A stretch of DNA of 64,000 nucleotides from contig NZ_CP021323.1 of the NCBI RefSeq assembly GCF_002155145.1, forward strand, positions 2,914,001 to 2,978,000. Reading direction: 5' to 3'. A program made the position numbers and the translations under genes. Under the pieces are notes generated by a model, which worked only from the letters and a program-made list of their open reading frames with translations, was not told where the DNA came from and searched no databases. Source of the stretch: Kushneria konosiri (GTDB taxonomy: Bacteria; Pseudomonadota; Gammaproteobacteria; Pseudomonadales; Halomonadaceae). Shown here piece after piece: positions 1-64,000 of the stretch; position 1 is the stretch's first letter; every line of letters starts with the position of its first letter.

Positions 1-1055
1 CTCAAGCGCCTGTTCATGATAACCGGTTCTTCACGCTGTTGAAAAAAGGCGCGTGCGGTCAGTACCAGGACGATAAACGTCGTGATCTTGATGCCACTGG
101 CAGTAGAGCTGGGCCCGCCGCCAATAAACATCAGCATCATCGTGATCAAGGATGATGGGAGCGTCATGGCCCCCGTATCCACGGTGTTGAATCCGGCGGT
201 GCGAGGGGTCACTGCCTGAAACCAGCCGGCCAGCAGACGATCGCTGGTGCTGTCGAGCTGACCCAGCGTGCCACTGTTGTGCCACTCGAGCGTGGTAATA
301 CAGGCAAAGGCCACCATGTTGAGCAGCAAGGTAGCAATCAGAATCAGGCGGCTCTGGGTGGACAGGCGTGACCAGGTACGCTTTTCATGAAGATCGGCCA
401 GTACTGCAAATCCCAGCCCGCCAATGATAAACAGTGCCGAGATGGTGACGTTGACCAGTGGGTTGCCGACTTCACTCATCAGACTGTCTGCGTGAGTGGA
501 GAAACCGGCGTTGTTAAAGGCGGATACCGCATGAAAAAAACTTTCCCACAGCCCGATGCGCCACCCGCTTTCGGGCACCCAGTGCATGGCCAGCAGCAAT
601 GTCCCTGCGATTTCAACGATCATGGCATAAAGTGCCACGGTACGTACCAGACGGCCGATTTCACCCACCGAAGACTGATTGAGACTCTCTCTCACCAGGC
701 TTTGCTGGGACATGGGCAGGCGCCCTCCCAGCATGATGACGGTCAGTGCGGCAAAGGTCATGAAGCCCAGACCGCCGACCTGAATCAATACCAGCACGAT
801 CAACTGACCCCAGAAGCTCAGATCGGCTCCGGTATTGATCACGCCAAGACCCGTTACGGTGACCGCCGAGGTGGCTGTAAACAGTGCGTCCAGCCAGCCC
901 ACGCCATGCGTGGTCGATATTGGTAGCTTGAGCAGCAGGGTGCCGATCAGGCTCAGGGTCACAAAGCCCAGCAGCAGGATTTCAGGGGGGTGGAGCTGTA
1001 GTATCACTCCTCTTGGAGAACGCCGTGCCGGCCGACGCAGTCGCTTCAATGCCAT
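1..1055 (-). CDS. ktrB: KtrB/TrkH-family K+ channel subunit, C-terminus cut off
   Basis: Integral membrane subunit of a Ktr/Trk potassium uptake system. The gene reads from an ATG at 1055 towards the window edge, so about 351 residues are visible and the C-terminus is missing. The four pore-loop motifs of the family are seen in order: TSAVTVTGL, SAFNNAGFS, TPRTAGFNT and GPSSTASGIK, each contributing to the K+ filter, separated by hydrophobic helices. It starts 2 nt after the ktrA stop, so the two are almost certainly co-transcribed and form one complex, with KtrA as the cytoplasmic gating ring. Such systems are central to the first phase of osmoadaptation in halophiles. The ribosome binding site is weak, which fits translational coupling to ktrA. 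The family is certain; the Ktr rather than Trk label rests on the short single-RCK-copy KtrA partner. Confidence 0.88.
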   Translation of the reverse strand, partial: MALKRLRRPARRSPRGVILQLHPPEILLLGFVTLSLIGTLLLKLPISTTHGVGWLDALFTATSAVTVTGLGVINTGADLSFWGQLIVLVLIQVGGLGFMTFAALTVIMLGGRLPMSQQSLVRESLNQSSVGEIGRLVRTVALYAMIVEIAGTLLLAMHWVPESGWRIGLWESFFHAVSAFNNAGFSTHADSLMSEVGNPLVNVTISALFIIGGLGFAVLADLHEKRTWSRLSTQSRLILIATLLLNMVAFACITTLEWHNSGTLGQLDSTSDRLLAGWFQAVTPRTAGFNTVDTGAMTLPSSLITMMLMFIGGGPSSTASGIKITTFIVLVLTARAFFQQREEPVIMNRRL

Positions 1056-1057
1056 GG

Positions 1058-1714
1058 TCAGGCTTTCGCATCAAAGCGCTTGAGTGCATCAAGGTCACCG
1101 ATCAGGATGACATGATCCCCGGCCCTGAGATCGGCATTGTTGTCGGGAGAGCAGTCAAGGTTATCGTCGCGCTTGATGGCCACCAGCCTTGCCGATTCGT
1201 TTTCATGCAGGTGCATGATGCCTCCCTCACCCTGATGCTCGACCAGTGCCTGGGTAATCTCGACCTCAATGACGTACTGGCCATCACCCAGAGAAATCAT
1301 GTCGACCACGGTACGGTGATTGATGCTTTGTGCCACATGGATACCCTGGTCGTGCTCTGGATAGACGATATGGTCGACGCCCAGGTGTTCCAGCAGCTTG
1401 TAATGGTCATCCGATAGTGCTCTGACCCAAAGCTCCTGCACTTCTCGAGTACTGACGTGCATGGCGCATAGCACGCTGCTCTCGATGGTATCCAGATCAA
1501 TCAGGACCGCATCGAATCTTTTCAGATCCAGCTCATCAAGTGCCCGTTCATCCTTTGGGTCGGCAATGACGGTATGCGTCAGCTGGTTGGCGAGGGCATC
1601 CACCCGGCCTTCATCGTGGTCGATGCCCAAAACCTCGTGTTCCTGACGCACCAGCTCAAGGGCCACCGTCATCCCAAAATAACCCAGGCCAATCACGGCA
1701 TACTGACGACTCAT
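1058..1714 (-). CDS. ktrA: KtrA potassium channel regulatory subunit (RCK)
   Basis: Cytoplasmic nucleotide-binding regulator of the K+ channel encoded next to it. The 218 residues hold one RCK_N Rossmann domain, with GLGYFG at residues 9-14 and an acidic residue after the second strand (GIDHDE), followed by a C-terminal RCK_C (TrkA_C) domain from about residue 135. A single RCK_N/RCK_C copy is the KtrA architecture; TrkA proper has two. In the family, ATP/ADP or NAD(H) binding to an octameric ring opens or closes the KtrB dimer. The start overlaps the upstream SIMPL gene by four bases (ATGA), and the stop is 2 nt before ktrB, so the three genes form a tight operon. Confidence 0.93.
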   Translation of the reverse strand: MSRQYAVIGLGYFGMTVALELVRQEHEVLGIDHDEGRVDALANQLTHTVIADPKDERALDELDLKRFDAVLIDLDTIESSVLCAMHVSTREVQELWVRALSDDHYKLLEHLGVDHIVYPEHDQGIHVAQSINHRTVVDMISLGDGQYVIEVEITQALVEHQGEGGIMHLHENESARLVAIKRDDNLDCSPDNNADLRAGDHVILIGDLDALKRFDAKA

Positions 1715-2481
1715 GGCCGCTCCCCGCTGGCTGATGTGTTGAGCGACCAGTTGACCATGACACCGGCATCCACGCTGATGGTGCCCGGTGTATATGTTGC
1801 ACTGTCGGCCTGTTCGGTGCGGGCCGAGGCCATCATCATCGGGCGCAGGACCGGTGAACGGGTTTCCTGAATACGATCAACGCTGCCCAGTGTCACGGAA
1901 AGCGCATCTGCCATCAGTTCTGCCTTCTGGTGCGCTCTGGCCAGAGCCTTTTTCAGCGCCTTGTCCTCGACGGCTTCACGATCGCTGACGTCGTAACGGA
2001 TGCCTTCCAGACGATCGATGCCGTTGGCAAACAAGGCATCGATGACCCCGGGCAGCGTTGTCAGATCGTTGATGTCGATATCCAGATTACGTTCGATGAC
2101 CACACGCTCCTTGAGGGGCGCGGTCTGGTTGTTGTCCTGTAGCTGCTGTTCGTTGTACACACTCAGATTGCCGGCATGCAGATGGTCATTGTCGATGCCC
2201 ATGCTGTTCAAAGCCTTGATGACCGCCGTGCTGCGCTTTTCCAGCTTCTCGCGCGCCTGTGTCGTGTCATCACCATCGCGCTTGCTGCCCATTTCCACCA
2301 GAGGGGTGGCTTCTACCAGCACCGCATTGAGGGTCGCGCGGTCAGGTAATACATCAATGCTGGCGCTGGCCTGAACCTCGATCTGTCGGGATGGGGTCGC
2401 CTCGGCCGCCGTCGCGGGCAGGACGGGCAAGCTCATGGCAAACAGGGCCAGAAGTGCCGGGAGACGCTTTGAAACGGACAT
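1711..2481 (-). CDS. Periplasmic SIMPL-domain (DUF541) protein
   Basis: Secreted protein of 256 residues with a cleavable signal peptide (hydrophobic stretch LLALFAMSLPVLPATAA) and a SIMPL/DUF541 domain filling the mature part. Typical features are a start like QIEVQASASIDVLPDRATL, the alternation of beta strands with long helices, and KALARAHQKAELMADAL near residue 200. Family members such as E. coli YggE are linked to resistance to oxidative or envelope stress, but the biochemical function is not known. The start at 2481 was chosen because GGAG lies 10 nt upstream and the signal peptide follows directly; an upstream in-frame ATG at 2541 would add 20 polar residues before the signal. It is first in the operon with ktrA and ktrB, which is an unusual partner for K+ uptake. 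Confidence 0.85.
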   Translation of the reverse strand: MSVSKRLPALLALFAMSLPVLPATAAEATPSRQIEVQASASIDVLPDRATLNAVLVEATPLVEMGSKRDGDDTTQAREKLEKRSTAVIKALNSMGIDNDHLHAGNLSVYNEQQLQDNNQTAPLKERVVIERNLDIDINDLTTLPGVIDALFANGIDRLEGIRYDVSDREAVEDKALKKALARAHQKAELMADALSVTLGSVDRIQETRSPVLRPMMMASARTEQADSATYTPGTISVDAGVMVNWSLNTSASGERP

Positions 2482-2767
2482 TGGGCTGAAGCTCCATGCA
2501 AGGGCATCATCTGCGCAATCAAAGGACGATGATGGTGTCAAAGGGATTCTGAAATGACTCTGGAGGACAATGCTGTCCGAGATAGTAAAGAGGCCATGGC
2601 GTGAAGTGCAACGCTCTGTACAGGAGATATTTTACAGCTGTCTGAAAAGTTTCCAGGTCGTTTGATGCGATATTTGCCTCATCAGGCGTGCCGGATCATG
2701 ATGAACGTCGCGGGCAATGTCCCGCATCACGCTACCGTTTTTTGATCAGTCAGGACAATACATCAGG

Positions 2768-3874
2768 ATGCATGTGAGTAAACGATGGCTTGCAGGTCTC
2801 GCGCTGGGTGTTTTTTCACTCTCGGCGCAGGCGGACATTACGGTACATGATATCGAAGGCCGGGATGTCACCCTTGAAAAGCCGGCGGAACATATCGTAC
2901 TGGCCGAAGGGCGCCAGTTGATTGCATTGTCATTGCTGGACAAGGACCCGGTCCACTGGCTGCTGGGCTGGGGCAGTGACATGAAACGTTCTCCCGAACT
3001 TTATGACATCTACCACAGGCGTGCGCCCGAGCTTGATGACTTGCCCATCGTGGGGGATGGCCCCGGGCCGGGCAGCATCTCGGTGGAAAAGATCATCTCG
3101 ATGAACCCCGATGCGGTTGTACTGAGCCGCTCGCAGATTCCGGTCTCTCAGGGGCAGGAGCTCATGCACCAGCTTGACGCCGCCGGTATTCCTGTCGTGT
3201 TCATCGATTTTGCCACCGACCCTCTGGATGACACGGTCCCCAGCCTGCGAGCGCTGGGGACGCTGCTGGGACGTGAGGATCAGGCAGAGCGCTATATCCG
3301 CTTTTATGAGAAAAAGCGTCAGGCCGTACTGGATCGGGTCAGGCAGGAGTCAAAAGCCGACAAGCCCACGGTCATGATAGAAACCCATGCGGGTATGAGC
3401 GAGTGCTGCAACTCTCCCGGGCAGGGCAGTTTCGACTATTTTGCCAAACGTCTGGGCGTTGAGAACATTGGCGCCGATGTGCTCAAGGGCAAGAGTGGGC
3501 GTATCGATCCTGAATATGTCCTGACGCGGGACCCGGATGTCTACATTGCCACTGGCGGAGGCTATCTACGTCGCGTCAACGGCCTGGTGCTGGGGCCGGA
3601 GGTCAGTGAAAGCGAGGCCCGGCAATCCCTTGAGCATATTCTTGAGCGTCCGCTGATCGGTCATTTGAGCGCTGTAGAAAATGGACGGGTTCATGGGCTG
3701 TATCATCATCTCATCAACACCCCGCTCAATATTCTGGTACTGGAACAGATGGCCAAATGGAGCTATCCCGACCTGTTTCAGGATATCGATGCTCAAAAGA
3801 CACTGGAAGAGATCAACGAGCACTACATCAGTGACCCGTTCAAGGGGACACTGTGGGTCGATCTGGATAAGTAG
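2768..3874 (+). CDS. Periplasmic binding protein of the iron-chelate/corrinoid class
   Basis: Type III periplasmic binding protein (PF01497 fold: two lobes joined by a rigid helix), 368 residues. A signal peptide covers about residues 1-22, ending SLSAQA. The mature part starts with ITVHDIEGRDVTL, typical of FecB/BtuF-like proteins, followed by HIVLAEGRQLIALSLL. ATG 2768 is preferred over 2717 because it places the signal peptide at the N-terminus, with AGGA 11 nt upstream. No permease or ATPase gene is adjacent, so it is an orphan binding protein. Convergent cobO makes a corrinoid or another metal chelate a reasonable guess, but iron-siderophore binding is as likely. The CC pair in SECCNSPGQG (around residue 217) is distinctive. 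Confidence 0.8.
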   Translation: MHVSKRWLAGLALGVFSLSAQADITVHDIEGRDVTLEKPAEHIVLAEGRQLIALSLLDKDPVHWLLGWGSDMKRSPELYDIYHRRAPELDDLPIVGDGPGPGSISVEKIISMNPDAVVLSRSQIPVSQGQELMHQLDAAGIPVVFIDFATDPLDDTVPSLRALGTLLGREDQAERYIRFYEKKRQAVLDRVRQESKADKPTVMIETHAGMSECCNSPGQGSFDYFAKRLGVENIGADVLKGKSGRIDPEYVLTRDPDVYIATGGGYLRRVNGLVLGPEVSESEARQSLEHILERPLIGHLSAVENGRVHGLYHHLINTPLNILVLEQMAKWSYPDLFQDIDAQKTLEEINEHYISDPFKGTLWVDLDK

Positions 3875-3880
3875 GCCAAA

Positions 3881-3905
3881 ACGGCGCCATCAAAAATGAC
3901 GCCGT
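3881..3905. terminator. Weak hairpin between convergent genes
   Basis: Stem ACGGCG/CGCCGT with a 13-nt loop lies between the binding-protein gene and cobO, which converge here. There are short A and T tracts but no clean U-run, so termination in either direction is possible but weakly supported. Confidence 0.35.
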
Positions 3906-3924
3906 CCTTATCAGATGGCGCGAT

Positions 3925-4533
3925 CTAGTAGTCGAGCCCGCGTCGTGCCTTCAAGCCGTTATTGAAGGCATGGCGTGTCTCCTGCATTTCAGTAATGGTA
4001 TCGGCCATGGCCATCAGCTCACGATGGGCATTGCGCCCGGTAACGATGACGCTCTGTTCGACAGGACGGTTTTGCAGTGCCGTTTTCACCGACTCGATAT
4101 CGAGATAGCCGAACTTCAGCATATAAGTGATCTCGTCGAGAACGACCAGATAAATATTCGGGTCATTCAGCAGGCGGCTGGCGTGTTGCCAGACCGCCTC
4201 ACAGGCCTCACGGTCGGTCTCCCGCTTCTGGGTCTCCCAGGTAAAGCCGGTGCCCATGGTGGCGACCTGCAGGTTTGGGTCATCCTGAAGCCGCTGGCGC
4301 TCGCCGCATTCCCACTCACCCTTGATGAACTGAATGACTCCCACGCCATAGCCATAGCCCAGCGCGCGCGTCACCGTGCCCCAGGCCGAGGTGGTCTTGC
4401 CCTTGCCGTTGCCGGTAAGGATCAGAAGCTGCCCACGTTCTTCACTGGCGTTGGCCACCCGTTCATCCACGTGGCTTTTCAGTTTCTCCATGGCGCGCTG
4501 GTGGCGGGCCTGGCGTTGTTCGTCGTTACTCAT
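3925..4533 (-). CDS. cobO: Cob(I)yrinic acid a,c-diamide adenosyltransferase
   Basis: ATP:corrinoid adenosyltransferase of the CobA/CobO/BtuR family, which transfers the 5'-deoxyadenosyl group of ATP to Co(I) corrinoids in cytoplasmic cobalamin synthesis or salvage. The 202 residues match the family length. The Walker A motif GNGKGKTT is at residues 41-48, the Walker B-like segment VVLDEITYML is near 130-140, and the C-terminal TEMQETRHAFNNGLKARRGLDY region carries the family's usual ending (GxxARxGID). No other cobalamin genes are visible, so it may serve salvage. It converges with the periplasmic binding protein gene. Confidence 0.94.
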   Translation of the reverse strand: MSNDEQRQARHQRAMEKLKSHVDERVANASEERGQLLILTGNGKGKTTSAWGTVTRALGYGYGVGVIQFIKGEWECGERQRLQDDPNLQVATMGTGFTWETQKRETDREACEAVWQHASRLLNDPNIYLVVLDEITYMLKFGYLDIESVKTALQNRPVEQSVIVTGRNAHRELMAMADTITEMQETRHAFNNGLKARRGLDY

Positions 4534-4581
4534 GTCATGACGTCCTGTGACCTGAAAACATGCTGTCGTGGCACCGTCGGC

Positions 4582-5802
4582 TTACAGCGACAGAAACAGA
4601 CCCGCAAGCGAGGCGCTCATCAGATTGGAGAGGGTGCCTGCCAGAATCGCCTTTGGCCCCAGGCGTGCCACATCGCCACGCCGGGAAGGCGCCATGACAG
4701 CGAGACCGCCCATCAAAATGGCGATGGAGGAGATATTGGCAAAGCCACACAGTGCAAAGGTGATGATGGCCTGTGTATGCTCGCTCAAGCTGCCCTCAAA
4801 CCCTGTAAAGGAAGCGAAGGCGACGAATTCATTGAGGATCGTCTTCTGACCGATGAAGTTGCCGGCGGCCACGGCTTCCGACCAGGGCACCCCGATCAGC
4901 CAGGCCACGGGTGAGAAGATGTAGCCCAGAATCAGCTGCAGGGTCAGATCCTCAAAACCGAACAGCCCACCGATACCGGTAAGAATGGCATTGACCAGCG
5001 CGATCAGGCTGACGAAGGCCAGCAGCATGCCACCCACATTGAGTGCGAGCTGTACACCTGTGCTGGCGCCGGTCGCGGCCGCATCAATGACGTTGGCCAG
5101 CTTTTCATCATTTTCAGCGGTCGACACGTTGGTGTCATGCTGCGGCGTCTCGGTTTCCGGCAGCATCATCTTGGCCGTTAAAAGCCCGCCCGGTGCCGAC
5201 ATGAAAGATGCCGCGATCAGATATTGAAGGTTGACTCCCATGGCGGCATAGCCCGCCAGTACGCCACCGGCCACGCTTGCAAGGCCACCGACCATGACTG
5301 CGAAAAGCTCCGAGCGGGTCATGTTGGCAATAAAGGGACGAATGACCAGCGGGGCTTCTGTCTGGCCAACGAAGATGTTGGCCGCCGCGGACAGGGATTC
5401 CGGACGGCTGGTGCCCATCAGCTTCTGAATGCCGCCGCCAAGAATATTGACCACCCAGCGCATGATGCCCACGTAATACAGTACGGAGACCAGCGAGGAG
5501 AAGAAGACAATGACCGAGAGCACCTGAATGGCAAAGATGAAGCCGTTATTGCCACCCGCCAGTGAGCCGAACAGAAATGAGATGCCATCACCGGCACTGT
5601 CGATCACGGCCTGAACGCCGCCCGACATGCCCATCAGGATGTGTTGGCCCACCGGCACATAAAGCACGAACAGCGCAAAGCCCGCCTGCAGGACAAAGGC
5701 CCAGAATACGGTACGTAGACGAATGGCGCGGCGGTTTTCGGAAAAGATAAAGGCAACGGCCAGCACAAAAACGATGCCGACCAGTCCCATCAGAATTTGC
5801 AT
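4582..5802 (-). CDS. nupC: NupC-family concentrative nucleoside transporter
   Basis: Inner-membrane cation-coupled nucleoside symporter of the CNT family, 406 residues. The N-terminal hydrophobic repeats, the SAAANIFVGQTEAPLVIRPF segment (the GQTEAPL hairpin motif), the GGLASVAGGVLAGY gate region and the NEFVAF motif near residue 320 are hallmarks of CNT carriers. ATG 5802 was chosen because GGGAG lies 9 nt upstream; the in-frame extension to 5883 has no transporter character. It lies 48 nt downstream of cobO on the same strand but is transcribed first, so the pair could share a transcript. It is divergent from the BCCT gene across a 239-nt region. Confidence 0.9.
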   Translation of the reverse strand: MQILMGLVGIVFVLAVAFIFSENRRAIRLRTVFWAFVLQAGFALFVLYVPVGQHILMGMSGGVQAVIDSAGDGISFLFGSLAGGNNGFIFAIQVLSVIVFFSSLVSVLYYVGIMRWVVNILGGGIQKLMGTSRPESLSAAANIFVGQTEAPLVIRPFIANMTRSELFAVMVGGLASVAGGVLAGYAAMGVNLQYLIAASFMSAPGGLLTAKMMLPETETPQHDTNVSTAENDEKLANVIDAAATGASTGVQLALNVGGMLLAFVSLIALVNAILTGIGGLFGFEDLTLQLILGYIFSPVAWLIGVPWSEAVAAGNFIGQKTILNEFVAFASFTGFEGSLSEHTQAIITFALCGFANISSIAILMGGLAVMAPSRRGDVARLGPKAILAGTLSNLMSASLAGLFLSL

Positions 5803-6041
5803 GTGCAGCAACTCCCGGTCTGTATTGTTGATTGTTCCAGGGAACAACGTGCTCTTTCGTGTCGCCCGGGCGATATGGCGCACACCTTACCAGATTGAGG
5901 GCCGGGCGCACGGGCCAGAGGTCGGTTGAAAGCCCGAGGCTCTGAGATCGCGCAATTATGGACGGATTTGAAATTTGAATATACCTGAAGGGAATCGATT
6001 GGTAGGGTAATCGCCTTTGCTCCCAATGGTGACCCTCCTTC

Positions 6042-7601
6042 ATGTCCTCCTCCGACTCTGCTCGAGTGCGCGGTCAACGTATCGTATTTGCACTCAGTGG
6101 TGGCCTGCTTGTGCTGTTTGTGATCGCGGCACTCATTGATATCAATAAAGTCAGCCGCTGGATCGATACCGCCTTTGGCTGGTCGACCCACTGGTTTGGT
6201 GCCTACTGGCAGCTCTGGATGCTGCTCAATCTCGTCATCGCGCTGGCGCTGGCATTGACCCGTTATGGTGATGTTCGTCTGGGCGGCAATGACAGTGAAG
6301 TCACCATGTCGACCTTTAACTGGCATGCCGTGATTCTCTGCGCGCTGCTGGGCGGCGGGGGTGTGTTCTGGTCGACGGCCGAGCCCATCTATCACTTCAT
6401 GTCCACGCCCCCGGCCTTTGACGGCGTTGACAGTGGCACGCCCGCAGCGGTAGGGCCAGCGTTGGCGCAGGCCTTTTTTCACTGGGGATTCAGTGCCTGG
6501 GCCTGTCTGGGCACGCTGTCGGCACTGGTCATGATTCATGCCCACTATCACGGCGGCATTCGACTGCGACCGCGCGCGCTGTTATATCCGTTTCTGGGGC
6601 AGAAGGTGGAAACGCACTGGCTGGGCATCGTGGCCGACGTCATCTGCATTCTTGGGGTCGCTGCGGGGACCATCGGCCCCATCGGGTTTCTGGCGACCCA
6701 GCTCGCCTATTCCTTCAATACGCTCTTCGGCTGGGCCGACAGCTATGTGCTGCAGCTGGCCATTCTGGGCGGGCTGGTCGTGATCTATACGCTATCAGCC
6801 GCCACGGGCCTGTCTCGTGGTATCCAGTGGCTTTCCAACTGCAACGTCTGGATTGTACTGGCGCTGTTTGTGCTGATCATGGTGGCAGGCCCCGGCACGT
6901 TCATCATTCACTCCATGATGGAGGGCTTTGCCAGCTACCTGGATCATTTCATCGATATGTCATTGTTGCGCGGCAGCGAGAACGAAGACTGGCTTGGGTA
7001 TTGGACGCTCTTTTTCTGGGGCTGGTTTATCAGTTTCGTCCCTTCAATGGCCATGTTTGTGGCGCGTATCTCCAAAGGCAGAACCCTGCGGGAGCTGGTC
7101 ATTGCCCTGGCCATTACCGCGCCGGTGGCGACCAATATCTGGTTTGCAACGCTGGGTGGGTCGGGCATTTTCTATGAGCTGCAAACGCCGGGTAGCGTCT
7201 CTGATCCATTGAATGCCGGCGGTCTGCCTGCCGCGCTGCTGGCGGTGACCAGTCAGCTGCCGCTGGCATTCATTATTGTTCCGGCATTTCTGGTGCTGAC
7301 GACGATCTTCGTGGCCACGACCGGTGACTCGATGGCCTATGCCATTGCCATGTCGGTCACCGGTGATGCCAGACCTTCGGCGTTTGTGCGCATTTTCTGG
7401 GCCATCTCCTTTGGTGTGGTCGCAGCGCTGTTGCTGATGATGGGTCAGGGCGGTATTGATGCGCTGCAGTCCGTCATCGTGATTGCGGCCGTGCCGGTAT
7501 CATTGCTGCTGCTGCCGCTGTTGTGGACCGGGCCGAGAGCGGCCTATGCCATGGCGCGCGATCAGGGCATCGCGACCGAGAAGCGTCCGAAGGGCGCATG
7601 A
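6042..7601 (+). CDS. BCCT-family transporter with altered aromatic box
   Basis: Secondary carrier of the betaine-choline-carnitine family, 519 residues with about 12 transmembrane helices. The signature region is present at residues 321-349 (WTLFFWGWFIS, then ARISKGRT), as are GVFWSTAEPIYHF and the glycine-rich helix 3. In characterised betaine carriers this helix-8 region carries the substrate tryptophans as WW-x-x-W. Here the first Trp (W328) is kept, but the other two are Phe (F329 and F332), followed by VPS where SPF is usual. The substrate may therefore not be a trimethylammonium compound. The C-terminal tail is short. It stands alone and is divergent from nupC. Confidence 0.88.
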   Translation: MSSSDSARVRGQRIVFALSGGLLVLFVIAALIDINKVSRWIDTAFGWSTHWFGAYWQLWMLLNLVIALALALTRYGDVRLGGNDSEVTMSTFNWHAVILCALLGGGGVFWSTAEPIYHFMSTPPAFDGVDSGTPAAVGPALAQAFFHWGFSAWACLGTLSALVMIHAHYHGGIRLRPRALLYPFLGQKVETHWLGIVADVICILGVAAGTIGPIGFLATQLAYSFNTLFGWADSYVLQLAILGGLVVIYTLSAATGLSRGIQWLSNCNVWIVLALFVLIMVAGPGTFIIHSMMEGFASYLDHFIDMSLLRGSENEDWLGYWTLFFWGWFISFVPSMAMFVARISKGRTLRELVIALAITAPVATNIWFATLGGSGIFYELQTPGSVSDPLNAGGLPAALLAVTSQLPLAFIIVPAFLVLTTIFVATTGDSMAYAIAMSVTGDARPSAFVRIFWAISFGVVAALLLMMGQGGIDALQSVIVIAAVPVSLLLLPLLWTGPRAAYAMARDQGIATEKRPKGA

Positions 7602-7635
7602 TCGAGCATTTAATGGCCTTCCAGCATCGTCATGC

Positions 7636-7665
7636 AAAAAGCCTCGCAACCGCGAGGCTTTTTTT
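7636..7665. terminator. Bidirectional rho-independent terminator
   Basis: AAAAAGCCTCGC and GCGAGGCTTTTTT pair across a 4-nt loop, with an A-tract before and a T-tract after. The site lies between the BCCT gene (+) and the antiporter gene (-) and can serve both. Confidence 0.9.
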
Positions 7666-7716
7666 GGCACAGCTTCCGAGGGACAAGGAGGGGCCGTGTG
7701 CCTGGGGCACGGTGGG

Positions 7717-9606
7717 TCAGGAGGGCAGGCGTCCCGGGTTGCTGCTGTCGCTGCGCGTCGGGGCTACCCGCTGTTCCTCGCGGGCCCGCTCTTCACGCTC
7801 GCCCGGCTGCATTTCCGGAGAGTCCGGATAGATCATGCTGATCACGCGCTCGCCCGGTTTGGGGGCCAAGGGGGCGTCGGTATGCGCCACGCGCAGCCTG
7901 CCGTTGGCACCAATGCAAAACAGCGGCATCAGGCGGGCGTCATGAATGCGGCGGTACTCTTCAAGCCCGAAGCTTTCCGTCATTTTCGCCACTCGAAGCT
8001 CGGCGCCGTTGGCCACTAGGCTTGCCAGCTTGGCAAAGGTTGCATCGTCATCGAACAGACGCGGAAGGTGGCCCAGTGCGCGATCCTGCTGGCGCTTGGC
8101 GTGCTTGCTCGACTCCTCGGCCAGCCGAAACACATTGCCGTGACCGAGCATGTGCTCAAAATGGAGGGCGGCCAGGTTATTGAGTTCGCGATAAGGCGAC
8201 AGGGGCAGCAGGCGGCCAATGCCGGTCAGCTCCAGATGCTGGGTCGCATGCTCCGACAGCGGGTTGCCGTAATAGACCGGCAGGCCGGCCATGCGTGCTT
8301 CCTGTACGGCGTCCCAGCTGGTATCGGTGAGGCGTACGGTCCAGCCCATCGTCATCAGTTCGCTGGCAATGACACGAGCGACCGGATTGGCGCCAATGAT
8401 GAGAAAGCCGGTGGGTTCCGGTTCGTTGACCTTGAGTGCCTTGACGATGGGTTTTGAAAAGAGGCTCTGAATGACCACGGTGCCGATAATGACCAGAAAG
8501 GTGATGGGTACCAGCATTTCGGCGCCTTCGACGCCTGCCTTTTCAAGCTTGATGGCAAACAGTGATGCCACTGCCGCCGCCACGATACCGCGCGGCGACA
8601 GCCAGGCCAGCAGTGCCTTCTCTCGCCAGTGAAGCTCGGTCCCGATGGTGCAGATCCAGACAGTGATCGGGCGGGCGACAAACATGAGCACCCCCAGAAA
8701 GACCCAAGCCGGCCAGTTCAGCGTCATCAGCTGCTCGGTGGAAATGCGTGCGGCGAGCAGGATGAAAAGTCCCGACACCAGCAAAACGGTCAGGGTTTCC
8801 TTGAACTCGATGATCGGGCGAACCGGAATGCCGCGCATGTTGGCAAGCCAGATGCCCATGACCGTCACGGTCAAAAGCCCTGATTCCTCAAACAGCGCGT
8901 TGGAGCCGGCAAAAAGCGTCAGCATGATCATCAGGGTGCCGAAATTGTGCAGCCGCTGCGGCAGCCAGTGATGGCGCAGGATAAGCCCCCAGAGCCAGCC
9001 GCCCAGTGCGCCAAGGCCGAAGCCCAGCCCTACGGTCTGCCCAAACAGCAACACGGTGTGCGACGCCGCGCCGTTTTCCTGGCCGATCGCCACAAATTCA
9101 TAGATCAGGACTGCCAGCAAAGCACCGACTGGGTCTACCAGGATGCCTTCCCAGCGCAGAATCTGGGAAAGGTTCGCCTTGGCCCGCAGGGTCTGCAAAA
9201 GCGGAATGACCACGGTCGGGCCGGTGACGACCAGAAGCCCGCCCAGCACGGCGGCAATCTCGAGTGGCATGTTCAACAGCCACCAGGCTGCCAGCGTGCC
9301 GATCAGGCCTGTAATGATCACCCCCCAGGTGATCAGTCGAATCACGGTGCGGCCATGACCGCGCAGATCCTCGTAATTGAGTGTCAGGCTGCCTTCAAAA
9401 AGAATCACGGCCACCGATAGCGATACCAGCGGAAACAGCAGTTCCCCCAGAATGGCATCGGGGTTGAGCCAGCCGGTCACGGGGCCGGCAATCAGACCGA
9501 CAATCAGCAATGGCAAAATGGCAGGCAGGTGAACCCGCCACGCTGCCCATTGACACATCAGGGACAGCAGGCCGATCAGGGCCAGATAAAGCGCAGCGTG
9601 TTCCAT
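7717..9606 (-). CDS. CPA1-type Na+/H+ antiporter with C-terminal TrkA-N domain
   Basis: Inner-membrane cation:proton antiporter, 629 residues. The N-terminal 390 or so residues are a Na_H_Exchanger domain of about 12 helices, with the WEGILVDPVGALLAVLIYEF segment that contains the family's D-P ion-binding site. The C-terminal part starts with TGFLIIGANPVARVIASEL, a Rossmann TrkA-N domain, then a further regulatory tail that is charged at its end. Nucleotide-gated CPA1 exchangers of this build extrude Na+ or K+ and take part in pH and salt homeostasis. ATG 9606 is preferred because the first transmembrane helix starts right after it. The nucleotide domain parallels ktrA at the start of the window. 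It ends towards the shared terminator at 7636-7665. Confidence 0.9.
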   Translation of the reverse strand: MEHAALYLALIGLLSLMCQWAAWRVHLPAILPLLIVGLIAGPVTGWLNPDAILGELLFPLVSLSVAVILFEGSLTLNYEDLRGHGRTVIRLITWGVIITGLIGTLAAWWLLNMPLEIAAVLGGLLVVTGPTVVIPLLQTLRAKANLSQILRWEGILVDPVGALLAVLIYEFVAIGQENGAASHTVLLFGQTVGLGFGLGALGGWLWGLILRHHWLPQRLHNFGTLMIMLTLFAGSNALFEESGLLTVTVMGIWLANMRGIPVRPIIEFKETLTVLLVSGLFILLAARISTEQLMTLNWPAWVFLGVLMFVARPITVWICTIGTELHWREKALLAWLSPRGIVAAAVASLFAIKLEKAGVEGAEMLVPITFLVIIGTVVIQSLFSKPIVKALKVNEPEPTGFLIIGANPVARVIASELMTMGWTVRLTDTSWDAVQEARMAGLPVYYGNPLSEHATQHLELTGIGRLLPLSPYRELNNLAALHFEHMLGHGNVFRLAEESSKHAKRQQDRALGHLPRLFDDDATFAKLASLVANGAELRVAKMTESFGLEEYRRIHDARLMPLFCIGANGRLRVAHTDAPLAPKPGERVISMIYPDSPEMQPGEREERAREEQRVAPTRSDSSNPGRLPS

Positions 9607-9676
9607 GCAGGAAGATTCCGATAGGGGTCGATAATGAGGGCGCAGCCTAGCCGCAGGTGATAGACGTTGCAACGGG

Positions 9677-9710
9677 CAAAAAAAGAGGCCGCCTTAAGGT
9701 GGCGGCCATT
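9677..9710 (-). terminator. Rho-independent terminator of the ydiJ-like gene
   Basis: On the minus strand GGCCGCC pairs with GGCGGCC (9687-9693 with 9701-9707) and is followed by TCTTTTTTT, directly after the stop of the FAD/Fe-S dehydrogenase gene. Confidence 0.9.
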
Positions 9711-9715
9711 GATCA

Positions 9716-12700
9716 TTATTGTGACGCTTTTTGAATGCGTAGATGCGCCAGCAGGGCCTGAAGTGGATGCTCAAGCGCAAGGCTGGAAAAGCGTTTGACC
9801 TGACTGCGACAGGAATACCCGGTGGCCAGCAGTCGAGTGTTGGCGTGATCAGCTTCCACCAGCGGCTGCCAGGACTGGCTGTAAATGGTGCGGGAGGTCT
9901 CCAGATTGCGCGCTTCATGCCCATAGGTGCCGGACATGCCGCAGCAGCCTGTGGGCACCAGTTCAAGTTCCAGCCCAAAGGCGTGAAATACCTGCTGCCA
10001 TGCCCTGGCGCTACCGGGCGCGTTGGTTTTTTCGGTGCAGTGGCTCAGGAGTCGGTATCGAACGCGCTCTCCGGCTGAGGCATTGATCGATGAAGGGGCC
10101 AGCGAACCCGCCATGGAGAGCAACCACTCCTGAGGCAGCATCACCTCGGGTACGGCTTCCTGACCCAGGGCATCAACATATTCCTGTCGGTAAGTCAGGG
10201 TCATGGCTGGATCAAGACCGATCAGCGGTACGTCAAGACGTGCCAGCGCCCGGAGGTGTTCGGCCTGACGTCTGGCAGTCCTGGTAAACGCCCCCATGAA
10301 ACCCTGCACGTGGAGGGGCTTGCCGTTGGGCTGATAGGGCGCGACAAACACACGAATGCCCAGAAGACTCAGGCACTCGACCATTTCCCGTGCCAAGCGG
10401 GCATCAAACCAGGAGGTAAAGGCATCCTGTACCAGTACCACGCTGCGCGCCTTTTGCTGCTCGCTTAAAAGCCCCAGCGCGACCGGCGTTGCCTCGCTGA
10501 TGCCCCAGGCGCGAAGCTGCTTGTGAAAATCGCTGTGAGAAAAGCTTGGGGCGTCCACCATGCCGATCCAGCGGGCCATGATGTGCTGTACCGGCTTCTG
10601 GCGCAGCAGAGCGTTGTAGAGTGGCGCGACGGGTTTGAGTCGCGGCATCAGGGTTTCCATGCGTGCAATCAGGTGATCGCGCAGGGGTCTGACGCGTCGA
10701 CCATGGTAAAGCTCCAGAAAACGGCTGCGAAAATCCGGCACGTTGACCCGAACCGGACACTGCCCGGCGCAGGACTTGCAGGCCAGACAGCCTGCCATGG
10801 CCTCGTGAACCTCATCAGAGAAGCGATCATCGCCGCTGAAGGTACGCCTTAGCCGAGCCGGCAGCGTTTTCAGCCGCTGGAGGGCGCCGGCCTGGCGCAG
10901 TTCCCGGGCTTCAGCCAGCACATCGTGGCCGGCTGACTGCTCCCGTCTCAGCCACTCTCGCATCAGGCTGGCGCGGCCCTTGGGAGAGTGAATGCGCTCG
11001 CGGGTGGCTTTCCATGAGGGGCACATGGCGTCGTTGGGATCAAAGTTATAGCAGGCACCATTGCCGTTGCAGTAGACCGCGCTGTGATAGCTCTGCCATA
11101 CCCGCTCATCGATGGTGCGATCCAGCTCACCGCGCGTTGTCACACCATCGACGGAGAGCAGTGTCGCGTCACTGTCAGGGGGAGCTGCGATCTTGCCGGG
11201 GTTGAGCTGGTTGCATGGGTCGAAGGCGCCCTTGAGCTGCTGCAGGGCCGGGTAGAGGTCGCCAAAAAAGTCGGGCGTGTATTCCGAGCGAATACCCTTG
11301 CCGTGCTCGCCCCACAGGAGGCCGCCATAGCGTTGCGTGAGTGCGACCACTTCATCGGAGAGCGGGCGAATCAATGCCGCCTGATCGGGGTCCTTCATGT
11401 CGATGGCCGGGCGGACATGCAGTACCCCGGCATCGACGTGACCGAACATGCCGTATTCGAGACCATACCCATCGAGCAGCGTTCGAAACTCACCGATATA
11501 GTCGGCGAGCTGCTCGGGCGGTACGGCGGTATCCTCGATAAACGGAATCGGGCGCTTCTCGCCGCGCACATTGCCCAGTAACCCGACCGCGCGCTTTCGC
11601 ATGCCGTAGACCGTGGTAATGCGTTCACGACCCCAGGCAATGGTATGACCCAGACGCTCGACGTCGCGGTTTTGCCCAAGCGCTTTGGTAAATCGCTCGA
11701 CCCGCTGTTTGAGCGCGGCTTCGTCGTTGTCGTTGAACTCCACCAGATTGATGCCCCTGACCGGTGCGCTGCCTTCCTCACCGGCGGGGAAATATTCCGC
11801 CACGCCATCCCAGATGATGTCTTCCATGGCGAGCAGCAATACGCGGTCGTCGATGGTTTCAATCGATGTGGGGGCGTCCGGGCTGTCGTCGCTGCCCATC
11901 AGGGCCCGGGCGTCACGTAGAGCGTCCATGAAGCCGGCATAGCGAACATTGATCAGCGCCGAATATTCTGGCAACGGCAGTACGTTGAGCGTGGCTTCGA
12001 TCAGAAAGCCCAATGACCCTTCACTGCCACACAAAACGCTATTGAGATCGAAAAGACCGTTTTCAGTGCGCAGGTGCGCCAGGTCATAGCCGGTCAGGCT
12101 ACGATTAAGTGGCGGGAAAACCCGTTTGATCTGTTCCTGTCGGGTATCAATGATCTCACGGGCACTGCGATGTACCTCACCGATGCGGTCAGTGCGCGCG
12201 CATCGGGTGTCGAGTTCGGCATCATCGATGGGATGGCTGACAAAACGCTCGCCGCCCAGCAGCGCCACATCGAGTTCAAGAACGTGATGGCGTGTCTTGC
12301 CATAGGCCCGCGAGCCCTGGCCGCAGGCATCGGTACTGATCATGCCGCCAATGGTGGCGCGATTGGAGGTTGAAAGCTCAGGAGCAAAGAACAGCCCATG
12401 GGGCTTGAGGGCTGCGTTGAGCTGGTCCTTGACCACGCCGGCCTGAACCCGCACTCGGCGATTGTCCACATCAATGTCGATGATGTGATGCATGTAGCGG
12501 GTAACGTCTACCACCAGTCCATCGGTCAGGGATTGTCCGTTGGTGCCCGTGCCGCCGCCGCGAGGCGCAAGCACGACCTCATGAAAGGCAGACTCACCGG
12601 CAAGGGCCGCCAGCAGGGTGATGTCATCGCCGTCCCTGGGATAGACCACGGCCTGAGGCAGGCGCTGATAGATCGAATTGTCGGTGGCAAGCACGACGCG

Positions 12701-12808
12701 GTTGGCATCATCGGCGGCAATGTCGCCCTTGAAACCGCGGGCATCGAGAGTATCAAGAAAGCGCTGATAGCACTGCTCGAGCGCTGGAGTCTTAAGCTGT
12801 TCGGTCAT
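9716..12808 (-). CDS. ydiJ: FAD/Fe-S D-2-hydroxyglutarate dehydrogenase, YdiJ type
   Basis: Large flavin and iron-sulfur oxidoreductase of 1030 residues, the length of E. coli YdiJ, a D-2-hydroxyglutarate dehydrogenase. An N-terminal FAD_binding_4 domain has PRGGGTGTNGQSLTDG and GGMISTDACGQGSRAYGK; a FAD-oxidase_C domain follows. A middle segment has the Cys pattern CNGNGACYNF..MCPSWKATRE..SPKGRA typical of this subfamily, then a 4Fe-4S site CLACKSCAGQCPVRV, and a C-terminal CCG-type domain ends in PTGCCGMSGTYGHE. It probably returns D-2-hydroxyglutarate, a by-product of SerA in serine synthesis, to 2-oxoglutarate and passes electrons to the respiratory chain. The gene is divergent from serS, another serine-linked gene, over a region with a three-copy inverted repeat. 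No good ribosome site precedes 12808; the start is set by the N-terminal similarity. Confidence 0.9.
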   Translation of the reverse strand: MTEQLKTPALEQCYQRFLDTLDARGFKGDIAADDANRVVLATDNSIYQRLPQAVVYPRDGDDITLLAALAGESAFHEVVLAPRGGGTGTNGQSLTDGLVVDVTRYMHHIIDIDVDNRRVRVQAGVVKDQLNAALKPHGLFFAPELSTSNRATIGGMISTDACGQGSRAYGKTRHHVLELDVALLGGERFVSHPIDDAELDTRCARTDRIGEVHRSAREIIDTRQEQIKRVFPPLNRSLTGYDLAHLRTENGLFDLNSVLCGSEGSLGFLIEATLNVLPLPEYSALINVRYAGFMDALRDARALMGSDDSPDAPTSIETIDDRVLLLAMEDIIWDGVAEYFPAGEEGSAPVRGINLVEFNDNDEAALKQRVERFTKALGQNRDVERLGHTIAWGRERITTVYGMRKRAVGLLGNVRGEKRPIPFIEDTAVPPEQLADYIGEFRTLLDGYGLEYGMFGHVDAGVLHVRPAIDMKDPDQAALIRPLSDEVVALTQRYGGLLWGEHGKGIRSEYTPDFFGDLYPALQQLKGAFDPCNQLNPGKIAAPPDSDATLLSVDGVTTRGELDRTIDERVWQSYHSAVYCNGNGACYNFDPNDAMCPSWKATRERIHSPKGRASLMREWLRREQSAGHDVLAEARELRQAGALQRLKTLPARLRRTFSGDDRFSDEVHEAMAGCLACKSCAGQCPVRVNVPDFRSRFLELYHGRRVRPLRDHLIARMETLMPRLKPVAPLYNALLRQKPVQHIMARWIGMVDAPSFSHSDFHKQLRAWGISEATPVALGLLSEQQKARSVVLVQDAFTSWFDARLAREMVECLSLLGIRVFVAPYQPNGKPLHVQGFMGAFTRTARRQAEHLRALARLDVPLIGLDPAMTLTYRQEYVDALGQEAVPEVMLPQEWLLSMAGSLAPSSINASAGERVRYRLLSHCTEKTNAPGSARAWQQVFHAFGLELELVPTGCCGMSGTYGHEARNLETSRTIYSQSWQPLVEADHANTRLLATGYSCRSQVKRFSSLALEHPLQALLAHLRIQKASQ

Positions 12809-12873
12809 GATCAGGTCTTGTGGCCATGGTCTGTCGGGGCGTGCGAGATGTCCTGCGCAATCAGATTCATCAG

Positions 12874-12911
12874 CAGACAGTGTACATGGACTGTCTGATC
12901 GTGACAGACAG
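12874..12911. promoter_or_regulatory. Three alternating CAGACAG half-sites (candidate operator)
   Basis: CAGACAG (12874-12880), its complement CTGTCTG (12891-12897) and CAGACAG again (12905-12911) are spaced by 10 and 7 nt. They lie in the 296-nt region between ydiJ (-) and serS (+), 66 nt before the ydiJ start. Overlapping dyads of this kind are typical of operators for dimeric repressors; the regulator is unknown. Confidence 0.5.
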
Positions 12912-12978
12912 GCGGCGGTCGCCATTATGTTACGGTATGCGCATAATGCACTGGCAGTGATGCCGCTGCGGCAGATAA

Positions 12979-14385
<1,407 letters not shown>

Positions 14386-14464
14386 TGATGCGCGCGTTGG
14401 TGTCTGATGAATCGATACCGACGCGCGGCTTCGCGAAGTAATAACGACAACTCTCAGAGCACTT

Positions 14465-15640
14465 ATGGAACTGCTTTCTCTTCAGTTTGATCCTCGCCAT
14501 CTTGATGCCCACCTGATCGGTGCCGGTCAGGACGCCCTGATGATGGCGCGTCAGTTCCAGGGGCTCGAGCTGAATCTGATCCTGCACGGGGAAATGATGC
14601 CGGCACTGACGGCGCTGGCACGTGAAGAGGGCTGGCGTTGTGTCGGGGAAATGCCCCGGACCGGCCAGCTCTGGGCCGTGGCCACCGGCTGTGCCGCCGA
14701 GGATGCCCGCTGGGCGGCGCGCGCGCGCGAACGTCAAATCGGTGTGTATGTACCTTCCTGCCCGTCGCTGTCTACCGTGCGTCTGCCGGTTCGCACTCAG
14801 GCGCTGACGCCCGAGGCGCCCAATGCCTTGCGGCGCGGGCATGTGTCCCTGGTCGGCGCAGGGCCGGGCGACCCCGGGCTTTTGACCCTGCGGGCGCTGG
14901 AGCGCCTGCGCGAGGCGGACGTGGTCATTCATGATCGCCTGGTCAGTCCGGAGATTCTGGCGCTGGCCAACCCGGAGGCCCGTCGTCTGTACGTTGGCAA
15001 GGCGCGCTCGGCGCACAGCGTGCCCCAGGAGGGCATCAACCAGTCGCTGGTGGACTGGGCGCAGGGCGGGTATCAGGTCGTGCGGCTAAAGGGGGGGGAT
15101 CCCTTCATCTTCGGGCGTGGGGGTGAAGAGTTGCAGGCGCTGGCAGCGGCGAAGCTATCCTTTGAAGTCGTGCCCGGGATTACGGCCGCGACGGGCATTT
15201 CGGCCTATACCGGCATCCCGTTGACTCACCGGGATCATGCCCAGTCAGTGCGGTTTGTCACTGGTCATCTACGTAATGGTACCTGTGATCTTGACTGGCA
15301 GACCCTGGCAGCGCCCGGACAGACGCTGGTGTTCTACATGGGGCTGGGAACGCTGGATACCCTGTGCGATCAGCTGATTCAGCATGGCCTGTCAGCCTCA
15401 ACGCCCATCGCGCTGGTAGAGCAGGGCACGACCGCCCGACAGCGTCTGCATATCGGCACGCTTGATGATTTGCCGGCCCGGCTGGCAGAGCTGGAAGCAG
15501 CGCCGCCGACGCTGATCATCGTCGGTGATGTGGTGAATCTACATGACACGCTGGGCTGGTTTGCTACACAAACGGCCAAAAGTCTGGGCTGGGAAAGTGG
15601 CAAGCATCCTTCCCCCCTTCCTCTGGCAGACAGTCGTTGA
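14465..15640 (+). CDS. cobA: Uroporphyrinogen-III C-methyltransferase with stunted CysG-like N-terminus
   Basis: SAM-dependent methyltransferase that makes precorrin-2 from uroporphyrinogen III, the branch point to siroheme and cobalamin. Residues from about 126 are a complete SUMT domain: [65 protein letters not shown]. The first 120 or so residues look like a shrunken precorrin-2 dehydrogenase/ferrochelatase part of Cys[18 protein letters not shown] keeps the position of the glycine-rich NAD loop, but the GGGxVA pattern and the roughly 90 residues of the dimerisation and chelatase part are missing. The protein has 391 residues against about 460 for CysG. It may therefore only methylate, with oxidation and iron insertion done elsewhere. 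It follows serS. Confidence 0.85.
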
Positions 15641-15687
15641 TGATCAGGTAAATGCCCTGTTTTTCGAGGAGGGGCTGCCGGTCGAGC

Positions 15688-15939
15688 CTAATGCAAAAAC
15701 AGTAGATCAAGACTCGAGAAGGGCGAAGGGATGTTTTGCACATGCCCGATCACCAGCGCCAGTACGATGGGACTGAACAGCGCGAACAGGGTTAGCATCA
15801 GCCAGTTGAGCCGTTCATACCAGAGCACGTTGCGATAACGGCGATTGGTTGGCAGTGGATTGCGAAGGGAGCGATAGCCCATGGGCATCGTCTCTTCCGC
15901 GTTGTCATCCCTTTTTAAACCACTATCCTGCTGAGTCAT
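15688..15939 (-). CDS. Small single-pass membrane protein, unknown function
   Basis: Hypothetical protein of 83 residues. The first 45 are polar and rich in Arg and Asn, followed by one hydrophobic helix (WLMLTLFALFSPIVLALVI) and a short periplasmic or cytoplasmic tail ending SSLDLLFLH. No known domain is recognised. Its ATG overlaps the stop of the upstream small gene (TAATG), so the two are translationally coupled. It converges with the uroporphyrinogen methyltransferase gene with 47 nt between. The coupling makes it a real gene in my view, but nothing indicates its job. Confidence 0.65.
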   Translation of the reverse strand: MTQQDSGLKRDDNAEETMPMGYRSLRNPLPTNRRYRNVLWYERLNWLMLTLFALFSPIVLALVIGHVQNIPSPFSSLDLLFLH

Positions 15940-16148
15940 TACGATATCATCTGTGCCTGAATCAGTGAGTCAATCAATACATCCTCACCCAGCCCTGGGC
16001 GCGTGACCTGCAGGATGATAAAGGCTGTCCTGTGGGCAGACTCAAATGTATTCCACGCCTCGTCAGGACTTGCCAGAAAGGACTCCACCCAGCGGGATGC
16101 CCACGCCTGGCAGGGCGTATGGTGTTCCGGATAGCAGGGACTGGTCAT
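15939..16148 (-). CDS. Small hypothetical protein coupled to the next gene
   Basis: Protein of 69 residues with no recognised domain; His, Cys and Trp are frequent in the first 25 residues (CYPEHHTPCQAWASRWVE), the rest looks helical. The start at 16148 is decided by a strong GGAGG 8 nt upstream; an in-frame ATG 15 nt earlier (16163) would put the GGAGG inside the coding sequence. The stop TAA shares two bases with the ATG of the following membrane protein, so the pair is co-translated. The role is unknown. Confidence 0.6.
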   Translation of the reverse strand: MTSPCYPEHHTPCQAWASRWVESFLASPDEAWNTFESAHRTAFIILQVTRPGLGEDVLIDSLIQAQMIS

Positions 16149-16191
16149 CGCGTGAACCTCCATCGAAAGCTGAACCGTTCAGGACAGTGTA

Positions 16192-16548
16192 TCAGCGAAC
16201 GCTGCTGTCGCGATCATTACCTGTCGTGCGAGGCGGGTTCGGCATAGCGCCATTGCGCTGCTGATAGCGCCGCTTTTCCGTCTGAAGATCGCGCCTTGAT
16301 TGCCGAAGCTGCTGTTGCTGCAGGGCGCGCTCGGTTCTGGAGGTCGTCTGCTGATTGCGAAGGCTCGAACTCTGGCGATGAATGTCGGCTTCACTGGACT
16401 GGATGCGAGAATGTTGCTGAGCACGCTCAAAGCGTTGCTGTGCCTCACTGCCGGCGCGCTCCTGTGTGGCTGCCACGGCCTGTAATGGGGCCGTGGCAAG
16501 CAGCAGGCCGGCAGACAATGAAAGAAGACCCGCGCGATAATTACGCAT
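16192..16548 (-). CDS. Secreted Gln/Arg-rich protein, unknown function
   Basis: Protein of 118 residues with an N-terminal signal peptide (RNYRAGLLSLSAGLLLATAPLQAVAA), after which almost all residues are Gln, Arg, Ser, Glu and Thr (for example QQQQLRQSRRDLQTEKRR), suggesting a long charged helix or disordered periplasmic protein. AGGAG 7 nt before 16548 decides this start over the in-frame ATG at 16572. No family is recognised. It lies 43 nt upstream of the small coupled gene pair and may share their transcript. Confidence 0.6.
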   Translation of the reverse strand: MRNYRAGLLSLSAGLLLATAPLQAVAATQERAGSEAQQRFERAQQHSRIQSSEADIHRQSSSLRNQQTTSRTERALQQQQLRQSRRDLQTEKRRYQQRNGAMPNPPRTTGNDRDSSVR

Positions 16549-16589
16549 GGCAATGCTCCTGTTGTCGAACACGACCTGTTCTGGTGGTG

Positions 16590-16802
16590 CTAACCAGCCT
16601 TGCGCGCCATGCCGTTCCGATGAAGCTGAAACTCCTCGGCCAGAGCAAGCTCATGGGCTGCCTGACGAAACTCCTGCATGGTGCAGATATAGTGTCCGTT
16701 GGCACAGCGTAGTTCATGGTGATCGGGAATACGCTCAGGCCAGGAAAGCGTGATGCTGCACTCCGGGCAGCGAGGGCCATTACGCGAGCCGATTGAATTC
16801 AT
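16590..16802 (-). CDS. Small zinc-ribbon protein
   Basis: Protein of 70 residues with one likely zinc ribbon: CPEC at residues 11-14 and CANGHYIC about 20 residues later give a C-x2-C...C-x6-C arrangement. The remainder is an amphipathic helix (QEFRQAAHELALAEEF). Such small ribbons occur in many halomonads next to unrelated genes and have no assigned role. ATG 16802 has AGGGA upstream at good spacing; the longer reading from 16889 adds 29 residues without motif. Confidence 0.6.
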   Translation of the reverse strand: MNSIGSRNGPRCPECSITLSWPERIPDHHELRCANGHYICTMQEFRQAAHELALAEEFQLHRNGMARKAG

Positions 16803-17107
16803 GACATTTCCCTTGTCGATATAGAAGGTGAGAAATACATCTGTGATGGAAGGCACTCCTTGCCTTCCATGCGGCGCAGACTCTAGCACAATGTCACTGT
16901 CTGTAAAGAACTGCTGGTATTGTCCAATAGGCTACTGTCGACTTGATTTAAGAATGAGCTAAACATCGGAGAGCGCCGAGGAAAAAAGGGCAGATGCGCG
17001 ATGTCATGACAGTCCATGGAAGAAAGTCAGAATTAATTTAAAAACCACGGAACCAATCCTGACCATGGTAGTCAGAGATAGTGCAAGACATCCTTCTGGG
17101 TTTCTTT
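16803..17107. other. Intergenic region before the tRNA, no gene seen
   Basis: About 300 nt between the zinc-ribbon gene and the terminator that precedes tRNA-Leu. I see no plausible reading frame and no paired RNA structure apart from CCTTCC near 16861 that mirrors GGAAGG near 16849 (a short hairpin in the leader of the zinc-ribbon gene). Confidence 0.5.
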
Positions 17108-17135
17108 GCCCCTCTTTTCAGAGGGGCTTTTCTTT
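17108..17135 (+). terminator. Rho-independent terminator upstream of tRNA-Leu
   Basis: GCCCCTC (17108-17114) and GAGGGGC (17121-17127) pair around TTTTCA and are followed by TTTTCTTT. No plus-strand gene is seen just before it, so it may end a short or unrecognised transcript, or insulate the tRNA promoter. Confidence 0.75.
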
Positions 17136-17176
17136 GCCCAAATATCATCAAACGATTCCGGGTCGCCCTCTGTCGA

Positions 17177-17204
17177 TTGACTGAAGTGACGTAATGCGTA
17201 CAAT
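17177..17204 (+). promoter_or_regulatory. Sigma-70 promoter of tRNA-Leu
   Basis: TTGACT (17177-17182) and TACAAT (17199-17204) with a 16-nt spacer end 11 nt before the first base of the tRNA, the position expected for a tRNA promoter. Confidence 0.75.
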
Positions 17205-17215
17205 ACGTCGCACTC

Positions 17216-17300
17216 GCGGGAGTGGTGGAATTGGTAGACACGCTGGATTTAGGTTCCAGTGCCGCAAGGCGTGAGAGTTCGAGTCTCTCCTTCCGCACCA
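17216..17300 (+). tRNA. tRNA-Leu (anticodon UAG)
   Basis: Eighty-five nt including an encoded 3' CCA. The acceptor stem GCGGGAG pairs with CTTCCGC (one G-U), the D-loop has TTGGTAGAC, the anticodon arm reads CTGGATT-TAG-GTTCCAG, the class II variable arm GCCGCAAGGC follows, and the T-arm has GTTCGAGTC. The anticodon UAG reads CUN leucine codons. It lies at the left edge of the accessory metabolic block, a common landing position for mobile DNA. Confidence 0.97.
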
Positions 17301-17385
17301 TCTGCTTTATCTCTATGTCCTCTGACACACCCCTCAGTCCCACAAGGAACAGACTGCAGAAAACTTCTTTCCTCTAGCGTCACCT

Positions 17386-17878
17386 TCAAAAATGCGTTCG
17401 GAACAGCTTCTCGTATATGCTTCCAGTCAGGCATATAAAGGCACAAAATCGCGGTATCGAGCGCTCGATACAGGCTAACGCCACTATGGTCCTGAAGTTG
17501 CTGGCCAGTTTGTCATAACCGTTTTTCAATCAACGCTTTTCCTTCCGCCAGCCATACACTCCACTCCGTTGCGCTGACAATGTTTCAGCCAATTGAACTG
17601 GTTCGACGGACCAGGACGCGGACGTCGATGCCTACGACTCTGTGGGGCGATCGGGCGCATGCCACAACACGTGCAGTAATAGCGCTACGTATCGCTGTCA
17701 TGGTCCTTGTCTACCACAATATAGCGACTGCGTTTGCGAAGTTGGCCTACAGTCCCGGTAACCTGACGTTCTCCAGCAGGCCGGTCATCTCGATGAGTGT
17801 GGCTCAGGTCTAGGATGAAGAAACGATGGATATCCTCGATCAACTGTCAGCGCTGGTCGAAAAGCTCTTAACAGCCTG
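17386..17878 (-). pseudogene. Remnant of an IS5-family transposase
   Basis: Conceptual translation of the minus strand gives pieces of an IS5-type DDE transposase: QLIEDI near 17830, then RSRYIVVDKDHDSDT (similar to the family's ADKGYDSD block), GMRPIAPQSRRHRRPRP and RNGVECMAG, and after a frameshift NGYDKLASNFRTIVALACI, the usual C-terminal LK-x-FRRIATRYDK-like end. There are in-frame stops (after DSDT and earlier), at least one frameshift and an apparent internal deletion: roughly 165 codons remain of about 270. No intact terminal inverted repeats were found by eye. It lies 86 nt after tRNA-Leu and 29 nt downstream of the stop of the FMN dehydrogenase gene, marking the edge of the accessory block. 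It cannot encode an active enzyme. Confidence 0.8.
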
Positions 17879-17906
17879 ACATGCCGGTCTCCTGTTCAGT
17901 GCCAGG

Positions 17907-19046
17907 TCAATTCGAGTGCAGTATTGAAGAAGAGCTTATGTCACCCGTTGAGCGCAAACCAAGCAGACCAAGATCGCGATGGACCTCATTTTTCATTATC
18001 CGAACGGCTTTGCTTAAACTTCTTTCACCCCCGATGGTGGATGCGTAGAGAAAGGGGCGCCCTATGAAGACGAAATCGGCACCCAGCGCCAAGGCCTTGA
18101 CGACATCTGTACCACGTCTGATGCCGCCGTCGACCATGATGACCATATGACCGGCCTCGACTCTTGCCTGCGGTAGCGCTCGGATAGCGGAAATAGCGTG
18201 ATCGAGCTGCCGTCCTCCATGATTGGACAATACAACGCCGTCGCAACCGATGTCCCGGGCTAGCGCGACGTCAAGATGGGAGAGCACTCCCTTCACGATC
18301 AGATTGCCTTTCCACTGGTTTCGAATTCGACGGACATGGTCCCAGTTCAGGTGATCCTTGCGACCAAAATCACGCGCAGCCTGGCGAGAGATGATAGGCG
18401 CGCCGCGGTGGGCGTAGGAGTTCTCGAAATGTGGCATGCCCCGGCGCAGGAGCGTCTGCAGGAAGGTGGTAAACAACCAGCGGGGCTTGATGCCGAAATC
18501 CCATAACATACGAGGCGTGAAACGTAACGGTGTGGAGAAGCCAGCACGGAGGTTATTTTCTCGATTGGCCAGTACGGCCGTATCGGCAGTGAGGACCAAT
18601 GTCTGGTAGCCCGCCCTGGTGACTCGCTCGATCAATGCTGCAATGCGGTCCTCTTCGCCGGGCACGTAAGCCTGAAACCACGCTCGAGGATTGGCTTCGA
18701 TGATCTCCTCCATGCAGGTCAGAGACGAACCGCTCAGAACGTAGGGAATGCCTTCGCGGTTGGCAACTCGTGCGGCGACATTATCGCCGTCAAACGCCAT
18801 CAATGCACTGATGCCCATAGGCGCGATGCCGAAAGGGGCTGCCCACTCTTCTCCCAGAAGTCGTTGCCGTATGGCCCGGCCCTCCACACCACAGAGTACC
18901 CTGGGAACAAGCTTCAACTCGTTGAGCGCGGCGCGGTTATCGTCGAAGGCTGCCGACGTTTCTGCAGCACCCGCAATGTACTGGAAGAGCGGGCGCGGAA
19001 GGTGACGTCGAGCCGCGATTTCATAGTCGTCGAGATTGAGAATCAT
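17907..19046 (-). CDS. FMN-dependent alpha-hydroxy acid dehydrogenase (LldD-like)
   Basis: TIM-barrel flavoenzyme of 379 residues that oxidises (S)-2-hydroxy acids such as lactate, glycolate or mandelate to 2-oxo acids and passes electrons to the quinone pool. Family landmarks are FQYIAGAAE (Tyr23 of the substrate site), PFGIAPMGISAL, the active-site block LSNHGGRQLD with catalytic His and the substrate Arg, and VDGGIRRGTDVVKALALGA plus FIGRPFLY, which bind the FMN phosphate. It is last in an operon dctP-dctQ-dctM-SMP30-this gene. That context suggests that it oxidises the hydroxy acid released by the lactonase rather than lactate itself. The ribosome site before 19046 is weak. The downstream neighbour is the IS5 remnant. 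Confidence 0.88.
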   Translation of the reverse strand: MILNLDDYEIAARRHLPRPLFQYIAGAAETSAAFDDNRAALNELKLVPRVLCGVEGRAIRQRLLGEEWAAPFGIAPMGISALMAFDGDNVAARVANREGIPYVLSGSSLTCMEEIIEANPRAWFQAYVPGEEDRIAALIERVTRAGYQTLVLTADTAVLANRENNLRAGFSTPLRFTPRMLWDFGIKPRWLFTTFLQTLLRRGMPHFENSYAHRGAPIISRQAARDFGRKDHLNWDHVRRIRNQWKGNLIVKGVLSHLDVALARDIGCDGVVLSNHGGRQLDHAISAIRALPQARVEAGHMVIMVDGGIRRGTDVVKALALGADFVFIGRPFLYASTIGGERSLSKAVRIMKNEVHRDLGLLGLRSTGDISSSSILHSN

Positions 19047-19092
19047 CGCTGTAGAATTAACCTGTTTAGGTAGACTATGAGTATTTGAGCAT

Positions 19093-20031
19093 TCAGTGTT
19101 GGCCCCAGCCGGAGGCCATGGGATGACCGGCGACGGGCAGCTCGGCGCGCAGGATGGTGCCCGAATCCGATTCGGTGATGTATAGCGTGCGGTTTTCCAG
19201 TCCGCCGAAGGCGCAGTTGGTGGTTCCCAGCCCCCTGGGTGACTTGACCACCGCGATGGGTACGCCAAGCGCGTCATGTACCCACACCAGCCCCATGCCG
19301 GTCTGGCAGACCACAACGCCGTTATCCTGTGTCAGTGCCAGGCCATCCGGTCCGGCGCGGCCACCGGAAAACTGCAGGAAAAGCCCCGCTTTCACCACCC
19401 GCTGGCTGGGCGACAGCGGCAGCCGCCATACTGCATTGGCACGCGTTACCGCGACGTAGAGCGTATGGCCACTGGTATCGAGCACCAGCCCGTTGGGGCT
19501 CGGCACACGATCGATCAAACACTCGAGCCGGCCATCATCGGGTGTCCAGCGGTAGACACGCCCACTGGGGTCATGAAGCCCGGTCTGTCCCTGGTCGGTG
19601 AAATAGATCGCGCCGTCCGGGCCTATATGCAGGTCATTACAGCCCTTGAAGCCTTCCGAGTCGGCATCGCCCAGCACCGTACTGATGCTGCCGGTTGCCG
19701 GATCGAGTTGCAGGATGCCGTTCTTGAAATCGGCGATGAAGATGCGGCCCTTCGTATCGATCTTGAGGCCGTTGGGCTGACCGTCGTATTCGGCGATCTG
19801 TTCAACGTCGCCTTGTGGTGAGGCGCGAAGTATCCGGCCGAAGGGAATATCAACGAACCATAGATGCCCGTCCAGATCAAAGGAGGGGCCCTCGATGAAG
19901 CTGTCGACAGCCGCGCCGCGGCGATTCTTGGTTGCCCAGTCAGAAGGCGTACCGGGGCGCCGCAGCGCCTCAGGCAGGGTCGTGAAGACCTCGGCCTCGA
20001 TCAGGGTCGGGTCTGGATGGGGAAAGGCCAC
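19093..20031 (-). CDS. SMP-30/gluconolactonase-family lactonase
   Basis: Six-bladed beta-propeller hydrolase of the SMP-30/LRE family, 312 residues, without signal peptide. Family blocks are SFIEGPSFDLDGHLWFVDIPFGRI (metal-binding Glu), QPNGLKIDTKGRIFIADF, NDLHIGPDGAIYFTD, PSPNGLVLDTSGHTLYVAV (Asn ligand) and GGRAGPDGLALTQDNGVVV (Asp ligand). It presumably opens a sugar-acid or hydroxy-acid lactone with the help of a divalent metal. It begins with GTG at 20031, supported by GGAGG 7 nt upstream and a position 3 nt after the DctM stop, so it is coupled to the TRAP genes. The FMN dehydrogenase follows. Confidence 0.88.
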   Translation of the reverse strand: MAFPHPDPTLIEAEVFTTLPEALRRPGTPSDWATKNRRGAAVDSFIEGPSFDLDGHLWFVDIPFGRILRASPQGDVEQIAEYDGQPNGLKIDTKGRIFIADFKNGILQLDPATGSISTVLGDADSEGFKGCNDLHIGPDGAIYFTDQGQTGLHDPSGRVYRWTPDDGRLECLIDRVPSPNGLVLDTSGHTLYVAVTRANAVWRLPLSPSQRVVKAGLFLQFSGGRAGPDGLALTQDNGVVVCQTGMGLVWVHDALGVPIAVVKSPRGLGTTNCAFGGLENRTLYITESDSGTILRAELPVAGHPMASGWGQH

Positions 20032-20034
20032 GGG

Positions 20035-21330
20035 TCAACCTCCGGAAGTCAGTTGGGGAAGCCACAGCACGATGTCGGGCATCGCAATGAGCAGCACGAG
20101 AAACGCCAGAATGATGGCGAAGAAGGGCAGCACGCCCATGACCACGTCTTCGACTCTGGTTTCCGCATCGGAGCTGGCCACCACGAACAGGATGACGCCT
20201 AGCGGCGGGGTCAGCTGGCCAAGCTCGACCAGGATGACCACGAACACGCCAAACCAGACCGGATCGACGCCCATTGCCATCAGGGTCGGGAAGATGACCG
20301 GGACGATGATCGCGATCATGCCAAGGCCTTCCATGAAGCAGCCAAGAATGGCAAACACCACCACGAGAATCAGAAGCAGCGAAAACTGCGACAGACCTGC
20401 CTCGGCAACGCGGTCGACCAGTGCTTCGCCGACGCCGGACAGCGCCGTGGCGTAGGCAAACAGCATCGAAATGAACACGATGAACAGCACGTTGCCGCTC
20501 ATGGTCAGCGTGCGCGACAGCGCCGACTTGAGCATCGCGATATTGAGTCTGCGATACAGTGCCGAGATGGCCACGGCGCCGACCACGCCCAGCGCACCCG
20601 CCTCGGTCGGGGTGGCGATGCCGGCGTAGATGCTGCCAAGAATGAACACGATCAGGATCGTAAAGGGCAGCACGTCCGCGGCGGCGCGCAGGTAATCGGT
20701 AAACGTGCGTTGCTGGGTATCTTTGGGAACCAGCGAAGGTTTCGCCAGCGCACGCGCGATGATGAAGAGGCTGTAGCAGGCACCGAGCAGAATACCGGGC
20801 ACCAGACCGGCGGCGAACAGCTGGGCGATGGAGGTTTCGGTAAAGGTGGCGTAGATGATCATGGTGATCGACGGCGGGATCAAAATGCCCAGTGTGCCGC
20901 CGGCCGCCAGTGAGCCTGCCACGAATCGGCGGTTATAGCCGCGTGCCGACAGGGCCGGCAATGCCACGGTCGACATCGCCGCCGCGGTTGGCGCACTGCC
21001 GCCGGCGACGGCGGCAAATACGCCGCTACCCACGATGTTGGTATGCAGTAACCCGCCTGGCAGGCGGCGCATGAAGGGGGCGATACCGTTATAGAGTCGC
21101 GCACTGAGCCCGCTGGCCAGCAGGATCTCCGCCATCAGAATGAACAGCGGAATCGCAGCCAGCGTGAAGCTGTTGGCGGCTCCCCAGCTGACCAGCCCGA
21201 GAGCCTTCCAGCCAGCGACGCCCTTGATCAGCCACAGGTAGGCCAGCGCTGCCGCGCCAACGGCGAATTGAACCCACAGCCCGCCAACAATCAACACCAG
21301 TAATACGCCAAAGGCGATCAGGGCATCCAT
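20035..21330 (-). CDS. dctM: TRAP transporter large permease (DctM)
   Basis: Large membrane subunit of a tripartite ATP-independent periplasmic transporter, 431 residues and about 12 helices. Recognisable pieces are FTLAAIPLFILMAEILLASG, GSGVFAAVAGGSAPTAAAMS near residue 100, AAGGTLGILIPPSITMIIYA near 150 and ATPTEAGALGVVGA near 240. It uses a Na+ gradient to move the substrate delivered by DctP. ATG 21330 shares its A with the dctQ stop (TGATG) and has GGAGG 9 nt upstream; an in-frame TTG at 21333 is less likely. It is followed immediately by the lactonase gene. Confidence 0.93.
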   Translation of the reverse strand: MDALIAFGVLLVLIVGGLWVQFAVGAAALAYLWLIKGVAGWKALGLVSWGAANSFTLAAIPLFILMAEILLASGLSARLYNGIAPFMRRLPGGLLHTNIVGSGVFAAVAGGSAPTAAAMSTVALPALSARGYNRRFVAGSLAAGGTLGILIPPSITMIIYATFTETSIAQLFAAGLVPGILLGACYSLFIIARALAKPSLVPKDTQQRTFTDYLRAAADVLPFTILIVFILGSIYAGIATPTEAGALGVVGAVAISALYRRLNIAMLKSALSRTLTMSGNVLFIVFISMLFAYATALSGVGEALVDRVAEAGLSQFSLLLILVVVFAILGCFMEGLGMIAIIVPVIFPTLMAMGVDPVWFGVFVVILVELGQLTPPLGVILFVVASSDAETRVEDVVMGVLPFFAIILAFLVLLIAMPDIVLWLPQLTSGG

Positions 21331-21854
21331 CAATCAGTTCCTCCATGACGCAGGGTGATGATCGCGCGCTCGATGATGAAGATCGCGGTAAAGGTCAGTC
21401 CCAGCGGAATCAGCAGCTGAGGCATCCATAACGGCGTCATCAAAAATGTCGGCGCGACATTGCCGCGTGACCAGGAGCTCAGGACCAGTTGCAGGGTGTA
21501 CCAGATCAGCACGCCGCAGACGGCAAGCGACAGGGCCATATAGATCAGGCTCAAGCCCTTTTTGAGAGCGTGGGGCAGGGCGTCAAAGATGAAACCGACC
21601 TGAAACAGACTGTTTTTCCGAACAGCCAGACTGGCGCCGAACAGGGTCAAGCCTACGACGAGGTACCCTGCCAGCTCTTCGACGACGCGCAGTGAATGGT
21701 TGAAGAAAAAGCGCGAGACGATTTCGGCGCTGACGATCAATACCAGTACCACCAGCGCCAGTCCCGCGATAAATCGCACGCCGGCGGCGATCATATCGAA
21801 CAGGGAGCCGGCAGATGCCGGCTCGTTGACCTGATGGGGGGATGTATCACTCAT
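21330..21854 (-). CDS. dctQ: TRAP transporter small permease (DctQ)
   Basis: Small membrane subunit of the TRAP carrier, 174 residues with four transmembrane helices. The second helix region carries RVVEELAGYLVVGLTLFGASLAVRKNSLFQVGFI, the typical EE/ASLAxRxxxHixv block of DctQ proteins. It forms a complex with DctM, whose start overlaps its stop by one base, and follows dctP by 14 nt. CGGAG 7 nt before 21854 supports the start. Confidence 0.9.
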   Translation of the reverse strand: MSDTSPHQVNEPASAGSLFDMIAAGVRFIAGLALVVLVLIVSAEIVSRFFFNHSLRVVEELAGYLVVGLTLFGASLAVRKNSLFQVGFIFDALPHALKKGLSLIYMALSLAVCGVLIWYTLQLVLSSWSRGNVAPTFLMTPLWMPQLLIPLGLTFTAIFIIERAIITLRHGGTD

Positions 21855-21868
21855 GAAGGGCTCCGGAA

Positions 21869-22855
21869 TTACTTGCCAAGGGCGTTCAGAACCGCCTCAA
21901 GCGCTTTTTCATGCTCCGGTCCCGCCTGTTTGGCCCACTCGCGCCACCATGGCGCCATCTTTTCCTGGGCGCGTTTGATGTCGGACGGGTCGGCATCGAC
22001 AATCGTCATGCCGGCGTCTGCCTGCTTCTGTTCCTGTGTCTTCTCATCGACGAGGAAGTCCTGAGTGATCCGGGCTGTTTCCTCACTCACGATACGATCG
22101 AGTGTCTGGCGCGTGCTGTCCTTGAGGCCTTCATACGCAGAGGCATTGGCGATGATGGCACTGTTGGCGTAGTTGACCGGCAGGCGGTAGTTGTAGGGCA
22201 GGAATTCGTGCCAGTTCTTGGCACCGCCCGCACTGGCTGTCAGTACGCCATCAATGACGCCACGTTCCAGCGCCGTCGGTACTTCCGAGCCTGAAAGTGT
22301 GATCGGTGAACCACCGAAGGCCTCGACGAATTCACCCTGTTCAGGCGAGGTGACGCGCACCTTGTGATCCTTGAGGTCGTCCAGTGAGTCCATTTTGAAG
22401 GTACTAAAGATGACCTGTTGCGGGTAGCGATAGCTGCCCAGATAGGTCACACCCTGATCCGCGAACCCTTGTTTGAGATACGGCTCCATCACCGCGTAGG
22501 CCTTGTTCCACTCTTCATCGTTGTTGATCAAAAGGGGCAGGTTGAGAATGCGCGCGATGGGGACGTTGCCTGAAAAGAACAGATCCGCGGCGAAATCGAC
22601 AATGCCATCGCCGGTGGCCTGCGTGATATCGCTTGAGGAGATTTGAAGTGTCTTGCCCAGGTGAAGCGTGATCGACAGGTCATCGTCCGTTTCCTTCTCG
22701 ACACGGTCGGCAATTCGTTTCATGCCCTGAACAGCAGCGGTCGTGGACACGGAGGAATAGGTATATCCCGTCCAGTTATCGGCCATGACGTTACTGGTCA
22801 TCGATGTACTCAAGATGACCAATCCGGATAGTAGAGCATTCTTGATTGTTTTCAT
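21869..22855 (-). CDS. dctP: TRAP transporter substrate-binding protein (DctP)
   Basis: Periplasmic solute receptor of 328 residues, PF03480. A signal peptide (residues 1-25, ending SNVMA) precedes NWTGYTYSSVSTTAAVQGMKRIADRV. The middle part LKDHKVRVTSPEQGEFVEAFGGSPITLSGSEVPTALERGVIDGVLT contains the conserved substrate Arg (KVRV) and the helix that closes the lobe. Such receptors bind carboxylates (C4-dicarboxylates, sugar acids, aromatic acids). First gene of the operon; GAGGA upstream of the ATG. The downstream lactonase and hydroxyacid dehydrogenase suggest a lactone-forming hydroxy acid. Confidence 0.92.
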   Translation of the reverse strand: MKTIKNALLSGLVILSTSMTSNVMADNWTGYTYSSVSTTAAVQGMKRIADRVEKETDDDLSITLHLGKTLQISSSDITQATGDGIVDFAADLFFSGNVPIARILNLPLLINNDEEWNKAYAVMEPYLKQGFADQGVTYLGSYRYPQQVIFSTFKMDSLDDLKDHKVRVTSPEQGEFVEAFGGSPITLSGSEVPTALERGVIDGVLTASAGGAKNWHEFLPYNYRLPVNYANSAIIANASAYEGLKDSTRQTLDRIVSEETARITQDFLVDEKTQEQKQADAGMTIVDADPSDIKRAQEKMAPWWREWAKQAGPEHEKALEAVLNALGK

Positions 22856-23190
22856 CAGGACTTCCTCACGTTCAATGATAAAAGCTCGTTATTTTTGAAG
22901 TGTGCGGGTGCATTATTGGAATAAGCCGGCGTATTTTTTCGACTTTCGTCTATATTTTGGCGTCATTTTCAAGAAATTATGGGGTAGTTGGCGCTCTTTC
23001 AGACGTCGAGTGAACATGAAAAAGAAGGATTGCTAAAGCGTGTTTTTCTGCATTAAACGTGCAGTGAATCTTTATGCTCAGCCCTTGAGATGAATGTTTT
23101 GTCGATGAGACCTTGGTCGTTTTAATTCAGCGAGATAAATCGGAAATTGCTCGATAAAACGAGCTTTTTATATTCGGGAAAAGGGGATGC
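22856..23190. other. AT-rich promoter region of the TRAP operon
   Basis: About 335 nt without a gene between dctP and the end of the first TTT module. It carries the motif TTCGTCTATATTTT at 22945-22958, repeated with one change before the first tctC gene, and near 22881 a loose match to the 16-bp element found at the lysR promoter (AAAGC then TTATTTTT). Confidence 0.55.
22945..22958. promoter_or_regulatory. TTCGTCTATRTTTT motif, copy 1
   Basis: Fourteen bases 90 nt upstream of dctP. The same motif with one difference (TTCGTCTATGTTTT) is at 27228-27241 upstream of the first tctC gene. Could be a regulator site shared by the two transport operons, or part of the promoter itself. Confidence 0.4.
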
Positions 23191-23225
23191 CAAAAGTGAT
23201 CGACGTCACCAAAGAACGTCGATCA
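23191..23225 (-). terminator. Hairpin terminator of the first TTT/amidohydrolase operon
   Basis: TGATCGACGT and ACGTCGATCA (23197-23206 and 23216-23225) form a perfect 10-bp stem with a 9-nt loop, followed on the minus strand by CTTTTGG. It lies 37 nt after the amidohydrolase stop. The U-run is short. Confidence 0.65.
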
Positions 23226-23261
23226 TGGCGGGCAATGCGAAGGCTGATCCAAGTCCGCAGA

Positions 23262-24074
23262 TCAGAACCGATAAAGTCGTTCAGGGTTATCGCGCAGGCA
23301 GGCCTGGCGCTGAGATATGGAAAGGGTACGCTCGAGAAACCTGATCATGTCGAGGGAGCTGGGGATAGGCGACGGCGTCATGACGTGGGGCCAGTCGCTT
23401 CCCCAGAGGCAACACTCGCGGTAGCGCTCGACAAGATGGCGAGTTAACTCGATGAGGTCGTCATAGCGCCTCGGGTGCTGGCTGACACGGGTGGGGGCAA
23501 GTTTGATCCAGACGCGCCCGGTGTCGAGCAGGCGGCAAAGGCGGGTCAGTTCATCAGGATGGCCGGGTGTTACGTGTCCGAAATGATCCAGGACGATTGT
23601 TTGCCCTTCCGGGAGCGTCGGTAACAGTGCTGCCAAAATGTCGTAGCGCTCGGGTTCTGTATTGAGTTCGACATGCCAGTCCAGTGCTGCGGCGCGAGCA
23701 GCAAGCTCCGGCAGGCGCGCCAGGTCGTGCTGGCCCAGCCGTGTGCGGTCCTGAACGCGGATGCCACGCACGCCAGCTTCGCGCATCGCCTCAAGCCCTG
23801 AGGTGTGCTCATCGATCATGACCACGCCACGCAGCTCAAGCGGCGGGTTGAGCGTCTGCGCCTGACGAAGCGTCTCGAGCAGATAGTGGTTGTCGGTGCC
23901 ATCGATGGAGGCCTGTATCAGCACGGCGCGCCGGATGTCCGAGACCGCGGTTTCCTCCATGAAATGGCCGATGCCCTTGCGAGGGGGCTGGTAGGTCGTC
24001 TCGATGTACTCCCGGTCACGGTCGAAGACGTGGATATGGCAGTCACAGGCGGGCGCCATTGAGGTGTGAGTCAT
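23262..24074 (-). CDS. Amidohydrolase-family (PDC hydrolase/lactonase-like) enzyme, module A
   Basis: TIM-barrel hydrolase of PF04909, 270 residues. The N-terminal CDCHIHVFD is the metal-binding HxH region, DHFGHV near residue 170 carries another expected ligand His, and LWGSDWPH near 235 is the conserved Asp block. Family members close to 2-pyrone-4,6-dicarboxylate hydrolase and sugar-acid lactonases share these blocks; many act on lactones. ATG 24074 overlaps the tctA stop by four bases (ATGA), so the enzyme is translated with the transporter. The natural guess is that it acts on the imported compound or its lactone. Which substrate is used cannot be told from the sequence. Confidence 0.85.
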   Translation of the reverse strand: MTHTSMAPACDCHIHVFDRDREYIETTYQPPRKGIGHFMEETAVSDIRRAVLIQASIDGTDNHYLLETLRQAQTLNPPLELRGVVMIDEHTSGLEAMREAGVRGIRVQDRTRLGQHDLARLPELAARAAALDWHVELNTEPERYDILAALLPTLPEGQTIVLDHFGHVTPGHPDELTRLCRLLDTGRVWIKLAPTRVSQHPRRYDDLIELTRHLVERYRECCLWGSDWPHVMTPSPIPSSLDMIRFLERTLSISQRQACLRDNPERLYRF

Positions 24075-25576
24075 GACGCATCTCCCTGGCGCGTATGGCG
24101 GTAGCGCCTGATGGTGACACCCAGAACGCACAGCAGCGTGACGGCCAACAGCCCCATGGCGATCGGTGACTGCAAAAAGATGTCAGCGCTTCCGGCACTG
24201 GTCAGCAGCGCCTGGCGCAGGCTCTGCTCAAGCGGTGGACCGAGGATCAGCCCGATCAGCAGGGGCGGCAGCGGAAAACCGGCCCGCCGCAGCACAAAGC
24301 CAATCCCCCCGGCACCCAGCATCACGGCGACATCGAAAAGACTGTTGTTGACCGAATAGGCACCAAATATCGCCAGAATCGCAATGACCGGGAACAGATG
24401 ACGGGGGCGGATTTTAATGATGTGAACGGCGCCACGAAACATGGCCAGCCCGAACACCACACAGGGAATGGACAGCAGTATCAGCGCCTCGAAAATCGCA
24501 TAGACCTCAATACCGTGCTGCTGGAAGAGGAACGGCCCCGGCGTCAGCCCCTGCAGCATGAACGCTCCCAGAATAACGGCGGTAACGGCGTCGCCGGGAA
24601 TGCCGAGGGAGAGCATGGGCACCAGCGCGCCACCAGTTACCGCATTATTGGCGGCCTCCGGGGCGGCCACGCCCTCCGGTTCTCCCTTGCCGAAGCGGGC
24701 CGGATCGCGTGAACGGGAGCGAGCCAGGTTGTAGCTGACGAAGGCGGGCACCGTTGAACCAATTCCCGGCAGGATACCCACCAGGGTGCCGATGATGGAG
24801 GACACCATTAAGGTGGCGCGCATCTTCCACAGGGTCAGCCACCCGACCGGGCGATTCGAGGTGCCGTTGCCCGAAATCGGGCCGATGTCAGTGTCCGGTG
24901 CCGTCTTCTGCTTGCCGGCAAAGGCCTGCAGCAGTACTTCGGACATCGCGAAAAGACCGATCAGCACCGGAATCAGCGCCAGGCCGTCTTCGGCCGCAAA
25001 ACTGCCAAAGGTGAAACGCGGCAGCCCCTCGATGGGATCGAGTCCGACAATGCCGGCGGCGACGCCGATCAGTGCCATCAGGGCTGCATCAAGAATCGAA
25101 CCACCGCCGAACAGCACGATGATGATCAACGCAAACGTCATCAACGCCGCCATCTGTGCAGGGCCAAAATCGAGCGCCAGCGAGGCCAGTGGATGGGCCA
25201 GCACGATCAGCACCAGACAGCTGAAAATGTTGCCGAACACACTGGCATAGAGCGCGATGCGCAGTGCTTCTCCGGCACGGCCCTGCCGTGCCATGGGATG
25301 GCCATCCAGCGCCGTGGCTGCCGAAGACGGTGTCCCGGGAACGTTGAGCAGTATGGCGGAAATCGAGCCACCAAAGATCGCCCCCTGATACACCCCTAGA
25401 AGCAGGATAAGAGAGGGAATGGGGGACATGGTGAAGGTCACCGGGATAAGCAGGGCAATGGCCAGTGTCGGGCCCAGGCCGGGAATTGCGCCGATGACAA
25501 TACCGACGGCCACCCCCACCAGGGCGGCGATCAGCACCCAGACATCAAGCAGGGCATGGAAGGCATCAAGAAGCAT
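24071..25576 (-). CDS. tctA: TctA-family large permease of a TTT transporter, module A
   Basis: Large membrane subunit (501 residues, PF01970) of a tripartite tricarboxylate transporter. The two family signatures are visible: GAIPGLGPTLAIALLIPVTF at residues 28-47 and the related GILPGIGSTVPAFVSYNLAR after residue 265. About 11-12 helices. It moves carboxylates captured by the TctC-type receptor. The order tctC-tctB-tctA-amidohydrolase is repeated at 31-35 kb. A modest AAGAG precedes the ATG. Confidence 0.92.
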   Translation of the reverse strand: MLLDAFHALLDVWVLIAALVGVAVGIVIGAIPGLGPTLAIALLIPVTFTMSPIPSLILLLGVYQGAIFGGSISAILLNVPGTPSSAATALDGHPMARQGRAGEALRIALYASVFGNIFSCLVLIVLAHPLASLALDFGPAQMAALMTFALIIIVLFGGGSILDAALMALIGVAAGIVGLDPIEGLPRFTFGSFAAEDGLALIPVLIGLFAMSEVLLQAFAGKQKTAPDTDIGPISGNGTSNRPVGWLTLWKMRATLMVSSIIGTLVGILPGIGSTVPAFVSYNLARSRSRDPARFGKGEPEGVAAPEAANNAVTGGALVPMLSLGIPGDAVTAVILGAFMLQGLTPGPFLFQQHGIEVYAIFEALILLSIPCVVFGLAMFRGAVHIIKIRPRHLFPVIAILAIFGAYSVNNSLFDVAVMLGAGGIGFVLRRAGFPLPPLLIGLILGPPLEQSLRQALLTSAGSADIFLQSPIAMGLLAVTLLCVLGVTIRRYRHTRQGDAS

Positions 25577-25624
25577 GTGAAGTATCTCTTGGGGTGTCTC
25601 GGACGCGAAAACGCGGTGACGGAC

Positions 25625-26101
25625 TCAGGGCAGGGGCAGGTTGAGCAGATGCTGTCCGGCCCAGAAAATGGCAACGGTGACCATCAGCGGCAAGGCCACG
25701 TTGAACAGCCAGTGGCGCTCACCCAGCAGCCAGGCCAGCACGATACCGATCGTGGCCACGGTAACGATGAAGCCCAGCAGCGGCATGGTTGCCAGGGCCA
25801 CGGCCATCAGCATCATGATGAAAAGCACGCGGATCCAGCCGGCAACCGGGCCAATGGCCGTCTCCGACACTCGTCGATGGCGCCACAGTCTGAGTACGGC
25901 ACCCAGGGCCAGTAGCCACAGCACCAGTCTGGGGAAGAAGCGTGCATCCGGGCCCGGGTCGCCAAAATCAAACACCGTCACCTGATCATTCAGAGTCAGC
26001 AGACCAATGACGGCAATGAGCAGGATTGCGAGACAGGTACAGCTCTGTAATCCATACCGCGACGCTCGCTGTTGGGAGGACATGCTCTTATCGATGCTCA
26101 T
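25625..26101 (-). CDS. tctB: TctB-family small permease, module A
   Basis: Small membrane subunit of 158 residues with four transmembrane helices (PF07331 type). The first helix is CLAILLIAVIGLLTL; DPGPDARFFPRLVLWLLALGAVLRL matches the conserved Gly/Pro-rich periplasmic segment (G-x-FP) of TctB proteins. The start overlaps the tctC stop by four bases (ATGA), and 48 nt separate it from tctA. Confidence 0.85.
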   Translation of the reverse strand: MSIDKSMSSQQRASRYGLQSCTCLAILLIAVIGLLTLNDQVTVFDFGDPGPDARFFPRLVLWLLALGAVLRLWRHRRVSETAIGPVAGWIRVLFIMMLMAVALATMPLLGFIVTVATIGIVLAWLLGERHWLFNVALPLMVTVAIFWAGQHLLNLPLP

Positions 26102-27051
26102 CGCTTCAGGGTCTCGGCCAGTTGATGGTAGGCGGCCAGATTTTTCTCGATCACGGCCTCGACCTCGTCACCGGGCAGTAGCCTCACGGGCTGGTTGAGT
26201 TTGTTCATGACGGTGGCAAATTCCGGTGAAGAGGCGGCCTGGCTGAATGCGGCGCGCAGTGTCTCGGCGCGCTCGGCGCTGACGCCATGGGGCACCATCA
26301 GGGCCACGATGGAGGGAAATTGAATATCGTGTCCTGACTGCTCAAGCGTGGGGACTTCCGGGAAATCCGGGTCGGGCTGGTCATCAAGCACGGCAAGCAG
26401 CCGTAGCTGGTCACTTTTAACCAGATCGCGATAGGCAGGCACCAGCGCGATATCGACATGGTGGCCAAGCAGGGCTGCGGTTGCGCCGGCGGCGCCGTCA
26501 AACGGAACGTGCTGAAGCCTTGCATCGGTGTCGCGTCCCAGCTGAGTAAACGCCAGGCGTGCACCGCTCAGGGCGCCAGCCGTTGCATAGGTGAGGCGAG
26601 CGCCATCGCGGGCAGCGTCAAGCAGCTCCGCCAAGGTGTGGTAGGGACTGTCGGCATTGACCAGGACACCATGCCAGGGCCCGGAATAATTCAGGATCGG
26701 CGTGAAATCCTTGAGCGTGTCATAGCCCGTATCGCGCAGTGCCGGCGCGACAAAGGAGGGAGAGGAGGTGGTCGCGATCAGGGTATAACCATCCGGCGCG
26801 GCGCGGGATACCGTGCGCATGGCATTCACACCACCACCGCCAGGGCGGTTTTCGATAACGACCGGTTGGCCGAGCAGGGGTTCTGCCAGTCTGGCGAGCT
26901 GCCTTGCTGAAATGTCGGTGGTTCCCCCTGCACCGTAGGGTACAACCAGTGTGATGGGGCGAACGGGATAGTCATTCGCCCCGGCTGCAGAGGCCAGCAT
27001 GATGAAAAGGGCGCAGAAAAAATAAACCCAACGGTTTCGAAGCGAGGGCAT
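26098..27051 (-). CDS. tctC: TctC/Bug-family substrate-binding protein, module A
   Basis: Periplasmic receptor of 317 residues (PF03401). A signal peptide (residues 1-25, LASAAGA) leads into NDYPVRPITLVVPYGAGGTTDISARQLA, the ligand loop of Bug proteins, and NRPGGGGVNAMRTVSRAAPDGYTL, the second conserved loop. These receptors hold carboxylates through main-chain amides and two waters. GGGAG precedes the ATG. It is the first gene of module A. It is less similar to the other two receptors in the window than those are to each other. Confidence 0.92.
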   Translation of the reverse strand: MPSLRNRWVYFFCALFIMLASAAGANDYPVRPITLVVPYGAGGTTDISARQLARLAEPLLGQPVVIENRPGGGGVNAMRTVSRAAPDGYTLIATTSSPSFVAPALRDTGYDTLKDFTPILNYSGPWHGVLVNADSPYHTLAELLDAARDGARLTYATAGALSGARLAFTQLGRDTDARLQHVPFDGAAGATAALLGHHVDIALVPAYRDLVKSDQLRLLAVLDDQPDPDFPEVPTLEQSGHDIQFPSIVALMVPHGVSAERAETLRAAFSQAASSPEFATVMNKLNQPVRLLPGDEVEAVIEKNLAAYHQLAETLKR

Positions 27052-27391
27052 TAAAACTCTCCCAAAAATATAAATATAAAAGCGGTGATGGTGAGTTTAT
27101 GGCGTGTTGAAAAAGTAAAAATGGAAGGGTTTTGTCGAAATGAATGATATCGACATTCCATGGGTTTTTAGTCATCACGGCAAGCGATTGATGGTACGCC
27201 GAAACGATTGCGTTTAATTATTAAACCTTCGTCTATGTTTTCATTTTTTATGTTTTATTATTAATGGTTTGAGTGGTTGTTATCTAAATTTAAAACGCCA
27301 AAAGGATGCCGGATATTGTGGTATCGGGCATCCTTTGATAGTCCATAAACCTTGGCTTTTATCGACTTTATTTAGTGAGAAATCGCCGAGT
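27052..27391. other. AT-rich intergenic region upstream of the first tctC
   Basis: About 340 nt, strongly A/T-rich near the gene start, with the TTCGTCTATGTTTT motif at 27228-27241. GGATGCC near 27304 and GGCATCC near 27328 form a hairpin (stem GGATGCC/GGCATCC, loop about 17 nt with its own TATTGTGGTATC core). In the minus direction it ends the RraA operon only loosely (the T-run after it is short). No gene is seen. Confidence 0.5.
27228..27241. promoter_or_regulatory. TTCGTCTATRTTTT motif, copy 2
   Basis: TTCGTCTATGTTTT, 177 nt upstream of tctC of module A; differs at one base from the copy before dctP. Confidence 0.4.
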
Positions 27392-28066
27392 TTATGCGAA
27401 TTCAAAGCCTGTCGATTTTAGTGCGGCATCTACCCAGCTTCGATCATTTTCGCCGGCATGGATCGCGGCCATTTGCTTTTCTTCTGCCGCCTGCTTGGCT
27501 TGAGCAGCCTTGAGTACAGCATCGGCATCGTCATACGGGACGCAAAGCATACCGTCACTGTCACCGATGATCAGATCGCCCGGCTCGATAACCATGCCGT
27601 TAAGGCTGATCGCCGTATTGATTTCGCCCGGACCATTCTTGTAGGGACCGCGATGGGTAACCCCGGCTGCAAAGGTGGGCAGATTGGTCTCGCGAAAGCC
27701 ATCAAGATCGCGGATAGCACCATTGAGGACAAAGCCGACCACGCCCTTTTTCACCGCATAGGCCAGCATCAGCTCGCCCATCAGTGCGTTGGTGGTGTCA
27801 CCACCCGCGTCGCAGACAATGACATCGCCGGGTTCAGCCATGTCGATGGCCTTGTGCAGCATCAGATTGTCGCCCGGACGAGTGCGCACGGTCAGGGCCA
27901 CGCCTGCCATTGAGCCATCACGGTGCATGGGGCGAAGGTCGCTGCCACCAGCAAAGACACGGGACATGCTGTCGCTGACAACCGCAACAGGAAGTGCTGC
28001 AAAAGCCTCGACGACAGATGCGTTGACCTGGCGCTGGCGCTTGAGAACTCGATTACCGATGGACAT
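27392..28066 (-). CDS. RraA-family aldolase/decarboxylase
   Basis: Protein of 224 residues with the RraA/HMG-aldolase fold. VVSDSMSRVF near residue 30, DAGGDTTNALMGELMLAYAVKKGVVGFVLNGAIRDLDG near 87-125 (active-site Arg-Asp in GAIRD, metal-binding Asp and the phosphate/carboxylate loop GGDTTNALMGEL), and VTHRGPYKNGPGEINTAISLNG later are characteristic of the catalytic 4-hydroxy-4-methyl-2-oxoglutarate aldolase branch, unlike the RNase E inhibitor RraA, which lacks the full site. Such enzymes split 4-hydroxy-2-oxo acids to pyruvate or decarboxylate oxaloacetate. GGAG precedes the ATG. The upstream gene in the same operon is a hydroxyacid dehydrogenase, giving a plausible oxidation-then-cleavage pair. 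Confidence 0.85.
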   Translation of the reverse strand: MSIGNRVLKRQRQVNASVVEAFAALPVAVVSDSMSRVFAGGSDLRPMHRDGSMAGVALTVRTRPGDNLMLHKAIDMAEPGDVIVCDAGGDTTNALMGELMLAYAVKKGVVGFVLNGAIRDLDGFRETNLPTFAAGVTHRGPYKNGPGEINTAISLNGMVIEPGDLIIGDSDGMLCVPYDDADAVLKAAQAKQAAEEKQMAAIHAGENDRSWVDAALKSTGFEFA

Positions 28067-28123
28067 GTTGTTACTCCATTGAGGTGGCCAGTACCTCTGG
28101 CCGATATGTCATGAAAACAGGGC

Positions 28124-29152
28124 TCAGGAACAGGTTGTTTCTGAAATGCTGTTGACCATGCGCGCCGGTGGCAGCGCTGTGCCAGAGAGAAAGTCGACAA
28201 TGCCACTGACGGCCAGAACGCCAACACGTGTACCGGCTTCTTCAGTAACGCCTGCAATGTGCGGCGTAAGGATGACTCGTTCGGAGCCAGCGAGCGGGTT
28301 GACACCCTCGGGTGGCTCACGCTCGAAGGTGTCCAGCCCGGCACCGGCAATGTGGCCGTTCTCGAGCGCAGCCAGCAGAGCCTTTTCGTCGATCAGCCCA
28401 CCGCGGGAGGTGTTGATGACGTAGCTGTCTTTCGGCATCAGGGCCAGCGTTCTGGCATCAAGTAGATGTGCGTTGGCTTCGGTCAGGGGGCAGTGCAGGC
28501 TGACGATGTCGGATCGGGACAGCAGTGTGTCGATATCGTCGATGGGCTCGGCGCCGAGGGATCTGATGGCTTCTGGTGAGGCGTATGGGTCGTAGACGGC
28601 AACGTCCAGACCCATACCCTTGACGATTCTGACCACGGCAGCGGCGATGGCACCACCGCCGACCAGGCCCAGGCGCATGCCTGACAGTTCTCGTCCAAGA
28701 AATTCGGCCTTTTCCCAGCGGCCCTGACGCATGCCCGCGTCCAGTGGCAGCAGGCGCTTGACCGTGGCAAACATCAATGCAACGGCATGCTCTGCCACCG
28801 AGACCGCATTGCCACCGGCGGCGCGAATGACCTGAACACCATGGTGAGTGGCCGCATCAACATCAATGTTATCCACGCCGGCGCCATGCTTGGAAATCAC
28901 CTTGAGTGACCGGCCGGCCGCAACCGCTTCAGCCCCGAATCGCCCCATGCGTGACACGATGCCTACCGGGTCATGACGGTTGATGTGTTCAACGAGCACC
29001 TCTGCCGTCGGATAAGCGGGCGTGTGGTATACGTCGTAGCCTGCGGCTTCTGCGTATTGACGTGCCTCATCAGCCAGGTAAGGGCCGGTTACAAGAATGG
29101 CGGGTCGGTTCTCCAAGGTCTTTCTCCATTGATTATCAGCGACAGTGCGCAT
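28124..29152 (-). CDS. D-isomer-specific 2-hydroxyacid dehydrogenase (SerA-like)
   Basis: NAD-dependent dehydrogenase of 342 residues, in the phosphoglycerate/hydroxyacid family but without the ACT domain of SerA. Rossmann part: GLVGGGAIAAAVVRIVKGMGLDVAVYDPYAS (the GxGxxG pattern is GGGAIA). Catalytic residues: Arg in NTSRGGLIDEKAL, Glu in AGAGLDTFEREPPEG and His in LTPHIAGVTEEA. The N-terminal substrate domain has KHGAGVDNIDVDAATHHGVQV. It likely converts a 2-hydroxy acid to the 2-oxo acid for the RraA-like aldolase 57 nt downstream. The ATG at 29152 has only GGAAAA upstream; a TTG at 29116 with GGAG 7 nt upstream is a credible alternative start. The gene is divergent from lysR. Confidence 0.85.
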   Translation of the reverse strand: MRTVADNQWRKTLENRPAILVTGPYLADEARQYAEAAGYDVYHTPAYPTAEVLVEHINRHDPVGIVSRMGRFGAEAVAAGRSLKVISKHGAGVDNIDVDAATHHGVQVIRAAGGNAVSVAEHAVALMFATVKRLLPLDAGMRQGRWEKAEFLGRELSGMRLGLVGGGAIAAAVVRIVKGMGLDVAVYDPYASPEAIRSLGAEPIDDIDTLLSRSDIVSLHCPLTEANAHLLDARTLALMPKDSYVINTSRGGLIDEKALLAALENGHIAGAGLDTFEREPPEGVNPLAGSERVILTPHIAGVTEEAGTRVGVLAVSGIVDFLSGTALPPARMVNSISETTCS

Positions 29153-29207
29153 GGTTTTCCGTGTCGTTGGCAGACGACCAGCGATCAGAATACAGCTAGT
29201 TTTTCTT

Positions 29208-29231
29208 TATAAAAGCGACTAATATTTTATA
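29208..29231. promoter_or_regulatory. Candidate LysR operator (TATAAAA-N10-TTTTATA)
   Basis: A perfect dyad TATAAAA/TTTTATA with a 10-nt centre lies 31 nt before the lysR start and 56 nt before the dehydrogenase start, where autoregulated LysR-type regulators bind. It contains the element AAAGCGACTAATATTT (29212-29227), which recurs upstream of the distal tctC gene. Confidence 0.55.
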
Positions 29232-29261
29232 TTAAGTGAAGAAATTCTTAATGGTGATGGC

Positions 29262-30143
29262 ATGGATACACGTCAGCTACGCACGCTAATCGCGATTTCC
29301 GAATACGGTACTTTTGCCCGGGCGGCCCGCGAAGTCAGCCTGACCCCCTCTGCTGTCAGTCAGCAGATGCTCGCGCTGGAGCAGGAGCTGGATACCTCGC
29401 TGTTCAATCGACAGACGCGCCCGCCAAGTCTTAATCTCCAGGGTCTGCAGCTTCTGGAAACGGCAAGGAAAGTTCTGGGTCTGGTCGAGGAAACCCGGAT
29501 TTCGCTGAAGGGCAGCAATGTCTCAAGCTCGCTCAGCATTGGTTCTGTTCGCACCAGCACCATTGCCCTGTTGCCGCGTGCGATCGTGGCGCTGCGCGAG
29601 ACGTTTCCCGAGCTGCATGTGGATCTTCGTGTCGGGATGTCCTCGGCGCTTCTCAGTGATGTCAACGCCGGCCGCCTGGATCTGGCGGTCGTGGCCGAGC
29701 ATGCTGGCGTCTCGAGAAATCTCTCCTGGGCTCCCTTCCTTCGTGAGCCGCTGGTCTTCATCGCGCCTCCCGGTACGCCGGTAAGGCCGGTTCGAGAGTT
29801 GCTGGAAACCCTTCCTTTTGTGCACTTCGCCAGCGACGTTCCTCTGGCGGCACTGATCAACAACGAACTGACCCATCAGGAGATCAAGGTCAGACACATT
29901 GCCGAGATCGACACCATCCCGGCGATTGTCGAGTGTGTCGCCGCCGGCCTGGGCGCGGCAGTCGTGCCCGATATTGCGGTGCGCGAGAATGGCCGCGACA
30001 TGCTCAAGCTGCCGTTCGGCCGTCCTCAGGTCTATCGCCAGATTGGAACGGTACGGCGCGCCAGTTCGCCCAAGTCCGAACTTCTGGTGGCGATGCACAA
30101 CAAGCTGGCGGAGCTTTCCGGCAAGTTCGGCGTGTTCATGTGA
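29262..30143 (+). CDS. LysR-family transcriptional regulator of the catabolic block
   Basis: Transcription factor of 293 residues with an N-terminal winged helix-turn-helix (residues 1-60; YGTFARAAREVSLTPSAVSQQMLALEQELDTSLFNR) and a C-terminal effector domain of the periplasmic-binding-protein fold from residue about 90 (SSSLSIGSVRTSTIALLPRAI). It is the only plus-strand gene between 17.4 and 36 kb and is divergent from the dehydrogenase-aldolase operon. The effector is probably an intermediate of the pathway. The shared 16-bp element at its own promoter and at the distal tctC promoter suggests it controls both. Activator or repressor cannot be told. Confidence 0.9.
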   Translation: MDTRQLRTLIAISEYGTFARAAREVSLTPSAVSQQMLALEQELDTSLFNRQTRPPSLNLQGLQLLETARKVLGLVEETRISLKGSNVSSSLSIGSVRTSTIALLPRAIVALRETFPELHVDLRVGMSSALLSDVNAGRLDLAVVAEHAGVSRNLSWAPFLREPLVFIAPPGTPVRPVRELLETLPFVHFASDVPLAALINNELTHQEIKVRHIAEIDTIPAIVECVAAGLGAAVVPDIAVRENGRDMLKLPFGRPQVYRQIGTVRRASSPKSELLVAMHNKLAELSGKFGVFM

Positions 30144-30172
30144 TCCGAAACCGGTCGGGCACTTCATGACGC

Positions 30173-31147
30173 TCATTTCCATGGATGGCTTTCCCACAGT
30201 TTTTTGGCGACGTCGGCCTGGGATTCGCTCAGCTGGCGGTAGTCCTCTCCCGTGATGATGTCGAGCGTGTTGCCCTGGGCGGCCAGTTCATCGAGCAGAT
30301 TCTCGTTATCGGCCAGCGCCTTGAAGGCCGTCACCAGTCGAGTCCTGACCTTCTCCGGGAGCCCGTGAGGCGCCACGAAGCCGCGATAGGAGCCCATCGT
30401 GACGTCGTAGCCCTGCTCCTTTGCCGTTGGCACGTCAGGCGCGAAAGAGGAGCGCTTGTCATCAAGAACGGCCAGTACGCGCAGTTCGTCTTCAAAGCCG
30501 ATGGTCTGGCTCAGGGCCATGGTGCCAGCGGCGACATGGCCGCCCAGCAGGGCAGTGCGCGCCATCGAGGCGCCGCTGAAGGGAATCAGGTTGAATTCGG
30601 TATCTGCGGCTGCAGCCAATAACAGCGCACTGAAGTGGTCATTGCCTCCCAGTGATGCCAGGGCCATGCCAACGCTACCCGGTTTCTCTTTCGCCGCCTG
30701 AATCAACTCTTTCAGGCTGTGATAGGGAGAGTCCTGACTGACGACCAGGGTATTGGGGTCGTGCACCACATTGGCGAGGTAATCAAAGCTGTTGACATCG
30801 TAGGCCGCCTTGCGATCGTAGGTCAGCGCCATGGCGGCCGGCAGGTTGAAGGTGCCAAGAGTAGTGCCGTTAGCCTTTGCCTTGGCGACGCTGGTAAATC
30901 CGATCTGGTCGCCGGCGCCAGGCTGGTTCTTGATCACCACACTGGCGTCATTTCCCAGCTCCTTCTCCAGATACTTCCCGACGACGCGGGCGAGGACATC
31001 GGTGCCCCCTCCGGCGGAATAGCCGACAATCACTTCTATGGGCTTTTCCGGATAGTCGGCGAATGCAGGGTTGCCCACCGCTGTCACCGCCTGTGTCGAC
31101 AAGGCGATTGCTGAAATGATCAGTGTCTTTCGAAAGGTTTTGAACAT
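30173..31147 (-). CDS. Extra TctC/Bug substrate-binding protein at the end of module B
   Basis: Periplasmic receptor of 324 residues with signal peptide (ending NPAFA) and the Bug blocks DYPEKPIEVIVGYSAGGGTDVLARVVG and KNQPGAGDQIGFTSVAKAKANGTTLGT. ATG 31147 is preferred over 31162 because GGGG lies 9 nt before it. It is clearly a paralogue of the receptor at 34378-35334 (same loop pattern, SSLGGNDHF/SSLGGDDHF, AFADYPEK/ALADYPEK, W-E-S/T-PWK ends) and so probably serves the same TctA/TctB pair with a different or wider specificity. It follows the second amidohydrolase by 44 nt. Confidence 0.88.
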   Translation of the reverse strand: MFKTFRKTLIISAIALSTQAVTAVGNPAFADYPEKPIEVIVGYSAGGGTDVLARVVGKYLEKELGNDASVVIKNQPGAGDQIGFTSVAKAKANGTTLGTFNLPAAMALTYDRKAAYDVNSFDYLANVVHDPNTLVVSQDSPYHSLKELIQAAKEKPGSVGMALASLGGNDHFSALLLAAAADTEFNLIPFSGASMARTALLGGHVAAGTMALSQTIGFEDELRVLAVLDDKRSSFAPDVPTAKEQGYDVTMGSYRGFVAPHGLPEKVRTRLVTAFKALADNENLLDELAAQGNTLDIITGEDYRQLSESQADVAKKLWESHPWK

Positions 31148-31191
31148 GTCCTGTTGCCCCATTGTTATTCGTATTGTGGTAGCGCCACTGG

Positions 31192-32220
31192 TTAGGTCAG
31201 AGCGTGAGGTGTGACAGCATCGTTGAAGGCCACACGGTAAGTACTGGCAGCAGTCTTCCAGAACAGCTGATCCCGGTCGTTCTGGCTTAACGCTTGCGTC
31301 AATCGCTTGAAGGCATTCCAGAGCGCGACATAGGAGAACATTCCCTTGTCCACGGGGAAGTTGCTCTCAAGCATGCAGCGCGTCGGACCAAAGGCCTCAA
31401 GACAGACTCCGAACCAGGGCGCCCAGTCTCTTGCCAGACGTTCGGAGTCCGGGGGCGCGGGTTGGTGGTGGTAGTCATTGCCGAAAACAGCAAGCCCGAA
31501 CCCGCCGATCTTGAGGTGCGTATTGGGCAGGGCGGCAAGTTTCTCGAGGCCCGCGCGCCAGGCGGCAAAGTCAGCCGGTGTTCGTTCACGAAATGGCCCG
31601 ACGCCGAGTGGCCCGCCACAGTGATTGATCACCACCGTCAGCTCCGGCAGCAGGCGAGCGAGCGCTTCGACTTCATGCAGCTGCGTCTGGTAGGCCCAGA
31701 CGTCCAGGGTCAGTCCGGCCCGGGCGACTTCAGCGGCACCTCGGTGAAATTCCTTTGATCGCAGCAGACCATCCGGAGCCGGCCTCGGATTGGAGCGCAC
31801 CGCCGGGTCGGGGTGATAGGCCGTGGTATTGCGAATGCCACATACGTGATTCGGGGCCAGTTCCCGCAGGCCATCGAGGGTGTCGCGTACCGCGTCGCCC
31901 TGCATGAGGTCGGCCAAGGCAACGATGCCGACCGGATGATTCGGGGTCTGAGCGCTCCACTCAAGGATCGTTTCGACCTCACCCAGCGGGTAGAGCGACT
32001 CGGGCCCCGAGCGGCGATACCCGGTGCGGCACTGCACGTAGATACTGGCGCGCACGTCATGGCCACGGCTCACATCGGCGATGAAGTCCTCGGTGCGATA
32101 GCGGCTCTCTTCGCGATCCCACAGATGATGGTGCGCGTCCAGAATCGGTTGGGCCGGGTCCAGCACCGACTCATCGGTCAGTGCCAGCCATGCTTCCCGG
32201 ATCGAGGCATGAGGTGTCAT
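31192..32220 (-). CDS. Amidohydrolase-family enzyme, module B
   Basis: PF04909-type TIM-barrel hydrolase of 342 residues. ILDAHHHLWD near residue 30 carries the HxH metal site, VVINHCGGPLG the middle His, and MLESNFPVDKG the late Asp block (SNFPVD in place of the GSDWPH of the module A enzyme). This branch includes L-fuconolactone- and rhamnonolactone-type lactonases as well as 2-amino-3-carboxymuconate-like enzymes. It starts with ATG at 32220, sharing one base with the TctA stop (TGATG); a GTG three bases earlier is possible. It is longer than and only distantly similar to the module A enzyme. Confidence 0.84.
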   Translation of the reverse strand: MTPHASIREAWLALTDESVLDPAQPILDAHHHLWDREESRYRTEDFIADVSRGHDVRASIYVQCRTGYRRSGPESLYPLGEVETILEWSAQTPNHPVGIVALADLMQGDAVRDTLDGLRELAPNHVCGIRNTTAYHPDPAVRSNPRPAPDGLLRSKEFHRGAAEVARAGLTLDVWAYQTQLHEVEALARLLPELTVVINHCGGPLGVGPFRERTPADFAAWRAGLEKLAALPNTHLKIGGFGLAVFGNDYHHQPAPPDSERLARDWAPWFGVCLEAFGPTRCMLESNFPVDKGMFSYVALWNAFKRLTQALSQNDRDQLFWKTAASTYRVAFNDAVTPHALT

Positions 32221-33728
32221 CACTCGGCGACTCGTTTGGCCTTGCGCGCACGCATCAGCCGTGAGAAGACCGGAGACAGTATCACCAGCAGGATCATGCC
32301 GATCAGCACCTTGGCCGTCGGGCTCGAGGCCAGAATGTCCCAGTTACCGCCACCAATGCGAAGTGCAAGACGCAGGTTCTGTTCGGCAAACCCTCCCAGA
32401 ATCAGCCCCAGTACAACCGGCGGCAGCGGGAACTTCAGCTTGTCCATGAAATAGCCGATCAGGCCAAAGCCGAGCATCAGATAGACATCGAACATGCGGC
32501 CATTGATCGAGTACACGCCGATGAACACCAGGGAGATGATAATGGCGCCAAGCAGCGGTCGTGGCAGGCGCAGTACCTGCGCAAAGCTGTTGGTGGCCAG
32601 CGCCCCCCCGAGGAAGATCAGCAGGATGGCGGCAAACAGGAACTGCCACATGAAGCCAAAGACGATTTCAGGGTTGTCACGGAACAGCATGGGGCCAGGC
32701 TGCAGGCCGTGGATCAACAGTCCACCGAGCATGACGGCAGCGACCGCCGTGCCGGGAATGCCCAGCGTCAGCGCCGGGATCAGTGCGGCGGCAGTATCGG
32801 CATTGTTGGAGGTTTCCGAGGCAGCAACGCCTTCCGGTTCGCCCTTGCCCCAGTCATCCGGATTTTTGGAGGCTCGGCGGGCTTCGTTGTAACTGAGAAA
32901 CGCTGCCATGGAGCCGCCGGCGCCAGGCAGGATGCCGACAAACACGCCGATGATTGAAGAGCGTACCCAGGTCTTCCAGTACTTCAGCATGCCGGGGATG
33001 GCCTTCCAGATGCTGGTGGTATTGAGTCGGCCGGTATTTTCGGTATCGAAATCGCGGATTTCCTCAAGCAGGCCGATGGCCGGCGGCAGTGCATAGAGCC
33101 CGACCAGCAGCACAACGATGTTGATGCCGTCGAGCAGCTCCAGATGCCCAAAGGTGTAACGCTCGGCGCCAGAGATGGTATCGGCACCGACGAGGGAGAC
33201 AAAGACACCAAAGGCTGCGCTGATCAAACCCTTGATCACGTCACCGCCAAGCAGGAAGACGATGGCCGACATGCCAAAGACCGCCACCCAGAAAATTTCG
33301 GTCGGACCGAAAAGCAGAGTGACCTTGGCCAGTGGTGGTGCCAGCAGCATCAGGACCAGCGCCGAGGCGATACCGCCCAGCGCAGAAGAGACCACGGCGA
33401 CCTGAAGGGCATAGCCACCACGGCCCTGCTGGGCCATCGGATAACCATCGAAACTGGTGGCGACAGCGGCTGGCGTGCCTGGAATGCGCAGCAGGACAGC
33501 GGGAATTGAACCGCCGTACATGGCCCCGTTGTAGATACCGGCCATCATGCCAAGGGCGACCAGCGGGTCCATGCCGAAGGTAAAGGGAATCAGTACCGAG
33601 ATGGCCATGGTGGCGCTGAGACCGGGCAGGGCGCCAACGCAGATACCAGCGACAACACCAACAACGACCGCCAGCAGGTTGCCCAGGGACAATACGGACG
33701 GTAGTGCATCAATAAGATTGCCGTACAT
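32220..33728 (-). CDS. tctA: TctA-family large permease, module B
   Basis: TTT transporter large subunit of 502 residues. GALPGLSATMAISVLIPFTF at residues 32-51 and GILPGAGGSMAAFLSYNEAR after residue 262 are the two family signatures. GAGGA upstream of the ATG. Same order as in module A: receptor, small subunit, large subunit, amidohydrolase. Overlaps the amidohydrolase start by one base. Confidence 0.92.
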   Translation of the reverse strand: MYGNLIDALPSVLSLGNLLAVVVGVVAGICVGALPGLSATMAISVLIPFTFGMDPLVALGMMAGIYNGAMYGGSIPAVLLRIPGTPAAVATSFDGYPMAQQGRGGYALQVAVVSSALGGIASALVLMLLAPPLAKVTLLFGPTEIFWVAVFGMSAIVFLLGGDVIKGLISAAFGVFVSLVGADTISGAERYTFGHLELLDGINIVVLLVGLYALPPAIGLLEEIRDFDTENTGRLNTTSIWKAIPGMLKYWKTWVRSSIIGVFVGILPGAGGSMAAFLSYNEARRASKNPDDWGKGEPEGVAASETSNNADTAAALIPALTLGIPGTAVAAVMLGGLLIHGLQPGPMLFRDNPEIVFGFMWQFLFAAILLIFLGGALATNSFAQVLRLPRPLLGAIIISLVFIGVYSINGRMFDVYLMLGFGLIGYFMDKLKFPLPPVVLGLILGGFAEQNLRLALRIGGGNWDILASSPTAKVLIGMILLVILSPVFSRLMRARKAKRVAE

Positions 33729-33740
33729 GACATGTCCTCG

Positions 33741-34220
33741 TTAGCGCAGGAAGAATTCGGTGGGCAATTCCTGACCCATCAGCAGCACGAAGATGATCGC
33801 GATGCCGCCTGTAAAAATCAGATCGGCGAGCAGTACGCCCTTGAGGTTTCGGTACCCGAAGCACCAGGCCACTACCGGGATCATGACGGCTGTTGAGGTG
33901 TAGAAGCCCAGCAGCGCTACAGCAGCGACATAAATCGCAATGGACGCCACAATGCCGATAAATCGTTTGGCATTGTCAAAAACCTTGATGGCTGCCACGG
34001 TCTGACGCCGGCGGCGCAGTACGCAGCGTCCGATCAGCAGGACGCCGAGCAGGATCAGTGCTGACAGCATGGTGACCGGTAATAGCGCTGTCATGCCCGG
34101 CATGTCTGAAGTCCGGGTCAATAGTGCGCCTGCGCCAAGCACGATGATCACGCCAGCGATCAGGTCCGGATCGATACCGCGAGAAGGCTCGTGGGCAGTG
34201 TTAGCGGGTTCACTATTCAT
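33741..34220 (-). CDS. tctB: TctB-family small permease, module B
   Basis: Protein of 159 residues: a polar N-terminus of about 20, then four transmembrane helices (DLIAGVIIVLGAGALL, ALLPVTMLSALILLGVLLIG, FIGIVASIAIYVAAVALLGF, GVLLADLIFTGGIAIIFVLL). ATG 34220 is chosen over 34271 because the longer form adds a hydrophobic, non-family leader. It is 12 nt from tctA. Confidence 0.82.
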   Translation of the reverse strand: MNSEPANTAHEPSRGIDPDLIAGVIIVLGAGALLTRTSDMPGMTALLPVTMLSALILLGVLLIGRCVLRRRRQTVAAIKVFDNAKRFIGIVASIAIYVAAVALLGFYTSTAVMIPVVAWCFGYRNLKGVLLADLIFTGGIAIIFVLLMGQELPTEFFLR

Positions 34221-34377
34221 GGGAGATGTCTCATGGAGTAGCGTTGGAGCCAGCCATGACAGGCCGGCCATGACGATTCAGTCATGCCGTTTGAACCACC
34301 GCGCTTTCGTTGGGGAATGGCGCGGTGGCTCTGTCGTGGAGGTCATGTGTCAGAAAATCGGGGCAAGTGGCGCAGGC

Positions 34378-35334
34378 TTACTTCCAGGGAGTGGTTTCCC
34401 AGATGCGTTTTGCCAGTTCCAGCTGCTCGGCGTTGAGGGTTTTGAAGTCATCGCCCAGAGCCAGTTCTGTCGGGTTGCCGGATCGACGCATGGCTTGCTG
34501 GAATTCAGGGTCGTCGTAGGTCTTCTGGAAAGCGTCGAGCAGCCTGGTCCTGACGTTTTCAGGCAGGTTCGCCGGCGCTACGAAACCACGAAGTGCCCCG
34601 TTGACCAGGTCAAATCCCTGCTCCTTGAAGGTAGGGATGTCGTCAGCCATGGAAGAGCGCTTCTCGGAGGCAATACCCAGTACGTTTAGCTCATCGCGGA
34701 AGGCCACGACTTCGGAGATGTTGATGATGCCCATGGTCACATGGCCGCCCATCAGTGCGCTGCGGGCGGGGGCCGAGCCCGAGAAGGGCACAACGGTATA
34801 GTCGGCACCGGTGACATCGGTGAGTCTTTGAAGGAAGAAATGGTCGTCGCCACCCAGGCTGGACATGGCCACCGTCACGGCACCGGGACGCTTTTTGGCT
34901 GCCTCGACCAGCTTGTCCATGGTGTCAATGTCGCTCTTTTTGGGGGTGACAATGACATTGGGATCGTTCACGACATTGGCCAGATAGGTAAAGCTATCGG
35001 CGTTGTAATCGGCGTCCCGGTCCAGGGTTCGAGCCATGGCGCCCGGCAGATTATAGGTGCCGATCGTATAGCCGTCTGGCCTGGCTTCGGCGACCGCGGT
35101 AACGCCAATCTGACCACTGGCGCCCGGCATGTTCTTGACCACTACCGAGACATCATTACCCAGGTATTTTTCCAGAAATGGAGCCGTTGTACGGGCCATG
35201 ACATCGGTGCCACCGCCAGCAGCAAAGCCGACAACCAGGTCGATGCGTTTTTCGGGATAGTCCGCCAGTGCCGCTGTGGACATGCTGCTCGACAGGATAA
35301 GTGCTGTGGCAATGGCAATCGATTTGAAACCCAT
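34378..35334 (-). CDS. tctC: TctC/Bug-family substrate-binding protein, module B
   Basis: Periplasmic receptor of 318 residues. The signal peptide covers about residues 1-24 (STAALA), then DYPEKRIDLVVGFAAGGGTDVMART and KNMPGASGQIGVTAVAEARPDGYTIGT, both Bug ligand loops. AAGGGG precedes the ATG. First gene of module B; the 157-nt gap to tctB holds a short palindrome-like CGCGCTTTCG...GGCGCGG stretch but no clear terminator. Direct repeats AAAGCSAATAATTT lie 61 and 112 nt upstream of the start codon. Confidence 0.92.
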   Translation of the reverse strand: MGFKSIAIATALILSSSMSTAALADYPEKRIDLVVGFAAGGGTDVMARTTAPFLEKYLGNDVSVVVKNMPGASGQIGVTAVAEARPDGYTIGTYNLPGAMARTLDRDADYNADSFTYLANVVNDPNVIVTPKKSDIDTMDKLVEAAKKRPGAVTVAMSSLGGDDHFFLQRLTDVTGADYTVVPFSGSAPARSALMGGHVTMGIINISEVVAFRDELNVLGIASEKRSSMADDIPTFKEQGFDLVNGALRGFVAPANLPENVRTRLLDAFQKTYDDPEFQQAMRRSGNPTELALGDDFKTLNAEQLELAKRIWETTPWK

Positions 35335-36038
35335 TGTGGTGCCCCTTGAGACATGAATTCGTCTGCGAAGTTAAAGGCACGATTAAAGGGTATTAAAGCG
35401 AATAATTTTTCCTGCGTTATCCAGTTTTGTTTCACGAAGCGCTTTAAAGCCAATAATTTATACCTTGGTCTTAAAAGATATTATTTTGCTTAATTGATAT
35501 AAAAATAAGTGTCAATAAGACTAATGATCTCTGGTTTTGGCCGCACTTGTGGATGCCCGTCCACACCATAAAGATGATCATGATGCCGTAGTGAAAAATC
35601 ATCACGAACGGATAAATGCTGTTGGCCTTAATAACGTCATTCGTCATGGACAAGTTTAAAAACCGACATGATGAAAAGATGTGGGGCAGAGGCCGTATTG
35701 CGCTGAGTTGGCCTGATGCCTTTAAAGGGTTTTGATCTGCCCACGACAAATGGAACAAAACCTTTTGAGATGAAGTTTCCCTTCCTTGATGACTACCTGT
35801 CCTTATTGAACTTGATGGGGGACCCAGCGATTTCGTCAAATCGGGTGGGCATTGTGATGTCTTCAGGACGTTCGCTTTCGACGGCCCACCAGCACGGTGG
35901 TTGAACCGTCATTCGTATATGCCGAGCCTGCATGAGACAGGAGGTAATGGCATTGGTCGGCTGGTGCCTTGAGAGAGTAGTGTGGCCTGGTTGGGCTCTA
36001 TTGATACTTCTTCTCTTCAGGTGGGTGGAAATACCGGC
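35335..36038. other. Long AT-rich intergenic region between tctC and aspA
   Basis: About 700 nt without a convincing gene. The left part carries the repeated AAAGC elements at 35395-35461. Around 35724-35766 AAAGGGTTTTG and CAAAACCTTTT form a 10-of-11-bp hairpin with a 21-nt loop. TGTGGA/TCCACA near 35548 is a second small hairpin. A minus-strand frame in 35471-35839 has no ribosome site and odd composition and was not called. Confidence 0.5.
35395..35461. promoter_or_regulatory. Two copies of the AAAGCSAATAATTT element before tctC
   Basis: AAAGCGAATAATTTTT (35395-35410) and AAAGCCAATAATTTAT (35446-35461) are direct repeats 51 nt apart, about five helical turns. AAAGCGACTAATATTT at 29212-29227 in the lysR promoter matches the first at 14 of 16 positions. 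Likely binding sites for the LysR regulator. Confidence 0.5.
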
Positions 36039-37502
36039 ATGACTTCGTCTCAAAAGATTGACTCGAGTAAAAAACACCCGAGCGTTCGTCAGGAAAAGGA
36101 TCTACTGGGCATTCTGGAGGTCCCGTCGGAAGCCTATTACGGTATTCAGACGCTGCGTGCCGTGAACAATTTCCATCTTAGTGGGGTTGCGCTGTCTCAC
36201 TATCCTCGGCTGGTTGTGGCGCTGGCCATGGTCAAACAGGCCGCTGCAGAAGCCAATCATCATCTGGGCCATCTTGATGAGCAGCGCTTCAGGGCGATTC
36301 ATGAGGCCTGCCAGCACATCATTGAAGGCCGTTATCATGAACAGTTTGTGGTCGACATGATTCAGGGCGGCGCGGGTACTTCAACCAACATGAATGCCAA
36401 TGAGGTGATCGCCAATGTCGGCCTGGAAATTCTGGGGCATGCCAGGGGGGACTATCACCACCTCCATCCCAACAATGATGTCAACATGTCCCAGTCGACC
36501 AACGATGCCTATCCGACGGCCATCCGTCTCGGCTTGTTGTTGGGTCATGATGCCCTGCTCGATAGCCTGGAGCAGTTGTCCACCTCCTTTGCCGAGAAGG
36601 GAAGGTCTTTTGCCGATGTGTTGAAAATGGGGCGTACCCAGTTGCAGGACGCGGTCCCAATGACGCTGGGTCAGGAATTTCAGGCATTTGCCACGACCCT
36701 GGGTGAGGATCTGGGTCACCTGCGTCAACAGGTGCCGCCCTTGCTGCGCGAGGTCAACCTGGGCGGAACCGCGATTGGTACCGGTATCAATGCTGATCCG
36801 GGCTATCAGCATGTCGCGGTCAATCAATTGGCGAGAATCAGCGGTCAGCCGCTGGTGCCGGCGACCGATCTGATTGAAGCCACTTCCGATATGGGGGCCT
36901 TCGTCCTTTTTTCGGGCATGCTCAAGCGACTGGCGGTCAAACTCTCGAAAATCTGCAACGATTTGCGCCTGCTCTCCAGTGGGCCTCGCACCGGCCTTAA
37001 TGAAATCAATCTGCCTGCGCGTCAACCGGGCAGTTCGATCATGCCCGGCAAGGTGAATCCGGTCATTCCCGAAGCCGTCAATCAGGTGGCCTTTGAAGTG
37101 ATCGGCAATGATTTGGCCCTGACCATGGCGGCAGAAGGCGGCCAGCTGCAGCTCAACGTCATGGAGCCACTGATTGCCTACAAGATTTTTGACTCCATAC
37201 GCCTTCTGACACGTGCCATGGATATGCTGCGAGAGCAGTGCGTCGTGGGTATTACTGCCAACAGGGAACATTGTCAGGCGCTGGTAGAAAACTCGATCGG
37301 TCTGGTGACGGCCCTCAACCCATACATCGGTTATGAGAACTCTACGCGGATTGCGACACAGGCGCTGATCAGTGGCCGTGGGGTGCTGGATCTTGTGCGA
37401 GAAGAGGGGCTTCTTGATGAGGAGACCCTGCAGGATATTCTGCGTCCCGAACACATGATCGCGCCAAGGCTGGCCCCCAAAACCATTGTGAACCATCAGT
37501 AA
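36039..37502 (+). CDS. aspA: Aspartate ammonia-lyase
   Basis: Cytoplasmic lyase that converts L-aspartate to fumarate and ammonia, 487 residues. The fumarase/aspartase superfamily blocks are all present: GGAGTSTNMNANEVIAN near residue 105, NMSQSTNDAYPTAIR near 150, KMGRTQLQDAVPMTLGQEF near 195 and the flexible catalytic loop GSSIMPGKVNPVIPE near 330, whose first Ser is the general base. The NMNANEV and QLQDAVP forms are those of aspartase rather than fumarase. ATG 36039 is chosen because the 19-residue extension from GTG 35982 is not conserved in the family. It stands alone after the catabolic block and might feed amino nitrogen and fumarate into central metabolism. Confidence 0.92.
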   Translation: MTSSQKIDSSKKHPSVRQEKDLLGILEVPSEAYYGIQTLRAVNNFHLSGVALSHYPRLVVALAMVKQAAAEANHHLGHLDEQRFRAIHEACQHIIEGRYHEQFVVDMIQGGAGTSTNMNANEVIANVGLEILGHARGDYHHLHPNNDVNMSQSTNDAYPTAIRLGLLLGHDALLDSLEQLSTSFAEKGRSFADVLKMGRTQLQDAVPMTLGQEFQAFATTLGEDLGHLRQQVPPLLREVNLGGTAIGTGINADPGYQHVAVNQLARISGQPLVPATDLIEATSDMGAFVLFSGMLKRLAVKLSKICNDLRLLSSGPRTGLNEINLPARQPGSSIMPGKVNPVIPEAVNQVAFEVIGNDLALTMAAEGGQLQLNVMEPLIAYKIFDSIRLLTRAMDMLREQCVVGITANREHCQALVENSIGLVTALNPYIGYENSTRIATQALISGRGVLDLVREEGLLDEETLQDILRPEHMIAPRLAPKTIVNHQ

Positions 37503-37640
37503 TCCCTTTCTGCGAAACGCCTTTCTGGAATGGTTCTGGCTGACCAGGTGGTGCCAGCCGGAATTGGCCAGCGCGTCTGGCAAATCAGGTGCTCAGGACT
37601 CAGGAGGGCGGGAAAGGTTCAGATTTGATATCCGCCCTTG

Positions 37641-37663
37641 CCGGCCCTGAATTTACGGGCCGG
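37641..37663. terminator. GC-rich hairpin between aspA and comF
   Basis: CCGGCCC and GGGCCGG pair around a 9-nt loop, 139 nt after aspA. No U-tract follows, so it may be a weak terminator for aspA. Confidence 0.4.
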
Positions 37664-37745
37664 AAACCGCCTCAAGAACTGCTGCTGGTTGTCGATAACG
37701 CCCTGATGAGACAAGGGGCTTGCGACACAATAGGGCGGATATCTC

Positions 37746-38477
37746 TTGCAGGGAAAAGGTGGTCGTTGGTTTGCCTGGCTGGATCGCGCTCTGGTGCGCA
37801 CCATGCCGGGCTATTGCAGCTTTTGTCTGGCGGGCGCTGGTGACAGGCCATGGTGTGAAAAATGTCTGGCCGGATTGCCATGGCACGTCAGCGGTTGTCC
37901 CGTGTGCAGCGAACCGCGCCCGGCTTCAGTTCCTTCTCATATGGTATGCGGTCATTGCCTTAAAAGGCGGCCGAACTTCGACCAGAGCTGGGTGCCCTTT
38001 CTGTATGAGGATGAGATCGCGCAGCTGATCCAGCGCTTCAAGTTTCATGCTGATCGACGTGCCGGTCAGATTCTTCTACAGCTCATGGTGCATGCATTTG
38101 AAATGCACAACGGCCCGGGAGAAGTGCAGGCCATCGTCACGGCTGACCTTCATTCAAAGCGTGCGCGAGAGCGTGGTTTTGACCAGACCCGATGGCTGGG
38201 CCAACAGCTGGCTCGTACGCTTGATATACCCCTGCACAGAGCCTTTCGACGTCGCCAGACGCCGACACAAAGAGGCCTGTCACGTTCAGCCCGCCAGCGT
38301 AATGTTCGTCATGTCTATCACGTCACATCATCGTTGCCGGCACGCGTATGGTTGCTGGATGATGTCATGACCACTGGTGCCACACTCGATGCGCTCTCGC
38401 GTGCCTGTCGTGAGCAGGGTGCCGAGCATGTGGTCGCCGGTGCGATTGCACGTACTTCGGCAGGACGTGTCATCTAA
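37746..38477 (+). CDS. comF: ComF-family phosphoribosyltransferase-like protein
   Basis: Protein of 243 residues of the ComF/GntX family, named for a role in DNA uptake or use of DNA as carbon source. The N-terminal zinc ribbon has four Cys pairs or partners (CSFC, CEKC, CPVC, CGHC), followed by a PRTase domain whose PRPP loop is WLLDDVMTTGATLDAL near residue 210; KRARERGFDQTRWLGQQLA is the other family block. The start codon is TTG at 37746 with GGGCGGA upstream; ATG 37803 would remove 19 residues but keep the ribbon. The gene is followed by more than 500 nt with a probable small RNA on the other strand. In E. coli and pseudomonads bioH or bio genes are neighbours; they are not seen here. 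Confidence 0.85.
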   Translation: MQGKGGRWFAWLDRALVRTMPGYCSFCLAGAGDRPWCEKCLAGLPWHVSGCPVCSEPRPASVPSHMVCGHCLKRRPNFDQSWVPFLYEDEIAQLIQRFKFHADRRAGQILLQLMVHAFEMHNGPGEVQAIVTADLHSKRARERGFDQTRWLGQQLARTLDIPLHRAFRRRQTPTQRGLSRSARQRNVRHVYHVTSSLPARVWLLDDVMTTGATLDALSRACREQGAEHVVAGAIARTSAGRVI

Positions 38478-38670
38478 TGGCATGGCGCCTTCAGCACGTG
38501 AAGGTGGTTATGGGTTGCCACGGCCATCAGTCCAGCCCCGCCGTATCAGATCAGCTTTCCAGGCCTTCATTTTTCCATCTTTGCAGGCAGTGGCAGTGCA
38601 TTAGGTTCGATCGACGTGTATTCATTTTTACGGATTTTGTATATGCATACAGTTTGTCGATGCCAGGGCA

Positions 38671-38703
38671 AAGAAAAACCCGGCACGAGAGGGCGTGACC
38701 GGG
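38671..38703 (-). terminator. Rho-independent terminator of the candidate small RNA
   Basis: Minus-strand stem CCCGGTCACG / CGTGCCGGG, then TTTTTCTT. No minus-strand protein gene precedes it within 1 kb, which is why a short RNA is proposed. Confidence 0.7.
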
Positions 38704-38768
38704 CTAAATGGTGGGGGGATGCGTACTCTTCCACTTCAAGGGAAGGCTGTCAGGAAGTCCCCCCGCGA
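38671..38768 (-). ncRNA. Candidate small RNA (promoter, structured body, terminator)
   Basis: On the minus strand a TATAAT box (38780-38775) is followed after about 7 nt by a body of roughly 98 nt. GCGGGGGGA near its 5' end can pair with TCCCCCC at 38713-38719, enclosing an inner CTTCC/GGAAG helix. It ends in a stem CCCGG-CACG/CGTG-CCGGG (one bulged base) with TTTTTCTT. No open reading frame fills it. I do not recognise the family: it lacks the GGAAGCAGCC core of 4.5S RNA. Confidence 0.55.
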
Positions 38769-38906
38769 CCTGACATTATATATATCGACAATGCCTGATG
38801 AAGCTTTAGCGCAGGTGCCAAAAGATCCCATCTGGCCGCCAGGTCTGTGTCTAAAGATGAAAATTACTGGTAATGGTCATGTCCTGTAGAATGGGGGATT
38901 GCGCAT

Positions 38907-38945
38907 TTACCCCACATATTTTGAATGGGGTAAGAAGCGGGGTAA
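38907..38945. promoter_or_regulatory. TTACCCCA/TGGGGTAA palindrome with third half-site before srkA
   Basis: TTACCCCA (38907-38914) and TGGGGTAA (38926-38933) form an 8-bp dyad with an 11-nt centre; GGGGTAA is repeated at 38939-38945. The group ends 63 nt before the srkA start and could be an operator or a leader hairpin. Confidence 0.45.
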
Positions 38946-39007
38946 CAAATTCAAGCCTTGCTTTGAAACCTCATTCAAAACAAAGCCTTATATCGTAAGG
39001 ATGTATG

Positions 39008-39985
39008 ATGGTGGCTCATCCCTTTGAACAGCTCGACCCGGCGCGCATTGTCGCCGCCATAGAAGCACAGGGCTTTTATACCGAAGGCGAGCCCTTTGCC
39101 CTTAACAGCTACGAAAACCGGGTCTTTTTGTGGCGCGACGATCAAGGCCAGCGCTTTATCGTCAAGTTCTATCGACCTGATCGTCTGGGGGATGCCGCCA
39201 TTCTGGAAGAGCATGCCTTTGTTGATGAGCTTTATACCGCCGGGTGTCCGGTCAATCGGCTCTGGCGAAATGATCTGGGCAATACACTGCTTCACCATGA
39301 TGGCTTTCGACTCGCCATCTTTTATTTCGTGCCGGGTCAGGCGCCCGAGCTGGATAACCCCGAGCATCTGTTTGCGCTGGGAGGCGCCATTGGGCGAATG
39401 CACACCGTTGCCCGACAAAAGCCCTTCGTGCATCGATCCATCCTGAAGCCCCATGCCATCGCGCTTGAGAGCCTTGAAAGCATTCGTGCCAGCCAATGGC
39501 TCAATGCCCGTCAGCGTCGCGCTCATGAGCAGATCAGTCAGGCGCTACTGGATATGCTGCCCGAGAAGGCCTGGCCGGATGACGCCTTTCAGCGTGTTCA
39601 TGGCGACTGCCATCTGGGCAATATTCTGGGGCGGGAGGAGCATTTTACGCTGGTGGATTTTGACGACTGCGTCATGGCGCCAGCGGTTCAGGATCTCTGG
39701 ATGCTGCTGACCGGAGAGGATGAGCCTTCCTGGCAGGCGCAGCTGGTGGAGCTGATCGAAGGGTATGAGGAGCACTGTACGCTGGATCGGCGCCAGCTTG
39801 GCTGGATCGAACAGCTTCGAACACTGCGTCTGGTGCGATATAGTGCCTGGCTGGTGGAGCGCTGGAGCGACCCGGCTTTCCCCCGCGCCTTTCCCTGGCT
39901 TGCCAGCGAAAATTACTGGGATCAGCACATCAGAACCCTCGAACAACAGCGTGTCGCGCTATCGTCACCTCGGTGGCTGGCGTGA
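39008..39985 (+). CDS. srkA: Stress response kinase A (YihE family)
   Basis: Soluble protein kinase of the choline-kinase-like fold, 325 residues, which in E. coli phosphorylates Ser/Thr of itself and counteracts MazEF-linked death under stress. Features: [16 protein letters not shown] with the ATP loop, IVKFYRP with the nucleotide Lys, [10 protein letters not shown] near residue 200 (catalytic Asp and Asn) and [18 protein letters not shown] (the DFG-equivalent DFDD). AAGGA 6 nt upstream favours ATG 39008 over the ATG at 39005. A palindrome is found upstream. Here the gene stands before folE, 94 nt apart on the same strand, whereas in E. coli it precedes dsbA. Confidence 0.93.
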
Positions 39986-40079
39986 TACACCACTGCGCCG
40001 ATCGCCGCTCAGCCCGGCATTGAAACATGACACGGTGGCCGCCCAGCCACTGGATATATCCGAAACGCAGGAAAGAAAC

Positions 40080-40634
40080 ATGAGTCAGGAGATGGAAAAT
40101 CACTATCGCGAGATCCTTTCGGCGCTGGGTGAAGACCCCGAGCGTGAAGGGCTTCAGGACACACCGGCACGCGCTGCCAAGGCCATGCAGTTCCTGACGC
40201 ATGGCTATCAGCAAAGCCTTGAAGATATCGTCAACGGTGCAGTGTTTTCATCGGATACCGATGAGATGGTGATCATCAAGGACATCGAGCTCTACTCGAT
40301 GTGCGAGCACCATATGCTGCCCTTTATCGGCAAGTGCCATATTGGCTATCTGCCGCGCGGCAAGGTACTGGGGCTTTCCAAGTTTGCCCGTATCGTGGAC
40401 ATGTATGCGCGTCGCCTGCAGATCCAGGAAGAGCTGACGCGCCAGATTGCCAGTGCTGTGCTCGATGCCACCGATGCCCGCGGTGTTGGCGTGATTGTCG
40501 AGGCGCGCCACATGTGCATGATGATGCGCGGCGTTCAAAAGCAGAACTCGAGCATGAAAAGCTCCGTCATGCTGGGAGATTTCCGTGACAACCTGTCGAC
40601 ACGTCAGGAGTTCCTGACCCTCGTCCATAACTGA
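40080..40634 (+). CDS. folE: GTP cyclohydrolase I
   Basis: Converts GTP to 7,8-dihydroneopterin triphosphate, the first step of folate synthesis and, via QueD, of queuosine. The 184 residues match the type I enzyme. Zinc and active-site blocks: [21 protein letters not shown] near residue 75 (Cys and His ligands, EHH) and [23 protein letters not shown] near 140 (third ligand Cys). AGGAAAG lies 5 nt before the ATG. Transcribed in the same direction as srkA and gabD. Confidence 0.96.
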
Positions 40635-40756
40635 TCTCCATTACGTTGCCTCGGTTGCCACATGGCCGCAGGCAACGGTTCTCCTGTCGGTTGGCATGTC
40701 CTATGCTTGGGCCTATCCCGAGTGCTTCAGGGACTTCATGCTGACAGGAGAACGAC

Positions 40757-42214
40757 ATGGATACGTTGAACGACAAGCATCTTTTCAGGCCCTTTGCCTA
40801 CATTGACGGTAGCTGGGTGGCGGCCGACAGTGGCGAGCAGATCGAGGTCGATAACCCGGCCACAGGCGAGATCATTGCCCGGGTTCCCCGGCTCGGCGCT
40901 GCCGAAGCCAATCGAGCCATCGAAGCGGCACATGCCGCCTTCCCGGACTGGCGGGGCCGGACGGCCATTGAGCGAGCCGATATCCTGTATCGCTGGTATG
41001 AGCTGATGATCGAACACAAGCGCGATCTTGGCCGTATCATGACGCTTGAGCAGGGCAAGCCCGTCGCCGAAGCCGAAGGTGAAATCGTTTATGCTGCAAG
41101 CTTCATGCGATGGTTCGCTGAAGAAGCGCGGCGTGTCTACGGTGACACCATTCCGGGCGCAAAACCCAATCAGCGCATTATGGTGCTCAAGCAGCCGGTC
41201 GGTGTTGTCGGCGCCATCACGCCCTGGAACTTTCCTTCATCGATGATCACCCGCAAGGCCGCCGCCGCGCTGGCTGCGGGCTGTCCGATCGTGATCAAGC
41301 CGGCAGGTCAGACCCCGCTTTCTGCCACGGCGCTGGCGGTGCTGGCCGAGCGTGCCGGCGTACCGCGTGGGGTGTTTAACGTCCTGCCGGGCAGCGCCAG
41401 CGAGATTGGCAAGGCCATGACCGATTCACCTCTGGTGCGCAAGATTACCTTTACCGGATCGACGGAGGTAGGGCGAAAGCTGATGTCACAGGCTTCGACC
41501 CATATTCAGAAAATATCGCTGGAGCTGGGTGGCAACGCGCCCTTTATCGTCTTTGATGACGCTGACCTGGATGCTGCGGTGGCTGGCGCCATGGCGTCAA
41601 AATTTCGTAACGCAGGGCAGACCTGCATCTGTACCAATCGATTCCTGGTGCAGTCGGGGGTCGTTAATGCCTTCTGTGAAAAACTGGCGGCAGCAATGAA
41701 TGGGGATCTGGTCGTCGGTAATGGCATGGATGAGGGGGTCAATATCGGCCCCATGATCGATGAAGCCGCGGTCAGCAAGGTGCACGAACATGTACAGGAT
41801 GCCATCGACAAGGGCGGCGAGCTCATGATCGGTGGTCATCAGCATACGCTGGGCGGTCGTTTTTATCAGCCGACGCTGATCAACGGTGCTGATGCCTCAA
41901 TGAAAGTGGCATCCGAGGAGACCTTTGGGCCACTGGCGGCGGTCTTCCCCTTTGACGATGAAGCACAGGCCATCAATATGGCCAATGATACCGAATTTGG
42001 TCTGGCCGCCTACTTCTATACGCGCGATGCGGGGCGGATCTGGCGTGTAGGGGAGGCACTGGAATACGGCATTGTGGGCATTAACGAGGGGTTGGTGTCC
42101 AACGCCGCGGCGCCGTTTGGCGGCATGAAGGAATCCGGACTGGGTCGAGAAGGTTCACACTATGGTCTGGACGAATATATGGAAACGAAGTACCTGTGCA
42201 TGACCATTGATTGA
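40757..42214 (+). CDS. gabD: Succinate-semialdehyde dehydrogenase
   Basis: NAD(P)-dependent aldehyde dehydrogenase of 485 residues. Family blocks: PWNFPSSMITRKAAAALAAGC (cofactor site), KITFTGSTEVGRKLM, LELGGNAPFIVF (general base Glu), FRNAGQTCICTNRF (catalytic Cys) and ETFGPLAAVFPF. NAGQTCICTNR with the adjacent Cys pair and the C-terminal GGMKESGLGREGSHYGLDEYMETKYLCM are typical of GabD-type succinate-semialdehyde dehydrogenases, which finish GABA breakdown or related routes to succinate. No GABA aminotransferase is adjacent. AGGAG upstream of the ATG. A strong terminator follows. Confidence 0.92.
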   Translation: MDTLNDKHLFRPFAYIDGSWVAADSGEQIEVDNPATGEIIARVPRLGAAEANRAIEAAHAAFPDWRGRTAIERADILYRWYELMIEHKRDLGRIMTLEQGKPVAEAEGEIVYAASFMRWFAEEARRVYGDTIPGAKPNQRIMVLKQPVGVVGAITPWNFPSSMITRKAAAALAAGCPIVIKPAGQTPLSATALAVLAERAGVPRGVFNVLPGSASEIGKAMTDSPLVRKITFTGSTEVGRKLMSQASTHIQKISLELGGNAPFIVFDDADLDAAVAGAMASKFRNAGQTCICTNRFLVQSGVVNAFCEKLAAAMNGDLVVGNGMDEGVNIGPMIDEAAVSKVHEHVQDAIDKGGELMIGGHQHTLGGRFYQPTLINGADASMKVASEETFGPLAAVFPFDDEAQAINMANDTEFGLAAYFYTRDAGRIWRVGEALEYGIVGINEGLVSNAAAPFGGMKESGLGREGSHYGLDEYMETKYLCMTID

Positions 42215-42245
42215 CAGGGTCGGCATTGGAAAATTCTTTAAACCA

Positions 42246-42275
42246 TGAAAAAACCCCGCCATGGCGGGGTTTTTA
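42246..42275. terminator. Terminator of gabD
   Basis: AAAAAACCCCGCC and GGCGGGGTTTTT are a near-perfect palindrome with A- and T-tracts on both sides, 32 nt after gabD. It may also serve the small minus-strand gene that ends at 42324. Confidence 0.93.
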
Positions 42276-42323
42276 CGTAACCGGGTAGCCCATCATTTCC
42301 GGGCTGCCAGTCAGGCATGCTGC

Positions 42324-42482
42324 TTAGGAGCACATACCGGTGCTGGCTTCAGCTGCAGGTGTGAACGACCAGTTTTCTACCTTGGAATAATGGTAGGTAC
42401 CGGCAGTGGTCACTGCAGTAACTGCGACAACGATGGTGAGTTTTTTCAGCGTCCATCCCTTGATGGCCAATGACTTCCACAT
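42324..42482 (-). CDS. Small single-span membrane peptide (52 aa), unknown function
   Basis: Short reading frame of 52 codons. The ATG at 42482 is preceded by GGAG at 8 nt. The sequence is basic at the N-terminus (MWKSLAIKGWTLKKL), then one hydrophobic helix (TIVVAVTAVTTAG), then a mostly polar tail with Trp and Glu, ending TGMCS. The ribosome site, the N-in membrane topology and the position between two terminators support a real gene. I recognise no family. It could be a membrane small protein that regulates a partner, or a signal peptide-like leader whose tail is exported. Confidence 0.65.
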   Translation of the reverse strand: MWKSLAIKGWTLKKLTIVVAVTAVTTAGTYHYSKVENWSFTPAAEASTGMCS

Positions 42483-42655
42483 TTGAAGTTCTCCGGAGTT
42501 TTTTTAATTTTTGCCGTCGCAGAGTAATAGAGAGCCAGTCCTGATCGGGCAATGCATTGTGCTTGTATCCGGGTTTCAAAAGTATGCCGTTTGGATTAAG
42601 TTAGGTTTCAGTATGGAAGTTTTTTGCAAGCAAGGGTGTCACGGAAAGCGGGACA

Positions 42656-42690
42656 TTAAAAAGGCCATGCCCGGGAAGGTATGGCCTTTG
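42656..42690 (-). terminator. Terminator of the purH transcript
   Basis: Minus-strand stem AAAGGCCAT/ATGGCCTTT (loop about 11 nt) followed by TTTAA, starting 18 nt after the purH stop. It closes the accB-to-purH gene cluster. Confidence 0.85.
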
Positions 42691-42707
42691 GGGTTTGCAG
42701 ATAAGCG

Positions 42708-44297
42708 TTAGTGCCTGAAGTGGCGCATACCGGTAAAGACCATGGCGATCCCGGCCTCATCGGCGGCCTTGATGACTTCTTCATCACGCATGGAACCACC
42801 GGGCTGAATCACGGCCGTAATGCCTGCTGATGCTGCATTATCGATGCCATCGCGAAACGGAAAAAAGGCGTCCGAGGCCATGACGCTGCCTTTGACCTCA
42901 AGGCCGGCATGCTCTGCCTTGATGGCAGCGATGCGCGCAGAGTTGACGCGACTCATCTGGCCGGCACCTACGCCAACGGTCTGACCCTCGCGGGCATAAA
43001 CAATGGCATTTGATTTGACGAACTTGGCGACCTTCCAGGCGAACAGCAGGTCATCAAGTTCCGTGGGGGAAGGCGCGCGCTGTGTGACAGTGCGGAGTTC
43101 TTCTTCGGTGACCATGCCGTCATCGCGGGACTGGACCAGAAGCCCACCGGTCACACGCTTGTAGTCAAAGCTTTCGGACGCATGTTCAGGCCATGCACCG
43201 CACTCCAGCAGGCGAACGTTTTTCTTGTCGGCAACGATCTGACGTGCGGCATCGTTAATGGATGGGGCGATGATGACTTCAACAAACTGACGCTCGACGA
43301 TGGCAGCCGCCGTGTCGCCGTCGAGTTCACGGTTAAAGGCAATGATGCCGCCAAAGGCTGACTCGCTGTCGGTGGCAAAGGCAAGCTCATAGGCGCTTTT
43401 AAGCTGGCCATCGCGACTGATCCCGACGCCGCAAGGGTTGGCATGCTTGACAATGACACAGGCGGGGGCATCAAAACTCTTGACGCATTCAAGGGCTGCG
43501 TCAGTGTCCGCCACGTTGTTGTAGGACAGTTCCTTGCCCTGTAGCTGAGCGGCGCTGGCGATGCTGCCAGGTGCCGGCTCACGTTCGGTATAAAAGGCCG
43601 CCTGCTGGTGCGGATTTTCGCCGTAGCGCATCTGCTGACGCTTGTGGAACTGGGTCGACCAGGTGCGAGGCAGGGCAGTGGTCTCGCCGTCACCGGCTTC
43701 AACGATACTGCCCAGATAGCGGGCGATGGCGGCGTCATACCCGGCCGTATGCTCGAATGCCTTGACGGCCAGATCGAAACGCAGGGCCTGATCGGTCCCC
43801 TGATCTGCTCCCTCCAGCGCTTGAAGTACTCGAGTGTAATCGACTGGATCCACCACGATGGTGGTGTAGGCATGATTCTTGGCGCAGGCGCGTACCATGG
43901 TCGGGCCGCCAATGTCGATGTTTTCGATGGCGCGCTCCAGCGTACACGTGGGATCTGCCACGGTTTCCTCGAAAGGATAGAGATTGACCACCACCATATC
44001 GATCGGGGGGATATCGTGGTCGGCCATGACCGCGTCATCCTGACCGCGACGACCCAAAATGCCGCCATGGATACGTGGATGCAGTGTCTTGACCCGGCCA
44101 TCCATGATTTCCGGAAAGCCGGTGTGCTCGGATACTTCAGTGACGGCAATGCCCTGATCGGAAAGAAGGCGCCATGTGCCACCGGTCGAAAGAAGTTCCA
44201 CGCCAAGCTCGGAAAGGCGGCGAGCGAACTCCACAATGCCTTTCTTGTTGGAGACACTGATCAGTGCACGGCGAATCGGCAGGCAGGCGTTGGACAT
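42708..44297 (-). CDS. purH: Bifunctional AICAR transformylase/IMP cyclohydrolase
   Basis: Catalyses the last two steps of IMP synthesis, 529 residues. The N-terminal MGS-like cyclohydrolase domain (residues 1-190) has [17 protein letters not shown] and STGGTWRLL; the C-terminal transformylase has [13 protein letters not shown] near 210, [10 protein letters not shown] near 265 with the catalytic Lys-His pair, [19 protein letters not shown], and [31 protein letters not shown] at the end. Start 44297 ([10 protein letters not shown]) fits the usual N-terminus; an ATG at 44321 with GGA 6 nt upstream is possible. It follows fis by 76 nt as in pseudomonads, but purD, the usual next gene, is absent. 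Confidence 0.96.
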
Positions 44298-44373
44298 TGC
44301 AGTCTCGTCTTGATGAGTCATGAGGTTTCCGTGGCAGGCAGTAAGCATGTCATGCGCGAGCGGTGCATCAGGC

Positions 44374-44670
44374 TCAGATCAGATCGTACTGTTTGAGCTT
44401 CTTGCGCAGTGTTCCGCGGTTAAGGCCCAGCATCTGTGAGGCCTGGGTCTGGTTGCCGCGGGTGTGGGTCATGACCGAGCGCAGAAGCGGGGCTTCCACC
44501 TCGGCCATGACCATGTTGTACAGGTCGGTTACGTTTTCACCATCAAGATGGGAAAAATAAAGCGACATGGCCTGATCAACGGCTTCACGCAGCGTGCGTG
44601 ACTGCGAGGGGTGCTGGTGAAGCTGAATGGGGGTTTCACCCGGTTGATCAGACAATGGATGACTAGTCAT
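44374..44670 (-). CDS. fis: DNA-binding protein Fis
   Basis: Nucleoid protein and global regulator of 98 residues, the length of Fis in E. coli. The C-terminal helix-turn-helix, [32 protein letters not shown], is nearly the Fis consensus; the N-terminal arm is somewhat divergent. It bends DNA at rRNA promoters and recombination enhancers. The ATG overlaps the dusB stop by four bases (ATGA): the classic dusB-fis pair, with fis levels set by growth-phase transcription of the operon. Confidence 0.97.
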
Positions 44671-45680
44671 GCGGCACGCGTTCCATCTATATGGGCGAAC
44701 GGAGAATTTTCGGCAAAAAGCGCTTTCAGGTAGTGCTGCTGTTCATCGCAATGCTCAAGGGTGTTGAATTCACGACGCCATTGTTCGCCATCCTCGGCGC
44801 AGGCGAGATACCACCCGATATGCTTGCGTGCAATGCGCACGCCCATGTGCTCACCGTACAGTGCATAAAGGGCTTCAAGGTGGTCGGTCATGACGTCGGC
44901 ACGCTCGACGGCAGTGGGCGGACTTAAAAGGCTGCCGCTTTCAAGGTAGTGCTCGATCTCGCGAAAGATCCACGGGTTGCCCTGTGCAGCACGGCCCACC
45001 ATGACGGCATCGGCGCCTGTATAGTCGAGTACGTGTCGGGCCTTTTCGGGCCCATCGATGTCGCCATTGGCAAATACCGGTATGGCAAGCTCGGACTTGA
45101 TTCGTGCGATGGTGTCGTACTCGGCCAGACCCTGGTAGCGTTGCTCGCGAGTGCGTCCATGGACGCTCAGTGCGGCGATACCGGCAGATTCTGCCATGCG
45201 TGCGATGGTCAGTGCATTGCGGCTCTGATCACACCAGCCGGTGCGAATCTTGAGTGTGACCGGGATGTCGACGGCGTTGACGACCCGTTCGAGTATTTCG
45301 GCCACCAGTGCTTCATCACGCATCAGAGCAGAGCCTGCGGCCTTGTTGCAGACCTTCTTGGCTGGACACCCCATGTTGATGTCGATGATTTCGGCGCCGT
45401 TATCGGCATTAACGCGAGCAGCATCTGCCAGCATGGCGGCATCACCACCTGCAATCTGCACCGAGCGGGGGCCGGGCTCGCCGGTATGATCCAGCCGCAG
45501 ACGTGATTTTGGCGTGTGCCATAGACGTTTGTCGGCCGTCACCATTTCGGAAACCACCAGTCCGGCACCCAGCTTTCTACAGAGCTGGCGAAAGGGGCGA
45601 TCGGTGATTCCCGCCATGGGCGCAAGAATAACGCGCCCGGCCAGCCGGTGAGGGCCGATACAGGGCAGTCCGCTAACCAT
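44667..45680 (-). CDS. dusB: tRNA-dihydrouridine synthase B
   Basis: FMN-dependent enzyme that reduces U to dihydrouridine in the D-loop of tRNA, 337 residues. TIM-barrel part: RVILAPMAGITDRPFRQL, INMGCPAKKVCNKAAGSALM with the catalytic Cys, VTLKIRTGWCDQ, VHGRTREQRYQG, FANGDIDGPEKA and GADAVMVGRAAQGNPWIF. ATG 45680 starts the family's MxxGLPxIGPxxL N-terminus; the in-frame extension to 45809 is unlikely. It is cotranscribed with fis. An 8-bp stem (GCGACCTG/CAGGTCGC, 45716-45750) lies just upstream. Confidence 0.95.
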   Translation of the reverse strand: MVSGLPCIGPHRLAGRVILAPMAGITDRPFRQLCRKLGAGLVVSEMVTADKRLWHTPKSRLRLDHTGEPGPRSVQIAGGDAAMLADAARVNADNGAEIIDINMGCPAKKVCNKAAGSALMRDEALVAEILERVVNAVDIPVTLKIRTGWCDQSRNALTIARMAESAGIAALSVHGRTREQRYQGLAEYDTIARIKSELAIPVFANGDIDGPEKARHVLDYTGADAVMVGRAAQGNPWIFREIEHYLESGSLLSPPTAVERADVMTDHLEALYALYGEHMGVRIARKHIGWYLACAEDGEQWRREFNTLEHCDEQQHYLKALFAENSPFAHIDGTRAA

Positions 45681-45715
45681 TGAAAGCTTTATCCGAAAAA
45701 GGGAGAGACATGATA

Positions 45716-45750
45716 GCGACCTGAGCGCCGATCTTGAAGGGCCAGGTCGC
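45716..45750. other. Hairpin in the dusB leader
   Basis: GCGACCTG (45716-45723) and CAGGTCGC (45743-45750) form an 8-bp stem with a 19-nt loop between prmA and dusB. With no U-run it is more likely a leader element of dusB-fis than a terminator. Confidence 0.4.
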
Positions 45751-45774
45751 GTTGCTACGCCGAAAGAACGGGCC

Positions 45775-46695
45775 TTAGATGGTCTCGGCCGGGCGATAGC
45801 CTTCGACACAAACCCAGCCCTCGCGCTCGCGCGGCTCGTTCATGTGAAGTCCCTGATCGCGATAGGCATCAAGAATATCATTGGCCTGGTGCGACAGAAT
45901 GCCCGAGAGTGCCAGACGTCCACCCGGAGCGACATGTCCGGCAATCATGGGCGCCAGTTCGACAAGCGGCCCGGCCAGGATATTGGCCACCACCACGTCA
46001 AAGCGATCGTTGGGTGCCTGTTCAGGCAAATAAAGATCGAAATCCTGCTCGGCGATGTCATTGCGACCGGCATTGTCGCGACTGGCCAGCAGAGCCTGCG
46101 GGTCGATATCGGTGCCCACGGCATGAGCCATACCAAGCTTGAGTGCCGCGATGGCCAGAATGCCCGAGCCGCAACCAATGTCGATCAGGCGCTTTTGCTC
46201 CAGCTCACCAGCTACGGCCAGCTCATCCAGCCACTGCAGGCAAAGGGCAGTGGTTGGGTGCGTGCCGGTACCGAAGGCCAGGCCCGGGTCAAGCATCAGA
46301 TTGACGGCATCCGTTTCCGGCGGGTCGAACCAGCTGGGTACGATCCACAGCCTTTGGCCCATTTTCATGGGTTCAAAGCCGTCCATCCACTCGCGACTCC
46401 AGTCCCGGTCCTCGAGCACTTCATACTCGATCTCGGGGCAGGGTTCGTCACCGGCCACACTGGCCCAGTGCTCACGCACGCGGGCAATCATGTCGCTGAC
46501 GCCTTCCAGATCGTCATAGAGACCGGTCAGAACGGTTTGATTCCACAAGGGGGTCGTGCCGCGCTCGGGCTCAAAGACCGGATCATCAACAGCGTCTTCA
46601 AGCGTAATGGCTTGAGCGCCCTCATCGGTCAGAAGCTCTTCGAGCAGTTCGGCGTGTTCCGGCGCAATGTGCGCCTTGAGTTGAAGCCAGGCCAT
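45775..46695 (-). CDS. prmA: Ribosomal protein L11 methyltransferase
   Basis: SAM-dependent enzyme that trimethylates ribosomal protein L11, 306 residues. The N-terminal substrate domain starts MAWLQLKAHIAPEHAELLEELL; the catalytic domain has LDPGLAFGTGTHPTTALCLQWLDEL (motif before SAM site), LIDIGCGSGILAIAALKLGMAHAVGTDIDP (motif I) and FDVVVANILAGPLVELAP (motif IV, NILA). It lies between accC and dusB on the same strand as in pseudomonads. It is preceded, 49 nt upstream of its start, by a perfect 14-bp hairpin. Confidence 0.96.
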   Translation of the reverse strand: MAWLQLKAHIAPEHAELLEELLTDEGAQAITLEDAVDDPVFEPERGTTPLWNQTVLTGLYDDLEGVSDMIARVREHWASVAGDEPCPEIEYEVLEDRDWSREWMDGFEPMKMGQRLWIVPSWFDPPETDAVNLMLDPGLAFGTGTHPTTALCLQWLDELAVAGELEQKRLIDIGCGSGILAIAALKLGMAHAVGTDIDPQALLASRDNAGRNDIAEQDFDLYLPEQAPNDRFDVVVANILAGPLVELAPMIAGHVAPGGRLALSGILSHQANDILDAYRDQGLHMNEPREREGWVCVEGYRPAETI

Positions 46696-46743
46696 AAGGC
46701 CTCCCGCAAGCAGGGTTAAAGGCAGTCACGACTGCCCTGAAAG

Positions 46744-46774
46744 CATCGGGGGGCGATATGATCGCCCCCCGATG
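46744..46774. terminator. Perfect 14-bp hairpin between accC and prmA
   Basis: CATCGGGGGGCGAT (46744-46757) and ATCGCCCCCCGATG (46761-46774) pair completely, loop ATG. It stands 30 nt after the accC stop. The sequence behind it on the minus strand (CTTTCAGG) has a poor U-run, so it may act as an attenuator or as an mRNA-stabilising end rather than a full terminator. Confidence 0.65.
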
Positions 46775-46804
46775 GGTCAGGAATATACCGCTATCCGATG
46801 GGCG

Positions 46805-48148
46805 TTATTGCAGACCCAGTTTCTTTTCCAGATAGTGGATATTGACGCCACCGCGCTGGAATTCGCTATCGCGGACCAGATCCTTTTGCAGATCGATGTT
46901 GGTCTTGATGCCTTCCACCAGCAGCTCATCCAGCGCATTTTGCATGCGAGTCAAAGCACTTTCACGGTTCTCGCCCCAGGTGATCAGCTTGCCGATCAGG
47001 GAGTCATAGTTGGGCGGCACCGTATAGCCGGTATAGAGGTGCGAATCCATGCGAACACCCAGTCCGCCCGGCGCGTGATAGAACGTGATCTTGCCGGGCG
47101 AGGGCATGAAGGTGCGCGAATCCTCGGCGTTGATACGACATTCGAAGGCATGCCCATTGGCGACCACATCTTCCTGTCGAATCGACAGGGGGATGCCGGA
47201 GGCAATCTTGAGCTGTTCCTTGACGATGTCGACACCGGTGACCATTTCCGTGACCGGATGCTCGACCTGAACGCGTGTGTTCATCTCGATAAAGAAGAAC
47301 TCACCGTTTTCATACAGGAACTCAAAGGTGCCCGCGCCGCGGTAACCGATTTCAATACAGGCATCGACGCAGGCCTTGAGCACCTTTGCACGTGCCGTTT
47401 CATCGATATGCGGTGCCGGGGCTTCCTCGAGTACCTTCTGATGACGACGCTGCAGCGAGCAGTCACGGTCGAACAGGTGAATGGCATTGCCCTGGCCGTC
47501 TGCAAGTACCTGTACCTCGACGTGACGAGGACGTTCCAGATACTTCTCCATGTAGACGACATCGCTGCCAAAGGCAGCATTGGCCTCTGATTTCGTCACC
47601 GCTACGGCCGAGACCAGCTGGGACTCTTCACGAACCACCCGCATGCCGCGACCACCGCCGCCGGCCGCGGCCTTGATCATGACGGGGAAACCGATACGGC
47701 GACCGATCTCCAGAATTTCGGCATCGTTGTCGGGCAGCGGACCGTCAGAACCCGGCACGGTAGGAACACCGGCCTTCTTCATGGACTCGATGGCCGAGAC
47801 CTTGTCCCCCATCATGCGGATAACATCGGCCGTCGGGCCGACGAAGACAAATCCTGAACGCTCGACCTGTTCGGCGAAATTGGCATTCTCCGAAAGAAAG
47901 CCATAGCCCGGATGGATGGCGGTAGCATCCGTAACCTCGGCGGCTGAAATCAGCGCCGGGATATTGAGATAGGAGGCCGGGGAGGGCGCAGGCCCAATGC
48001 AGACGGCTTCATCGGCAAGACGAACGTGGATCAGGTCGCGATCTGCCTTTGAATGGACCGCCACCGTCTTGATACCGAGTTCCTTGCAGGCGCGCAGTAT
48101 ACGTAGTGCGATTTCGCCGCGATTGGCGATCAGTACCTTTTCCAGCAT
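46805..48148 (-). CDS. accC: Acetyl-CoA carboxylase biotin carboxylase subunit
   Basis: ATP-dependent carboxylation of biotin on AccB, the first half-reaction of malonyl-CoA synthesis, 447 residues. ATP-grasp enzyme: [21 protein letters not shown] at the start, [14 protein letters not shown] around residue 160 (glycine-rich ATP loop), [46 protein letters not shown] with the Arg and Glu of the active site. ATG 48148 is chosen with AGGA 9 nt upstream. It is 13 nt after accB. Confidence 0.97.
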
Positions 48149-48161
48149 GCTGAAAATCCTG

Positions 48162-48635
48162 TCAGGCAATGATGATCATGGGCTGGTCGAATTCGACCGG
48201 CTCGCCATCTTCAACAAGAATGGCATCGATCACACCGTCCTTGTCCGCTTCGATCTGGTTCATCATCTTCATGGCTTCAACGATGCAGATGGTGTCACCC
48301 TTTCTGACGGTCTGGCCGACTTCGACGAACGACTTGGCACCGGGTGCTGGCGCGCGATAGAAGGTGCCGACCATCGGAGAGAGCACCTGATGGCCGCTCG
48401 GCACGGCCGGTGCGGATTCTTCGGCCGCGGCCGGTGCACTGCCGGTGCTCTGCGGCGGCTGTGCCTGTGTCTGCGGGTAGTAGCCCATCGGTGCCTGCGG
48501 CATCATGACCTGTCCCTGCTGGCCGGGCAGATTGCGGCTGATGCGGACGGACTCCTCGCCTTCCTGAATCTCGATTTCGCTGATGTTGGATTCTTCCAGC
48601 AGCTCGATGAGCTTCTTGACCTTGCGAATGTCCAT
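48162..48635 (-). CDS. accB: Biotin carboxyl carrier protein
   Basis: Carrier subunit of acetyl-CoA carboxylase, 157 residues. N-terminal helix [23 protein letters not shown] and [12 protein letters not shown], an Ala/Pro/Gln-rich linker (residues 55-78), and a C-terminal biotinyl domain with the EAMKMMN motif near residue 122, whose Lys is biotinylated by BirA. It has AGG upstream of the ATG. In pseudomonads aroQ precedes accB; here only a 229-nt gap with a palindrome separates it from dsbD. Confidence 0.97.
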
Positions 48636-48730
48636 GGCAATACCTGTTGATCGATCGGGCCTCGTCTGGCGCAGGGCCCGGGAAATAAACTTTGTTGTCG
48701 GGCAGCAGATGTGCCCTCGAACGCCTCATG

Positions 48731-48748
48731 GTTAACCTGAAGGTCAAC
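48731..48748. promoter_or_regulatory. Imperfect palindrome in the accBC promoter region
   Basis: GTTAACCT-GA-AGGTCAAC is an 18-bp dyad with one mismatched pair, 96 nt before the accB start. It might be an operator controlling fatty-acid synthesis genes. The regulator is unknown. Confidence 0.4.
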
Positions 48749-48864
48749 CGGCAAGATAGCGACATGATCTCAGACGATCACGTCGCCGCAAATGTGTTGG
48801 GGGAGTTTGCCGAAAAAAGCGAACGGTGTCCAGAAAGTCGCCGAATGATACGCGCTAAATTCGA

Positions 48865-50775
48865 TCAGGTATTTTTTTCAACCTGCTTGAGCAAATTGTG
48901 CATTTGAGCGAGCCCGATTTCACCCTGAGTACGCTGCTCGGTCATTTCCTGTCCATCACTGAAAAACAGCAGTGCCGGTGGTCCGAAAAGACCATAGCGT
49001 TTGAGTAGCGAGCGTACTTCCGGGCCGTTGTCGGTCACATCCAGGCGGATCAGGTCAAAGCCCTGAAGCTCTCGGCGTATATCGCTGTCTCCCAGGACAT
49101 CTCGCTCAAAGCGACGACAGCTGATACACCAGTCAGCATAGACGTCGACCATGACCGGTCCATCGGCACGCCGGATGATATCGTCAAGGGCCTGACGGGT
49201 TGTCACGGTGGTCATGTCAAAGGATGCGGTGTCGCTGGTGTTCGTAGCGACACGCTCGCCTGCCAGCGGCATCCATGGATCATCATGTCCCATGGCAGCA
49301 CCGATCAGACACAGCACACCCCAGAGCAGAACCAGCAGGGCCAGGGCCTGACGAACACGTGACCAGAGTGCCTGCTCGCTTGCTGACAGGGCGCCCATGC
49401 CGACACCGGTCAGTATCGCAAGGCTACCCCAAAGCGCCAGCGACAGGGTCGGTGGAATCAGGCGGTCAATCAGCCAAAGGGCAACGCCTGCCAGCGCCAC
49501 GGCAAAAAGCTGACGTACACCTTCCATCCAGGGGCCGCTACGCGGCAGCCAGCCGGCACCGAGCGTGGCGATCAGTATCAGGGGAAGGCCCATGCCTGCT
49601 CCGAGCGCCAGCAGGGCCAGCATGCCGATCAGCGGATCAGCCCCGGCGGAGAGATACACCAGCACGCCGGCCAGCGGGGCCGAAATGCAGGGTGAGACGA
49701 TCAGGGTCGACAGGGCACCGGCAAGTGCGGCACCGGGCATGCCGGCATGGCGTAGCCGATCCTGCCAGGCATTGATACGTTGTTGAAGAGGGCCGCCGGT
49801 CGGAAGCTGCCAGGCGCCCAGAAGCCACAGGGCCAATACGATAAAAAGGCCAGCAAAGGGGATCAGTACCCAGGGCGATTGCAAACGCGCCTGCAGGTTG
49901 AGACTGGCGCCGAAAAGGCCCATTAGCGTTCCCAGGGCGGCATAGGTCAGCGCCATGCCGGTGACATAGGCCGATGACAGGGCCAGTGCCCGACGCTTGC
50001 CGGTATTCTGGCCGACCACCAGAGTGGTCACGATAGGCAGCATGGGCAGCACGCAAGGGGTGAAGGCAAGCCCAAGACCTGCCAGAACGAAAATTCCCAT
50101 CATGACCAGTACACTGGACTGGCCGGGCAGGGCCGCTGCCCCGGTGCCCTCATCAGATGATGAGCGTGTGGCAGTATCGGGTTCAGGCGATGATTCATCC
50201 GGCATTCGAGCGCCAATGAAGCGCTCGGGCGTGGCACCTGGTGCTGCCTGAAGATGACGTGTTTCGGGCGAGTAGCAAAGGCCGGCTTCTGCGCAGCCCT
50301 GAAAATGAATGCGAAGGGGTACCGCTGCATCATCGGGAAGCGGCGTTTTCAGCGTCGCCGTCATGATCAGCGGCTGATGAAAAACCTCCACATCGCCCAG
50401 AAATTCATCGTGAATGGCTTTTCCACGTGGAATGTTGGGCGCGCTCAGGGTGATGTCGGCACGGTCACTTTCAAGGCCGAAGCGATGACGGTAGAGGTAG
50501 TAGGCTTCGGCGCTTGCAAATCCCACCTTGATCGTATTGCCTTCGCGCCATGCTTTATAGGTAAATGCCTGATCCACCGGCAGGAAGTCGGCGTCGTCTG
50601 AAGCATTTCCCGAGGTTGCCTGCCATGGAGAGTTCGAGGTTGCGCTATCGACACGGCTGGCACCCTCAACGACCACATCGTCGCTGGCACTGGAAAAGAT
50701 ATCGCTTGCAGGGGCTGCGCCTGACAGCACCGCGCCCAGCAGGGTAACGATTAACAAAAAGAGGGCGCGCGACAT
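48865..50775 (-). CDS. dsbD: Thiol:disulfide interchange protein DsbD
   Basis: Inner-membrane protein of 636 residues that carries electrons from cytoplasmic thioredoxin to the periplasm. A signal peptide is followed by a periplasmic alpha domain with CAEAGLC, then the eight-helix beta domain with Cys pairs in FTPCVLPMLPI and VSPCISAPLAGV, and a C-terminal thioredoxin-like gamma domain with ADWCISCRRFE near residue 550. All three cysteine pairs are present, so it should be active in cytochrome c and DsbC reduction. GGAG lies 6 nt before ATG 50775; ATG 50778 is too close to it. It precedes accB with 229 nt between. Confidence 0.95.
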   Translation of the reverse strand: MSRALFLLIVTLLGAVLSGAAPASDIFSSASDDVVVEGASRVDSATSNSPWQATSGNASDDADFLPVDQAFTYKAWREGNTIKVGFASAEAYYLYRHRFGLESDRADITLSAPNIPRGKAIHDEFLGDVEVFHQPLIMTATLKTPLPDDAAVPLRIHFQGCAEAGLCYSPETRHLQAAPGATPERFIGARMPDESSPEPDTATRSSSDEGTGAAALPGQSSVLVMMGIFVLAGLGLAFTPCVLPMLPIVTTLVVGQNTGKRRALALSSAYVTGMALTYAALGTLMGLFGASLNLQARLQSPWVLIPFAGLFIVLALWLLGAWQLPTGGPLQQRINAWQDRLRHAGMPGAALAGALSTLIVSPCISAPLAGVLVYLSAGADPLIGMLALLALGAGMGLPLILIATLGAGWLPRSGPWMEGVRQLFAVALAGVALWLIDRLIPPTLSLALWGSLAILTGVGMGALSASEQALWSRVRQALALLVLLWGVLCLIGAAMGHDDPWMPLAGERVATNTSDTASFDMTTVTTRQALDDIIRRADGPVMVDVYADWCISCRRFERDVLGDSDIRRELQGFDLIRLDVTDNGPEVRSLLKRYGLFGPPALLFFSDGQEMTEQRTQGEIGLAQMHNLLKQVEKNT

Positions 50776-50835
50776 CATGAACTCCGCAGCGCTGGCATAT
50801 CACAATGCCGAAAGTGAAAAAGAGGTGGTGCCGGA

Positions 50836-50872
50836 ATAAAACATGTCGCGGCGCCGTGGCGCCGCGACATGT
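50836..50872 (-). terminator. Long perfect terminator hairpin of ppa
   Basis: ACATGTCGCGGCGCC and GGCGCCGCGACATGT (50841-50855, 50858-50872) form a perfect 15-bp stem with a 2-nt loop, followed on the minus strand by TTTTATT. It is located 76 nt beyond the ppa stop, just before the dsbD start. Confidence 0.85.
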
Positions 50873-50947
50873 GGTTAGAAAGACACTTTGTCAGCAAATA
50901 GGTTCGCTGACGAATCTTTCAAGAATCACCCGATCATGACGTGACGA

Positions 50948-51484
50948 TCAGTGACTTTCCTTCTGGAAGGCATCAATGGATTTTTCGATGGCCTTGATGG
51001 CGGCTGCCTTGTCGCCCCAGGTATCTATCTTGACCCACTTGCCCTTTTCGAGATCCTTGTAGTTTTCGAAGAAATGGGCGATCTGCTGACGCAGCAGCTC
51101 GGGCAGGTCGGTGACTTCCTCGACATCGTCGTAGGCTGCAGAAAGCTTCTGGTGCGGTACGCAGATCAGCTTGGCATCTTCGCCGGCTTCATCGGTCATG
51201 TGCAGGATGCCTACCGGGCGAGCGCGGATGACACAGCCGGGCTGTACCGGATAGGGCGTGACGACCAGCGCGTCCAGCGGATCCCCGTCATCAGCCAGCG
51301 TATTGGGAATGAACCCATAGTTGGCCGGGTAGAACATCGGGGTCGGCATGAAACGATCGACCAGCAGCGCGTCGAGATCCTTGTCGATTTCATACTTGAT
51401 TGGCGTATGGTTGGCAGGAATTTCAATCGCCACGAACAGGTCGTGGGGAACATCCTTGCCGGCGGGGATCTTGTCGAAACTCAT
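50948..51484 (-). CDS. ppa: Inorganic pyrophosphatase
   Basis: Mg2+-dependent hydrolase of pyrophosphate, 178 residues, family I. Active-site pieces: [25 protein letters not shown] with Glu and Lys, [23 protein letters not shown] (the DxDPxD block) and KLICVP plus [16 protein letters not shown] near the C-terminus. It pulls biosynthetic reactions forward by removing PPi. ATG 51484 has AAGGA 8 nt upstream. It stands alone between two terminators and faces, divergently, the degenerate phosphatase/kinase gene; the PPi-dependent phosphofructokinase gene lies 2 kb to the right. Confidence 0.97.
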
Positions 51485-51641
51485 CGATCGAGTCCTTGCG
51501 TTTGCGGGTTGAAAATTCGAGAGTGAAAATCGTGGAAAATTATACGAACCAGGCAGGACGATTACCAATCCGGTCGATCGGCAGCTCCCGATCCGCACAA
51601 TACGATAAAACCTTTGCCTCGTAAAAAAGGATGCCAGTGAC

Positions 51642-53402
51642 GTGCAAAATGGCCTGTCTTTAAGTTTCGGACATGCGTTCGTGGCGCCTGATCAACGCCG
51701 TCACCGCTCATCCATGTCGGTCCAGATCCCCGACAACCCGCGTCAGCTTGAAGCCAAGGGCGCCTGTGCCATCATCGCGGACTCGACCTGGCGCAATGCC
51801 ATCGCCCGTCAGGCGGGCGATATCTCCGTGCGTGGTTTTCTGGCCGACTACTATTCCACCCCCGATCACTGGGACATCAAGACCTCGGCGACGAGAGTCC
51901 TGCGAGCGCTTAACGGCTGGTGCTATAGCCAGAGCCGCTATGTTCAGGGGGGCAGCTATATCAGTTCCCTGTCCGCCATTATCTTTCGTGGCCGGGAAAG
52001 TTTTCTGTTTCACATGGGCGATACGCTTGTCTTTCGCCTGAGAGGCGCCGAATTCGAGCAGATTTCGCGTGATCATGTCACGGATCTGGGAGGATATCGC
52101 TATCCTTCTCGTGCGCTGGGCATGGACAATAACATCGATATCGATCACATGACCCTGCCGCTCAAGGCTGGCGATGTGTTCCTTTTTACCTCGCAGGCCG
52201 TGCGCGGAACGCTGACGCCCACGGACTATGTCCACGCTATTCGCCAGCAGGATAACGATCTTGATGCTGCCTGTGAGCGCCTGGCCGGCATGGCGCGAGA
52301 GCGCGCCGGGGCGCGCGGCTATGGTGCCGAAGCCTTCTGTTTTCAGCTGGTCAGGATTGAGGGAATACCCAGTGAAGAGGCCGGCCCAGCCTCCCAGCTG
52401 CCCGGGCAAATGCCGATTCCGGCCGAGCTGGAAGCAGGAGATCGCATCGATGGCTTTCTCATTGAAACAATTATTTCGAAAACGGCGCACGCGCATGTGT
52501 ACGGCGTTCGGGATGAGACCTCGCTGCGCCGGATGATCATGAAGGTTCCAAGCCCGGAGATGTCGTCCAGAAATCCGTATCTGGAGCATTTTCTGCTACA
52601 GCAGTGGATCGGCGAGCGAGTGCGCTCGCCCTTTGTGGTGCGCATCGTGACGCCGCCCCGACCACGGCGTCATCTTTACTATCTGATGCGACCGGTCGAA
52701 GGTCAGCCGCTTGATCAATGGCTGGAGCAGCATCCCGAAGCCGGTATCGAGCAGCGGCTGGATATCGCACGCCAGCTCGCCCGTGCCGTGCACGCCCTGC
52801 ATCGTCGGGACATTCTTCATCAGGCCATTCGTCCTGAAAACATCATGATCGATGAACATGATCAGGTTGTGCTGATCGATTTTGGTGCCTGTGCCCGTCG
52901 GCTTGACGATGACAACAATGCTGCGCTGGCACTGGCACGCGAAGGCCGGCTGGGTATGCATAGTGCGCCAGAGTATGCCCTTGGGCTTGGGGTCAGTCGC
53001 CGGAGCGATCAATATTCACTGGCTTCGACCACCTATTGGTTATTGACAGGCGCCATGCCCTATACCGTGGCCCCCAATACGTTGAAAGATGAGCAGGCAT
53101 TGTCAACGCTGATCTATCGTCGCGCTCGTGATATCAATCCACAGGTGCCGGTGGCGCTGGACAATGCGCTGCAGCGTGCGCTCTCGCCGCGTCGGGCCCT
53201 GCGCTTCAGGCGTCTGTCCGAGCTGATTCAGGCGCTGCGTTATGCCACCACGTTTGTGGACGATGACGACGATGAGTCGCTTTCGCTCGTGTCAAAGCCT
53301 GCCTCTGAAACACTGCCTCCCCGGCAGAAATCCCTGCGGGTGTGGCAGGGCATTGCGGCGGCACTGCTGGTGCTTTTGCTCGCCGTCATGCTGATCAAAT
53401 AG
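51642..53402 (+). CDS. Degenerate PP2C phosphatase-protein kinase fusion (likely pseudoenzyme)
   Basis: Membrane-anchored protein of 586 residues: a PP2C-like domain (about 1-240), a protein-kinase-like domain (265-535) and one C-terminal helix ([16 protein letters not shown]). The same build occurs in bifunctional kinase/phosphatases of proteobacteria. Most PP2C metal ligands are gone: the N-terminal N-x-D site reads HRS (21-23), the DG of ADG is DS (47-48), the TDG block is SQA (184-186) and the late DDN is AEA (229-231). GD at 126-127 remains. In the kinase part the ATP Lys (IMK, 301) and DFG (413-415) are kept, but the catalytic HRD is HQA (393-395), Asp replaced by Ala. It starts with GTG at 51642, AAGGA 10 nt upstream. 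It probably acts as a sensor or scaffold. No neighbour shows its partner. Confidence 0.82.
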
Positions 53403-53424
53403 GTCAGGTGTTGAGCATGAAACA

Positions 53425-53460
53425 TTAAAAACCCCCGGTCACACGGAGGTGACCGGGGGT
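53425..53460 (-). terminator. Terminator of pfp
   Basis: Minus-strand ACCCCCGGTCAC and GTGACCGGGGGT form a 12-bp stem with a 6-nt loop, then TTTTAAT. It closes the pfp transcript and faces the end of the kinase-like gene. Confidence 0.88.
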
Positions 53461-53498
53461 GCTGCCATGATGGCAGTGCCTGTGCTCAAGGGCTGGCT

Positions 53499-54758
53499 TT
53501 AAAGGTGATATTCCGGCAGCTTTTTGGTGATGCGCTCTAGACGCAGGGAGGCGACCTTCGGCAGACCGTTTTCAAACGGAGGAAAGTCCTCACCCTGAAT
53601 CAGCGGGCGCAGATAGCGACGTCCGGCGTCGTTGATGCCAAACCCATCTTCACGGATATATTCCGCCGGCATGAACTTTTCCTGATTTGCGACCTGCTCG
53701 AGTGGGGCATCGATGATCGACCAGCTATAGGGCTCGTCGCTGTCACGCTGAATGGCCGGCATGACGGCGTTTTTGCCTTCAAGGGCGCATTCAACGGCAC
53801 GCTGACCCACGGCGTAGGCCTGCTCGACATCAACGGCAGACGCCAGATGGCGCGCGGCACGCTGAAGATAGTCGGCCACGGCCCAGTGGTACTTGTAGCC
53901 CAGATCCTGTTTGACCATGCCGGCAAGTGTCGGAGCCACGCCGCCCAGCTGGCGATGACCGAAGGCATCGGTATTGCCGGCATCGGCCAGGAAAGTGCCG
54001 TCTTCATAGCGAGCACCTTCAGAAACCACCACCACGCAGTAGCCGTGTTTCTTGACCGCTGCATCGATATGGTTCATGACGCGCTGGCGGTCGAAGGGCA
54101 CTTCCGGCAGCAGAATCATGTGCGGGGGGCCATCATTGGTTTCGCTGGCCAGCGCACCGGCTGCAGCAATCCAGCCGGCATGGCGGCCCATCGATTCCAG
54201 GATGAACACCTTGGTGGAGGTGGAACACATCGAGGCGATGTCCAGTGCCGCCTCACGCGTCGATGTCGCAATATATTTGGCCACCGAGCCGAAGCCGGGA
54301 GAGTTGTCGGTAATCGGCAGGTCGTTATCGACGGTCTTGGCCACATGGATGGCCTGCAGCGGGTAGCCCATCTGCTCTGACAGACGTGAAATCTTCAGGC
54401 AGGTGTCGGCACTGTCGCCGCCGCCGTTATAAAAGAAATAGCGAATGTCGTGAGCCTTGAAGACTTCGATAAGCCGTTCGTACTGGCTGCGATGCGTCTC
54501 GATATCCTTGAGCTTGTAGCGACAGGAACCAAAGGCGCCGCCCGGGGTATGTCTTAGTGCTGCAATGGCCTCGTCACTTTCCAGGCTGGTATCAATCAGA
54601 TCCTCGGTCAATGCACCGATAATGCCATTGTGTCCGGCATAGAGCTTGCCAATGCGATCGCTGTGTTTGCGGCATGTTTCGATAACACCGCAGGCACTGG
54701 CATTGATCACGGCCGTCACACCACCTGATTGTGCGTAAAAGGCGTTACTGGAGGTCAT
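53499..54758 (-). CDS. pfp: Pyrophosphate-dependent 6-phosphofructokinase
   Basis: Phosphofructokinase of 419 residues that uses PPi in place of ATP and is reversible. The PPi signature is seen twice: YNGGGDSADT, with Asp at the position where ATP enzymes have Gly, and AKTVDNDLPITDNSPGFGS, with Lys where ATP enzymes have Gly. Further blocks are YAGHNGIIGAL and ESMGRHAGWIAA (substrate Arg and Met-Gly-Arg). Halomonads lack a classic ATP Pfk in many cases, so this enzyme may serve glycolysis, gluconeogenesis or sugar phosphate balance, using PPi that Ppa would otherwise destroy. ATG 54758 has AGGA 6 nt upstream. Confidence 0.93.
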   Translation of the reverse strand: MTSSNAFYAQSGGVTAVINASACGVIETCRKHSDRIGKLYAGHNGIIGALTEDLIDTSLESDEAIAALRHTPGGAFGSCRYKLKDIETHRSQYERLIEVFKAHDIRYFFYNGGGDSADTCLKISRLSEQMGYPLQAIHVAKTVDNDLPITDNSPGFGSVAKYIATSTREAALDIASMCSTSTKVFILESMGRHAGWIAAAGALASETNDGPPHMILLPEVPFDRQRVMNHIDAAVKKHGYCVVVVSEGARYEDGTFLADAGNTDAFGHRQLGGVAPTLAGMVKQDLGYKYHWAVADYLQRAARHLASAVDVEQAYAVGQRAVECALEGKNAVMPAIQRDSDEPYSWSIIDAPLEQVANQEKFMPAEYIREDGFGINDAGRRYLRPLIQGEDFPPFENGLPKVASLRLERITKKLPEYHL

Positions 54759-54919
54759 GAGCTTCCTGCTTCTTATGAATGAAGGTCGGCCAACGCCGTG
54801 GTTGCTGATCGAACTGTCTCTCGGCAACGTGGCGCGCCTCTTGTGGGCTGCGCTGCTGTTGGTCGATCAGCGGATCGATGGCCGGCATCGGGCATCGCCC
54901 GTGGGGGCGATCATATCCA

Positions 54920-54965
54920 TTACCTGCAGGCATGATCCAGTCAGAGATGCATCAATTGCAGGTAA
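54920..54965. promoter_or_regulatory. TTACCTGCA/TGCAGGTAA dyad upstream of mpl
   Basis: Nine-bp inverted repeat (54920-54928 and 54957-54965) with a 28-nt centre, in the 277-nt region between pfp and mpl. It could be a looped operator or a leader hairpin; no regulator is suggested. Confidence 0.35.
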
Positions 54966-55035
54966 ATCGGAGCCTGACGTTGATTTGCAGGCCATGCTAG
55001 GCTGATTCGGCTTTTGACGGAGAGCCCTATTTTTC

Positions 55036-56421
55036 ATGCATATTCATATTCTCGGCATCTGTGGCACTTTCATGGGCAGCCTGGCGCTGCTGGCACGCGA
55101 GCTCGGGCATCAGGTGACGGGTTCGGACAAGGGCACCTATCCGCCCATGAGCACACAGCTTGCCGCACACGGCATTGATGTCGGCCACGGTTTTGACGCG
55201 GCCAATCTGCAGCCTGTCCCCGATCTGGTGATCATCGGCAATGCCCTTTCACGCGGGAATGTCGAAGTCGAGGCTGTCCTCAATCAGCGTATTCCCTACA
55301 CCTCGGGGCCTCAGTGGCTGGCGGATAATGTGCTGCGTCATCGGCGCGTGCTGGCGGTGGCGGGAACCCATGGCAAGACGACCACGGCCAGCATGCTTGC
55401 GTGGATTCTTGAAAGTGCCGGTCTGGCACCGGGCTTTCTGATTGGAGGTATTCCACGCAATCTGGGAATTTCGGCGCGAGCCGGGTCGCATGACGGCGTC
55501 TTCGTGATCGAGGCCGATGAATACGATACGGCCTTTTTCGACAAGCGCTCCAAGTTTGTTCATTACCTGCCGGAAGTGGCCGTGCTCAATAATCTGGAAT
55601 TTGATCACGCCGATATTTTTACTGATCTGGCTGCCATCGAGCGTCAGTTCCATCATCTGGTACGGCTGGTGCCGGGCAATGGTCAGCTGGTGGTGGCCGA
55701 CAATGAGCCTGCACTGTCACGAGTGCTCGAGATGGGGGCCTGGTCGCCAATTGCCCATTTCGGCCGTATGGATCACTCGCAGTGGCGGCTCGAGGATGGT
55801 CCTGAAGACCAGCAGTTTGTTGTCAGATCGCCTGACGGTGAAGTGTTGGTGCGCTGGGGCATGAGCGGTGAGCACAATCGCTGCAATGCGCTGGCAGCGA
55901 TGGCAGCGGCCAGCACCATGGGCGTGACCATTGAACAGTCTGCGGCAGCGCTTGCTACATTTGCATCACCACGACGGCGTCAGGAGCTGCGTGGCCGCGT
56001 CAATGACATTCAGGTCATCGATGATTTTGCTCATCATCCTACTGCGATTGAGATGACGCTGGCGGGGCTTCGGGCGGCGTCATCCCGTGGACGACTGATC
56101 GCCGTCATCGAGCCGCGCTCCAACACCATGAAGCTGGGCACCATGAAGGCTCGACTGCCGGCAAGCGTTGCCAGTGCCGATGAGGTTTACTGGTATCAGC
56201 CGGCGACGCTGGGGTGGTCCGTGCTTGAAGTGGCGAAGGCCTGCCCGATACCTGCTCATGCCATGACCACCACCGAGCAGTTGATCGATGCGCTGGTCGA
56301 AAAGGCCCGCCCGGGAGATCGTATCGTGATCATGAGCAACGGCGGTTTTGATAATGTGCACGAACGTTTGCTGGACGCTCTTGGCCAGTATTATGGACAG
56401 GAGGTGGATGTCGGGGCCTGA
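55036..56421 (+). CDS. mpl: UDP-MurNAc:L-Ala-gamma-D-Glu-meso-DAP ligase
   Basis: Recycling enzyme of peptidoglycan: it joins the tripeptide L-Ala-D-Glu-mDAP to UDP-MurNAc in the cytoplasm, 461 residues. Mur ligase blocks: MHIHILGICGTFMGSLALLARELG at the N-terminus, AGTHGKTTTASMLAWILE (ATP loop), EADEYDTAFFDKRSKFVHY, NNLEFDHADIF, SGEHNRCNALAAMAAA and DDFAHHPTAIEMTLAGLR. These fit Mpl rather than MurC by the short N-terminus and the YDTAFFDKRSKF segment. It starts 16 nt after GACGGAG. Confidence 0.95.
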   Translation: MHIHILGICGTFMGSLALLARELGHQVTGSDKGTYPPMSTQLAAHGIDVGHGFDAANLQPVPDLVIIGNALSRGNVEVEAVLNQRIPYTSGPQWLADNVLRHRRVLAVAGTHGKTTTASMLAWILESAGLAPGFLIGGIPRNLGISARAGSHDGVFVIEADEYDTAFFDKRSKFVHYLPEVAVLNNLEFDHADIFTDLAAIERQFHHLVRLVPGNGQLVVADNEPALSRVLEMGAWSPIAHFGRMDHSQWRLEDGPEDQQFVVRSPDGEVLVRWGMSGEHNRCNALAAMAAASTMGVTIEQSAAALATFASPRRRQELRGRVNDIQVIDDFAHHPTAIEMTLAGLRAASSRGRLIAVIEPRSNTMKLGTMKARLPASVASADEVYWYQPATLGWSVLEVAKACPIPAHAMTTTEQLIDALVEKARPGDRIVIMSNGGFDNVHERLLDALGQYYGQEVDVGA

Positions 56422-56429
56422 AAAATCGA

Positions 56430-56455
56430 CCGGGGCCATATGTATATGGCCCCGG
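56430..56455. terminator. Perfect 12-bp hairpin between mpl and the PAP2 gene
   Basis: CCGGGGCCATAT (56430-56441) and ATATGGCCCCGG (56444-56455) with a 2-nt loop. On the minus strand it is followed by TCGATTTTTC, so it most likely ends the DedA-PAP2 transcript; on the plus strand there is no U-run after the mpl stop 9 nt before it. Confidence 0.7.
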
Positions 56456-56485
56456 CATGAGCGTGGCGCTGGCAGGCAGGGCGCG

Positions 56486-57904
56486 TCAGAAGGCAGGTAG
56501 CCACACAATCCTTACGATCACCATCACAAGGGATGCCAGTGTCAGCAGGACAATCTGTCTGCGCTGGACGGCACCTGCAACGTAGCGGTGTGCAAAGAAG
56601 TGGTAGCTGATGCGGGTAGCGCTACAGATGATCAGCCCCAGCAGAGCACCGCCGACAATATCGCTGAGCCAGTGCACCCCAAAGGTCAACCGCGACAGGG
56701 CAACGACGCTGGCGGCCATGATGGCCACCCAGTAGGGCCACCGTCTGGCACGGCTCGAGAGCCCTTCGGCAATAAACGCAGCGCTCAATCCCCAGAACAC
56801 CACGGCAGTTGAGGCGTGGGCGCTTGGATAGGAAAACGATCCAATCAGATGTTCAGGCGTCTCGGGGCGTGCACGACCCACCCAATGCTTGAGCAGCGTA
56901 TTGCTAAAGGACAGCAGGACCAGTGCACCGCCCCAGTGGATCAGGGCGGCCAGGCGTTTTCGCCACAAAAGCCAGATGAGCCATGGCAAAAGCATGGCCA
57001 TGATGCCGATGGCATCGCCGACTCGGTCCATTATTATTGAGGCGCGCATCAGAACGGCATTGTCCGGACGCGAAAAGAAGCTCTGGGCGGCAACATCCAT
57101 CGCGAAAGGCTGCTTGAGCCCTGCGACCAGCCAGGTCCAGCCGATAAAGGCGAGGATGGCCGTCAGCAGCAGCGCAATGGACGCCAGCGGAATTTCACCC
57201 CGGATACGTTTCTGTCGAAGGCTTAGCCAGAGTCGTCGCGAGAGGCGGTAGCGCCGTGCTTTCATTAAAAGACCACGATAGACAAGACTGTCGCGATCGA
57301 GCCTGCGACGCAGCCAGGACAATGCAAAACCGAGCACGATAAGCGTGAGCATCATCACGGATAGCCACTGCTCGGTGCCGGAAGGCAGATGCACCAGCCG
57401 CTGCCAGCTGCGTCCCAGATAATAGCCGGGCAATAGATAGGCCGGCGCCCAGAAAAGGGCCGAAAGTACGTTGACGGTCAAAAAGCGCGTCGGCGGCATG
57501 TGCATCATGCCGGCTACCATCGGAATGATGGGGCGCACGGGGCCGACAAAACGACCAAATGCCACCGAAAGGGCGCCGTGACGAGTAAAAAACCGCTCGC
57601 CCTTGTCCACCCACTGTGGATAGCGATGAAAGGGCCACCAGCCTCGAAGACGGTCGCGCTGAGTACGGCCAAGCCAGTAGCTGGCACTGTCGCCGATCAC
57701 GGCGCCAGCGAAGGCGCTGATCATCAAGAGCGTGATGGAGGTCTGGTCATGTCCTGCCAGTGACGCCGCCGCCGTGAGCATGACAACACCGGGTACCATC
57801 AGGCCTATCAGCGCCAGCGATTCAAGCAGAGCAACAATACCCACGATCAGAATCAGAACCGTCGGGTTATGTGCCCACTGATCAATCAGGGCAACGGGGT
57901 GCAT
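56486..57904 (-). CDS. DedA-PAP2 fusion: bifunctional membrane protein
   Basis: Integral membrane protein of 472 residues made of two domains. Residues 1-190 are DedA/SNARE-associated (LESLALIGLMVPGVVMLTAAASLAG, GAVIGDSASYWLGR, FGRFVGPVRPIIPMVAGMM), the family involved in lipid flipping and undecaprenyl-phosphate recycling. The rest is a PAP2 phosphatase with KHWVGRARPETPE (KX6RP-like), SFSYPSAHASTA (PSGH variant PSAH) and SRLTFGVHWLSDIVGGALLG (SRX5HX3D). Such fusions likely handle polyprenyl or phosphatidic diphosphate recycling. ATG 57904 has GGAG 9 nt upstream. It converges with mpl, a cell-wall recycling gene, and shares the theme. Confidence 0.88.
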   Translation of the reverse strand: MHPVALIDQWAHNPTVLILIVGIVALLESLALIGLMVPGVVMLTAAASLAGHDQTSITLLMISAFAGAVIGDSASYWLGRTQRDRLRGWWPFHRYPQWVDKGERFFTRHGALSVAFGRFVGPVRPIIPMVAGMMHMPPTRFLTVNVLSALFWAPAYLLPGYYLGRSWQRLVHLPSGTEQWLSVMMLTLIVLGFALSWLRRRLDRDSLVYRGLLMKARRYRLSRRLWLSLRQKRIRGEIPLASIALLLTAILAFIGWTWLVAGLKQPFAMDVAAQSFFSRPDNAVLMRASIIMDRVGDAIGIMAMLLPWLIWLLWRKRLAALIHWGGALVLLSFSNTLLKHWVGRARPETPEHLIGSFSYPSAHASTAVVFWGLSAAFIAEGLSSRARRWPYWVAIMAASVVALSRLTFGVHWLSDIVGGALLGLIICSATRISYHFFAHRYVAGAVQRRQIVLLTLASLVMVIVRIVWLPAF

Positions 57905-58110
57905 TCGAAAGGACTCCACACAATGACTTGCCGTGCCAGGCGCGGTTTTTACTGCCGCTGACAACTGGCTTATAGTAGCGATTCATAAGTATCGGATAGG
58001 CAAACGTAAAATAGTTGGCCAGTATAGTCAGCCGCTGTGCACTCCGATAGCGTCAGGCAGGACGACTGACAAGCGCGGCCGCGCACTTGGCATACAGGAG
58101 AGCAGCACAG

Positions 58111-59391
58111 ATGACGTCTGAGGGGCACAAGGAAAATATCGATATTGCCACGCATATGGCTCTGCTGGGTCAGCAGGCACGCAAGGCATCCGCCTGGCTT
58201 CGCAGCAGTACTACTGGGCAGCGCAACGCCGCCCTTGCCGCCATGGCCGATGAGCTGTCACAACAGCGCGATGCGCTGATGGAGGCCAACGCGCGCGACA
58301 TGGCGCGTGGCAAGGCCAACGGGCTTTCAGAGGCGCTGATGGATCGTCTGCTGCTGACGCCGGCACGTATCGACGCCATGATCGCGGGACTTGAAACCGT
58401 TGCCGCCCTGCCGGACCCGATCGGCGGTATCGATGAGATGCGGACCCAGAACAACGGACTGCGTATCGGCCGCATGCGCACACCCCTGGGGGTCATCGGT
58501 ATCATCTATGAGTCCCGACCCAATGTGACGGTGGACGCCGCGGCGCTATGTCTCAAGGCGGGGAACGCCGCCATTCTGCGCGGTGGTTCGGAAGCCTTTG
58601 ATTCCAACTGCGCCATTGCTCGCTGTATTGCTTCAGGGCTTGAAAGGGCCGGGCTGCCGGGTCATTCCATTCAGTTGATTGAAACCACCAGTCGTGAGGC
58701 TGTCGGCGCGCTGATCACGGCCCGGGAATACGTGGATGTGATCATCCCGAGAGGTGGCAAGTCGCTGATCAAGCGAATCTCCGAGGAAGCCAGTATTCCG
58801 GTTATCAAGCATCTCGAAGGGCTTTGTCACGTTTTTGTGGACCGCCATGCGTCGCTGGATATGGCCTTTGATATTGCTTTCAACGCCAAATGTTTTCGCT
58901 ATGGCATCTGTGGCGCCATGGAAACCCTTCTGGTGGATCAGGCCGTCGCCAAAGACTTTCTGCCCGGGATGATTGCGCGCTTTCAGGAAGCCGGTGTGAC
59001 CGTGCGTGGATGCGACAGGGTGCAGGCGTTGGCCAACGTTGAGCCGGCCACCGAAGAGGACTGGTGGACCGAATACCTGGGGCCGTTGCTGTCCGTTCGG
59101 GTGGTCGACGATATTGAAGCGGCCATTGAGCACATCAATCATTATGGCTCCCACCACACCGATGCCATCGTCAGCGATCATTTCGGTCATACCCAGAGAT
59201 TTCTGGCCGAGGTGGACTCCAGCTCCGTGATGGTCAATGCTCCGACCTGCTTTGCCGATGGCGCGCAGTATGGGCTTGGTGCCGAAATCGGTATTTCCAC
59301 CGACAAGCTGCATGTCAGAGGGCCGGTAGGTCTGGAGGGTCTGACCACGCGTAAATATATCGTGCTGGGCGATGGTCATGTCAGAACGTAA
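58111..59391 (+). CDS. proA: Glutamate-5-semialdehyde dehydrogenase (gamma-glutamyl phosphate reductase)
   Basis: Second enzyme of proline synthesis, NADPH-dependent, 426 residues. Blocks: [62 protein letters not shown] and [15 protein letters not shown], which holds the catalytic Cys, plus the end [28 protein letters not shown] lies 10 nt before ATG 58111. proB is not adjacent. Proline is an osmolyte in halophiles. nadD starts inside its last codons. Confidence 0.96.
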
Positions 59392-60040
59392 TGCCCGTGT
59401 CGCCATGTTTGGCGGCACCTTCAATCCGGTTCACATCGCGCACCTGCGTGCAGCGGTCGAGTTGCGAGAAGCGCTTTCGCTCGATGTCATTCACATGGTG
59501 CCGGCGCATCTGCCACCACATCGCAGCGCGCCGGGTGTCAGCTCCGAGGATCGTTTGAGCATGCTGAAACTGGCGCTTTCAGACACGCCCGGGCTGGTGG
59601 CCGATGACCGCGAAATTCACCGCGATGGACCTTCCTGGTCGCTTGATACACTCCGGTCACTGCGCGAGCAGTATGGCCAAAAGGCGCGCCTTCTCATGGT
59701 GCTGGGCCGTGATGCCTTTTTGAAACTCCATGAATGGCACAGGCCGGAAGCACTGTTCGATTATGCCCATATTCTGGTGATCGGCCGCCCCGAAAGCGAT
59801 GAAGTCCAGTGCCAGGCGCTCGAAACTCTGGTCGAGGCGCGCCGGGTGGACAGTATCGATGCGCTCATGGCAACGCCCTGCGGCAGCGTGCTTGATTATG
59901 ACAAGACCACGGCAATGGCCATCTCGGCGACTGCGATTCGACAGGCGCTGGCATCGGGGCACAGCGTGCGATATCTGATGCCGCCAGCCGTTGAAGCCTT
60001 TATTGACCAGCATGGGCTCTACCTTGATACGTCCGGGTAA
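59378..60040 (+). CDS. nadD: Nicotinate-nucleotide adenylyltransferase
   Basis: Makes deamido-NAD from nicotinate mononucleotide and ATP, 220 residues. [24 protein letters not shown] holds the [11 protein letters not shown] active-site motif; [22 protein letters not shown] has the C-terminal ISxTxIR nucleotide motif. It overlaps proA by 14 nt. ATG 59378 gives GGG 8 nt upstream; ATG 59372 is the alternative. It is followed by rsfS and rlmH as in E. coli and pseudomonads. Confidence 0.94.
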
Positions 60041-60130
60041 TCGCCCCGGCGTTCAAAAGCGTCAAATGTCTATGGTGCATCCGCTCGACAGCGGTACAAT
60101 GCGCTCTAAATCATTTATATCCGAGGAGCT

Positions 60131-60496
60131 ATGCAGACAGTACTTTCATCTCTGGTGGTTGACGCCCTGGAAGAGCTCAAGGGGCGTGATATCGCCGAGC
60201 TCGATGTTTCCAGACTGACCAGCGTGACCGATGTTATGGTGGTGGCCAGCGGTACTTCCAGTCGCCACGTCAAGGCACTGGCCGACAATGTGGTAGAGCG
60301 CGCCAAGAATGAAGGCGTCCGTCCACTGGGTGTCGAAGGTGAGGCCGGCAGTGATTGGGTGCTGGTGGATCTGGGAGATGTGGTGGTTCACGTCATGATG
60401 CCGGAGGCACGCAGGCTCTATGATCTGGAAAGGCTCTGGAGCGAGCTGCCCAACGATCTTGGGCGTCATGAAGCCGTTGGTGAGCATCAGTCTTGA
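60131..60496 (+). CDS. rsfS: Ribosomal silencing factor RsfS
   Basis: Binds L14 on the large subunit and blocks subunit joining when nutrients are low, 121 residues. The family's [67 protein letters not shown] and [13 protein letters not shown] blocks are complete. GAGGAG precedes the ATG. It is 90 nt after nadD; its stop overlaps the start of rlmH. Confidence 0.96.
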
Positions 60497-60960
60497 AGTT
60501 GAAAATGCTTGCTGTCGGTACTCGAATGCCGGGCTGGGTGACACAGGGCGTTGAGGAGTATCGCAAGCGTCTACCGCGCGAGATGTCTCTTGAAGTGGTC
60601 GAGCTCTCGCCCGGTCCGCGTCAGAAAAGCGCTGATCCTGCAAAGGCCATACGCGTCGAGGGGGATCGTTTACTGTCCAGACTCAAGGACAGTGAACTCG
60701 TGGTGGCCCTGGATGTCGAAGGCAAGCCATGGTCGACTCACACGCTTTCCGAGCGAATGCAGGACTGGCAGATGGCAGGGAGTGATGTGTCCCTGCTGAT
60801 TGGCGGTCCTGACGGTCTGGATCAGCGCTGTCTGTCTCGCGCCGATCTACGCTGGTCCCTGTCACCCCTGACGCTGCCTCATCCGCTGGTACGTATACTG
60901 CTGGCTGAACAGCTTTATCGGGGCTGGACGCTGATGACCGGCCATCCCTACCATCGCTAG
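60493..60960 (+). CDS. rlmH: 23S rRNA (pseudouridine-1915-N3) methyltransferase
   Basis: SPOUT-class enzyme that methylates pseudouridine 1915 in helix 69 of 23S rRNA, 155 residues, the usual length. Family blocks: [60 protein letters not shown] and [34 protein letters not shown] at the C-terminus. The start is TTG at 60493, overlapping the rsfS TGA; the protein from there (MKLKM) matches the E. coli N-terminus MKLQL, while the first ATG (60505) would remove four residues. Confidence 0.95.
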
Positions 60961-61033
60961 CGGGGACTGAGCGTGCATCGTCTTGCGCCCATCGGGCGAC
61001 TTATCCGTTCATCGTTTTCGGGCAATATTGTCA

Positions 61034-62950
61034 ATGCGCCCACGTCGCGCCACGCTTAAGGATTCCGAACAGCAGGCCCGCATCTTTCGCCGTCGCAGCA
61101 TCGTGGCGGCATTGTTTGTGCTTATCATGTTTTCCGGATTGATCGGTCGCATGGTATGGCTGCAGGTTGTTCAACACGACATCTTCATTACGCGCTCGGA
61201 TAAAAACCGCATGCGCGTCGAGCCCCTGCCGCCCAACCGTGGTCTGATCTTTGATCGCAACCATGAGGTACTGGCCGAAAACCGCCCGACCTATAACCTG
61301 ACGCTGGTGCGCGAGCAGGCCGGTGATGTCGGTCAGACCATTGACCGGCTGATCAACATTCTGGGGCTTCCCGAAGATCAGCATGAAGTGCTGACCCAGC
61401 GCTCTCGAGAGCGGCTGCGTTCCTATGAGCCGGCGCTGCTGCTCAGTGATCTTACCGAGGAGCAGATTGCCGAAATCGCGGTTAATCGGTATCGATTGCC
61501 CGGGGTCGAGGTGGAGGCTCAGCTCATCCGTTACTATCCCGACGGGGAGTGGATGTCCCACGTACTCGGCTATGTCGGGCGTATCAGTCAGGAAGACCAG
61601 CAGCGTATTGATACCAGTAACTATGCCGGAACACACTTCATAGGCAAGACCGGTATCGAGCGGTTCTACGAAGATGAGCTCCATGGCAAGGCCGGGGTCA
61701 AGCGGGTCGAAACCAATGCTCGTGGTCGAGTGTTGCGTGAAATCGACCGAACCCCCCCGCAGCCGGGCAAGAACCTGACGCTGACGCTGGATTCGAAACT
61801 GCAAAAGCTCGGACACGATCTGTTAAAGGGCAAGCGTGGTGCCATTGTCGCTATCGAGCCCGCGACAGGTGCCATTCTGGCCATGGTGTCAGAACCCGGT
61901 TTTGACAATAACAAGTTCGTGACCGGCATCGATACAAAATCCTACGCGGCCCTGCGCGATGATATTGATATCCCCCTGTATAACCGGGCAGCACGCGGGC
62001 AGTATCCACCGGCCTCGACGGTCAAGCCCTACATGGCGTCAGCGGGTCTGGAATATGGCTTGATCACGCCTTCCGATACGGTCTATGACCCGGGTTACTA
62101 CCAGTTGCCCAACGACTCCAGACGCTATCGTAACTGGTTGCGCTGGGGGCATGGGCGAGTTGACATGAAGCGCGCCATTACGGTTTCCAACGATACCTAT
62201 TTCTTTACGCTGGCCCACCGAATGGGGATCGATCGACTCTCCAGTTTCATGCACAAGTATGGGTTTGGCGAGGATCACAGCCTGGATGTCTGGGGCGCGG
62301 GCAGCGGCCTGATGCCCAGTCGTGACTGGAAGCGTGGTCGCTACAATCAGGTCTGGTACCCGGGAGAGACGCTGTCGGTTGGTATTGGCCAGGGCTACTG
62401 GCTGGCCACGCCCCTGCAAATGGCCACCGCCGTGGCCGTCATGGCCAACAAGGGCAAATGGGTTCGTCCTCACCTGGCCATGGAAGTAGGGGACAAAAAA
62501 ATTGCACCTCCTTTCGAAAATACTCCTGATGACATCAAGCTGGACAATTCCCACTGGTGGGATCTGATCCACGATGCCATGGAGAACGTCATGACCGGCA
62601 GCGAGGGCTCGGGACGTGCTTCAGGTCGTAATCTTCAATATCGCATGGGAGGCAAGTCAGGCACGGCACAGGTCTTTACGCTGGGGCAAAAGGAGAAGTA
62701 CAACGCCTCCGAGCTTGAGGAGCGTTTACATGATCATGCCCTGTTCACGGCCTTTGCTCCGGTAGATGACCCTAAAATCGCGGTGGCGGTCATCGTTGAA
62801 AACGGTGGCGGCGGCAGCAGGGTAGCCGCTCCCATTGCGCGAGAAATGCTGGATGCCTGGATATTGCCCACCATGAAATCCAGCGAGGAAGCGCAGCGTC
62901 ATGCCCGGCAAAACGAAAACACCGCTCAGCGGATTGCAACGGGAGACTGA
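61034..62950 (+). CDS. mrdA: Penicillin-binding protein 2
   Basis: Class B transpeptidase of the elongation complex, 638 residues. A short cytoplasmic tail is followed by one membrane helix (AALFVLIMFSGLIGRMVWL), the pedestal domain (LPPNRGLIFDRNHEVLAENRPTYNL, IGKTGIERFYEDELHG) and the transpeptidase domain with the active Ser in PASTVKPYMASAG (SxxK), SND in TVSNDTYF and KSG in GGKSGTAQ. It works with RodA, whose gene starts 2 nt after its stop, and with MreBCD. ATG 61034 is 73 nt after rlmH; the ribosome site is weak. Confidence 0.95.
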   Translation: MRPRRATLKDSEQQARIFRRRSIVAALFVLIMFSGLIGRMVWLQVVQHDIFITRSDKNRMRVEPLPPNRGLIFDRNHEVLAENRPTYNLTLVREQAGDVGQTIDRLINILGLPEDQHEVLTQRSRERLRSYEPALLLSDLTEEQIAEIAVNRYRLPGVEVEAQLIRYYPDGEWMSHVLGYVGRISQEDQQRIDTSNYAGTHFIGKTGIERFYEDELHGKAGVKRVETNARGRVLREIDRTPPQPGKNLTLTLDSKLQKLGHDLLKGKRGAIVAIEPATGAILAMVSEPGFDNNKFVTGIDTKSYAALRDDIDIPLYNRAARGQYPPASTVKPYMASAGLEYGLITPSDTVYDPGYYQLPNDSRRYRNWLRWGHGRVDMKRAITVSNDTYFFTLAHRMGIDRLSSFMHKYGFGEDHSLDVWGAGSGLMPSRDWKRGRYNQVWYPGETLSVGIGQGYWLATPLQMATAVAVMANKGKWVRPHLAMEVGDKKIAPPFENTPDDIKLDNSHWWDLIHDAMENVMTGSEGSGRASGRNLQYRMGGKSGTAQVFTLGQKEKYNASELEERLHDHALFTAFAPVDDPKIAVAVIVENGGGGSRVAAPIAREMLDAWILPTMKSSEEAQRHARQNENTAQRIATGD

Positions 62951-62952
62951 CG

Positions 62953-64000
62953 ATGATGATCGACTACTGGCAGCGGGTTTATCGCCGTAGCCGTCGGCAC
63001 TACCAGCGTCTGAGCTGGCGTACCCTGCACCTTGACCCCTGGCTGTTGCTGGCATTGTTGACCATCGTGACAGGTGGTTTGATCGTGCTTTATAGCGCTG
63101 GTGGTGAATCTACCTATCTGGTGGAAGCCCAGGCGCTTCGATTCTGTGCCGCTTTTTTGGTCATGCTGCTGATCGCGCAGTTTTCACCACGCACCATGCA
63201 GCGCCTTGCCTGGTTTTTCTACATTGTGGTGACCCTGATGCTGGTCGCCGTTGACGTTATTGGCACCCATGCCATGGGAGCTCAGCGCTGGCTTACCATT
63301 CCCGGTGTCATTCGTTTTCAGCCCTCCGAGCTCATGAAGCTTGCCATGCCGATGACCATTGCCGCTTATCTATCGCGACGGGTCTTGCCGCCCGGGTGGC
63401 TGGATCTAATGGTCTGTCTGTTGTTGATGGGGCTGCCGGTTGGTTTGATTGCCAATCAGCCCGATCTGGGGACTTCCATGCTGGTCGCAGCCTCTGGCGT
63501 TTTCGTGGTCCTGCTGGCCGGGCTTTCCTGGCGCTTTATTGCCATGTGTGCAGCGTTTGGAATCGCTGCCATGCCGCTTTTGTGGTTCAACATGCATCAG
63601 TATCAGCGCCAGCGGGTGCTGACCCTGCTGAATCCGGAAAGCGACCCGCTGGGGGCTGGCTGGAACATCATTCAGTCAAAGACGGCCATCGGTTCCGGGG
63701 GAATCCATGGCAAGGGCTGGATGCAGGGGACGCAGTCGCAGCTTGAGTTTCTGCCTGAACGACATACCGATTTTATCGGGGCCGTATTGGGCGAAGAATT
63801 TGGGCTGATTGGCATGGTCGTGCTGATGAGCTGTTATTTACTGCTGATATGGCGAGGCCTTTACATGGCCAACCAGGCTCACGACACCTTTGGTCGATTG
63901 CTGGGGGGGAGTCTGGTTCTGACCTTTTTTGTGTATGTCTTCGTCAACGTTGGCATGGTCAGCGGCGTACTGCCGGTTGTAGGGGTGCCGTTGCCATTGA
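62953..64000 (+). CDS. rodA: Peptidoglycan glycosyltransferase RodA, C-terminus cut off
   Basis: SEDS-family polymerase of peptidoglycan that partners PBP2, open to the window end (about 349 residues visible). Multiple membrane helices; family segments include GAQRWLTIPGVIRFQPSELMKLAMPM, ANQPDLGTSMLVAASGVFV (catalytic Asp region), NPESDPLGAGWNIIQSKTAIGSGGIHGKGWMQGTQSQLEFLPERHTDFIGAVLGEEFGL. The plus-strand frame stays open to 64000. GGGAG lies 7 nt before ATG 62953. Confidence 0.95.
   Translation, partial: MMIDYWQRVYRRSRRHYQRLSWRTLHLDPWLLLALLTIVTGGLIVLYSAGGESTYLVEAQALRFCAAFLVMLLIAQFSPRTMQRLAWFFYIVVTLMLVAVDVIGTHAMGAQRWLTIPGVIRFQPSELMKLAMPMTIAAYLSRRVLPPGWLDLMVCLLLMGLPVGLIANQPDLGTSMLVAASGVFVVLLAGLSWRFIAMCAAFGIAAMPLLWFNMHQYQRQRVLTLLNPESDPLGAGWNIIQSKTAIGSGGIHGKGWMQGTQSQLEFLPERHTDFIGAVLGEEFGLIGMVVLMSCYLLLIWRGLYMANQAHDTFGRLLGGSLVLTFFVYVFVNVGMVSGVLPVVGVPLPL

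Follow-up and report, generated by a model that had tools for sequence, protein, structure and literature searches.

What becomes of a protein built like a bifunctional phosphatase/kinase when residues of both active sites have changed, and whether a cell has reason to keep it, is the question raised by one open reading frame of Kushneria konosiri. The frame lies in the window, by which we mean the whole 64,000-nucleotide stretch of DNA analysed here (contig NZ_CP021323.1, positions 2,914,001 to 2,978,000), and is open across 586 codons from a GTG start, as a preliminary description had read it. The residues quoted there are present in the translation, namely HRS at 21-23, SQA at 184-186, AEA at 229-231, HQA at 393-395, Lys301 and DFG at 413-415. 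The gene and the parts of its product, as assigned from Pfam, an AlphaFold2 (AF2) model and the sequence, are as follows:

51642..53402, + strand: double pseudoenzyme gene (PP2C-like and kinase-like domains, linker and C-terminal membrane helix; 586 aa, GTG start)
51642..52376, + strand: pseudophosphatase (PP2C-like) domain, residues 1-245 (AF2 fold match; Pfam PP2C_2 below cut-off)
52434..53246, + strand: pseudokinase domain, residues 265-535 (Pfam Pkinase and AF2 fold match)
53334..53399, + strand: C-terminal hydrophobic helix, residues 565-586, a likely membrane anchor (AF2 helix 560-585 and sequence)

In the window protein the Pfam Pkinase model scores 75.6 bits (cut-off 31.7) and PP2C_2 only 11.8, under its cut-off of 24; this cut-off is passed by all four intact relatives scanned with Pfam, and none of the four pseudoenzyme relatives scanned yields a PP2C_2 row at E<=0.01. 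An annotation trap is therefore likely, in that Pfam catches the kinase half and the PP2C half stays under the cut-off (five pseudoenzyme sequences scanned). The AlphaFold2 model of the window protein, built on 78 of the 144 aligned sequences introduced below, has a mean pLDDT of 90.3 and a pTM of 0.64. Its residues 7-239 superpose on tPphA (5d2u) with a Z of 26.9 and an rmsd of 2.4 over 215 residues, residues 2-240 on PppA (6jkv) with a Z of 26.9, and residues 263-537 on PknB (5u94) with a Z of 27.7 and an rmsd of 2.3 over 251 residues, and the matches listed in the fold comparison are kinases and PP2C phosphatases only. From these structural alignments of the model, both the PP2C and the kinase folds are predicted to be intact. 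The protein has the architecture of the bifunctional PP2C/kinase (KP) family, with an N-terminal PP2C fold, a C-terminal kinase fold and a terminal hydrophobic helix; it also joins a kinase fold without the catalytic Asp of HxD (residue 395), which marks a pseudokinase, to a PP2C fold without metal ligands, which marks a PPM pseudophosphatase. The proposal that family length, domain order and membrane anchor have been kept agrees both with the alignment to NasA-linked KPs and with the C-terminal helix of the model.

To place the altered residues, 144 distinct homologues were aligned after removal of L024 (kinase half only, from another phylum), L025 (the window sequence itself) and 36 duplicates, and were split by residue 395 into 73 without the HxD Asp and 71 with it, so that Asp at 395 in 71/71 of the latter holds by definition. 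The 73 pseudoenzyme sequences all come from the window's family or from named Halomonadaceae genera. Two of them, L065 (a split gene, from genome G204) and L075 (which ends before the kinase half), were left out of the tree and the conservation analysis and stayed in the tallies of 73, which is why kinase positions have a denominator of 72. The ADG, SDG and DN motifs were matched to those of solved PP2C enzymes through an intact homologue aligned to tPphA and Stp1, and the PPM1A residue roles behind the PP2C position assignments are taken as background and, in part, from PMC12002173. The PP2C positions concerned are:

51705..51710, + strand: R22-S23 in place of the E/Q/D-D pair of the first PP2C metal motif (pseudoenzyme clade R 72/73, S 73/73; intact set E/Q/D and D 71/71)
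51780..51782, + strand: D47, the Asp of ADG, kept, with ADG turned to ADS (D 72/73 pseudoenzyme, 71/71 intact)
52194..52196, + strand: Q185 in place of the metal Asp of SDG/TDG (pseudoenzyme Q 64, R 7, P 2 of 73; D 71/71 intact)
52329..52334, + strand: E230-A231 in place of the DN motif (position 230 D 36, E 26 of 73; N231 kept in 4/73)

The intact set is canonical in 71/71 sequences at D23, D47, D185, D230, G48, G186 and N231 of the PP2C half, and the window protein departs from it at positions 22 (E/Q/D versus R), 23 (D versus S), 48 (G versus S), 185 (D versus Q), 186 (G versus A), 230 (D versus E) and 231 (N versus A). The metal acids that active PP2C/PPM enzymes carry in the first (ED) and SDG motifs are absent throughout the pseudoenzyme clade, with D23 replaced by Ser in 73/73 sequences and D185 by Gln, Arg or Pro in 73/73; the Asp of the GD motif, D127, is kept in all 73. 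Of the three acidic PP2C motifs initially described as lost, HRS and SQA are indeed gone, but AEA is not, as it retains a Glu at the Asp position of DN: with Asp or Glu at 230 in 62/73 sequences, this third motif is weakened and not erased. D47, Q185 and an acidic residue at 230 co-occur in 53/73 pseudoenzyme sequences, a combination that could still hold one metal.

In the kinase half, where the intact set is canonical in 71/71 at K301, E320 of helix alphaC, N400, D413 and G415, the window protein departs from it at 320 (alphaC E versus Q) and at 395 (D versus A):

52542..52544, + strand: K301, the beta3 Lys, kept (70/72 pseudoenzyme sequences with a residue there)
52599..52601, + strand: Q320 in place of the alphaC Glu (Q 72/72 pseudoenzyme; E 71/71 intact)
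52824..52826, + strand: A395 in place of the catalytic Asp, HQD turned to HQA (Asp in 0/72 of the pseudoenzyme clade)
52878..52886, + strand: D413-F414-G415, a DFG intact in the window, with DFS commonest in the clade (D 71/72; position 415 S 47, G 18 of 72)

The reading of Ala395 as the lost HRD Asp is thereby confirmed, and the position is occupied across the clade (n=72) by Q in 27 sequences, R in 19, A in 10, H in 5, L in 4, G in 4, N in 2 and S in 1. The beta3 Lys-alphaC Glu pair of active Hanks-type Ser/Thr kinases is likewise missing, since the Glu is Gln in 72/72; this change at Gln320, the partner of Lys301, adds a loss that the preliminary description did not list. K301, N400 and D413 are jointly kept in 67/73 pseudoenzyme sequences. 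The beta3 Lys is missing from two, one with Ala and one with Arg, and the catalytic-loop N400, kept in 69/72, from three, so ATP binding may not be universal in the clade.

Losses peculiar to the window protein are ruled out, since all 73 clade sequences share them, and the alignment places them as family-wide and ancestral. Nor are the altered residues normal in active homologues, because the 71 sequences with the HxD Asp keep D23, D185 and the alphaC Glu. At positions 23, 185, 320 and 395 taken together, none of the 144 sequences mixes kept with lost residues (L075, which stops short of the kinase half, is not counted). The recurrence of the same losses in 73 distinct sequences, with no such mixing in 144, excludes a chance origin of the losses, and we regard it as very probable that catalysis has been lost in the clade.

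The gene is matched in 249 of 250 sampled Halomonadaceae genomes and in all 24 genera; the single genome without a match (G089) is 88% complete. All but one of the 249 matches reach E<=1e-160, the best match outside the family being 1.2e-110, and the exception (L075, from genome G086) is a partial match covering residues 4-251 that carries the dead PP2C motifs. The dead motifs themselves were verified in the 73 aligned sequences, out of the 249 matching genomes. An order-level sample of 390 genomes gave 183 with a match at E<=1e-60; there the listed family members (18) score at least 743 bits and the best match outside reaches 370. Outside the family, motifs were checked in fetched loci picked from the matches listed, so that other intact or dead variants may exist. 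Named carriers are Kushneria, Salinicola, Halomonas and Vreelandella, on which the identification of the family as Halomonadaceae is based. In G204 the gene is split over two overlapping stretches.

A second match occurs in 46/250 family genomes (a count of rows). The eight second copies examined (L076-L082 and L130) are all intact and all fall in an FNT-linked clade, and the five with fetched flanks all lie behind fnt. These FNT-linked PP2C/kinase proteins, represented by L076, L079 and L130, have the same architecture as the pseudoenzyme and share some cells with it, but they form a separate clade, sit behind a formate/nitrite transporter gene and have intact active sites.

Near-universal presence is matched by purifying selection. 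Across seven same-genus pairs, and on a simple NG86 codon count with dS near saturation for L006, omega is 0.050-0.109 over the whole gene; taken separately, the PP2C half gives 0.029-0.084 and the kinase half 0.027-0.087, and the linker (residues 536-564) is much freer, from 0.19 upward. Comparison genes in the same seven pairs, some available in only part of them, gave 0.016-0.036 for pfk, 0.013-0.057 for accC, 0.013-0.115 for ppa, 0.034-0.181 for prmA, 0.078-0.106 for mpl and 0.148-0.213 for dsbD, which places the pseudoenzyme gene close to mpl, under tighter constraint than dsbD and under looser constraint than pfk and accC. The earlier view that the gene is no product of random decay is thus upheld by the intact frame, by an omega of 0.050-0.109 and by presence in 249/250 sampled family genomes.

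Where the clade comes from is indicated by the tree and by gene order. In a tree rooted on seven metagenome-derived sequences, 71 pseudoenzyme sequences form one clade (support 1.0) on a stem of 0.71, with L137 and L144 as sister (parent support 1.0); given this long stem branch, the exact sister could be an attraction artefact. An adjoining group of 33 holds most NasA-linked KPs (support 0.875), and NasA linkage does not define one clade, as L150, L157 and L159 fall outside the main group. The FNT-linked copies form their own clade of 26 leaves (support 1.0). Among 56 non-pseudoenzyme loci, hand-picked from the matches listed, the nearest searched upstream gene within 600 bases is nasA at 26, fnt at 23 and neither at 7. 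The nas, nir and fnt labels used here were assigned by similarity to proteins named from their sequence. Neither nasA nor fnt, nirB or nirD was matched in the fetched flanks of any of 38 pseudoenzyme loci (38/38), which are instead framed by the following genes:

50948..51598, - strand: ppa, inorganic pyrophosphatase, divergent neighbour and old synteny anchor (within 600 bases upstream in 36/38 pseudoenzyme loci)
53499..54827, - strand: pfk, convergent neighbour, a PPi-type phosphofructokinase homologue (next match downstream in 27/38 pseudoenzyme loci, several flanks being short)
55036..56421, + strand: mpl, murein peptide ligase, second synteny anchor (downstream in 26/38 pseudoenzyme loci, several flanks being short; also near some NasA-linked copies)

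The true start of ppa is probably an ATG near 51484. The Halomonadaceae order is ppa-KP-(pfk)-mpl, with nas genes absent; L118 and L119 have no pfk match between the pseudoenzyme gene and mpl. Two loci stand apart, L118, in which about 5 kb with other genes separates ppa from the pseudoenzyme gene, and L125, which has no searched neighbour. NasA-linked KPs of other families in the order (L099/L163, L092/L131 and L137) have the same length, domain order and C-terminal helix as the pseudoenzyme, are about 33-38% identical to it and at several loci occupy the same ppa/mpl neighbourhood; they differ in that their catalytic residues are intact and the gene lies close behind nasA in a nitrate-assimilation cluster. 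The order at L163 is ppa< nirD< nirB< nasA> KP> mpl> ubiX>, and ppa-nirD-nirB-nasA-KP is carried by L132, L133 and L162; L167 has nasA-KP-pfk-mpl, and L168 has ppa-nirD-nirB-KP-mpl with no nasA match. One or more of ppa, mpl and pfk are present at 9/26 nasA-linked loci and at 0/23 fnt-linked loci. Tree and gene order together point to common descent with the NasA-linked KPs, a context absent from the preliminary description. The simplest history is one of vertical descent at one site, with nirD-nirB-nasA lost from the interval separating ppa and KP, and both activities lost on the family stem. A role in pyrophosphate metabolism, at which the ppa and pfk neighbours might hint, was considered and rejected, since the flanking of 9/26 NasA-linked copies by ppa, mpl or pfk makes these neighbours look ancestral, and since L118 and L119 show no pfk match ahead of mpl.

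If catalysis is gone and selection persists, the pattern of conservation may show what is being kept. Mean conservation in the pseudoenzyme clade is 0.76 for the PP2C half versus 0.68 for the kinase half, and 0.60 for both halves in the intact set, although the absolute values of the two sets are not comparable because the pseudoenzyme set is less diverse (effective sequence numbers 24 and 59). Residues newly constant in the clade include R22, S23, G150-R153 and R225-G226-Y227, of which the latter two groups lie in these segments:

52089..52100, + strand: G150-G151-Y152-R153, a loop close to the former active site that has become invariant in the clade (weighted conservation 1.00 each; variable in the others)
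52314..52322, + strand: R225-G226-Y227, within an insertion by the former DN motif found only in the pseudoenzyme clade (73/73, 73/73 and 71/73; a gap in 71/71 intact)

G151 and R153 are each present in 73/73 pseudoenzyme sequences. In the clade, conserved positions are more frequent in the loops of the PP2C site than elsewhere in the domain (32/61 versus 64/184, odds 2.1, Fisher p=0.016), and those of the kinase site show no significant excess (12/46 versus 51/225, p=0.70), nor do the catalytic and DFG loops alone (7/20 versus 56/251, odds 1.9, p=0.27), though the latter counts leave room for some kinase-site constraint that may persist. In the intact homologues the excess is found at both sites (PP2C odds 3.9, p=4e-5; kinase odds 2.6, p=0.016). 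The stronger enrichment of the same PP2C loops in the intact set (3.9 versus 2.1) indicates that part of the old constraint has also been lost, and the loop test is only suggestive, as its windows were hand-picked after the alignment had been seen and a p of 0.016 is modest. Taken with the new invariant residues, these data suggest retooling at the pseudophosphatase site and give no significant sign of it at the kinase site.

We therefore favour, as on balance the probable account, a membrane-anchored double pseudoenzyme that descends from NasA-linked KPs and is retained by almost all species of the family in a non-catalytic capacity; the dead-but-selected step is well supported, and the binding function, which we infer, is less certain. 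The ancestor would have been a bifunctional KP behind nasA, in some families between ppa and mpl, passed on vertically; on the Halomonadaceae stem, nirD-nirB-nasA would have departed from the site and both active sites lost essential residues. The rebuilt phosphatase pocket, comprising R22/S23, G150-G151-Y152-R153 and R225-G226-Y227, might then recognise an anionic ligand, or else a (phospho)protein; the kinase fold could relay or scaffold the interaction, possibly in an ATP-bound state given the kept Lys301, Asn400 and Asp413, and the C-terminal helix would anchor the complex at the inner membrane. Our best reading of these sequence features is a receptor or scaffold without catalytic activity, with the remodelled pseudophosphatase at its core. 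The narrower proposal, that the dead phosphatase domain itself serves as receptor and recognises an anionic small molecule or a phosphorylated protein, we advance tentatively as one possibility.

Several other accounts bear on the same evidence. Descent from a NasA-linked enzyme invites the idea of a dead regulator that binds a NasA-type transporter encoded elsewhere and controls nitrate or nitrite uptake by contact alone, and the window genome does have nirB, nirD and nasC matches with a weak nasA match at about 1.69 Mb, a site that has no KP match. Against this, the 46/250 genomes with a second match carry, in the eight copies examined, intact enzymes that lie behind fnt in the five with flanks. 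In 34 of 121 family genomes, moreover, NirB has no match, and all 20 of these listed keep the pseudoenzyme gene, which therefore does not serve NirB-dependent nitrate assimilation in general. Contact regulation of NasA is accordingly doubtful. The kinase fold might alternatively perform other chemistry, such as ATP-dependent transfer of AMP or glutamate, with relocated residues: SelO and SidJ show that sequence-dead kinases can do so, according to the covered passages of PMC12599244, and the joint presence of K301, N400 and D413 in 67/73 sequences makes Mg-ATP binding possible in principle. Yet eight different residues, none of them Asp, occur at position 395, the alphaC Glu is gone, two sequences have no beta3 Lys and three no Asn, and the conservation excess at the kinase site is no longer significant, all of which leaves this explanation unlikely. 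A further account, for which pseudokinases offer general precedent, has the protein act allosterically on an active Hanks-type kinase or PP2C_2 phosphatase that shares its cell. In the window genome, no Pkinase match other than the pseudoenzyme exceeds the cut-off; a weak one of 19.3 bits reads as a lipopolysaccharide-kinase-like protein, and PP2C_2 has no match; one SpoIIE-type phosphatase, attached to a receiver-like domain, could be a partner. Many eukaryotic pseudokinases are allosteric partners of active enzymes, but with the sole Pkinase match being the pseudoenzyme itself, no Hanks kinase for it to regulate was found in the window genome, regulation of another such kinase there is rejected, and the allosteric account as a whole is quite improbable.

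Two accounts would dispense with a new function altogether. An ordinary kinase or phosphatase that tolerates altered residues could be argued from the intact DFG and Lys of the window protein, the kept D47 and the acidic residue at 230 in 62/73 sequences. We hold it to be very improbable, because the HxD Asp and alphaC Glu are lost in 72/72 and D23 and D185 in 73/73 and all are kept in 71/71 elsewhere, and PPM phosphatases need two or three metals according to the covered passages of PMC12002173. A decaying relic awaiting loss would explain why both active sites are broken and why the gene is split in G204, but it is at odds with an omega of 0.05-0.11, presence in 249/250 genomes, predicted intact folds and newly invariant positions; the first two of these largely refute it, and its probability is slight in the extreme.

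The favoured reading, a selected non-catalytic protein, has partial counterparts elsewhere. EssB/YukC of type VII secretion is not known to have a phosphatase half, and the animal PPM pseudophosphatases TAB1 and PHLPP2 are not known to carry a dead kinase in the same chain. TAB1 and PHLPP2 are likewise PP2C folds with metal ligands lost, and differ in being eukaryotic and in binding one metal ion, in the M2 site. EssB/YukC is, like the present protein, a membrane-bound bacterial pseudokinase that serves as a scaffold (PMC12599244, in the passages covered), but it belongs to Firmicutes, has all three catalytic motifs degraded and has a known role in secretion. The CP1, GLW, DLHK and DYD families are also bacterial kinase folds with broken motifs. 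On the covered passages of PMC12599244, CP1 has a COG3899 domain and no membrane segment, in place of the PP2C-like domain and terminal helix found here; GLW has GLW for HRD and Leu or Trp for the beta3 Lys, where the pseudoenzyme has HQx and Lys301; and DYD, from actinobacteria and firmicutes, has the beta3 Lys changed to Arg and a DYD motif, where the window protein has Lys301 and DFG. The same passages of this bacterial pseudokinase family review describe such proteins as known from sequence, with few functions known; neither PP2C nor Halomonas was found as a term in that review. Proteins that join PP2C to kinase domains do occur, mainly in Pseudomonadota, according to the covered parts of a bacterial PP2C survey (PMC12088040), in which the word 'inactive' was not found. 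Lineage-wide loss of PPM activity has an animal precedent in the covered passages of PMC12002173, and PPM pseudophosphatases are described from eukaryotes only in the passages covered. Among the literature matches listed, none dealt with a pseudokinase of Halomonads, with a double pseudoenzyme of the PP2C-kinase kind or with PA1782/nasA-linked kinases, and none gave Halomonas transposon-mutant data.

We conclude that the Halomonadaceae possess a real, selectively maintained clade of double pseudoenzymes with a traceable origin, in which both halves of a phosphorylation switch are dead in one chain. Some relatives still carry intact orthologues at the corresponding chromosomal position, so that the states before and after can be compared residue by residue. 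If the proposed receptor function is true, R22, R153 and R225 would sit where catalytic metals once held phosphate, and a phosphate cutter would have become a phosphate-reading membrane sensor. The Halomonadaceae include laboratory strains, and with the gene in 249 of 250 sampled family genomes, the role of a dead kinase/phosphatase in a bacterium becomes directly testable.

In part of the Halomonadaceae, a further PP2C/kinase with intact active sites is present alongside the pseudoenzyme (loci L126-L130 and L076-L082), and in all five copies for which flanking sequence was fetched, among eight examined, the gene is preceded by that of a formate/nitrite transporter (FNT). These FNT-linked copies form a clade of their own, and the listed results of the literature searches showed no paper on such a pairing of PP2C/kinase regulator and FNT transporter.

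The pseudoenzyme gene itself is split in one family genome (G204:C1:3478509-3480219), where two overlapping matches cover residues 5-436 and 428-584 as the result of either a frameshift or an assembly error. On its downstream side in the window lies a hairpin that is probably a terminator:

53431-53460, T run on the minus strand: G+C-rich hairpin of 12 pairs, between the pseudoenzyme gene and the convergent phosphofructokinase gene

On the other side, the start of the longest ppa reading frame (50948-51598) runs into the intergenic space; the conserved protein start is probably the ATG near 51484, which would leave approximately 160 bases for the divergent promoter region. The dsbD-like gene further along (48865-50778) evolves clearly faster than its neighbors, with omega values of 0.148-0.213 in Kushneria pairs.

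Elsewhere in the window genome, searches with two PP2C-superfamily models (PF13672 and PF07228) returned a single match over the cut-off, a receiver-like protein with a SpoIIE-type phosphatase at its C-terminal end (L187, G000:C1:108729-109280). Away from the pseudoenzyme site, the same genome harbors nirB, nirD and nasC together with a low-scoring match to nasA (L186, G000:C1:1680000-1699000), with no kinase/phosphatase gene beside them. At three loci outside the pseudoenzyme clade (L168, L169 and L144), nirD-nirB adjoin an intact kinase/phosphatase with no nasA match in between, an arrangement that possibly represents an intermediate stage in the break-up of this gene cluster.
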